From Candidatus Woesearchaeota archaeon (GTDB lineage: Archaea; Nanobdellota; Nanobdellia; Woesearchaeales; GW2011-AR9): 38,963 nucleotides of DNA. The stretch spans positions 1 to 38,963 of the forward strand of contig JACRPH010000076.1 of assembly GCA_016214025.1 (NCBI GenBank), read 5' to 3'. Under the pieces are notes generated by a model. It was given only the letters and a program-made list of their open reading frames with translations. It was not told where the DNA came from and did not search any database. Of the stretch, positions 1 through 38,963 are shown piece by piece. The translations under genes were made by a program, and so were the position numbers. Position 1 is the stretch's first letter. The number at the start of each line of letters is the position of its first letter.

Positions 1-62
1 CCATACACAAACTTTTTATGTACGTCCAATCCTACGTATGTTTTGATTGCGTTAGATGTCAT
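1..62 (-). CDS. IS110-family transposase, N-terminus only (truncated by window edge)
   Basis: Reverse-strand translation from ATG at 62: MTSNAIKTYVGLDVHKKFVY; YVGLDVHKK is the typical IS110 DEDD N-terminal motif; GGAGGTG SD-like sequence upstream. Confidence 0.75.
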   Translation of the reverse strand, partial: MTSNAIKTYVGLDVHKKFVY

Positions 63-234
63 TTGACATCACCTCCAAGTTTTTATATTTCATGCTAAAT
101 GCGTGGAGTATAAAAACCGCGAGGTTTAATCATGCAATCATAATCAAGCCAAATAAAGCAGAAGTATAAATATTTAGTGGTTGTATTTTGCAATACCATA
201 AAGTATAAAAAGCAGCCTCTATTTCTTAGTTAAG

Positions 235-519
235 ATGGATGTAAACTTATATGTGAAAGAGGAAAATGGGCTGAAAGTGTTGAAAGTGCCGAAATATGTA
301 GTTAAAGATCTTCTAAGAGACAGATTGAGCAAAAGTGAAGTAGCACGCATACATCGATTTGCTGAAAAAACGGAAGAGCCCAAAATATTTAAGCCGGGAA
401 GTGTTATAATCGATTTTAATGCTAAAAGCGCCAGATGTTTCCAAGCAGGGCTGGATATTAAGAATTTAGAGCCAACTTGGGAAGTTCGAAAGGAGACGAT
501 GGCGTTAGGGAATTATTGA
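235..519 (+). CDS. Hypothetical protein (94 aa)
   Basis: ORF with TATA-like AGTATAAAAAGC just upstream; no family recognised. Confidence 0.5.
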   Translation: MDVNLYVKEENGLKVLKVPKYVVKDLLRDRLSKSEVARIHRFAEKTEEPKIFKPGSVIIDFNAKSARCFQAGLDIKNLEPTWEVRKETMALGNY

Positions 520-833
520 GGTTTCCTTTTCTTAGTTTTTAACACACTAACAAAAATGTAGATAATTATACCAATCAACAAAAGTATAAACAGAATTAAA
601 ATTCCTGCAATTATTTTCATAAAGAGTCCAAGAGTAGAGAATATCACCCATATTAACCACATCACTAGAGATGACATAATTATGAACAATAACAATACCA
701 ATAACGCGCGTACTACTCCAGTAAACCTCTGCCCTTTCTTAATATCTTTCTCTGACTGATCTGCCAAACTAATCAAAAATCTGGAATTCTTCTTGATCCA
801 AGAGAAGACGTTTTGAAACAGTTCCATTTTCAC
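513..833 (-). CDS. Small membrane protein (two hydrophobic helices)
   Basis: Hydrophobic segments VVRALLVLLLFIIMSSLVMWLIWVIF and IIAGILILFILLLIGIIIYIFV. Confidence 0.55.
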   Translation of the reverse strand: MKMELFQNVFSWIKKNSRFLISLADQSEKDIKKGQRFTGVVRALLVLLLFIIMSSLVMWLIWVIFSTLGLFMKIIAGILILFILLLIGIIIYIFVSVLKTKKRKPQ

Positions 834-1036
834 CTGTTTTTTATAGCAAAGTATAAAATTGTTACTCCAACTATAATAAAAACTAACGCACCAATTATTA
901 GTCCAGCATACATCTCGCTAATAAATTTTAGTGTCAACTCCCGCATACTTGGAATCGCAAACAATGCTTGAATTAGTGCAAAGAGGATAAAAATCCCCGC
1001 AACTGCACCCATAATTGCCCGGATAGCTCTTTCCAT
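830..1036 (-). CDS. Small membrane protein
   Basis: Two hydrophobic segments; overlaps the start of the downstream ORF. Confidence 0.55.
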   Translation of the reverse strand: MERAIRAIMGAVAGIFILFALIQALFAIPSMRELTLKFISEMYAGLIIGALVFIIVGVTILYFAIKNR

Positions 1037-1052
1037 TTTGTATCACCTTATC

Positions 1053-3740
1053 CTATTTTAAACTTTCTTTGATTATCTCCTTTTCTTCTTCGGTAATGCC
1101 GTAGATTTTGTAAACTAATTCGTCTATTTCTTTGTCAGTTTTCTTGATTTCTGTTTCAATCTTGGATTTCTCATAAGTGGATTTGTCTTTGAGTTCATTT
1201 AAACGTTTGTTGAGGGAGAGCATACGCTCGACAAGATTTATAAGCGGCTGTTGCTCTTTTTCAGTTCCTATTTTGAGGGGCAAGTTCTTTATTGCACTGG
1301 GTTTAATTTCAGCAAATACTTTTCCTTTTTGAGGGTTTGATAAATAATAAAGATATTCAAATAGTTGAGAATTTAGTAGTGCTAATAAAAACTTTAAATT
1401 GATTTTATCGGAGTGTACAATGAAAAGGGAGTTTTGACAGTAATAGCTATTATCATCATAACAGGCACGAATTTTATCACTAGTTTGTCTGATAATTATC
1501 TTGGGCTCTAACATGAATTTTTCGTTAGAGGGATACATCAACCATTCTCCATATTTAATATACTGATTATTGGGAAACTTTAGTTGGTACTTATCTACAT
1601 CTTTCCCAACCAATAGGGGCTTCCATTCTTTACCTTTTCTTTCAGTAGAATGGTATATTCTCTTTTCTAAGACTTCTTTTGTTTGCGGTGGTGTACCATA
1701 ACCTATTTGATAGGGTTTTATACCCCAAATAATATCGGCATATTCGAAGAATAGTTTGCTGTTCTTCTTGAGTCTCTCCATAAAAGCATTTGTTTTAGAA
1801 TCTAAATCAATAATTATTTTACAATAAGGTTGATTTAACCAAACATCGATTGGTATTAAATGCTCAAATAATTTTACTCCTCTTTTAAATCTCTTTACTT
1901 TACAAGCTCTGTTCTTACTTGTTTCTTTTTTTAATATTATAATTGAACTTTCAACAGTTGCTTCTCCAAAAACAGCATCCCCAAAATCAATGATTTCTTT
2001 GAGATTATAATTTAGTATATTTTTTCTAAAATCTTCTGTGTTATTAATTAGTAACCATGTGTTTGGAATTATAAAACTGAAATCTCCCCCTTCTCTAAGA
2101 ATTTCAAGAGCTTTAATAATAAAGTAGAAATAAGTATCTTTGGTTTTTGATGGAACAGTGGCATATCTCTTTATTAGATAATCTTTTTCTTTTTCATTCA
2201 AATCAGCTCCCCAAGGCGGATTCCCCACCACCACATCAAAACCGCCCTTGCCCATGATTTCTTTAAATTCTTCTTCCCAAACAAAAGCAGTCCACCGGGC
2301 AACTTCTTTATTATCAATCAGGCTATTCCCGTGGCGGATATTCTCATTCAACATTGGCAACTTTTTCCCTCTTTCAGCCATTTTCACAGACAAATTTAGC
2401 TTAGCGATTGCGACTGCTCTCCTATCCAAATCTACTCCAAAGATACAATCCAACATTAAATCTCTCTTTTCTTCATACGCGAACTTTCTCTTCAATGCTT
2501 TTTCGCTTTCCTCTACCAAAACATCAAAAGCAACACGTAAAAAGCTTCCAGAGCCGCAAGCTGGGTCAAGAACTTTAACTTTCTTAATCTCTTCAAAAGA
2601 CTTTCCTTTAACATACTCTCTAACCGTGTTATTTACAATATAATCTACAATGTATTTTGGGGTGTAATAAATGCCACTTTTCTTTCTTTTTCCCAGATCT
2701 TCCTTTTCTTTGAAGCGTTTCTTGCCTGTTTGAATATGACCAATAAAATTTTCATACGTCTTTCCCAAAATATCGGCTTCTATGCTTTTAAAATCATAGG
2801 GCGGCTTTCCCTTAGGCTCTTTTAAATCAACTAAAATCTCCAATAGCTTATCATCATCAATCGCAAAATCGTCACAATCACTTTGATCAAATAAGTCGCT
2901 GTCATACACCTTTCGATAATTTTTAACTGATTCTTTAATCTTTTCAAGTAAATAGCCCGGCTTTAAAGAAAATCTGTCTCTTTTATCATAAATTAAACTT
3001 TTTAATTTGGGCTCTTCCAACTCTTTATCCTCACAAAAGCAGATGAAAATTAATCTATCAATAAACTTTTGAACCTCTTCTTCTGTTCTCATTGATTCTT
3101 CTTCTTCGATAAAATCAAGCTTGCCTTTCTTTTTTAAGTTCGTAAGAAGAATTTCTCTCCAGCGTTTCATATCTTCCAATAATTCTTCATCTACGGGGAT
3201 GTTTCTCTTGCGATTGGCTATTTTACCATAGAGAGGATTATTTCTTCCTTGAGAAATCCAAAATTCATGCTCAAAACATAAAAGTAATTTCAAATTTTCT
3301 TCGTTAAGATTAAGTAAATCTATTCTTGCGATCTCAGTTTCTTGAACAACCCTAAACTGTATTGAACAACATAAAATTACTAAATGGCGAAAGTTGGTTA
3401 AAATTGCAAAGTCGCGTTCTTTACCTCTCCCATAACCTAATGCCTGCTGGTAATATTCATAATTTCCGAGGATATCTTTAGATGGGGCCTTTGCTTCAAC
3501 AATAAATTGGGAAATTCCTTGGTGACACACAACGGAGTCAATTCTTTTTCCTCCTTGCGATTCTTCTACTTTAAACACCGAGGGGTCTCGGATATCCCAA
3601 TGTAAAACATCATGAATTAACGGGAAAATTAAACTCTGGCAAACTTGTTTTTCATTAGAAATGAAACTTTTGTTATCTTCATATTTGCGATATACATCTA
3701 ACAGATTCTTTAACGCAATTTTAACTTCCTCAATTCCCAT
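1053..3740 (-). CDS. Type IIG-like (Eco57I-type) restriction-modification enzyme
   Basis: N-terminal nuclease-like RIDSVV..FIVEAKAP; Mtase motif I DPACGSGSFLR; motif IV NPPWG; C-terminal TaqI-like specificity region (IIIRQTSD...LNSQLFEYLY...IKPSAIKNLPL). Confidence 0.85.
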   Translation of the reverse strand: MGIEEVKIALKNLLDVYRKYEDNKSFISNEKQVCQSLIFPLIHDVLHWDIRDPSVFKVEESQGGKRIDSVVCHQGISQFIVEAKAPSKDILGNYEYYQQALGYGRGKERDFAILTNFRHLVILCCSIQFRVVQETEIARIDLLNLNEENLKLLLCFEHEFWISQGRNNPLYGKIANRKRNIPVDEELLEDMKRWREILLTNLKKKGKLDFIEEEESMRTEEEVQKFIDRLIFICFCEDKELEEPKLKSLIYDKRDRFSLKPGYLLEKIKESVKNYRKVYDSDLFDQSDCDDFAIDDDKLLEILVDLKEPKGKPPYDFKSIEADILGKTYENFIGHIQTGKKRFKEKEDLGKRKKSGIYYTPKYIVDYIVNNTVREYVKGKSFEEIKKVKVLDPACGSGSFLRVAFDVLVEESEKALKRKFAYEEKRDLMLDCIFGVDLDRRAVAIAKLNLSVKMAERGKKLPMLNENIRHGNSLIDNKEVARWTAFVWEEEFKEIMGKGGFDVVVGNPPWGADLNEKEKDYLIKRYATVPSKTKDTYFYFIIKALEILREGGDFSFIIPNTWLLINNTEDFRKNILNYNLKEIIDFGDAVFGEATVESSIIILKKETSKNRACKVKRFKRGVKLFEHLIPIDVWLNQPYCKIIIDLDSKTNAFMERLKKNSKLFFEYADIIWGIKPYQIGYGTPPQTKEVLEKRIYHSTERKGKEWKPLLVGKDVDKYQLKFPNNQYIKYGEWLMYPSNEKFMLEPKIIIRQTSDKIRACYDDNSYYCQNSLFIVHSDKINLKFLLALLNSQLFEYLYYLSNPQKGKVFAEIKPSAIKNLPLKIGTEKEQQPLINLVERMLSLNKRLNELKDKSTYEKSKIETEIKKTDKEIDELVYKIYGITEEEKEIIKESLK

Positions 3741-3815
3741 CCTAATAGTTTAATCTCATTTCTTTATAAAATTTTGTAGCAAAATATATAATCTACGGCC
3801 CATCTTCACCTAAAT

Positions 3816-4448
3816 ATGGTAAAAGTACTCCTATTCGACTTTTGGGGGACGTTGATGGAAAACGGCGTGTGGAGCCCCACCCGGCAGGTAAAGGAAATAC
3901 TAGGTATACCTATACTTTTTTCAGAGTATGTGGTGCGTTTTGAGAAAACCATGATGACTTCCGATTTTCCAGAATTGAGAATGGCATTTGAAAACGTGGC
4001 CCAAGAATTTAAAGTAGACTGCTCTGAACGGCAGATGGAAATGCTTATCGGGATGTGGAACAAGTCGTGGATGTTGGCTCGGCCTTACCCTGAAACCACG
4101 GAAATGCTGGCTGAATTACAGAAAAAGCATCGTTTGGTGTTAGTTTCCAATACCGATCGTTTTTCCATAAACAACGTGTTAAATAAGTTTGGGATGAAAA
4201 AATATTTTGAAAAAGTGTTTTGCTCGTACGAATTGGGTTTGATAAAAACAGATTCAGAATTTTTACCTAAAGTATTAGCTGAGCTGGGTGCAACTGCAGA
4301 AGAGTGCGTCATGATTGGAGATAGTTTAGAGAGCGATATGCTTCCGGCGCAAAAAGCAGGAATTAAAGCGGTAATGATGGATCGCCGTAATTCTCGTCAA
4401 TTTGGATTGAAGATCAGAAATTTAAATGAATTGGAGAGTGTGCTGTAA
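3816..4448 (+). CDS. HAD-superfamily hydrolase
   Basis: FDFWGT motif I, VLVSNTD motif II, MIGDSLESDMLPAQKAG motif IV. Confidence 0.8.
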   Translation: MVKVLLFDFWGTLMENGVWSPTRQVKEILGIPILFSEYVVRFEKTMMTSDFPELRMAFENVAQEFKVDCSERQMEMLIGMWNKSWMLARPYPETTEMLAELQKKHRLVLVSNTDRFSINNVLNKFGMKKYFEKVFCSYELGLIKTDSEFLPKVLAELGATAEECVMIGDSLESDMLPAQKAGIKAVMMDRRNSRQFGLKIRNLNELESVL

Positions 4449-4449
4449 A

Positions 4450-5343
4450 ATGGTGGATATAACTTTTTTAGGAACGTCATGTATGCAGCCGACTAAAGCT
4501 AGAAATCACTCCAGCTTCCTGCTTCAGTTTAATGCTGAAAATATACTGTTTGATTGCGGCGAGGGAACACAACGGCAGATTAGGATTGCGGGAGTTAAAC
4601 CAGCTAAGATAACCCGGCTATTGATCAGCCATTGGCACGGCGATCACGTATTTGGAATTCCGGGATTGCTGAGCAGCATGGGAGCAGACCAATTCGCCAA
4701 AAAATTATATATTTACGGTCCGGAAGGCAGCAAGAAGTATTTAGAACACTTGTTGAAGTCATTTGCAGTTAAAGATATCATTGAATTTGAAGTGAAAGAA
4801 GTAAGCTCAGGAGTTTTCTTTGAGAATGAAGAGTTTGAGTTGGAAGCCCAGCCGTTAAGACATTCATCTTCGTGTGTTGGATTTGCGTTTGTAGAGAAAG
4901 ACCGATTAAGAGTAGATATGAGTAAAGCGAACAAATTTGGGCTGAAAGAAGGGCCCGTACTGGGAAAACTGCAGCGTGGAGAAGATGTAATGGTTAATGA
5001 AAAGAAAATAAAATCCAAAGATGTAACGTACTTAGTTAAAGGAAGAAAAATAAGTTACGTGGCCGATACTATTCCCTGTGCTGGAGCAAATAAGTTGGCA
5101 AAAGATGCTGATTTATTAATTTCCGAAGGAACCCATCTTAGTGATATCGCCGAAAAGACGGAGAAGTACATGCATCTTACCGTAAAAGATGCGGCTATAT
5201 TGGCTTCAGAGAACAATGCTCAGAAGTTGATAATTACCCATATAAGTCCTAGGTACAAAAGCACGGCGGATATTGTTACCGAAGCCCGAACTTATTTTGA
5301 CAACACCATTGTAGCAGAAGATTTTTTGAGGGTTAAAGTTTAA
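4450..5343 (+). CDS. rnz: Ribonuclease Z
   Basis: MVDITFLGTS start; ISHWHGDHVFGIPGLL metal motif; ISEGTHL; IITHISPRY. ATG at 4450 preferred over the ORF start at 4426. Confidence 0.92.
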   Translation: MVDITFLGTSCMQPTKARNHSSFLLQFNAENILFDCGEGTQRQIRIAGVKPAKITRLLISHWHGDHVFGIPGLLSSMGADQFAKKLYIYGPEGSKKYLEHLLKSFAVKDIIEFEVKEVSSGVFFENEEFELEAQPLRHSSSCVGFAFVEKDRLRVDMSKANKFGLKEGPVLGKLQRGEDVMVNEKKIKSKDVTYLVKGRKISYVADTIPCAGANKLAKDADLLISEGTHLSDIAEKTEKYMHLTVKDAAILASENNAQKLIITHISPRYKSTADIVTEARTYFDNTIVAEDFLRVKV

Positions 5344-5367
5344 AGCGGTAAATGCGCGATTTATCCC

Positions 5368-5772
5368 ATGAACACTAAAGCCAAAGGCACTGCCGGAGAA
5401 CGGGAATTAATCCACTTCTTAAATGATAATGGCTGGTCGGCAATTAGAAGTGCAGGTTCAGGCTCCATGAAATACCCTTCTCCCGATATCCTCGCCGGAA
5501 ATGCCATCCGCAGATTGGCTATTGAATGCAAAATTACCAAAGATAAAAATAAATACTTTGCTCCGGATGAAGTAGAGCAATTGAGAACTTTCTCCCGGAA
5601 TTTTGGGGCAGAAGCATGGATAGGAATTAAGTTTGCTGGAGAAGAATGGTATTTCTTGATGCTGGAAGATTTAGAGAATACCGGAGTTAACTTTGGTGCT
5701 TCAGTAGAATTGGCTAAGAGGAGAGGATTGACGAAGGAAGAGCTGATAGGAAAAGATGAAGGAAATATTTAA
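5368..5772 (+). CDS. hjc: Archaeal Holliday junction resolvase Hjc
   Basis: KGTAGERELIHFLNDNGWSAIRSAGSG...PDILAG...AIECKITK. Confidence 0.9.
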   Translation: MNTKAKGTAGERELIHFLNDNGWSAIRSAGSGSMKYPSPDILAGNAIRRLAIECKITKDKNKYFAPDEVEQLRTFSRNFGAEAWIGIKFAGEEWYFLMLEDLENTGVNFGASVELAKRRGLTKEELIGKDEGNI

Positions 5773-5806
5773 AAGCTGCTTCCAAATAAACACAATATCT
5801 ACTACC

Positions 5807-6412
5807 ATGCGCCTTAACCAAAAGAAAATAGAAGAAGTAGTTATTTCTGTTTTGGGTGAGCCCGGGTTAGCGCTAGCCAAAGAGCTTTACGGAAAAGAAA
5901 ATGTTAATGAGTTTGATCTGGCTCACCGCACCAAAAAAGATATAAAAGTCATCCGTAAGATGCTTTATTTTCTGTACAACCACCATTTAGTGGGATTTAC
6001 CCGTAAGAAAGACAAGCAGAAAGGATGGTATATCTATTATTGGACCATACAGCCGGACAGCATCATGTTCCATTATTTAAAACGCAGAAGAGAGATGCTA
6101 GCAGAACTAAAATCTAAATTAGAAAGCGGACAGAAAGAACTGTTTTACATCTGCAGCAAGAATTGTATTAAGTTAAATTTTGACCAGGCGTTAGATTTTG
6201 AATTTCACTGTCCGGAATGCGGAGAGTTAATAATGCCAGACGAAGGGAAAGGGTTGGAGAGTATACCTCGCCGGATTAAAGAAATTGAAGAAGAGCTGGC
6301 TTCAGCCGAGATAGAAGAAAAAAGAAAGCCGGTTAAGGCAAAGAAAATTGCCCCTAAGAAAAAAGTAGTTAAGAAAATTAAAGTAAAATTAAAGCGTAAA
6401 AAGAAAAGATAA
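5807..6412 (+). CDS. tfe: Transcription factor E (TFE alpha)
   Basis: Winged-helix region (IRKMLYFLYNHHLVGFTRKKDKQKGWYIYYW) and Zn ribbon (CSKNC...CPECG); ATG at 5807 follows Hjc. Lys-rich C-terminal tail. Confidence 0.85.
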   Translation: MRLNQKKIEEVVISVLGEPGLALAKELYGKENVNEFDLAHRTKKDIKVIRKMLYFLYNHHLVGFTRKKDKQKGWYIYYWTIQPDSIMFHYLKRRREMLAELKSKLESGQKELFYICSKNCIKLNFDQALDFEFHCPECGELIMPDEGKGLESIPRRIKEIEEELASAEIEEKRKPVKAKKIAPKKKVVKKIKVKLKRKKKR

Positions 6413-6424
6413 CAATTAAAAAAA

Positions 6425-6622
6425 CTATTTTCTCTTTTTCAGCATCGCTCTTTCAATTACAGTTTCTTCCTTAAGCACTTTCTCGGTCATCTTCTGGATG
6501 TTTCCTTCCATAGAAGCAACTCTTCTTTCCAATAAGATGAGTATTCTCAATGAATACACTATTGCGGCTAATGTGCCTACGATTACCGCCAAAATTACTT
6601 GAGCTAAATCCAATCCGGCCAT
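6425..6622 (-). CDS. Small single-TM protein
   Basis: Hydrophobic N-terminal helix VILAVIVGTLAAIVYSLRILILL, charged C-terminus. Confidence 0.45.
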   Translation of the reverse strand: MAGLDLAQVILAVIVGTLAAIVYSLRILILLERRVASMEGNIQKMTEKVLKEETVIERAMLKKRK

Positions 6623-6717
6623 GTTTTACACCTCTTTTGGTATTATTTTAGATTATTATTTTTAAATTAAACTATCAGAGTATATAAACGTTTTGGGGAG
6701 ATTGAGATTATATTCAT

Positions 6718-6954
6718 TTAGTCATCATCGGGACCGTCAGCCACTGCTCGCTCGATTCCATCTTCATCCATCCGATAATATTTATGGGTAATCGGGTCAT
6801 AATTTAGTCCTCTACGCTTTACGGCAGTTCCATGAGTATATTCGTCACCTGCCGTTCCCAAGCTTCGCCCTTCGGAATCATAATACCTATTGGTAATGGG
6901 GTCATACTCTGCATTTTCAAACTCTTTAGTTGTAGGGTTATATATCTTTGGCAT
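6718..6954 (-). CDS. Small repeat protein with YDPxTxxYY motifs
   Basis: Repeats YNPTTKEFENAEYDPITNRYYDSEG ... YDPITHKYYRMDEDG. Confidence 0.55.
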   Translation of the reverse strand: MPKIYNPTTKEFENAEYDPITNRYYDSEGRSLGTAGDEYTHGTAVKRRGLNYDPITHKYYRMDEDGIERAVADGPDDD

Positions 6955-7050
6955 TCATTTTGGAAAACAGTTTATGTATTTAAATTTTCCTTAAAAAAAT
7001 AGGCTCTTAAGCTAAAAGTTTATAAAATGTCATTAAAACTATAACAAACC

Positions 7051-7381
7051 ATGGAAGATTACGAACAACTATTGCATAAAGCGGAACAGGAACTGCCGGA
7101 GAAATCGGCCAGTTCAGAGCGGTTTGTGATAGATAAAGTCATCGTTGAAATACTTATTACGAGAATTAGCTACTCCGGGAAAGTTTGTGGGGGAGAGGAC
7201 TATTTTTGGGACTAAAGTTCCTGCTTCGTCCATCAACAAGAAAATCAGGCAATATGCTTCAGAATTGGTGTATTGCTCGGAGTGCGGAAAGCCAGAGACT
7301 AAATTAGTAGAAGAAAAAGAGGTAATATACCTGCGCTGCTTAGCCTGCGGAGCTAAAAAGCCGGTAAAGAGGGTTATTTAG
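7051..7381 (+). pseudogene. Translation initiation factor aIF2-beta, apparently frameshifted with an internal deletion
   Basis: Frame 1 from ATG 7051: MEDYEQLLHKAEQELPEKSASSERFVIDKV (aIF2-beta N-terminus), then stop; a second frame from TTG 7145: LKYLLRELATPGKFVGERTIFGTKV...YCSECGKPETKL...LRCLACGAKKPV (aIF2-beta C-terminal core and zinc ribbon). Confidence 0.8.
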
Positions 7382-7402
7382 AACAGGTCGGAGCTGAGTA
7401 TA

Positions 7403-7708
7403 ATGCTAAACAAATTTATGGTTTCCCAGAAAAATATGCCTCCGGGAATTCTAATTACGATTACAGATGTTGAAATTATAGGAAAGAAGTATGAAGAAGG
7501 GAAGAAGCAGCTTGATTTGACAAATAAGTTCTACTATGGTGAAGAGAAAGACGAGAAAGAAACGGCGGAAATTATTGAGAAAGGATATATTCTACAATTC
7601 ACTGGATTGAAAGCAGTAGGTCTAGGATTGAAATTAGGATTGATTAAAGCTGGAAGAACTATTTCTGTTGCAGGGATGCCGCATGCAGAGGTGGTGGTGG
7701 AAAGGTAG
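7403..7708 (+). CDS. DUF424 family protein
   Basis: Short basic/hydrophobic protein typical of the gene next to aIF2-beta in archaea (...TDVEIIGKKYEEGKKQLDLTNKFYYGE...). Confidence 0.75.
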   Translation: MLNKFMVSQKNMPPGILITITDVEIIGKKYEEGKKQLDLTNKFYYGEEKDEKETAEIIEKGYILQFTGLKAVGLGLKLGLIKAGRTISVAGMPHAEVVVER

Positions 7709-7723
7709 CCTGGGCTAAATCAA

Positions 7724-8716
7724 ATGATTACCGCTAGAAAAGCAGCAAAATTGGGAAAAGCTTATCTTGAATCATTAGTTCATCCCTTACCTTTATGGGT
7801 TCACCTCTGGATTACTAATCGATGCAACTTAACCTGCGATTATTGTTATGTGGTAGACAACCATTCAAAAGATCCTTCTCTGGAGAAAGTTCAATCTTGG
7901 ATTGCTCATAGTGATGCTTTGGGAGCAGCAATTGTAGCGTTTATGGGGGGAGAGCCTCTACTTAGGAAAGACTTAACTGAAATCGTTTCTTCGGCTGACC
8001 AACGAAATTTAATGACTTATTTAACCACGAATGGAAAATTATTAACTCCAAAAAGATTAGAAGAGTTAGCTCAAGCTGGTTTAGATATTTTAGAAATTTC
8101 TATAGATGGCTATGGCCAAACAAGAAAGTCTGGAAAAACATTAGACGGAAAAGAAACTTTAATTGATTGGCTGGAAGATACTCATCGAAAATATGGAATG
8201 CGATTTAAAATTCATCAAGTATTATCCCCTGAAACAGTAGAGGAAACTCCTAACCTATTAGAATTAGTTAGAAATCGAAGAATTCCAATTTCTTTTGGGA
8301 TAGTTTATCAAGCAGATAAAACAGTAAAGTTCAACCCTAAAGAAAAAGAAAAGATGGAACAAGCTTTAAGATTGCTTATAGAGAGTAAAAGAAAAGGCTT
8401 ACCAATTATTAACCCATTACGTTATTTCCAAGATGCAGGGTTCTCTTTAGAACACCCTTACCGAATTAACTGCGATATTGGTAAGTATATGATTCAAGTT
8501 TCAACCAATGGAAAAGTTTATGTCTGTTCTAAGTTGAAAGAAGAGAGTGGCATAAATTTCTTAGATATAAATAAAGATTATTTTAAGAGCGACCAACATA
8601 AAAGCAAAGAATTATTGGAACGATGCAGTTATAATTGTTTGTCGGCGTGTGCTTATACTACGAATTATTTCAGAGAAAAACCGTTGAGCTTTATTTCGGC
8701 GATGAGAAAAGGCTAG
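7724..8716 (+). CDS. Radical SAM protein with C-terminal Cys-rich (SPASM/twitch-like) region
   Basis: CNLTCDYCYV radical SAM motif; MGGEPLLRKDL; C-terminal CDIGKYMIQVSTNGKVYVCSKL...CSYNCLSAC. Confidence 0.88.
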   Translation: MITARKAAKLGKAYLESLVHPLPLWVHLWITNRCNLTCDYCYVVDNHSKDPSLEKVQSWIAHSDALGAAIVAFMGGEPLLRKDLTEIVSSADQRNLMTYLTTNGKLLTPKRLEELAQAGLDILEISIDGYGQTRKSGKTLDGKETLIDWLEDTHRKYGMRFKIHQVLSPETVEETPNLLELVRNRRIPISFGIVYQADKTVKFNPKEKEKMEQALRLLIESKRKGLPIINPLRYFQDAGFSLEHPYRINCDIGKYMIQVSTNGKVYVCSKLKEESGINFLDINKDYFKSDQHKSKELLERCSYNCLSACAYTTNYFREKPLSFISAMRKG

Positions 8717-8722
8717 AAGAAG

Positions 8723-9082
8723 TTAGTTATCCTCTTCCCCGTCATCTTCTTCCTCGTCCCCTTCCTCTTCGTCCATCAGGCTCTCTGACATTACCTGCGC
8801 TCCCAAAGAGAACATGAACTTGGCCAATTCTTTCTTAGAAAGTTCTTTCAATTCTTCTTTTCGCTCATCCCAAACTGAAGGAAATACCTCTTCTACCATT
8901 GAATCTACCATTTTTTGGCGGGCTTCGGCAGATGGAGCTTCGACGTGCATTTTATCTAATTCTGCATCAGATATTTCTTCGTGCTGCTGATAACATTCAA
9001 AGCAGAGGTGTTTTACGATAGCACACCCTTCTTCTGAACAATTCATTTCTTTACGGCATAAACTACATTTTTGTGTTTCCAT
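8723..9082 (-). CDS. Small acidic zinc-finger-like protein
   Basis: Multiple Cys (CSLCRKEMNCSEEGC...CFECYQQH) and a poly-acidic C-terminus. Confidence 0.5.
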   Translation of the reverse strand: METQKCSLCRKEMNCSEEGCAIVKHLCFECYQQHEEISDAELDKMHVEAPSAEARQKMVDSMVEEVFPSVWDERKEELKELSKKELAKFMFSLGAQVMSESLMDEEEGDEEEDDGEEDN

Positions 9083-9114
9083 TTTGTCCTCCCTAACGCT
9101 TGAATTTTATAATC

Positions 9115-12100
9115 TTAAACAAACGCCCCTAATCCCACCTGTTTATCTTTCTCTTTTCCAAACACGCAATCAGCGTTAAATTTAAGCAGTTCAATTGTCT
9201 GCTTGAGATAAGGAGAAAAGTTATATTTCTGGCACAGCAACAAAGAAGGCCCAAGATATTTTATCACCGAACCTTCAGTTATGGTAAATATTATCTTTCC
9301 GCCACAAGTGGTGCATTTTCCGCATAATGGCGGTCTTCGATACGAAGTGTTGCATTTTACGCATCTAAATTGCTGCATGGAAAATTTTTTCAGATTGCCT
9401 TTGATATCTTTCAGGAAATGTTTTTGAATCACTAATCGAGCTACGTCATCTAAATTTACTGCTCTTACTTTTCGGGCTATTTCCATCTGCCCGATTAATT
9501 TTTCTTCCATTGACGGAAGAATTTTGTAGGCCGAACATTGAACTCCTTTATTGAAATTATCAATGGGATGAGTAAAGCCGAACCCCTCATATTGCGCCGG
9601 AGTGTTTAGTCGGTCTCCTAACTGGGGCATCTTCTTCTGTTCCGGGCCAAATTTAACTTCCCACGGTTTTTTCATTTCCAAAGCAGCTTCGTATAATTCT
9701 AAAGGATACTTCCACGCTACGTCTAATCCGTGTACCTGGTCATCGACTTCGGAAGGATACAATATGCTGGTTAATACTAAAGGGGCATCCATTACTCCTC
9801 CGCGGGTATTGGGCAGGAACTTACGGGAGAAATTAAGCAAAGCGTCCATCAGCAGCATCACGGCAGCTTCATCACCGTCGCATCGTGTGTTGAGTATTTG
9901 CTCCCCCCATAAAACATTTTTGTCTTCTTTATTCTTCCATTCAACCTCAAAACAATAAGAATTAACTTTTCCTTCAATAACTTCTTTCTTTTTAACATAA
10001 TCTATTATAAAATCACCTTTCTCTTCGAGCAAGTATTGTTTTCCGCCAAAATATGTTTTTCTTGGTGAAGTTATTATCCTCAACTGACGCAGGTTTTCTC
10101 GTTTTTTAGGGCTTTCTAAAGTTAAAATTTTCTTTAGAGTATTGACATCTCTCCCAGTGATAACCAAATGATGAAGAATGTGGCTTTGGGGTTGTTTTCC
10201 AAGACGTTTATAAATTTCTAAAACCGCCTTCCCTGGAAATCTTTCAGCAGTGGTTTGATATCTTGAAAAAACATTAAATTTAGTGAAGAGTAATGCGAAA
10301 TCATCCAATAAGCTTCGGTTGACTGAATACAACACTACTGCATTTCGGGGCAAAATTACACTTCCGTCGCCATCTATGAATGCAGAGATATAACCAGATG
10401 TTAAAGACGGAGGAAGATTAAATATCAAAGAAGGAACTCTTTTTTCGTGAGCGTTAGAGCCGGTTTTAAAACAAAATTTAAAGAGAAGATAAACCAACTG
10501 ATCACAGATAGTTATCTTGGTTGAGTTTTCTCCGGTGTTGGGAATTATTCCAAAAGAGGAGGTTATTAAATTTATTATTTTCTTCTGAAGCGCTTTATCA
10601 TCAATTCTAAAACTAACCTGTGAAACTGTTTTTGTTTTCCGAGAATAGCCTTCGGCAGCATAATAACCTAACAAAGGAACAATTCCGCAATCTAAGCGAA
10701 GTGTAGGTTTGAATAAACGATTAGAGAACTTAACTCTTAGCACAGTTTCATTATTGAGAAACTCTGAAGCATTAATTAACCTGCCCCCAATTAAATGTTT
10801 AACATCTAACAATGAAGTTTTTTCATACCATTGGTTTAAATTTTGTTTGTGCCTCTTTTCCGATACAAAATTAATTATTCTACTTCTTCCAGCTGTAACA
10901 ACTAAATGTTTAAAGAATTTTTTATTTACAACATACAGATTAGCAAGTTCTTTGTCAGGGACGTTATCAATGAGAAAAGTGATTAGGTTTAAAGTTAATG
11001 ATGGCGGGGATGAATTATCAAAGTGATTTAATATCGGAACCTTATCTCCTTCGTCAATACGATTAGCTTTCTTAAAGTTAAATGAATTATTGTTGAAATA
11101 CATAAAATCGTGGGTGGGGGTCATCAAGAAAGTTCTATTGGTTGCAGTGGTTATCTTCACCCATTGTTTAGTAACCGGACCTTTTATGAAAAACTTTATT
11201 CTTTTCTTTTTTAGTTTATTGGTAATAGGATCGATGCCAAATGCAAAGATATTTTTATCCTCCAAATCAACTTTTACTGTTCCTACTCCATCAAATACGG
11301 TGGTCCTGGCACCGCCAGCAATTAAATTATCCACTAAATTGCCTATTTGTTCATAAACGAGGTTCCTTTTGTCATTTTCATACACAAATCGGGTGTTGGG
11401 GTGTACGCAGTCCCTTCTCAGCCCGGCATGGAACAAAGGATGGGTTATCAGCCCCTGTGTTTCCGAGAAACCGATTATCCTGCCAATTAAACCAGCAGAG
11501 ATATGCGGAGCCAGGCCAATTACTAAATGGCCAACTAAATCTTCTTCTTTTTTAACTTTGTAAAAAGGCTTCAACCCATAGAACTTTACTAACAGTTCGT
11601 CCAGAAAATTGGCTACCCGGCTTAATACTTTGGGAGCAGATTCATCTAAAGAATCAAATCCGGGTAAAATTATATCTTGGGGCCTTAATTCTAATACTTG
11701 GTCATCGTGCTCTAATTTGTTTCCATAAATATCTTGAGTATATCCTAACTTCCTTAACTTCTCTACCGAGGTTTTAACTTCTTTAGGTTTAAATCCGGTT
11801 AAAGGCAATTCGGTGCAATCATAACGGGTGGTTCCTTCTTTATTTACATAAATATTATGTTTAGCCCGTAATATTCCTTTAGCTAAGTGCTCTACTAAAT
11901 GCTCTTTATTAGAAGTTCCGCGCACACCTTTAATCAGATCAGGATGAACTGTCTCTTTTAATCGGTCTTTGGCTTTATGAAAATAATATTTGATGTCCAC
12001 TTCCATGTTCCGATGCGAATTGGTTGCGCCATGACGGCAGGTCTCTTTATTCACCACCCCGCAAACGCGGCAGTGATAGCGCTTAACACATTTATCCCCG

Positions 12101-14289
12101 CACTCCTCGCAATGGGGATAAACCATTTCTTTCTGGCATGCTTCACAGTAAAACAACGGAAAAGTAGAAGTAACTTTGCCCGCTTCCATCGCTGATTGAA
12201 AACTTCTTAACCGGTCTCCTTCTCCACCCACAGGAAACATCACTTGCGGTGAACCGGTCATCTCGCGCATCTTAGCTTTTTCCGGCCTTCCCATCCTTGC
12301 TCCGATAAAAGTTCCAGCTTTGTCACGCAGAGAAACGGGAGAAAGAGAATTAAGTACTTCCAAACCATCTTTGTCCGCAACCTGTTCTGCTGAAAGGGCT
12401 AATTGCTCTAACTCCAATTGGGTTTTAAAATTAAAACATAACGCTATCGCTTTGGCTTCATTCTCTTCAATGACGATGCTGTCTTTGTTCACTACCAGAT
12501 GCGGCAGCCCCACTAATTCCATCACTCGTTTAGCTTTCAGATGAACTTCTGAGATGGCAGGATAATAAGGAAGCACTATTTTTTTAATTTCCCTCTCCTC
12601 AATTTTTAATTTGCCCTCTTGGAGATATTCGAGCAACAGTTTTATGTCAGTACCAGAAACCAATTTCCAATAATAAAGATACTCTGGATGTAAAGGTGCT
12701 TTTAACACTGAGCTAAGAGAAATGGCTTCTTCAGTGGTGGGAAAGCTCAACAGAGGGGTTTCAATTAATTCTGATAGTCTTTCTGTACTTAATCCCATTT
12801 CCGACGCTGCTTTTTCTACCCCTTTTTCGGCAAAACTGATAGAAAGGGCTTTTTCTACTTCTAATGCCCACCACTCCGAACAATAGCCTGGAGGGACTAA
12901 ATCCTGCCCATTCTCAGAAAAATCTCCATAGTTAAATAGGATATCCCCGAGAAATATAATTTCCTCAACTTCAGAATTACATTTCTTAGCTTCTGCTTCG
13001 GTACGGAGATATAACACTGAACCGTCTTTTAATTTAACGATGGGCCCGTCTAAAGTATCGCATACGGTTATGGTGCCAGCTTTTCCAGGGCGTTCAATCT
13101 TGATCTGGGTTCCGATAGCAATGAATTTGTCTAACACAACCATAGTTGCCGGATGTAATGCCGTAGCTGAAAAACCAGTAGCTCGGGTTCTTCCATATCT
13201 TAATCGCAATCCTCCGGCAGCGAGAGGATGAGTCAATATGGGTCTTCCGGCTACCAAATCCATTAAGAAAGTATTGTTAGGCTGGGGTGTTTTTTTGGTT
13301 TCTTTTATTATGATGGGGGGATCTTTTACTTCGCCAGCTTTTTCCGTAAGTTTAGATGCATGAGCCGCATGAATTTTCTCTTTTAATTTGATAAAATCTT
13401 TCAACCAACCCCATTCTAATCCCAGCTGGGTTCCCCATTTAGACAGTCTCTTCCACAGCTTGGACGATTTCTGACTTAATCCTTCAGCTAAAACTAATGC
13501 TACCCCGCCCCGAATCAGATTAGTTTCAATGCGCGGCAAGTCTTTGTAATTAGATACCTCAATCTTTTCCGTAGGGTCTCCATCAACCTCTACCGGAAGA
13601 TGAGACACCATAAATCGCAGTTCTTCTTCCGAAGGAAAATATTGTAAATTAGTGACCCGCTCATGATAATCCTGAATTTCCATAACACCACGATTAATTT
13701 CCATTTCGGTAGGGTCATAAGTGGCATAACCCATCTTTACCCGCACATAATCACCTAAGATAACTGAAGTTGCCCCGGCAGTTCCTCCTGCAGCCCTGAT
13801 CGGTCCGGCATATTGCAACGCAAAATATTCTTGGCCGTCGCGCCGTTTCTTAATTTTCAGTCCGATGAATCCTTCTAATGGCGCGGAGACGATGCCTAAA
13901 GTAAGATACGCAAATCCCACCCTAATGCCGATTTCCATCGCTTCCTGCTTCGAAGCAAACTTACAGAATTTTTCTTGGGCTACTTCTTCAGCGACGGTAA
14001 AACCAACCCTCCAATCTAACAAGCCGTATTGGGTTTCCAGCTCAATTATGCGTTCAGGAATTCCGGTACTTATTATTTGAGGTGCAATTACTGAAATTAA
14101 TCCCACTACTCTTTCCGCCATATTCTTGGCTAAAGGAATAGAAACTTCTTCTTCAGGGTCGAGGCCTTGGTGCCGGGCGGAGGTGGCAATCTCATAGCAC
14201 TTTTTTACTTCAGCGCTGATTCTATTAAAATAGTCCTGCATTGCCGGAGAGGCAATTTTGTCCAAAGCGGATTGGTTGATGTCGGCCAT
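9115..14289 (-). CDS. polC: DNA polymerase D large subunit DP2 (PolC), intein-containing precursor
   Basis: GPIRAAGGTAGATSV, RTRATGFSATALHPATMVVLDKF, GDEAAVMLLMDALLNFSRKFLPNTRGGVMDAPLVLT, C-terminal Zn motifs; interrupted by an intein. Confidence 0.95.
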   Translation of the reverse strand: MADINQSALDKIASPAMQDYFNRISAEVKKCYEIATSARHQGLDPEEEVSIPLAKNMAERVVGLISVIAPQIISTGIPERIIELETQYGLLDWRVGFTVAEEVAQEKFCKFASKQEAMEIGIRVGFAYLTLGIVSAPLEGFIGLKIKKRRDGQEYFALQYAGPIRAAGGTAGATSVILGDYVRVKMGYATYDPTEMEINRGVMEIQDYHERVTNLQYFPSEEELRFMVSHLPVEVDGDPTEKIEVSNYKDLPRIETNLIRGGVALVLAEGLSQKSSKLWKRLSKWGTQLGLEWGWLKDFIKLKEKIHAAHASKLTEKAGEVKDPPIIIKETKKTPQPNNTFLMDLVAGRPILTHPLAAGGLRLRYGRTRATGFSATALHPATMVVLDKFIAIGTQIKIERPGKAGTITVCDTLDGPIVKLKDGSVLYLRTEAEAKKCNSEVEEIIFLGDILFNYGDFSENGQDLVPPGYCSEWWALEVEKALSISFAEKGVEKAASEMGLSTERLSELIETPLLSFPTTEEAISLSSVLKAPLHPEYLYYWKLVSGTDIKLLLEYLQEGKLKIEEREIKKIVLPYYPAISEVHLKAKRVMELVGLPHLVVNKDSIVIEENEAKAIALCFNFKTQLELEQLALSAEQVADKDGLEVLNSLSPVSLRDKAGTFIGARMGRPEKAKMREMTGSPQVMFPVGGEGDRLRSFQSAMEAGKVTSTFPLFYCEACQKEMVYPHCEECGDKCVKRYHCRVCGVVNKETCRHGATNSHRNMEVDIKYYFHKAKDRLKETVHPDLIKGVRGTSNKEHLVEHLAKGILRAKHNIYVNKEGTTRYDCTELPLTGFKPKEVKTSVEKLRKLGYTQDIYGNKLEHDDQVLELRPQDIILPGFDSLDESAPKVLSRVANFLDELLVKFYGLKPFYKVKKEEDLVGHLVIGLAPHISAGLIGRIIGFSETQGLITHPLFHAGLRRDCVHPNTRFVYENDKRNLVYEQIGNLVDNLIAGGARTTVFDGVGTVKVDLEDKNIFAFGIDPITNKLKKKRIKFFIKGPVTKQWVKITTATNRTFLMTPTHDFMYFNNNSFNFKKANRIDEGDKVPILNHFDNSSPPSLTLNLITFLIDNVPDKELANLYVVNKKFFKHLVVTAGRSRIINFVSEKRHKQNLNQWYEKTSLLDVKHLIGGRLINASEFLNNETVLRVKFSNRLFKPTLRLDCGIVPLLGYYAAEGYSRKTKTVSQVSFRIDDKALQKKIINLITSSFGIIPNTGENSTKITICDQLVYLLFKFCFKTGSNAHEKRVPSLIFNLPPSLTSGYISAFIDGDGSVILPRNAVVLYSVNRSLLDDFALLFTKFNVFSRYQTTAERFPGKAVLEIYKRLGKQPQSHILHHLVITGRDVNTLKKILTLESPKKRENLRQLRIITSPRKTYFGGKQYLLEEKGDFIIDYVKKKEVIEGKVNSYCFEVEWKNKEDKNVLWGEQILNTRCDGDEAAVMLLMDALLNFSRKFLPNTRGGVMDAPLVLTSILYPSEVDDQVHGLDVAWKYPLELYEAALEMKKPWEVKFGPEQKKMPQLGDRLNTPAQYEGFGFTHPIDNFNKGVQCSAYKILPSMEEKLIGQMEIARKVRAVNLDDVARLVIQKHFLKDIKGNLKKFSMQQFRCVKCNTSYRRPPLCGKCTTCGGKIIFTITEGSVIKYLGPSLLLCQKYNFSPYLKQTIELLKFNADCVFGKEKDKQVGLGAFV
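9883..11409 (-). mobile_element. DP2 intein (509 aa) with LAGLIDADG homing endonuclease
   Basis: Inserted between RRD and CDGDEA; begins CVHPNTRF; DOD motifs LLGYYAAEGY and SGYISAFIDGDGSV; ends WGEQILNTR before C. Confidence 0.92.
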
Positions 14290-14318
14290 GGGGCATTTTA
14301 TGTGATTGTTTTACACCC

Positions 14319-14637
14319 TTACTCTCTACGGTAATACTTCAGTAAAGTGAAGCAGAGAGAGCATCATCAGGTCGAAATCCATTCGATTAATCCTTCAAGA
14401 GCGACAGGGGGACTTGCCCCATACGGGGATGTCGCTCCGGCAATATTCACTGCGAGGATTTCGAAGATGCTCTCTCTGCTTCCCGTGAAGCGTTACCGTC
14501 TTCTCGCCTTTCACTGTATTTATCGAGAGCAGACGTTCCCCGTAGGGGGCATCCCCCTCGTCTGCCAGCAGTAAACTCCGAAGAGGCTCGACTTTATGAC
14601 GGTAACGCTTCATGTTACTGAAGTATTACTCTCTACG
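14319..14637. mobile_element. MITE-like palindromic element with 12-bp flanking direct repeats
   Basis: TTACTCTCTACG at 14319-14330 and 14626-14637; 14-bp inverted repeat TAATACTTCAGTAA (14332-14345)/TTACTGAAGTATTA (14615-14628); internal stems 14349-14365/14466-14482 (17 bp) and 14486-14500/14598-14612 (15 bp). Confidence 0.7.
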
Positions 14638-16366
14638 CAAACCTTAATATCTTGACTTCCCTCGTCTTTAAATTAACAAGAGGCACTCTTCCCGGCTCGG
14701 GCTCATGCCCCATTTTTTCCTGAAATGCGGTTTTAGACTGCCAGCAGCTTCCGCAAATCATAGTAACTCCTTTGTAATGGGCGACTTTGGAATAATGAAT
14801 GTGTCCAGAAACAAGAAAGTCAGGAACTTTTTTTATTAACAGCGGGTCTTCGAGGTGTGCTGGAAAATAAGGCGTAGACTTGAACGTAGGCGCTAAATGC
14901 CGCCGTTTTAATAGGAATTTCATAATTAAATCAGCACGACTGTATCCACCGCCATTTCTGATCGGCTCGACATTAGCTACATAATGATCAAAACTGTAGC
15001 CGTGATACATTAGTACATCAAATCCGGGAAAAGTAGAGGTTTTAGCAATATTAATCAGGGCCGGATTAGTTACTAAAGTTACATTGGGAAGTGCATGTAA
15101 TTCCGGACAATATTCTTTGTAAATAATGGATTGAGGCTCGGCCAGATGAACTAAATCGTGATTTCCTGGGCATAAAATTATCTGTTTGTCGAAGGGTATT
15201 TGGGAGATGATTTTTACAAATTCAAGATACTGGGCTTTGATTTCAGTTATGTCCAATTCTTCTTCCTGTGAAGGATAGATTCCAATTCCATCTACCAAGT
15301 CTCCGGCGATAAAAATATATTTTACTTTGGCGGCAGCTTCTTTCTGGGCTTCGTTACCTGTATTTCCATTCAGCCAGCTCATGAATTTATCCACTTCTTC
15401 GCGCAGGAACATCTTAGAGCCAACATGAAAATCAGATAGAAAAATGGCGGAAACATCCTCGGGGCTTTTTTTCATTTCTTCGGCAGCAGGAATATCCGGC
15501 CATACAATTTTGTCTCCAAAGAGCATATGTTCGCTGCAAGTTCCGGTTATTCCAATAATTTCATCGGGAACTAACTCTTTGGCTCCAGAAAAAAGTTCAG
15601 GTTCGTCTTTTTTAATTAAAACTTTAACTTTACCGGTTAAGTCTTCTAATGAAATCATAATATTCCCGCTTTTAGTTACACCAACCTCTTCCACCATCCC
15701 GATCAAAGAAACATGCTCGCGCTCTTTTTTTCCCTGAATGCGGCTGATAGAAGTAAGATTTTCGGAAAGCGCGGGTTTGTAACGTAGTATTTTTTCTAAA
15801 AAACGATAACGAGAGGTAAAAATAGTAGAAAAATCTTTAACTTCATACTTGTGGGGCTTGTTTTCATAAGAAAGCACGATGTTGATGGTGGTTTTAACGG
15901 AAGTAATTGGCGAAATTGATGAAATGGGAAGAGAAGGAGTTAAAACTGGAGCAGTGATGGAAGAAGTAGTAATGGAAGAAGTAGAAGTATCCACTGATGA
16001 AAAAGTAGAATGAGGCGAAATTAAATTTAGTTCTAATTCTAAGCTCGATTCTTCTTGATGATGGGTTTCATGAGGCGTTATTAAAGATAAAGATGCTTTC
16101 TTCAGGGTTTGCAGCTGGCTTTGGTATAAGTCGTCATCTCGTTCTTTTTCTGCTTCCACTTTATATCGGTCAAGGTCATACCAATCCACTAAAGTCGCTT
16201 GCATAGAAACAATATTAGCATAATCAGAATTAAGTACCATTAAGTCGCTTTCTGCTTCTAATTGATGAAATAATTCAGAACCTACTTCTTTTTCCAGGAT
16301 ATCCTGGCTGGCTAAAATGCCTTTTTCAAACAATTTTTCAATTAATTCTTGTTTAGTTTTGGCCAT
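14633..16366 (-). CDS. polB: DNA polymerase D small subunit DP1 (exonuclease subunit)
   Basis: OB-fold region plus calcineurin-like phosphoesterase motifs LSDFHVGSK, AGDLVDGIG, CPGNHD, SGHIHYSKV; Ser/Thr-rich linker. Confidence 0.93.
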   Translation of the reverse strand: MAKTKQELIEKLFEKGILASQDILEKEVGSELFHQLEAESDLMVLNSDYANIVSMQATLVDWYDLDRYKVEAEKERDDDLYQSQLQTLKKASLSLITPHETHHQEESSLELELNLISPHSTFSSVDTSTSSITTSSITAPVLTPSLPISSISPITSVKTTINIVLSYENKPHKYEVKDFSTIFTSRYRFLEKILRYKPALSENLTSISRIQGKKEREHVSLIGMVEEVGVTKSGNIMISLEDLTGKVKVLIKKDEPELFSGAKELVPDEIIGITGTCSEHMLFGDKIVWPDIPAAEEMKKSPEDVSAIFLSDFHVGSKMFLREEVDKFMSWLNGNTGNEAQKEAAAKVKYIFIAGDLVDGIGIYPSQEEELDITEIKAQYLEFVKIISQIPFDKQIILCPGNHDLVHLAEPQSIIYKEYCPELHALPNVTLVTNPALINIAKTSTFPGFDVLMYHGYSFDHYVANVEPIRNGGGYSRADLIMKFLLKRRHLAPTFKSTPYFPAHLEDPLLIKKVPDFLVSGHIHYSKVAHYKGVTMICGSCWQSKTAFQEKMGHEPEPGRVPLVNLKTREVKILRFA

Positions 16367-16412
16367 GTGTGGGAATAGCTAATTGAATTGAAATTTAATG
16401 GAAACGATGAAT

Positions 16413-17615
16413 TTATTGGCTCAAGAGCAACGACTTTTCTAATATTTCTTTGAGCTTGAGCACCAGGCTTTCTTCCAATGAAAGTGAGATCTCCCGAGTG
16501 CGGCCGTATCTTCCTTTAGAGATGATCTTGGCATTGATTACGCCCAACATATCTAATTCAGCTAAAATATCAGAAACACGGCGCTGGGTTAATATGTTAA
16601 ATTTGGTTTTTTGGCATAAGCTTTTGTAAGTTTCGTAGATTTCTCCGGTAAAGAAGTTCTTCTTTTGCGGAGAGAGTAACAGAACTGCATATAACACGCT
16701 TTGGAACTGCTTGGGCTGGTTAGTTACGGCATTTATTATGGTATCAGTTTCCACTTTCTTCTCGGCTTCATCTAGATGAGACATTTCAATAATTTTAGAG
16801 CCGCTTCTTTCAGCTAATTCTCCGGCGATTCTTAATAAGTCAATGGCTCTGCGCGCATCGCCATGGTCCCGAGCAGAATAAGCCGAACATTTTTCGATAA
16901 CTCCTGCTTGGATTACATCAGGAGAAAACGCTTTCTCAGACCTCTTTTTGAGTATATCTTGAATTTGCAGCGCATTATACGGTGGGAAGATTAATTCTTC
17001 TTCAGATAAGCTGCTTTTAACTCGGGGATCAAGATTTTCGACAAAGATTAAATTATTAGAAATACCGATTAAGCATAATTGGGCATTCTTAAGCTCAGAA
17101 TTGATGCGGGTTAAGTTGTATAAAATATCATCTCCCATCTTTTTAGTAAGCTGGTCAATTTCATCTAAAACCAACAAAATTAACTGCTTTTGCTGGTCCA
17201 ACAGCTTGTAAAAGATATTATAAACTTCATCGGTAGGCAATCCCGTAGGCGGAATTTCTTGCCCTAATTCTTTGATAATTTGAGCTATTAGGCGGTATTC
17301 AGTGTCTGCCACCCGTTTTAGCTTGCAGTTGATGTACATCGCTTTCAAAGGAATATTATTAGTTGCAGCCAAATTAACCATGGATTGAAGCACGTGCTTG
17401 ACCGAAAGGGTTTTACCCGTGCCGGTTTTGCCATAAATGAATAAATTAGACGGCTTGTCCATGCGTAAAGCCGGAGCTAGGATATTGGCTACCTCCTGAA
17501 TCTGGCTTTCTCGGTAAAGCACTTCTTCGGGAACATAAGAAGAAAGTAATACTGATTTATCTTGAAATAACGAGTCCTGTTTTAGAAAATTTTCAAAAAA
17601 GTTAGTAATTCCCAT
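16413..17615 (-). CDS. cdc6: Orc1/Cdc6 origin-binding initiator
   Basis: Walker A IYGKTGTGKT, Walker B LLVLDEIDQL, C-terminal winged helix. Confidence 0.95.
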   Translation of the reverse strand: MGITNFFENFLKQDSLFQDKSVLLSSYVPEEVLYRESQIQEVANILAPALRMDKPSNLFIYGKTGTGKTLSVKHVLQSMVNLAATNNIPLKAMYINCKLKRVADTEYRLIAQIIKELGQEIPPTGLPTDEVYNIFYKLLDQQKQLILLVLDEIDQLTKKMGDDILYNLTRINSELKNAQLCLIGISNNLIFVENLDPRVKSSLSEEELIFPPYNALQIQDILKKRSEKAFSPDVIQAGVIEKCSAYSARDHGDARRAIDLLRIAGELAERSGSKIIEMSHLDEAEKKVETDTIINAVTNQPKQFQSVLYAVLLLSPQKKNFFTGEIYETYKSLCQKTKFNILTQRRVSDILAELDMLGVINAKIISKGRYGRTREISLSLEESLVLKLKEILEKSLLLSQ

Positions 17616-17663
17616 CTAATTCACCCTTTTGACACCTAAACTGCACCTTCCTACTTATCTTTG

Positions 17664-18413
17664 CCTCTCACACCCCTTGATTGCACATGGAAAAAGTTTG
17701 ATGAAGTGATTAAACTTATGTTCCTGATGAATTGATATTAACTTATTACTTAACCTATCGCTTAACTTTAAGCTTGGTGCACACTTTTCTTATAAACACT
17801 TCCACGTTTGAAGCTATAAATCAATTTGTATAGCTTTTTATGCGTATATTTCACTTACAGTGCGAGTGGAGCTAATATAAATAGTTATGGTTAAATTGAA
17901 AAGTGGTAACGATGATTAGAGATGAATTATCTAATTGATTGGTTAACTTGATATCTTTAGACTTGATGGTGGTTTGTTAAATGTAATCTTTTGACTTATT
18001 TAGTTTTATTAATATATCATGTTTAATATCGGTATACACATTATTACATTATTACAGCTTTATTATTAATATACGTTATATAATATATTTCAATATAGAA
18101 AATAAAGAGTACGTTTAACGTAAAATCAAAAACAAAAAAGTTTTAATTTAAGATTAAGCAAGAACATTTAAGTTAATTACTTTTTATATTAATTATGATT
18201 TACATAGTTTCTTAGGACTTAAAACGTTCCAGATGCAACTCGATTGCATTTAACTAAATGTGAAATAATTATTAATCGATTATATCACCTCAATAATTTA
18301 TTGATTCAATTGGTTTAATTCTAATTATTTCAAATCTAACATTAATCCAGTTCAAGCATGTATCTCGTTTTTTCAATTCGTCACTTCCATCGGAAACAAA
18401 GGGGTGAGGGAGG
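17664..18413. promoter_or_regulatory. oriC: Candidate chromosomal replication origin (oriC): AT-rich region bounded by two inverted ORB-like boxes
   Basis: CTTCCATCGGAAACAAAGGGGTGAGGGAGG at 18384-18413 (+) and TTTCCATGTGCAATCAAGGGGTGTGAGAGG at 17664-17693 (-), 22/30 identical to each other by hand count; strongly AT-rich between; adjacent to cdc6. Confidence 0.75.
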
Positions 18414-18501
18414 GGTAAGCTTAGGGAGAGGGGGATGAGCTTAACTTCTGCTTTCGTCAATACAAATTACAGAAACGTTTAAATAATCTCTGAGATTTAC
18501 T

Positions 18502-19350
18502 TTGATAATGGTGTTAGAATCATTATTTAATCCATTTGCAGTTAAAAAGAAGCCGTGGGAGATGTTTCTCGCTGGTTTTATCTATTCTTTGGTAGGATTG
18601 ATGTTGTCTTATTTCGTGTTTAAAGAAGCAGCAGGCTTACTCACCGTATTTTTGATAGTTCTAGCTACAGTTCCGTTGCTTTATACTACTATTACCAATG
18701 AAGAAGAATTGGATTTACAGTTAGATACCGAAATTGCATTGCTAAAAGAACATGGCAAAGTGTTAGTTTTCTTAATTTTCCTGTTTTTAGGCATAATGGC
18801 TGCGTTATCCATTTCTTACATAATGCTTCCAAATGAAGTAGTTAATGTAGTATTTGAAACTCAACAGCAGGCTATTTCATCCGTAAATAACAACGTTCAG
18901 GGAAAAATTGCTAGTTTTGATCTTTTTACCCGAATTTTCTCTAATAATATTAAAGTGTTGTTTTTTTGTATTGTATTTTCGTTTTTGTACGGAACGGGCG
19001 CTTTATTTATCTTGACTTGGAATGCTTCAGTAGTGGCTACCGCTATGGGAAATTTCTTTAAAGTAGAGTTAGGAAAAGCGGCTTCAGTGGTAGGTATGTC
19101 TTCCATTAGCACTTATTTTGGAGCAGCTTCGATAAGCTTTTTTCGATATATGACTCATGGCGTATTAGAAATGGTATCTTATTTTGTGGCTGGTTTAGCT
19201 GGGGGAATCATTTCTATTGCTTTGATTAAGCACAATCTCAAAGAAGATCGGGTGTTAGTAGACGCGTTGGATTTAATCTTATTAAGCTTGGGAATTCTGG
19301 TGGTAGCAGGGTTGGTAGAAGTGTATATTACGCCAGTGATGATACGATAA
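18502..19350 (+). CDS. SpoIIM/DUF95-like integral membrane protein
   Basis: Multiple TM segments; N-terminal NPFAVKKKPWEMFLAGFIYSLVG and THGVLEMVSYFVAG pattern typical of the family. Confidence 0.7.
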   Translation: MIMVLESLFNPFAVKKKPWEMFLAGFIYSLVGLMLSYFVFKEAAGLLTVFLIVLATVPLLYTTITNEEELDLQLDTEIALLKEHGKVLVFLIFLFLGIMAALSISYIMLPNEVVNVVFETQQQAISSVNNNVQGKIASFDLFTRIFSNNIKVLFFCIVFSFLYGTGALFILTWNASVVATAMGNFFKVELGKAASVVGMSSISTYFGAASISFFRYMTHGVLEMVSYFVAGLAGGIISIALIKHNLKEDRVLVDALDLILLSLGILVVAGLVEVYITPVMIR

Positions 19351-19374
19351 TTTCAAATCAATACGTAATTATTT

Positions 19375-20103
19375 TCACAGCACTTTGACTTTTCCAGGCA
19401 AATTCTGAAAAATATCGCCTTTCTGCAGCATCTGCTCCAGTAACTTTTCCGTTCCGTTTAACGGTGATTTAGAAATTATCTCTTCGACGGGAGCTCCGTT
19501 TCCTGTATCTAATTCTTTTATAAGATGTAATATTTTCTGGGCAGGAAGTAGGGGATTTATTTGTATTCCCTGAATCTCTTCTTCTATTATTTCTTCTTCA
19601 ATCCCCTCGTTTACAGTTGCGGATATAGTTATACCCGGCTTGATCTCAATAGGAGCATACAAAGGTATTCTTTCGGTTTCCGCCGAGCTTAATTCAACCC
19701 GATCAAATTCTTCTTTTAATTCCAAGCGCCTTATTTTCATCCAGATTGCCTCAATTTTTTTTACAATCTCAGCTGAAAGATATTTTTCCTGATTGTATAT
19801 CCGAACTCTTCCAATTACCATTACCGTATCCCCTGCTGCTAGTTCTCGTACATTTTTATTTTCTTCAAAGCTTCTAAGAATAATTTTTCCCGTGCCGTCG
19901 TCTAATAATAGATTAGTTATACTGCCTTGTTTTTCTTTATTTACAATTATTCCCATCACATTTAATCGGAATATTTTTTGTCCATCCACCGCCTGCAAGT
20001 AATTAGAATTTTGTTCGTCTTCCTGCACGAAAGCATAAGTGCCAATCTTGCCGATAGTGCATTTAACTGCTACAAAACGGACGAAAACGTTGGTTTGTTC
20101 CAT
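19375..20103 (-). CDS. OB-fold single-stranded DNA-binding / RPA-like protein
   Basis: FRLNVMGIIVNKEKQGSITNLLLDDGTGKIILRSFEE...GDTVMVIGRVRIYNQEKYLSAEIV is an OB-fold signature; gene follows mcm. Confidence 0.72.
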   Translation of the reverse strand: MEQTNVFVRFVAVKCTIGKIGTYAFVQEDEQNSNYLQAVDGQKIFRLNVMGIIVNKEKQGSITNLLLDDGTGKIILRSFEENKNVRELAAGDTVMVIGRVRIYNQEKYLSAEIVKKIEAIWMKIRRLELKEEFDRVELSSAETERIPLYAPIEIKPGITISATVNEGIEEEIIEEEIQGIQINPLLPAQKILHLIKELDTGNGAPVEEIISKSPLNGTEKLLEQMLQKGDIFQNLPGKVKVL

Positions 20104-20130
20104 GTTTGATTATCAACTGATTATCTTTAA

Positions 20131-23100
20131 TTACAATTTCTGCACGAAGTTCTTTCTGGGCTCAAAGATGTCTCCGGAGCGCCTTAACTTTTCTAATATT
20201 TCATTAACCTGGTCTTCACCCATATTCTTCTCTTTAGCGGCGTTGATGATATCTTCTACCGGAATTATCTTGCTCTTAGTCTGTTCTTCCAGTATGGTCA
20301 TTATCTCTTTGATTACACTGATGCTGCCTCTTTGGCTGGCAGTCATCCTGCTTCCTAATCTATCGATGTCAATCGTTCCCGTTTCTTTGTCTTTAGCAAT
20401 CTCGTTCAAGCAGTAATCTATCATTTCAATGGCTTTTTGGGCATCTTTTTTGGTTACAGTTTTAGCTAATCTTATTTTAGCTGCCGCTTCCGATAATCTT
20501 ACTAATGCCTCTAACTGTCTGGCAGTAATAGGAATGGTTCTTACTCCGCTTTCTTCAGTAGTTCCGGTGTTGCGCATATTAATGTAATAATCTTTTAATT
20601 CTTCAATGGCCGCATCAGTAATTTTAGGGTTAATCTTTTGCCGGATATATGCAAAATATTTCTTGAGCAGAATGGTAGGAACTTCAGCTTTGATCTCTGA
20701 ATCTTTATGCAAATTTAAGATGAACGTGGCGGTTTGCTCATCTTTTTCTTTATTAGGCAAATCTTTAATGGCAAATATCAAATCGAAGCGGTTGATTAGC
20801 GTTGGTGGCAGGTCTATCTGGCGTGCAATTAGATCCTCAGGGTCAAATCGGCCTAGTTTTGGATTAGCGGCAGCTAAAACCGTAGTTTCACATCTTAAGG
20901 TGGCTTGAATGTTGGCTTTGGAGATGGAAACACTATTATGTAAAATTAATCCTTCCGATACAAAATTTTGGTTTGGCTCTACAGCTACATCATAAACCCA
21001 CTTTACCCCATTGTTTTCTATTTCTTTAACCGATTTTATTTTTAAGAAGCGCAAATCAGAATGAATTAAATTATTTAATTTTTCCACTTCATTTTTTAGT
21101 TTATTTATCCTTGCTTCAGCTTTTTTCTTTACTATAGTAATTAATCTCTCGTTTCTCTTTTTCTCCAAGTTGTAAATAGTACCAGCGCAAACTTTGAGTT
21201 CTTGGCTTAGTTCTTTAAGCTGTAAGTTGCACACCCGCCTTATTTTTCGGGGATTGTCGGATTCCGAAACCACTTTTTCACATTCAGTGAGCTTTGCATT
21301 TATTTTTTCAATATAATATTGTATAGTTTTTCGATGGACATTATTCCCGTTTTTAATGGTGTTGTAAAAGTATCCATCATCTAATCGCAGCTCGGTCAGA
21401 ATGTTCTTGAGACGGGTTCCTGTTGTTAAAGGAAAGATATCCCAATCATTAGTTTTTTGCGTGCTTCTCTTTGCCAACCGATTTAATCTCTCTAATCGGG
21501 AATCATCCTTTTCTACAATTTTTTCCATGAACCTCCCCATGCTTTCTGCTCCAGAGACCACTACTTTATATGCTGGGGCGGTCATATTTCCACTTTGCTT
21601 TGATGAGGCAATGTAGCTGTAAATCCCCGTTCCCAGCAGCAAATCTTGGTAATCTTTAGCTAACTCATAAGATGAAGTAGAATATCCAAATCTCTCCGAA
21701 TCAATAAAGCCGTCGCCTTTGAAAGCACTTTGAAGTAAAGAAATTTTAACGGCGCTGCCGGAGAATCTTATTAAGTTAGGTATTCTTTTTGAAGTAGCTT
21801 TTTTTAGGAGTTCTTTAAAGTTAGTTTTAAAGAAACGGTATAATGGTTCAGAACAACACCTAACCGTAATTAAATCTTTAGTTGCTTTCTTCCTTCTGTA
21901 AAAAGGAGCAATATTCTGATTTATGTTGGTTTTAAATAGGTTTTCCATAAGATTTTTTGCGTCATTTGTTATGGTAAAGTTAGTGTTACTGATTCCTATT
22001 TCTGCATAATGGTTTGAGGGCTGATGGTAACTATGCCCTTCGGTAACCAAGTAGCCCATAAGCCTCCCCAAAGGCGCGTCTATCTCTTCAGGGAAGCAAA
22101 CCTCTTTTTGGTATTTGCTGATGGGGATTTTCTCTAAACTTATTTCTCTTTCTATGGTGGGTAGGACTCGTGGTCCAGGACAAAGTTCCCCTTTTTTAAT
22201 TTTGTACGCCGGAACTTCTTTTAGTTCTGAATTGTATACAAACAGGGGATGTTCAGGAGTGACCATGATTTTTCTTCCGTTTTGAAATTCAATCTCGACA
22301 AACTTACTTGGCGCAATGTGCCTGCTCACACGGCAAGCCTTTACCGGGAAAATTTTAGTAAAGTTGGTGGTAAGTAGTTCTAGTTCACAGTCTAAAATTT
22401 CGCAATTCTTTCCGGTTATAACTTTCTCTGCATTTCTTTCCATAAGCGAGTCCACTAACTCACCAATTTTGTGCACTGAGCCGTCACTTAACATAATTTC
22501 AGTCTGGGGGTGATAGCTTTGCTGCTCCAATGCCTCATGAAGCGCAGATCTGTCGTCTTTATTCATCTTGTCCATCTCGTCAATAATGGCAAAGCCGCGA
22601 TTGGCTAAAACCAAAGTACCTGCTTCTAAACTCCAGCCGCCCAAAAATTCATCTTTTACGACACTGGCAGTAAGTCCGGCAGCAGTCGAACCTTTCCCGC
22701 TGGTGAACCTTGCTTTAGGCGCTACTCCTGTAATTCTTTTCAGTATCTGCGACTTTCCGCTTCCGGGATCGCCCACTAATAATATATGAATATCTCCTCT
22801 GGTAGATACACCATCAGAACGCGTTTTTCGGCATCCTCCGGCCAGCTGCAGCACCAATGCTTCTTTTATTTTATCATGGCCGTAAATGGAGGGGGTAATA
22901 CTGCTGGCGAGAATATTTAAAGCATTTGGATTTCGAGCCAGTTTCTTGATTTCTTCTTCTTCCTGCTCTGAAATGTTAGTTTCAATAGCATCTTCTTGTA
23001 ATGGCTCAATATTGTTGGCTTCGATAATTAAGTCGTACTTGGTTGACTGCCCCCCGGTTTTAAGGATTATCGGAACCTCCGTAACCCACCCGCAGATCCT

Positions 23101-23733
23101 GACTCTCGATCCGGGACCGGTTCGGCGCTCAGAAATAGGAGCCACTAAATCGTCTTTAAGAAATACGTTAATTCTCTTGGGCTGAACCCCATCCAGCTCA
23201 TCAGCATTTTCTTCCAGCACAATTCCTTGTCCATCTACTAGCTCGCGGGCGATTTCTTTAAACTTGCCTTTTCTGCCGCAGCTGCACTTGCTGGGCTCTT
23301 TGTATTTCTTGTCTAATTGGATAATAGTAATTACATTGCCGCAGGAAGGACATTCAAATTTAGCTGCAGCTACATGCGGGCGTACATCTGATTTCTGCCG
23401 CACTACCCCTTCCGTCCATAGAAATTTGTTAAGATGCTTGCTACGAATATCACTTACATTTATTTTTTGCGAATCGGGCAAATTAACTAAACGAATAGTA
23501 AACTTTTGCACTTTTTGGGGCAGGTCAAACTCTTTTACGGCCATCTCTGCTGCTTTAAGCACTTCTTCCGGGCTTTCCAGCAGTTCTTCAGATATTTCTG
23601 TATTAAATTTGACTAATTCAGAGAAATCCAGCGCCAGGAACATTTGTCCTTTTCTTACTCCTTCTAATAACTGGGGATAATAATTCTGTTCAATAAATTC
23701 CCGCAGCACTTTTATTTGTTCTTCCACTTCCAT
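20131..23733 (-). CDS. mcm: Replicative helicase MCM, intein-containing precursor
   Basis: Walker A GDPGSGKSQILK; FTSGKGSTAAGLTASVVKD; IDEMDKM; LINRFDLIFAIKD arginine finger; intein after HEALEQQ. Confidence 0.95.
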   Translation of the reverse strand: MEVEEQIKVLREFIEQNYYPQLLEGVRKGQMFLALDFSELVKFNTEISEELLESPEEVLKAAEMAVKEFDLPQKVQKFTIRLVNLPDSQKINVSDIRSKHLNKFLWTEGVVRQKSDVRPHVAAAKFECPSCGNVITIIQLDKKYKEPSKCSCGRKGKFKEIARELVDGQGIVLEENADELDGVQPKRINVFLKDDLVAPISERRTGPGSRVRICGWVTEVPIILKTGGQSTKYDLIIEANNIEPLQEDAIETNISEQEEEEIKKLARNPNALNILASSITPSIYGHDKIKEALVLQLAGGCRKTRSDGVSTRGDIHILLVGDPGSGKSQILKRITGVAPKARFTSGKGSTAAGLTASVVKDEFLGGWSLEAGTLVLANRGFAIIDEMDKMNKDDRSALHEALEQQSYHPQTEIMLSDGSVHKIGELVDSLMERNAEKVITGKNCEILDCELELLTTNFTKIFPVKACRVSRHIAPSKFVEIEFQNGRKIMVTPEHPLFVYNSELKEVPAYKIKKGELCPGPRVLPTIEREISLEKIPISKYQKEVCFPEEIDAPLGRLMGYLVTEGHSYHQPSNHYAEIGISNTNFTITNDAKNLMENLFKTNINQNIAPFYRRKKATKDLITVRCCSEPLYRFFKTNFKELLKKATSKRIPNLIRFSGSAVKISLLQSAFKGDGFIDSERFGYSTSSYELAKDYQDLLLGTGIYSYIASSKQSGNMTAPAYKVVVSGAESMGRFMEKIVEKDDSRLERLNRLAKRSTQKTNDWDIFPLTTGTRLKNILTELRLDDGYFYNTIKNGNNVHRKTIQYYIEKINAKLTECEKVVSESDNPRKIRRVCNLQLKELSQELKVCAGTIYNLEKKRNERLITIVKKKAEARINKLKNEVEKLNNLIHSDLRFLKIKSVKEIENNGVKWVYDVAVEPNQNFVSEGLILHNSVSISKANIQATLRCETTVLAAANPKLGRFDPEDLIARQIDLPPTLINRFDLIFAIKDLPNKEKDEQTATFILNLHKDSEIKAEVPTILLKKYFAYIRQKINPKITDAAIEELKDYYINMRNTGTTEESGVRTIPITARQLEALVRLSEAAAKIRLAKTVTKKDAQKAIEMIDYCLNEIAKDKETGTIDIDRLGSRMTASQRGSISVIKEIMTILEEQTKSKIIPVEDIINAAKEKNMGEDQVNEILEKLRRSGDIFEPRKNFVQKL
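20935..22518 (-). mobile_element. MCM intein (528 aa) with LAGLIDADG homing endonuclease
   Basis: Begins SYHPQTEIML after EQQ, ends VSEGLILHN before SVSISKANI; DOD-like motifs GRLMGYLVTEGHS and LLQSAFKGDGFID. Confidence 0.92.
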
Positions 23734-23806
23734 ATTAATCCACCCACCAGTTTTCCATTAAACGAGAAACTTAATAAAGTTTTGGGTGGTGAAAGATAAT
23801 ATGGGG

Positions 23807-24893
23807 TTAAATATGATTTTTACCGTTATTAAAGAGGGCTTTTAAGTCCAATCCGGGCAGTTCCACCACCTCTTTCAACTGTTTAAATTGGTGTTTTGCC
23901 TCGTTAATATGCCGTTGCACCGTATTTTTGTTCAGGTATTCTTTGGGTAGCCGCTTATGAATTATTTCAAAAGAGCGAACGAGTTCCCACAAGAAATAAT
24001 TATAACGCATTAAAACGGCATATACTTTTGCCCGAATGAGTATACCCTTATCTTTTCTTAGTTTCCGATATTCTTTTAGGAATAATTTTAAGTCATTGTT
24101 TTTAAGTCCTAAGTCGATAATCACATTGGCTATGTCTTTAGCTGGATCGGAAAGTCCGACCGATTCCCAATCAACTAATCTTAAGCCCCGGCCAGTTTCT
24201 ACTATATTTTGAGGGCAGACGTCTCCGTGAATTAAGCCAAATCTATGGGTTTCTGTTTTTGGGATAAGTTGTTTTATCCTATTATGCACTGTTTCTAACT
24301 CTGAACCAAATTGATTACAAGTTTGTTGGTTAATTGAGTTGATATACTCTAAACCCTTACTTAAATAACTACCATAAAAGTAGTTTTTGGGTTTTAGTTG
24401 AGGATTCTTTTTATGATGGAGCTTAGCCAGCAGTTTAGCTATTTCTTTTATCTGTCTGGGGGTGTAGCTTCTTTTCTTCTTGCGCCAGGCTTGTCCCGAA
24501 ATAAACTCCAGAATAATAAAGTCGTGGAGATAAGTCTGGTCTGCTTTATGGAAATAAAATGCTTTAGGAGCAACACCCATTTTTTCAATTATAGTAAGTG
24601 ACATTAATTTTTATACATCGTGTCACTTACTTATTAGGAGATGACATACTATTTTGTATAATTATTTATGTCATCGAGTATAGTTTAAGTGCATAATATT
24701 CTTCTTTTGACTGATTAGGTACATTCTTGTCGATATTTACTCTGCACAGAAATTTTTTGTTCCCGATGATGAATTGATAATTTAAGTGGCCTTCGCCCAA
24801 ACCTAATTTTCTAAATGAATTGATTTGAATCGAAGTTACACCTAACTGGAACGGATTTATTCTTTGGATTACTCGCTTAAGATTATTTGTCAT
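23807..24893 (-). pseudogene. Aminoglycoside/choline phosphotransferase-family kinase split by a ~70-bp insertion
   Basis: N-lobe ORF 24666-24893 (GLGEGHLNYQFIIGNKKFLCRVN...EEYYALKLYSM) and C-lobe ORF 23807-24604 (GVAPKAFYFH...LIHGDVCPQNIVETGRGLRLVDWESVGLSDPAKDIANVI) in different frames. Confidence 0.75.
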
Positions 24894-25023
24894 CGCAGAT
24901 TTAGAATAGAAGCAGGTATATAAAACTAATCAAAAATATTTATCTGTTCTCAAAGGGATAAATTCGCTTTCTCTCAGAAACATTTAAATAGTTTAACCGT
25001 TTAACAGTTGAACGTGATGACAA

Positions 25024-25284
25024 ATGGATACTGAAATTGTTAAAATGAGCCCAAAAGGCCAATTAGTGGTTCCGCAAGGGATACGTGACGAAGAAGGATT
25101 TGAAGCAGGGGATAGATTTATGCCTTTTCCCATGAAAAATGGAGTATTATTTAAAAGGGTAAAAATACCTAATGTAAAAATAGAATTTCAAAAACTCTCC
25201 AAAGAGATTGAACAGCAATTTAAGAAGCTAAGCGTCAGCGAAAAAGATGCGGGCGATGCAGTAAAATGGGCCAGACAAAATTAA
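25024..25284 (+). CDS. AbrB/SpoVT-type antitoxin
   Basis: VKMSPKGQLVVPQGIRDEEGFEAGDRF swapped-hairpin motif; overlaps the PIN gene. Confidence 0.8.
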   Translation: MDTEIVKMSPKGQLVVPQGIRDEEGFEAGDRFMPFPMKNGVLFKRVKIPNVKIEFQKLSKEIEQQFKKLSVSEKDAGDAVKWARQN

Positions 25285-25682
25285 CTTTAGACACTAATAA
25301 CTTAATCTCTGCTTTAGGATGGAAAGGAAAGCCCCACGATATATTTGCTAAGTGTGTAAGTGGTGAACTCGAACTTATTACCTCCCCAAAACAGCTGGAA
25401 GAGTTGCAAAGAGTACTTGATTATCCCAAGTTTAACTTTACTTCGGAACAGAAAGAACGTTTCCTGAATTTAATCTTAGAGATTGCCACAATTGTAGAAA
25501 CGCATGACATAGTTAAAACCATAAAAGAAGATCCTGACGATAACGTAATTTTAGAGACAGCACTTGCAGGCAATGCAAAATATATTGTAACCGGAGATTC
25601 GCATCTTCTACAACTCAAAGAGTATGGCGGAATTAAAATAGTAACCCCTAATGATTTTCTAAATGAAATTAAAATAAATTAA
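25266..25682 (+). CDS. PIN-domain toxin (VapC-like, COG1569-like)
   Basis: LTLDTNNLISALGWKGKP...EDPDDNVILETALAGNAKYIVTGDSHLL. Confidence 0.85.
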   Translation: MGQTKLTLDTNNLISALGWKGKPHDIFAKCVSGELELITSPKQLEELQRVLDYPKFNFTSEQKERFLNLILEIATIVETHDIVKTIKEDPDDNVILETALAGNAKYIVTGDSHLLQLKEYGGIKIVTPNDFLNEIKIN

Positions 25683-25685
25683 ATT

Positions 25686-26246
25686 TTACTTATCCAGCAT
25701 CTTCTTCAGGTTCTCAATCAGCTTATCAGTAGCGTCATCGACTTCTTTCTCCGTCTTGGTTCCAGTGCATACTATCTTCCCGTTGCTGAATAATAAGAAA
25801 GTAGCATTAGTGCCCCTTAACTTATGCACTAAACCAGGGAATTGCTCCGGCTCATATTCAGTATTAGGCAGTTTAACTCCCAAAATGTTCAAGTTTAAGT
25901 CCATTCCAATGCTGCCGGAAGCGACGATGTTTTGAACCGTAATCTCGGGCTTAATCGTAACAAAAATATTCATCTTTTTCAAGCTGCGGATAATGCTTTG
26001 GATGCTTCTATCTACATCTTCCATAGTTCGGGCCCCGGTGCATACTACCTTTCCGCTGGAGAAAATTAACGCCGAAGTTTTAGGCTCTTTAATTCTCAAT
26101 ACTAACCCCGGAAACTGCTCTGGATTATACTCGGTATTGGGCAGAGTCGCCGCCATCTTTTCTAATGGAATATCTTTTTCTAATCCGGTAGAAACGACGA
26201 TGTTAACTATTTTAATTTCTTTCTTAGCTATTTGTTTTTTTGGCAT
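25686..26246 (-). CDS. tbp: TATA-box-binding protein
   Basis: Two repeats: LPNTEYNPEQFPGLVLRIKEPKTSALIFSSGKVVCTGA and LPNTEYEPEQFPGLVHKLRGTNATFLLFSNGKIVCTGT. Confidence 0.97.
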   Translation of the reverse strand: MPKKQIAKKEIKIVNIVVSTGLEKDIPLEKMAATLPNTEYNPEQFPGLVLRIKEPKTSALIFSSGKVVCTGARTMEDVDRSIQSIIRSLKKMNIFVTIKPEITVQNIVASGSIGMDLNLNILGVKLPNTEYEPEQFPGLVHKLRGTNATFLLFSNGKIVCTGTKTEKEVDDATDKLIENLKKMLDK

Positions 26247-26471
26247 GATTAAACACCCCTTGGTTTTTTAAACTTTAAATTAATGATTTATAAATCATGG
26301 GTTGCTTTTTAAAGCTTTTCTTTATAAATGCATGGTTTTAAACAAAGCATATAGTTTACATACTTTTTGAGAGTAGTAACCTACTAGTTGACCTGATTCA
26401 TTTTTATCGTCTTTAATTTAATTGTTTTTTCTACAGTAAACTATTTAAAGCGAGCGATTTCTCTTTAAAAC

Positions 26472-27308
26472 ATGGCCCGGGAGCACATATTATTACGTTA
26501 CGGAGAGCTCTTCCTCAAAGGGCGCAACCAATCGTTCTTTGAGAATAAGCTAATTGAAAATCTCCGCAAAATTGCCGGTGCGGCTAAAGTAAAGAAAGTT
26601 CGGGGGAGATTAATCATTAATTACTTTTCTGAGCACCACAAATTACGGCAAGTATTTGGCTTAGTATCTTATTCTCCCGCAGTTAAAGTAGAGAAAAGCA
26701 TGGAAGCAATTAAGCAGAAGAGTTTAGAGCTGCTGACGGGAAAAACAGGCACATTTAAAATCGAGCCGAAGCGTTCCGACAAACGATTTCCATTAACTTC
26801 TCCAGAGATAAATATTGAGTTAGGAAAGTACATTGAAGCTCATACTGCTTTAACTTTTGATGGTGCTAATCCACAACATCTTCTGGGTGTAGAAATAAAT
26901 CAAGATGGCGCGTATCTCTTTACCGAGATTGTGCCCTGTTTTGGAGGATTGCCGACGGGGGTGGAAGGGAAGGTAGCGGTGTGGATTGAGAACGATGCTT
27001 CAATTTTAGCAGGGCTATTGATGATGAAACGGGGATGTGATGTAGTTCCGATAGGATTTAAAGAGAGGGATATTTCTTTATTGCAGAAGTTTAGTCCTGT
27101 CCCGTTGCAGTTTAAGGCAGTGAAAAATTTATCTGAAGTAGAACAGTTTATGCCGGAGAAAGAGTTGCCGGCTTTGGTGGTGGGGCAGGATTTTACCGAG
27201 TATAAGAAATTGGCCTTTTCTAGGGTGGTGTTGAGGCCGTTGATAGCGTATACTCCTAAGCAGGTGAAAGAGCAGTTGAGAGAGTTTGAGGTGGGAAGTG
27301 CAAATTAA
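26472..27308 (+). CDS. ThiI-like THUMP protein with degenerate PP-loop
   Basis: N-terminal ILLRYGELFLKGRNQSFFENKLIENL; THUMP region; ThiI-like GKVAVWIENDASILAGLLMMKRGCDVVPIGF lacking SGGxDS. Confidence 0.8.
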   Translation: MAREHILLRYGELFLKGRNQSFFENKLIENLRKIAGAAKVKKVRGRLIINYFSEHHKLRQVFGLVSYSPAVKVEKSMEAIKQKSLELLTGKTGTFKIEPKRSDKRFPLTSPEINIELGKYIEAHTALTFDGANPQHLLGVEINQDGAYLFTEIVPCFGGLPTGVEGKVAVWIENDASILAGLLMMKRGCDVVPIGFKERDISLLQKFSPVPLQFKAVKNLSEVEQFMPEKELPALVVGQDFTEYKKLAFSRVVLRPLIAYTPKQVKEQLREFEVGSAN

Positions 27309-27333
27309 GCGGTTTCATTATTCTCTATTACGA

Positions 27334-28449
27334 TTATGATAAGCCTCTTTTTAATTTTTCGAATTCTGCAATTATTGGTGATTTTTGAAGTTCGTAGCGA
27401 CCCCGGCTTATTTTTCGGATTATTCCTAATTTAACCAATCTGCCAATATAAACCGACTGTATACCCGCTTTAGCCATATCTACACTCTGAAATACATTTT
27501 TTTCAAGTTGGGCGATTTTCACAAAAGAAAGCACATCTTGGTCAGAAGCATTAGGAATCTCGTGGTTCAGCCAGCTTTTTCCTATATCAATAGCATCTTT
27601 TATATGCGTACGGACCTGCTCTTTGGTGATAAGGGCATTTTCTTCATAACTTGCTTTGGCTAGGCACTGGATTAAGTAAGGATATCCTCCAGTGAGTTTA
27701 TAGATTTCACTCACCGATTCTGTATCCCATTTAGTCTTCTCATTAACTAGCGGTTTTTTCAATACTTCTTCAGTTTCACTTTGGTCTAGTTTTCCTATGT
27801 TGAAACTTGCCCCGGAAAATATTCTCGCCACCGGGGAATAATCATCTACTAATTTTCCTTCGAATTGGATGCCTCCGGAGATAACCAGAAGAATTGGAAT
27901 GGGGCATACATCTTCAACAATAGACTTTAATTCGCCAATTGCCTCCACAGATAAGAAATCTGCGTCATCGATAGCTATTAATAAATAATCAACGCTATGA
28001 AGCTTACTGAGGCATGACTTCCATATTTGGTAAGGGCTTTTCTCCCGCAAATCTGAACTAATTTTAAGTTGAATTTGTTTTAAATTAATATTTTCAATTC
28101 TTTTTCCAAGGTCTTGTAGTCTCTCGATAAAGCTTTTTCTGGCATCAATTGCAGCAATAAGCTCCTCCGTTAAAAAACGATACAACTCTTCATCGTTTGT
28201 AGTCCTTCCCAATCTTCTGTAAAAGTAAAGGAGATTAGCAGGCTTATCCTCGGTGCCTTTTGCTTCGTCGATTATTTTTTTTATGAGCGAAGTCTTCCCC
28301 ACGCCCCTATGCCCGTAAATTAGTGCCGCTCCCGATTTCCCATGAAACTTTGCAGACTCAATTCGCTCACTGACGGAATCTAATACTTTCTTTCTGCCTC
28401 CAAAATACTCTGGTTTTGCCGGCGTCTGGGGATCGTAGGGGTTTGACAT
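27334..28449 (-). CDS. AAA/STAND-type archaeal ATPase with C-terminal winged helix
   Basis: IYGHRGVGKTSLIKK Walker A; LLIAIDDADFL Walker B; C-terminal wHTH. Confidence 0.8.
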   Translation of the reverse strand: MSNPYDPQTPAKPEYFGGRKKVLDSVSERIESAKFHGKSGAALIYGHRGVGKTSLIKKIIDEAKGTEDKPANLLYFYRRLGRTTNDEELYRFLTEELIAAIDARKSFIERLQDLGKRIENINLKQIQLKISSDLREKSPYQIWKSCLSKLHSVDYLLIAIDDADFLSVEAIGELKSIVEDVCPIPILLVISGGIQFEGKLVDDYSPVARIFSGASFNIGKLDQSETEEVLKKPLVNEKTKWDTESVSEIYKLTGGYPYLIQCLAKASYEENALITKEQVRTHIKDAIDIGKSWLNHEIPNASDQDVLSFVKIAQLEKNVFQSVDMAKAGIQSVYIGRLVKLGIIRKISRGRYELQKSPIIAEFEKLKRGLS

Positions 28450-28615
28450 GTTTTACCAGATTTATTTCCATTAATTAATATTAATTAAAGAAAACACATA
28501 TACTTATAAACTTTTCGTTGGTTAGATTTATTACTCCATTATAGTAAAACATCCAAAAGATTTATAAAGTGGGGCTGTTTTTAGAGCTTATAATTTAAGT
28601 TACGGAGGAAACAAA

Positions 28616-28993
28616 ATGAAACTAACCTTATGTACTTTAGCCGCAGTTCTATCTTTAAGTACAGGTTGCGCTACTACTTCTTCAAATGCCATTCCTGATT
28701 TAAGAGTAAGCGTAGTGGAAGGATACTCCATTCACAGGAGAGATGAATTGTCCTTGCTTACGTTGGCCGGAATTCTTTCTGGAGACATAAAAGACCATAC
28801 CTATAAGAAAGGAACAGATGAAGAAGGAAAAAAATACGAGAAATGCACCAGCAAGGGCACTTATGGCTGGTCTTGGAATCCTCAAGCGAACTTGGAAGCG
28901 GCAAGAGCAGCCGATTCAGATGGAGATAAGATTATCACTTCCGAAGAGCTGGACCAAGCCCTTTTTGATGCCTGTACATTTAGAGCTAAATAA
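28616..28993 (+). CDS. Putative lipoprotein with EF-hand-like loop
   Basis: Signal with lipobox-like LSTGC; DSDGDKIITSEE; upstream GGAGG SD. Confidence 0.6.
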   Translation: MKLTLCTLAAVLSLSTGCATTSSNAIPDLRVSVVEGYSIHRRDELSLLTLAGILSGDIKDHTYKKGTDEEGKKYEKCTSKGTYGWSWNPQANLEAARAADSDGDKIITSEELDQALFDACTFRAK

Positions 28994-29082
28994 TTATGTA
29001 GTGAGTAAAATTCCCCCCGAAATCCATGAAAAGCTGGAGATGAAGGTGTTGTAAGAGGACGAATTAACAAGTAATCACAAAA

Positions 29083-29610
29083 ATGATAAACTTCCAACAA
29101 GAAATGCTAAGAGAAGCAAAGGGCTGGGAAAAATTTAAGATAAAGTTCGGATTAACAGACTTACCCGCCCATTTTGCCTGCAGAAATCTTTATGAATTTC
29201 TTATCTCGCGCAGCCAAATAGGGATTGGAAAATTAGTAATGTTTCCTAAACTTTATTACTTCCCCCAAGAGTCAGATAGTGTTGGTTATGATAAAATTAG
29301 TTTGAAAGATGGAAGCGCTTCCATCGATGCTTATGTCCGCCCAAGTGCATTTAATCTAACCTCAGGAGAACTTGTTGCTAATTGCTTGAAAGAGGTTCAA
29401 AGTGGAGACGCACTTTACTTTCCGGTTTTAAGAAATGGAATGCCCATCCTTTATACAAGAGAAGCCGATCATACTCTTTACTTAGCCGGATTTGAAACTA
29501 TCCGCAATCCTCGGTCAAAGAGAGACTTTTCTGCAATTATGGAAAAATTAAGTTCTTTAGTTCCGGAATTCAATCACAGAGAATTAGTTCCAATACCAAG
29601 TCACGTTTAG
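29083..29610 (+). CDS. Hypothetical protein (175 aa)
   Basis: Intact ORF; no family recognised. Confidence 0.5.
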   Translation: MINFQQEMLREAKGWEKFKIKFGLTDLPAHFACRNLYEFLISRSQIGIGKLVMFPKLYYFPQESDSVGYDKISLKDGSASIDAYVRPSAFNLTSGELVANCLKEVQSGDALYFPVLRNGMPILYTREADHTLYLAGFETIRNPRSKRDFSAIMEKLSSLVPEFNHRELVPIPSHV

Positions 29611-29627
29611 AGGTAAAAACTGTCTTT

Positions 29628-30590
29628 TCACTCCCCTACCCACTTCCCATAAATACTTCTGGCTTCCTCTTCCGTCTTCGCTTTAATCAACACTCTTCCA
29701 TCCTCAAATAAAATTATTTTTCCAAATCGTAATGCAATTCCATCATCAATAACCTTTCCCGACTTACTCCATCTCATTTTGATTTCTTTCAGATTTACTT
29801 TCTTCCCCGTGAGCTGATATTTTCCCGCAGAACAGAATTTCGTAAGAGGCTCTTCTTTTTGGTTTAGGAATTGGTAATCGCCGTGGCAGGTAGGGCAGTT
29901 AGGATTTTTATTTATTTTTATTTTCTTTAGTTCCATGCGGTTTAGATTTAAATGATACAAACACGGCTCAACTTTCTCTCCAATTAATACTTTAATAGCT
30001 GGGGTAGTTTGCAACGCAGCAATACTGGTTGTAATTGTATTCAACACCCCCGCCGTATCACAGGTTTCTAAGTTTGCTTCCCGTAAAAAGCATCTTAAGC
30101 AAGGTCCCCGCGGAAAAATAGGCATTACATAACCTTCCGTACGAATTCCTGAAGCATAAATCCAGGTAATCTTTTCTTTCCGGCAGAAATCGTTAAGTAG
30201 AAATCGTGTTTTAAGATTATCCGTACAGTCTAAAATCAAATCCGCTTCTTTCAGCAAAGAAAGTTTTTCCAGATTAAGATGCACAGCATAACTGTCTATC
30301 CTTACAGAAGAATTAATTGCATTTAACTTTTCTTCCGCTACTTTCGCTTTGCTTTTACCGATGTCTTTTTCCGTAAACAATAATTGCCGGTGCAGGTTGC
30401 TTTCTTCTACTACATCTCTATCAATTAGAATTAATTTACCGACTCCTGCTCGCGTTAATAATTCAGATGCTACGGTTCCTAATGCTCCGACACCAACAAT
30501 TGCCACGGTAGATTTTTCTAATTTCTTCTGCTTTGCTTTTCCAAGCACCAATTCTTGACGAGAATAACGTTCACTATATTTGTTTAGCAT
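29628..30590 (-). CDS. E1-like ubiquitin/SAMP-activating enzyme (ThiF/MoeB/UbaA family)
   Basis: VGVGALGTVASELLTRAGVGKLILIDRDVVEESNLHRQ; CTDN; catalytic region CDTAGVLNT; CPTC Zn motif. Confidence 0.9.
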   Translation of the reverse strand: MLNKYSERYSRQELVLGKAKQKKLEKSTVAIVGVGALGTVASELLTRAGVGKLILIDRDVVEESNLHRQLLFTEKDIGKSKAKVAEEKLNAINSSVRIDSYAVHLNLEKLSLLKEADLILDCTDNLKTRFLLNDFCRKEKITWIYASGIRTEGYVMPIFPRGPCLRCFLREANLETCDTAGVLNTITTSIAALQTTPAIKVLIGEKVEPCLYHLNLNRMELKKIKINKNPNCPTCHGDYQFLNQKEEPLTKFCSAGKYQLTGKKVNLKEIKMRWSKSGKVIDDGIALRFGKIILFEDGRVLIKAKTEEEARSIYGKWVGE

Positions 30591-31530
30591 CTTTGTTGCT
30601 TAACCTCTCTTTTATCTTACACGCTTGGCATACTTGTTGATTTCCAGGCTCGCCGCATTTTACACACAATTTAATAGTATCTTCTATGTTTCTCTTCTCC
30701 TGCTCTTTTACTGCCGGAAGTATATACAAAAAAGAATTAATAATCCCCTGCTTGGTTCCATGATACTCTGATTCAAATTCATTCAGCATATCCCGAATGT
30801 GTGCGCGGTAGCCTTCTTGGGCATAAGGGCATTCTACAAATCCCACTGGAAAGCCTTTGAGTAAACTATATAGCTTAGTTTCTTTCTCGGTGCAGAAATA
30901 TAACGGCTTTACTCTTTGCACAAATAATTCATTTTGATGCATTCCCGTAATTGGCCCCTGGTGCGACATTAACGCGGTATTAGCTTTAAAGATGTTCATC
31001 ACCACTGCCTGAGCTTCATCATCTAAATTGTGGCCCGTGATTAATTTAGTCGCTCCATGCTTGCGGGCATATTTGTTAATAAGATACCGTCTCCACACTC
31101 CGCAAATATGGCATGGCTTTTCGGTGGCATCTTTCTTTCTTAATTTCTTGATTGCTTGATCCAAAGTGAAGCCAAATTCTTTTTGGGCGGAAATTGTTAC
31201 TAATTTAACTTTCTCTTGCTGGCAGAATTTTTTTAAGTCGCAGAGGGTTTTATTCCGATATCCAGCGATTCCTTCATCTATGGCTAACGCAAATAAAAGT
31301 TTAGTTTGAATATTTTCTTCTAAGAGATATTCCTTAACCAAGTGCAGCACCGTCTGTGAATCTTTGCCTCCGGAACAAGCTACGCTAATGTTATCATTTG
31401 GGTTGATTAAATGATATTTTTTTATGGTGCTGAATACTTTGTCTTCAAAATACCTGATAAAATGGCTGCGGCACAATGCACCGTGCTGAAGTTCGATTAC
31501 CGCAGGTTTGTCGCATTTGGAGCAGTTCAT
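30574..31530 (-). CDS. tRNA 2-thiolation protein of the TtuA/Ncs6 family
   Basis: PP-loop ACSGGKDSQTVLHL; N-terminal CxxC..C..H and C-terminal zinc fingers; CHICGVWRRYLIN; TGHNLDDEAQAV. Confidence 0.9.
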   Translation of the reverse strand: MNCSKCDKPAVIELQHGALCRSHFIRYFEDKVFSTIKKYHLINPNDNISVACSGGKDSQTVLHLVKEYLLEENIQTKLLFALAIDEGIAGYRNKTLCDLKKFCQQEKVKLVTISAQKEFGFTLDQAIKKLRKKDATEKPCHICGVWRRYLINKYARKHGATKLITGHNLDDEAQAVVMNIFKANTALMSHQGPITGMHQNELFVQRVKPLYFCTEKETKLYSLLKGFPVGFVECPYAQEGYRAHIRDMLNEFESEYHGTKQGIINSFLYILPAVKEQEKRNIEDTIKLCVKCGEPGNQQVCQACKIKERLSNKDAKQI

Positions 31531-31531
31531 C

Positions 31532-31735
31532 TTAACCTCCTGAAACCACGCTTAGAATTTCTAATTTATCCTTAGAGTTTAATATTTCTTCTTCGGTTAA
31601 CACTTGATTGTTTCTGGTTACAATAACTACTTCCGGATTGATTTTTAACTGGCGCAGAAGCTCATTCACGTTTTTTCCGGAAAATTTAACTTTTTTTCGG
31701 AGGTTCTTTCTTTCTACGAATACGGTAAGTTCCAT
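31532..31735 (-). CDS. Ubiquitin-like small modifier/sulfur carrier (MoaD/ThiS/SAMP family)
   Basis: 67-aa beta-grasp-like protein ending ...LEILSVVSGG. Confidence 0.85.
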   Translation of the reverse strand: MELTVFVERKNLRKKVKFSGKNVNELLRQLKINPEVVIVTRNNQVLTEEEILNSKDKLEILSVVSGG

Positions 31736-31823
31736 GTGGCTAGCTTTCCTCTTCTAATAAGATTAAAGCTAAAGTGGAAAATAGGAGAGGGTTTTATAAA
31801 GTTTTGTGATTTTATATGTTAAC

Positions 31824-32351
31824 ATGGACAATTATCTCTTACTATCGCCAAGCTTGGAATTAGAGCGGTTAAGCGCTAGATTGGAGTTCGCTAAAACCTT
31901 GTTTTTGGGTAGGGATTTTGTTATTGTTTCTGGCACACTTAAAGACATTTTAATTAAGACCAAAGAAGCGAAAAAGAAAAAGCTGATGGTGATATGCAGA
32001 TGCAACGATGAGAAAATTTTACGTTTTGTCCTGGAGAAAGTTCCGATTGATGCAATTTTGGGTGCTGAAGATATCTTTAGGAAAGATTCGCTGCATTATC
32101 CTAAATCTGGATTGGATCATATTTTGAGCAAGATTGCATTTGAGCAAGGAAAAGCAGTAGGATTTTCATTTAGTGCTCTTTTGCATGCTACTGATAAAGG
32201 GAAATTGTTAAATCGGATGAAATTCAACCTGAAATTGTGCCGGAAGTATAAACTTCAAGTTATTTTCAGCAACTTTTCTACGGCTCAGGCTGAAATAAGG
32301 TCAGCCAAAGACTTGGAAGCGGTGTTGAGGGTGCTGAATAAAGGAAAGTGA
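31824..32351 (+). CDS. rnp3: RNase P protein component 3 (Rpp30)
   Basis: TIM-barrel-like layout with ILGAEDIF...YPKSGLDHILSKIAFEQGKAVGFSFSALL...KYKLQVIFSNFSTAQAEIRSAKDLEAV. Confidence 0.8.
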   Translation: MDNYLLLSPSLELERLSARLEFAKTLFLGRDFVIVSGTLKDILIKTKEAKKKKLMVICRCNDEKILRFVLEKVPIDAILGAEDIFRKDSLHYPKSGLDHILSKIAFEQGKAVGFSFSALLHATDKGKLLNRMKFNLKLCRKYKLQVIFSNFSTAQAEIRSAKDLEAVLRVLNKGK

Positions 32352-32403
32352 GAATGGTGCTGGGTTTCTACGGCTACTGGAGCGCTTGACAGCGAAGCAC
32401 TAT
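32352..32403 (+). pseudogene. Fragment of Cys-rich surface-protein gene (left piece)
   Basis: Encodes EWCWVSTATGALDSEAL*; 33/39 nt identical by hand count to 37186-37224 (EWCWVSASTGVPD). Confidence 0.65.
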
Positions 32404-32415
32404 AATCTGCTTTTC

Positions 32416-33675
32416 TTATTCTGAAAGAGTCAACCACTCCATGAGCGGTAAAATCGTAACACTTATACCATCAACTATTACAGTATCATTAATATTTTTA
32501 GTGATTATAATTCCCTTCTTTTTTCCAAGCTCTTCAGCACACTCTATCAGCGCCTTTACTTCTCGTTCTTTCGTTTCTTTCGTCTCAATAGTGTAAGCTA
32601 CTTGAATCAAGCTGTGTATGTCAGCACCTTTTTTAATTACAAAGTCAACTTCTCTCCCCGCAGCATTTTTCCAGTAACAAATTTCGTGTAAAGGCAGCTT
32701 TCTTTTCAGCTCTAGAAAAACCATATTCTCAAAGAGCTTTCCCAAATCCGTTTTTCCGCTGATAGCATATGCAAATCCAGTATCTCCCAAATAACACTGT
32801 CGGGGATACTGCAGCCGGTTTTTGATATTATATGAAAAAATTTCATTAAAAAAAAAGAGGTAGCTTTCCTGAGAGTAATGTTCTAATGCCAATATTTTTT
32901 CTTTGCCTATTTTGTATCCTAAAGTTTTGAAAAAATTTAAGCATTTAGAAGCAGAGAAAGAAGTGCTTTCTATGATGTACCTCCCAAAGTTTTCTACAAT
33001 TGAAAGATCTTCATGCGCTGCTTCGGCTACATCCAAGCCGATAATATCCCTAAAGTAGGAGTTTAGCAGGTTAATCCGGTCTAGTTCAGTTTCGGTTAAT
33101 GCCACTTCAGGAAATCCCCCAAATCGGAGATATTCTTTAAGCGCAGTTTCTATGCGCCCCTTTCCTATGGTCGTTTTTTCTGCGGTAATTGATTTAAAAT
33201 TTAAGAATTCTTTGAATGAGAGCGGATACATCTCCATAGAGAGAATTCTGCCCCGGAGCGGCTTGTATGGAAACATTAAGCCACTGCGTGATGAGCTGAC
33301 AATAATCCGCAGGGTTCCTTTTAATAGTTCATGAGTTCGAGCTAACCACCCGCTCCACCCCTGTGCGCTGGTTATTTCATCTAATAGCAGGAATCCCTCC
33401 CCTCCAAACCATTTAAGAATTTCATCAAGTATGGCCGGATCTCCTTTAATACGGCTGTCCTCTAGGTTAATGTAGGCCACTTTCTTTCCTTCTTTGCTTA
33501 ATTTCTGAGCGAGAAGCATTAACACGCTGGATTTTCCTGCTCGGCGTATTCCGGTGAGCGCGATAAGCTTTAGCTCAGAGTTTCGGATAATTGACTTAAA
33601 ATCCAAGTCTCTTTCCCGAAGTATCTTTTTATGGGCATAGGTAGTCCATTCTTCGAAAAAGTCTTGTTTTTCCAT
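32416..33675 (-). CDS. DUF4143-type AAA ATPase
   Basis: Walker A TGIRRAGKSSVLM; FLLLDEITSAQGW; C-terminal GKLFENMVFLELKRK...CYWKNAAGREVDFVIKKG. Start at MEKQDFFEEW preferred. Confidence 0.88.
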   Translation of the reverse strand: MEKQDFFEEWTTYAHKKILRERDLDFKSIIRNSELKLIALTGIRRAGKSSVLMLLAQKLSKEGKKVAYINLEDSRIKGDPAILDEILKWFGGEGFLLLDEITSAQGWSGWLARTHELLKGTLRIIVSSSRSGLMFPYKPLRGRILSMEMYPLSFKEFLNFKSITAEKTTIGKGRIETALKEYLRFGGFPEVALTETELDRINLLNSYFRDIIGLDVAEAAHEDLSIVENFGRYIIESTSFSASKCLNFFKTLGYKIGKEKILALEHYSQESYLFFFNEIFSYNIKNRLQYPRQCYLGDTGFAYAISGKTDLGKLFENMVFLELKRKLPLHEICYWKNAAGREVDFVIKKGADIHSLIQVAYTIETKETKEREVKALIECAEELGKKKGIIITKNINDTVIVDGISVTILPLMEWLTLSE

Positions 33676-33767
33676 TTTAAATCGTTTTATTACAGAACAG
33701 TATTTAAACATTTCTGTTTTTTCGCAGAACGATAGTGAACTTTTCCCTCCACAACTGGAATGCTTGA

Positions 33768-33975
33768 TAAAAGCGACCATTACCGCTGGGCGGAATGTGC
33801 TGATGTATGGGACGCTCGCAATAATAAAGGCATCAAAGGGAGGTTTACCGGAGAAGGATTATTTACACTTCCATTAAAGCCAGAAGATCCTGCTGCTGTA
33901 ACCCTGGAAGAAAGTAGAATTGGACAAAATATCGATGTCCGCTCGGAGTTCTATGAACTGTACTTTGTAGCATAG
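33768..33975 (+). pseudogene. C-terminal fragment of Cys-rich surface-protein gene (right piece)
   Basis: DHYRWAECADVWDARNNKGIKGRFTGEGLF...FYELYFVA*; matches DHYSWAEC of the larger gene at 37229-37254 (24/26 nt by hand count). Confidence 0.65.
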
Positions 33976-34031
33976 AAATTTTTATAAATAAGAGTAATAT
34001 CATATGGTATTATTAATAATATCATCAAAAA

Positions 34032-34628
34032 ATGCTGACCCCAACCCAATTAAAAATACTGGCCCATCTTACCGACCATCCCAACAAACATCTGGGAATC
34101 AGAGAATTAGCTAGAGACATTTCTACAGTTTACTATTTAGTCCAAAAAAATATTCAGCAGCTTAAGAAGGAAAAAATAATTAACATAGTTAGGGCAGGTA
34201 AAACTGATTTAATTTTTCTTAATAAACAGATTGATTCAGCTGGTTTAGTTGAAGCCGAGAACTTTAAAAAAGAACACTTTTACCAAAAATATCCGCATCT
34301 GAAAATAACTTTGCGGAAAATAATTGCATCAGTGGGCTCTTCTTTTTTTATTTTGCTGGTGTTTGGCTCTTACGCTAAAAACCGACCAAGAGAAGACTCC
34401 GATTTGGATTTATTAGTGGTTGTTCCTCACCAAGGGCAAGTTGAATTAATGGAAAGAATTATCTCTTCTGCAGCCAGAACATCTACGTTTAGGATTCATG
34501 AAACCATTGTCACTGAAAAATCATTTGTCTTAATGCTAAGCAAAAAAGAACTAAATGTAGCCAATGAAGCTAAAGAAACCCATATCTTAATTTATGGAAC
34601 GGAGAATTATTACAAGTTAACCAGCTGA
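34032..34628 (+). CDS. Nucleotidyltransferase (MNT) with N-terminal HTH
   Basis: LVFGSYAKNRPREDSDLDLLVV motif; N-terminal wHTH. Confidence 0.88.
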   Translation: MLTPTQLKILAHLTDHPNKHLGIRELARDISTVYYLVQKNIQQLKKEKIINIVRAGKTDLIFLNKQIDSAGLVEAENFKKEHFYQKYPHLKITLRKIIASVGSSFFILLVFGSYAKNRPREDSDLDLLVVVPHQGQVELMERIISSAARTSTFRIHETIVTEKSFVLMLSKKELNVANEAKETHILIYGTENYYKLTS

Positions 34629-34631
34629 AAT

Positions 34632-35252
34632 ATGGAACCCAAACCATTTGATCAACGGATAAAAGAAGCAGATTCAGTAATTCTTGGGCTGATTAATGAG
34701 AGAAGGATCATTACTAAACTGTTGGAATCTGAGAAGACTAAGTTTACTAATTTTTATCGAAAACAAGCTAATCTTTCGGTGATTGCGGCTGACTTGATTT
34801 ATGAAATCTCTACGGAAAATGCTCCTAAAGAATTTCATAAACTAAATCAGGATTATGAAGGTTTTTTGTGGGTGATAAACCCTTCTTATTACTCGATGTT
34901 TTATGCTGCCCAAGCTTTGCTGGCTTACAAAGGGATAAGAATATTGTCCTCACAAAGCGTCCACAAAATAACGGCTCATGCGCTGGTTTACTTTTGTGTT
35001 AAGAACAATTTCCTCGCCAAAGAATTATATGAGCAATTCGTGCAAAGCCAGCAGGAAGCAGCAGAATTGCTTAATTTAGATGATTTTAAGGGAAAAGCGG
35101 AAGAGCTAGCCAATAAATATTTTTATGAAGCGGAGAAGAGATCCAGATTTACTTATGAAACAGAAGAGGAAGCAAAACAGCGGCATGCCCACACTTCCCT
35201 GCAACGGGCGAAGGAATTTCTTAAAGAAGTTGAGACCATTATTTTGGGTTGA
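34632..35252 (+). CDS. HEPN-domain protein
   Basis: Helical protein with NPSYYSMFYAAQALLAYKGI, immediately downstream of MNT. Confidence 0.82.
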   Translation: MEPKPFDQRIKEADSVILGLINERRIITKLLESEKTKFTNFYRKQANLSVIAADLIYEISTENAPKEFHKLNQDYEGFLWVINPSYYSMFYAAQALLAYKGIRILSSQSVHKITAHALVYFCVKNNFLAKELYEQFVQSQQEAAELLNLDDFKGKAEELANKYFYEAEKRSRFTYETEEEAKQRHAHTSLQRAKEFLKEVETIILG

Positions 35253-35346
35253 GTAGAACCATTTTTTGTAATATTTTTCTCGTTTTCCTCCGCAACCTTT
35301 ATATATAACTACCACTATTCTTAAGTAATAAACGGAGGTTTTTAAC

Positions 35347-35733
35347 ATGGCATTGAATGATTTGATTGGGAATAAGTTTTTTAGAGTAGCAGGCGCTTTG
35401 GCCGCTTTAGCAGCGCCTTATGTTGTGGGATGTGAAGGGGATTCTACTACGAATAAGAATTATTATGGCGAAGGGAATGGGAGTGGAGGAAGTGGAGAGT
35501 ATAGTTGCGAGAGTGCTTGTCAAAATATGTCCGATTGTTGCAAGAGTGGAGAAAAAAAGAAACAGCATTGTTATGACGAAGAAAAGGGCGAGTGGAAAGG
35601 TTATGTTTATGATGTTCCTGGGTGTACTGTTGGTTGCGAGAATTATCCATCTGAATGGTCTCAGGGAATGATTAAGTGTAATACGTTATATTGCAACCCA
35701 GACGAGATTCAGGAATGTGACTCTTATCAATAG
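35347..35733 (+). CDS. Cys-rich putative lipoprotein (paralog A)
   Basis: MALNDLIGNKFFRVAGALAALAAPYVVGCEGD signal/lipobox; GS-rich linker; many Cys. Confidence 0.7.
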   Translation: MALNDLIGNKFFRVAGALAALAAPYVVGCEGDSTTNKNYYGEGNGSGGSGEYSCESACQNMSDCCKSGEKKKQHCYDEEKGEWKGYVYDVPGCTVGCENYPSEWSQGMIKCNTLYCNPDEIQECDSYQ

Positions 35734-35805
35734 TTGAGGAGATTATCCTCTATTTTTAATCCCAAAGCTTAATAAATACCCTTTCTTTTCCCCATTTGAA
35801 GTATC

Positions 35806-37314
35806 ATGTACACTAAAAAAAGAGGCATTTTCGTAATAATAGTTTAAGTTCTAGCTATTTTCTCCTCTGCTTATTCTCTGGCAGAAGAAGATGCTTCTGA
35901 AGAGTTAGTTAAGTATGAAGCCGTGCAGATGGAAGTTAATTGCGACGATGAAGAGGAATGTAGTGGTAAAAAAGTTCACTTAGATGAATATGGCACTACA
36001 GGAGATATGAATGAAGATTATTGTGACGAGCCTGACGAAGGAGAAATTCCTGGTAGTTTTCCTTCGGAGAAAGGGTGTTATTTTGTGGTTGAGGAGGAAG
36101 ATGATTATGATGCTAATGATTGTACTTTTACTACTGTTCCTCCTGGATTAAATATAAATGAAAAATATGCTACTCTAGAACAACGAGGAGAAGAATTATC
36201 TCTACAGACATCGTATTTTTATGAGGTACTTAACACTTTAGCCAAAGGTAGTTGGCCAGGATTAGTTGCTGGAGCGGCTTATGGTGGATTAACAATAGGG
36301 GTTGAGACTATACTTGAGTTTGTGGATTTAATCACTTTTGGACAGTTTGACTTATTTGGGAAATTCTCCAGCCTTTTCAGTGATGATATTGATGCTAATA
36401 TTGCTCTTCAAGAAGTAAAATTCAACTACAATTACCAAGATGGTTTCTACAATGGAGTAATCTGTGGGAATGATCATTATTGGTATCGCTGCGATAAAGA
36501 TCAAGTGGGCAGCAAATATTGGGTTAATTTTGCCAAGCAAGTTTCTGTTCCTTTCCAATGTTATGAGATAGAGTTAGACGATGGTGGATTAGGTTACGTT
36601 TGGAAAGAAGCCGATCATGATTTTGATCGTGACGGATATACTAATACGGAAGGCGATTGCTACGACCTTTCTTTTTTGGACCCTTATTTTGGTTGTCCTT
36701 CGCTAGAAGAAGAATACCAAGGGCTAAACTCTACAGAATTAAGAGAAGTGGCCAAAAGTAAATGTATTTATCCCCAGAATCACTTCTGCGCCATCTGCAT
36801 TAACCCCGGCGCACCCGAAGTCTGCGGCGACAAAGTAAATAACGACTGTGGAGGGCCACAACAATTTGAAGAACTTACTCAACTTGAAGGCAAAACTTCC
36901 GACGACTGCAATAAAAACCAATTCGCCTGCCGACAGGAAGCTCCGCCATTAGACAACAGTGAAGATAATGCTACTGGAATAACTCAAACTAACATTTATG
37001 GAGAAACTTTCTCTTGGATTAATACTCCAGACGGAGGCTATTGCTGCGGCTTTAATGGAATCGATGATTTAGGTAAAACTGCAGTAAGTTCTACGGGAGA
37101 AGGCCAATTCTTGTGTCTGAATAAAGAGCCAGACTTAGTTGGCCACGATGCTGAATACACTTATGAAAGTCCTTTCTGCGGAGATGAATGGTGCTGGGTT
37201 TCTGCTTCTACCGGAGTGCCTGACGAAGGTGACCATTACAGCTGGGCGGAATGTATGAAAAGCTTAAAAAAGATAAAGAGAATCCCACCCGAAAATGGAA
37301 GATTTTTATTTTGA
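35806..37314 (+). pseudogene. Large Cys-rich secreted protein; in-frame TAA in signal peptide and altered C-terminus
   Basis: ATG 35806: MYTKKRGIFVIIV*VLAIFSSAYSLAEED..., then open to 37314; DRDGYTNTEGDCYD Ca-binding-like loop; PGAPEVCGDKVNNDCGG MopE-like motif. Confidence 0.65.
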
Positions 37315-37699
37315 CACCTCGATTTGGCTGGATTTCTTTGAAAAAAGAGGAGAGCATGGAGAAGCGGCTTTGGCTTTAATCACAAAGATAATTAGGGGGG
37401 GCCTTAAAATTGCTTATTCCGATATGACCATCAAGGAATTCAGGAACTTAGGATATACCAGCGAAGAAATCAACACTATTTTTAGTGTAGTAAAGCCGGA
37501 CAACATAAAGAGGATTCATATCAATAGAGAGCAAAAAGAAGAAGCTCGGAAATTAGCTCTGCAGAGAGACATTCCGAAAGGAGACGCTCTCCATGCAGTA
37601 TTAGCCCGAGATAATTTTGTTCAACTAATTTCCCGAGACGGACATTTCCAAAAATTAAAAGATATAACCTCCGTAAAAAAACCCGAAGAGATTATATGA
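37295..37699 (+). CDS. PIN-domain toxin (VapC-like)
   Basis: MEDFYFDTSIWLDFFEKRG...IPKGDALHAVLARDNFVQLISRDGHFQKL. Confidence 0.85.
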   Translation: MEDFYFDTSIWLDFFEKRGEHGEAALALITKIIRGGLKIAYSDMTIKEFRNLGYTSEEINTIFSVVKPDNIKRIHINREQKEEARKLALQRDIPKGDALHAVLARDNFVQLISRDGHFQKLKDITSVKKPEEII

Positions 37700-37946
37700 G
37701 TTCCTCTTCTAATTCTTCAAAAGATTTTTCTCGGGCTTTATGCAGTTCCTCATCTGTTGTTTTCTTTTTTGATAAGCCATATATCTTTCTTAGCTTAATC
37801 AAAGCCTCTTCTTTTTCTAAAGCTTTTATTTTATCCCTCATCGCTTCTCTGATAAATTCTGTCTTAGTTACGTACCTATGTTTTTTCATAGTTTCTTCTA
37901 CATCTTGAAGAAATCTGTCTTCTAATTTCAAACTGATGGTTTCCAT
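37692..37946 (-). CDS. Ribbon-helix-helix (CopG-like) antitoxin
   Basis: METISLKLEDRFLQDVEETMKKHRYVTKTEFIREAMRDKI. Confidence 0.8.
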   Translation of the reverse strand: METISLKLEDRFLQDVEETMKKHRYVTKTEFIREAMRDKIKALEKEEALIKLRKIYGLSKKKTTDEELHKAREKSFEELEEELI

Positions 37947-38099
37947 AGTATTATCTGGTAATATTAAGTAATATATAAATCTTTTGTTGTTCTGGGGGGC
38001 ATTTTCTCACTGAGTCTTTTTGGGCGAGTTTTTAATTTGGCATTTTCTCTGCCTTAAACTTTTGCGTTTTTAACTAACACCCCCCAATTCAGCACTTCT

Positions 38100-38160
38100 C
38101 AAGAAATCGCATCGCTACCGCTGTTATGACGAAGGCGACCATTACAGCTGGATTTCTTCC
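38100..38160 (+). pseudogene. Surface-protein gene fragment
   Basis: RYRCYDEGDHYSWISS*; TGACGAAGGCGACCATTACAGCTGG (38127-38151) matches 37221-37245 at 24/25. Confidence 0.6.
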
Positions 38161-38198
38161 TAAATTTTTATAAAGTAACCACTCTTTTAAGCCTTAAT

Positions 38199-38393
38199 AT
38201 GGAAGCTACTACTAAGAAACAAATTAATAATTTGGACATCTATCAAAAAAGAATAGAAATATTGGTTGGAGCACGATTCAAAGAAACCGATAAGATTTCT
38301 TCGGCTTTAGAAGTTCAAGATAGATTAAGGAAGAAAATAGGCCACTGGCACGGAGCAGAAGAAATAAAAAAATGGCGAATCCAGAGAAATTAG
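38199..38393 (+). CDS. Putative antitoxin of VapBC module
   Basis: 64-aa ORF overlapping the downstream PIN gene start. Confidence 0.6.
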   Translation: MEATTKKQINNLDIYQKRIEILVGARFKETDKISSALEVQDRLRKKIGHWHGAEEIKKWRIQRN

Positions 38394-38806
38394 ATAACGC
38401 GGTTTTAGATTCTTCGGTAATAATTAAATGGTTTTCTGAGGAAGAAGATACTGATATTGCTTTAAGCCTTAGAGAGAAGAATATTAATGGAGAACTGATG
38501 ATTGCGGTTCCCGATTTGTCGTTATATGAAGTGGCCAATGCTTTAAGATATAATCCAACTATCGATGAAGATAATGTTAAAGAAGCAATAGATAGCATTA
38601 TCGCACTCGGGATTAATATTGTTGTTCCCACCAAAGAAGTCATGGACTTAGCGATTTCATTTGCTTTGAAGTATGATATTACGGTATATGATGCTTACTT
38701 TATTGCTCTGGCCAAAGTATTAGATTTTGCTTGTATCACCGCAGACGAAAAGCTCTATCAAAAAGTAAAAGAATTGAATTTTGTAAGGTTGTTGAAGAAT
38801 TGTTAA
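38372..38806 (+). CDS. vapC: PIN-domain toxin VapC
   Basis: AVLDSSVIIKWFSEEEDTDIA...DLSLYEVANAL...YDITVYDAYFIALAKVLDFACITADEKLY. Confidence 0.9.
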   Translation: MANPEKLDNAVLDSSVIIKWFSEEEDTDIALSLREKNINGELMIAVPDLSLYEVANALRYNPTIDEDNVKEAIDSIIALGINIVVPTKEVMDLAISFALKYDITVYDAYFIALAKVLDFACITADEKLYQKVKELNFVRLLKNC

Positions 38807-38867
38807 TTTTCCCTCCGCAACCTTTATATATCTCCACTATTTTTGAGTAATAAACGGAGGTTTTAAC

Positions 38868-38963
38868 ATGGCAATAAACGATTTAATTGGAAATAAGTTC
38901 TTTAGGATAGCAGGCACATTAGCTGCTTTAACTGTGCCTTATGTTGTAGGGTGTGAAGGGGAT
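38868..38963 (+). CDS. Putative lipoprotein paralog B (truncated by window edge)
   Basis: MAINDLIGNKFFRIAGTLAALTVPYVVGCEGD, near-identical to the start of the 35347 gene, same upstream block. Confidence 0.75.
   Translation, partial: MAINDLIGNKFFRIAGTLAALTVPYVVGCEGD

Follow-up and report, generated by a model that had tools for sequence, protein, structure and literature searches.

The window, by which we mean the whole stretch of 38,963 nucleotides of archaeal DNA analysed here, carries cdc6, dp1 and dp2 on its minus strand, and a short element without genes of its own is found between dp1 and dp2 (Table 1). The right-hand copy of the target-site duplication (TSD) overlaps the dp1 stop codon. 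The element therefore lies directly behind dp1 and in front of dp2, and both ORFs were left intact by the insertion. The DP2 protein (1724 aa) has an intein with a LAGLIDADG domain (9940-11241 on the minus strand, residues ~1017-1450), the splicing-domain match of which is below the Pfam cut-off.

Table 1. Coordinates of the element, its parts and the neighbouring genes in the window.
Feature	Position	Strand	Basis or remark
Element, very probably an IS66-end MITE	14331-14629		299 bp; no genes of its own
TSD, distal copy TCTCTACG	14323-14330		8 bp, set from ~40 copies
Left terminal inverted repeat GTAATACTTCAG, IS66-type end 'TIR1'	14331-14342	+	same end type around the IS66 transposase in L308
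Right terminal inverted repeat	14618-14629	-	end comparison and comparison of ~40 copies
TSD, copy over the dp1 stop codon	14630-14637		TAG on the minus strand, at 14633-14635
Hairpin module B, AGCATC-T-TCGAAATCC ... GGATTTCGA-CCTGAT-GATGCT	14360-14471	-	covariance model R1, 123 bits (the window copy is itself included in R1); 36-copy alignment
Apical motif of module B, conserved, TCCCCGTATGGGGCAAGTCCCCC on the minus strand	14407-14429	-	alignment
Hairpin module A, diverged homologue of B, inverted	14492-14606	+	29-copy alignment
Apical motif of module A, conserved, TTCCCCGTAGGGGGCATCCCCCTC	14536-14559	+	alignment
dp1, PolD small subunit	14633-16366	-	Pfam; ORF end inside the right TSD, frame intact
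dp2, PolD large subunit with intein	9115-14289	-	Pfam; start 41 bp from the element
cdc6	16413-17615	-	Pfam

The initial annotation had described 12-bp direct repeats, inverted ends and internal stems of 17 and 15 bp, and all of these are present where it placed them. The direct repeat TTACTCTCTACG occupies 14319-14330 and 14626-14637, the inverted ends extend over 23 nt with 91% identity and are perfect in the outer 15 nt (GTAATACTTCAGTAA), and the perfect stems lie within I2 (17 bp, 14349/14482) and at 14486-14500/14598-14612 (15 bp). As a duplication, however, only 8 of the 12 bp stand. Comparison of about 40 copies gives a true TSD of 8 bp (TCTCTACG, 14323-14330 and 14630-14637), since on the right TTAC forms the end of the element, and on the left it is a chance match of four bases in the target. 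The element thus has a terminal inverted repeat of 12-15 bp and a target duplication, as expected of a MITE, and it is short (299 bp) and has no transposase gene. Its longest ORFs, of 72 and 75 aa, gave no Pfam match, in agreement with the earlier view that it holds no convincing ORF.

The element is multicopy, a point on which the initial annotation had proposed to test the mobile-element reading. In the genome of the window (G000; 1.43 Mb in 85 contigs, 97% complete) BLAST gives 16 matches to it, including two further full-length composites (contigs C75 and C77), while the partial matches are mostly to a sub-module of about 112 bp. Among G000 and its relatives, 26 of 96 genomes have matches. 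The 12-bp end GTAATACTTCAG (TIR1) was found in 20 of the 49 genomes of the family, at up to 31 sites per genome, and a reversed-sequence control for this search was near zero. About 40 distinct paired-end elements, of 28 to 521 bp, are flanked by 8-bp TSDs whose two copies differ at one position at most. The 28-bp remnants (L070 and L123, seen by eye, and L211) are the two ends alone and look like deletions between TGAAG repeats.

TIR1 elements can also hold unrelated palindromic interiors, both in Woesearchaeota and in Planctomycetota. The planctomycete mini-elements L161, L181, L195, L217, L148 and L150, for example, have TIR1 ends around other palindromic interiors, such as those of the CACGGATGAACACGGA or CGCAAGCGGGAATCC types, and the IS66 ends seem to pack whichever hairpin repeat is common locally. 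The tandem TIR1 elements L020 and L119 (G011) have one common 8-bp target, and in L020 this target, GTTTTTGA, is present three times around the tandem pair; the arrangement resembles repeated insertion at the same target. In L017 (~540-670) a short hairpin repeat, TAAGTTTGCTACCGCAAACCAAACTCGACTGCGGTCTCC, forms a tandem array adjoining a TIR1 element. When viral contigs were scanned with the TIR pattern 18 stretches matched, and these were included with the other loci in the search for TIR pairs. Many contigs break ~70-100 bp into an element, close to the apical hairpin of the module (for example C42, C18, C50 and C102, at ~1-99, in G001, and C4, C9 and C12 in G052). Copies of the element thus fragment metagenome assemblies of these archaea, which affects genome reconstruction.

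A site without the element is found in the sister species (G001, DP1 89% identical), where the dp1-dp2 spacer lacks both the window element and the repeat TTACTCTCTACG, though another element is nearby. This is a different element of the same super-family, with TTTGTTTAGC ends, and it is likewise just behind the dp1 stop codon. The dp1-dp2 spacer is short in most other relatives and 178-192 bp long in three, again without the window element. Two independent insertions into one short spacer are notable, but on a rough copy-number estimate the chance of this is a few per cent, and we therefore place little weight on the coincidence. More generally, in 24 co-directional spacers the elements lie a median of 19.5 bp from the upstream stop codon versus 54.5 bp to the next start. 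Their mean fractional position of 0.26 was reached under a uniform null in 0 of 100000 draws, in statistics that depend on crude gene calls and in which a tandem pair in L098 makes up three of the 24 rows. This clustering behind the upstream stop may reflect a target preference or selection sparing the start of the next gene.

Three types of end recur, TIR1, TIR2 (GTATTTGTTTAGC) and TIR3 (GTATGTGCATAGC), and for each of them an IS66 transposase (PF03050) is found within matching ends. In Woesearchaeota there are autonomous TIR2 elements (L295, 1594 bp, with the exact TSD ACAAAAAT, and L196 in the sister species G001) and autonomous TIR3 elements (L307, 1535 bp, with the exact TSD GAGGGTGG, and L290). 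The matching transposase for the window end GTAAYACTTCAG, for which the initial annotation had proposed to look, lies in the planctomycete element L308 (1541 bp, TSD lost), the only one in which TIR1-type ends (GTAACACTTCAG) surround an IS66 transposase; the same genome also has TIR1 mini-elements. Neither G000 nor 96 relatives yielded an autonomous TIR1 element, and none turned up among TIR pairs up to 5 kb apart in the collected loci. G000 has two intact IS66 genes with other ends, which are GTAAGTAATAAGTCA in L292 and less clear in L303. An IS66 partner with the same ends was thus not found in the same genome, although with 97% completeness in 85 contigs an autonomous copy may have been missed. 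Mobilisation by IS66 in trans is therefore something that we infer, though strongly.

Repeats of 8 bp have been reported for IS66 (PMC3281130), as have ends that begin GTAA (PMC12888890), and the window element has an 8-bp TSD and ends starting GTA(A). The reading as a non-autonomous mobile element is upheld by the multiple copies, the 8-bp TSDs, the sister species without the element at this site and the IS66 transposases with matching ends elsewhere, and we consider it very probable that the window element is a non-autonomous MITE with IS66-type ends. An IS66-family DDE transposase would act in trans on the GTAATACTTCAG ends and integrate the element, duplicating 8 bp of the target; in the window the insertion fell on the dp1 stop codon and spared both genes. 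No hairpin module was recognised inside the IS66 elements, which argues against the MITE having arisen from one of them simply by internal deletion.

The interior of the element consists of two diverged copies, A and B, of one hairpin module of ~112 bp, in inverted order. Copies of B are also picked up by a profile of A, and in the same orientation, which shows the two to be homologous. Elements with a single module are common. An asymmetric loop, T/TTC against CYTKAT, is conserved, as is the apical motif TCCCCGTAGGGGGCATCCCCC, in which the purine tract seems by eye to covary with both pyrimidine tracts. Of 371 genomes of the phylum, 57 have matches to the covariance model of B, often at least 10 each, and nearly all of these genomes belong to one order; G000 has at least 14 copies of the module. 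Of 67 full modules, B accounts for 14 in TIR1, 15 in TIR2 and 3 in TIR3 elements, A for 21 in TIR1 and 2 in TIR2 elements and one in a GGCTCTGTCC-ended element, and 11, several of them at contig ends, were not assigned to an end type. Around the matches to the model of B there are further IS66 types of end. The module is thus hosted by at least three IS66 end types and by a GGCT-type end with 9-bp duplications; for GGCTNNGTNN-type ends the duplications taaattata, atttttgac and tctttcacc were seen by eye. For the GGCT-type ends the search gave no autonomous element, and the 9-bp TSDs make another transposase likely. The presence of one structured interior in elements with different ends and TSDs suggests that it is common to users of different transposases. 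In our preferred reading, the same module would have been packaged repeatedly between the ends of different transposons.

Some further features of the modules were noted. The GGCTNNGT-ended elements L344, L346, L348, L009 and L345 have a second conserved asymmetric part, with a left arm of about TCTCRCTTCGTTCGGG and a right arm of about AACCTACTTTTT. Additional hairpins of 40-90 bp, without obvious target duplication, are nested in modules, often in loops (L025, L087, L107, L108, L109, L120 and L122). In module B, likenesses to a hammerhead (CTGATGA, GAAA) and to a K-turn (box C) were set aside, since neither occurs in module A and the strand order does not fit, and a resemblance to a tRNA T-arm (TTCGAAATCC) was dropped because it is not in module A. 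The likeness of the TIR to the CRESS-virus nonanucleotide is regarded as a coincidence, since the ends are accounted for by the TSDs and a DDE transposase.

The initial annotation suggested that the element, transcribed within the operon, could act as an attenuator or processing site. Its strong predicted fold (z = -10.0 for the plus and -9.0 for the minus strand, against 100 dinucleotide shuffles), the compensatory changes in the stems and the frequent position of copies right after a stop codon in co-directional spacers are all consistent with the module being a structured RNA, with the element transcribed in operons as an attenuator, processing site or small RNA. Both sides have changed in 23 of 31 pairs across 34 B modules (shuffled mean 11.6), 97.6% of cells are paired, and sliding the pairing partner abolishes the covariation signal. 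Double changes between copies are ~4 to 9 times as frequent as single changes once the unpaired parts differ by more than 20%. Selection on RNA is expected to leave G.U intermediates on the transcribed strand. In the pooled stems of A and B (1408 cells), however, there are 1369 Watson-Crick pairs, 8 G.T, 12 A.C and 19 others, so that G.T makes up 0.6% of cells and is no commoner than A.C, compared with 8% G.U in the tRNAs of the same loci, a small control (n = 8). The module has the same orientation as co-directional genes in 10 cases and the opposite in 12, without transcription bias, the longest T-run in the element on either strand is 3, and there was no match to an Rfam covariance model. 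Neither the tolerance of G.U nor the strand bias of an RNA-level role was thus seen in these stems. A structured RNA is in our view improbable, and the short T-runs, the balanced orientation and the lack of a G.U excess speak against an attenuator or processing site, though the element may have an incidental effect on the dp1-dp2 transcript. Covariation alone is no proof of a functional RNA, as these strongly covarying stems are almost without wobble intermediates.

Together, the near-pure Watson-Crick covariation, the absence of orientation bias and the conserved asymmetric loops point to a hairpin at the DNA level rather than an RNA attenuator, and we think it somewhat probable that the module has its role there. 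Template switching makes and maintains the perfect stems of quasi-palindromes (PMC8794818). The module would act as a DNA hairpin or cruciform, and its arms may stay complementary through palindrome-directed template-switch correction, selection for folding or both. Pure correction should erase the asymmetric loop and TCCCCGTAGGGGGCATCCCCC, and we therefore invoke selection to keep them. The conservation of loop and apex suggests that they are bound by something, probably a protein. A DNA-level process that combines template-switch correction with selection on loop and apex appears the likeliest, and the stems of the module form a set of natural cases on which palindrome correction through template switching could be tested.

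We tentatively suggest that in the ~112-bp module Woesearchaeota have a folded-DNA unit, selfish or used by the host, in which the stem sequence is free while an asymmetric internal loop and a C/G-tract apex are fixed, and which a putative protein recognises. This unit may have been packaged again and again between ends that belong to unrelated transposases, and it would then be the passenger, not the ends, that is conserved. Plain shared descent differs from our preferred reading only in the history of the module: a single ancestral IS66 MITE would have carried it and the ends would have drifted with their diverging transposases, with no repeated packaging. TIR2 and TIR3 are similar, have the same junction with the module and match diverged IS66 elements, all of which fits such a history. 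TIR1 elements, however, join the module via different variable stems, carry A and B together and allow unrelated interiors, and the GGCT-type ends with their 9-bp TSDs point to another transposase, so that we regard shared descent as doubtful. It is very unlikely that the system is REPIN/RAYT-like, with a Y1 (HUH) transposase moving the hairpin modules and the IS66 ends being secondary. The two inverted modules, with their variable stems and conserved loops, do look like a REP doublet, and REPINs and BIMEs with RAYT transposases (PMC2817692, PMC3116915) likewise consist of imperfect hairpins that are paired in inverted orientation and have parts of their loops conserved. The window element differs from them in being flanked by TIRs and an 8-bp TSD, which are of the DDE type, and G000, with its many module copies, has no match to the Y1 transposase family (PF01797), nor have the module-rich genomes G018, G015, G022, G028 and G052.

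Among known systems, the window element resembles IS66 insertion sequences and their non-autonomous derivatives in its 8-bp TSD, its GTA(A) start and its autonomous relatives with matching ends, but it has no transposase inside and its interior is not derived from IS66. In archaea, the IS66 elements that we saw are short (~1.5-1.6 kb), with a single transposase gene. The window element, from a woesearchaeote, is of a kind known in general from bacteria and archaea; our search of the open-access literature turned up no account of woesearchaeotal MITEs or of archaeal ones with IS66 ends. In integron attC sites the DNA is folded, the sequence of the stems is free and asymmetric unpaired bases are conserved. 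The module is like them in all three respects, but no attC core sites or gene cassettes were seen, and integration is via TSD-making ends. MITEs are usually described as internal-deletion derivatives of one IS. With prokaryotic MITEs such as QMITE2 of Coxiella and MITECca01 of Cardinium (PMC10969869, PMC9769881) the window element has in common a TIR, a TSD, multiple copies, a stable stem-loop and the lack of an ORF, while it differs from them in that its interior is a conserved covarying module common to MITEs with different ends and two classes of TSD length. A structured passenger of this sort, common to MITEs of different ends, departs from the usual description of a MITE.
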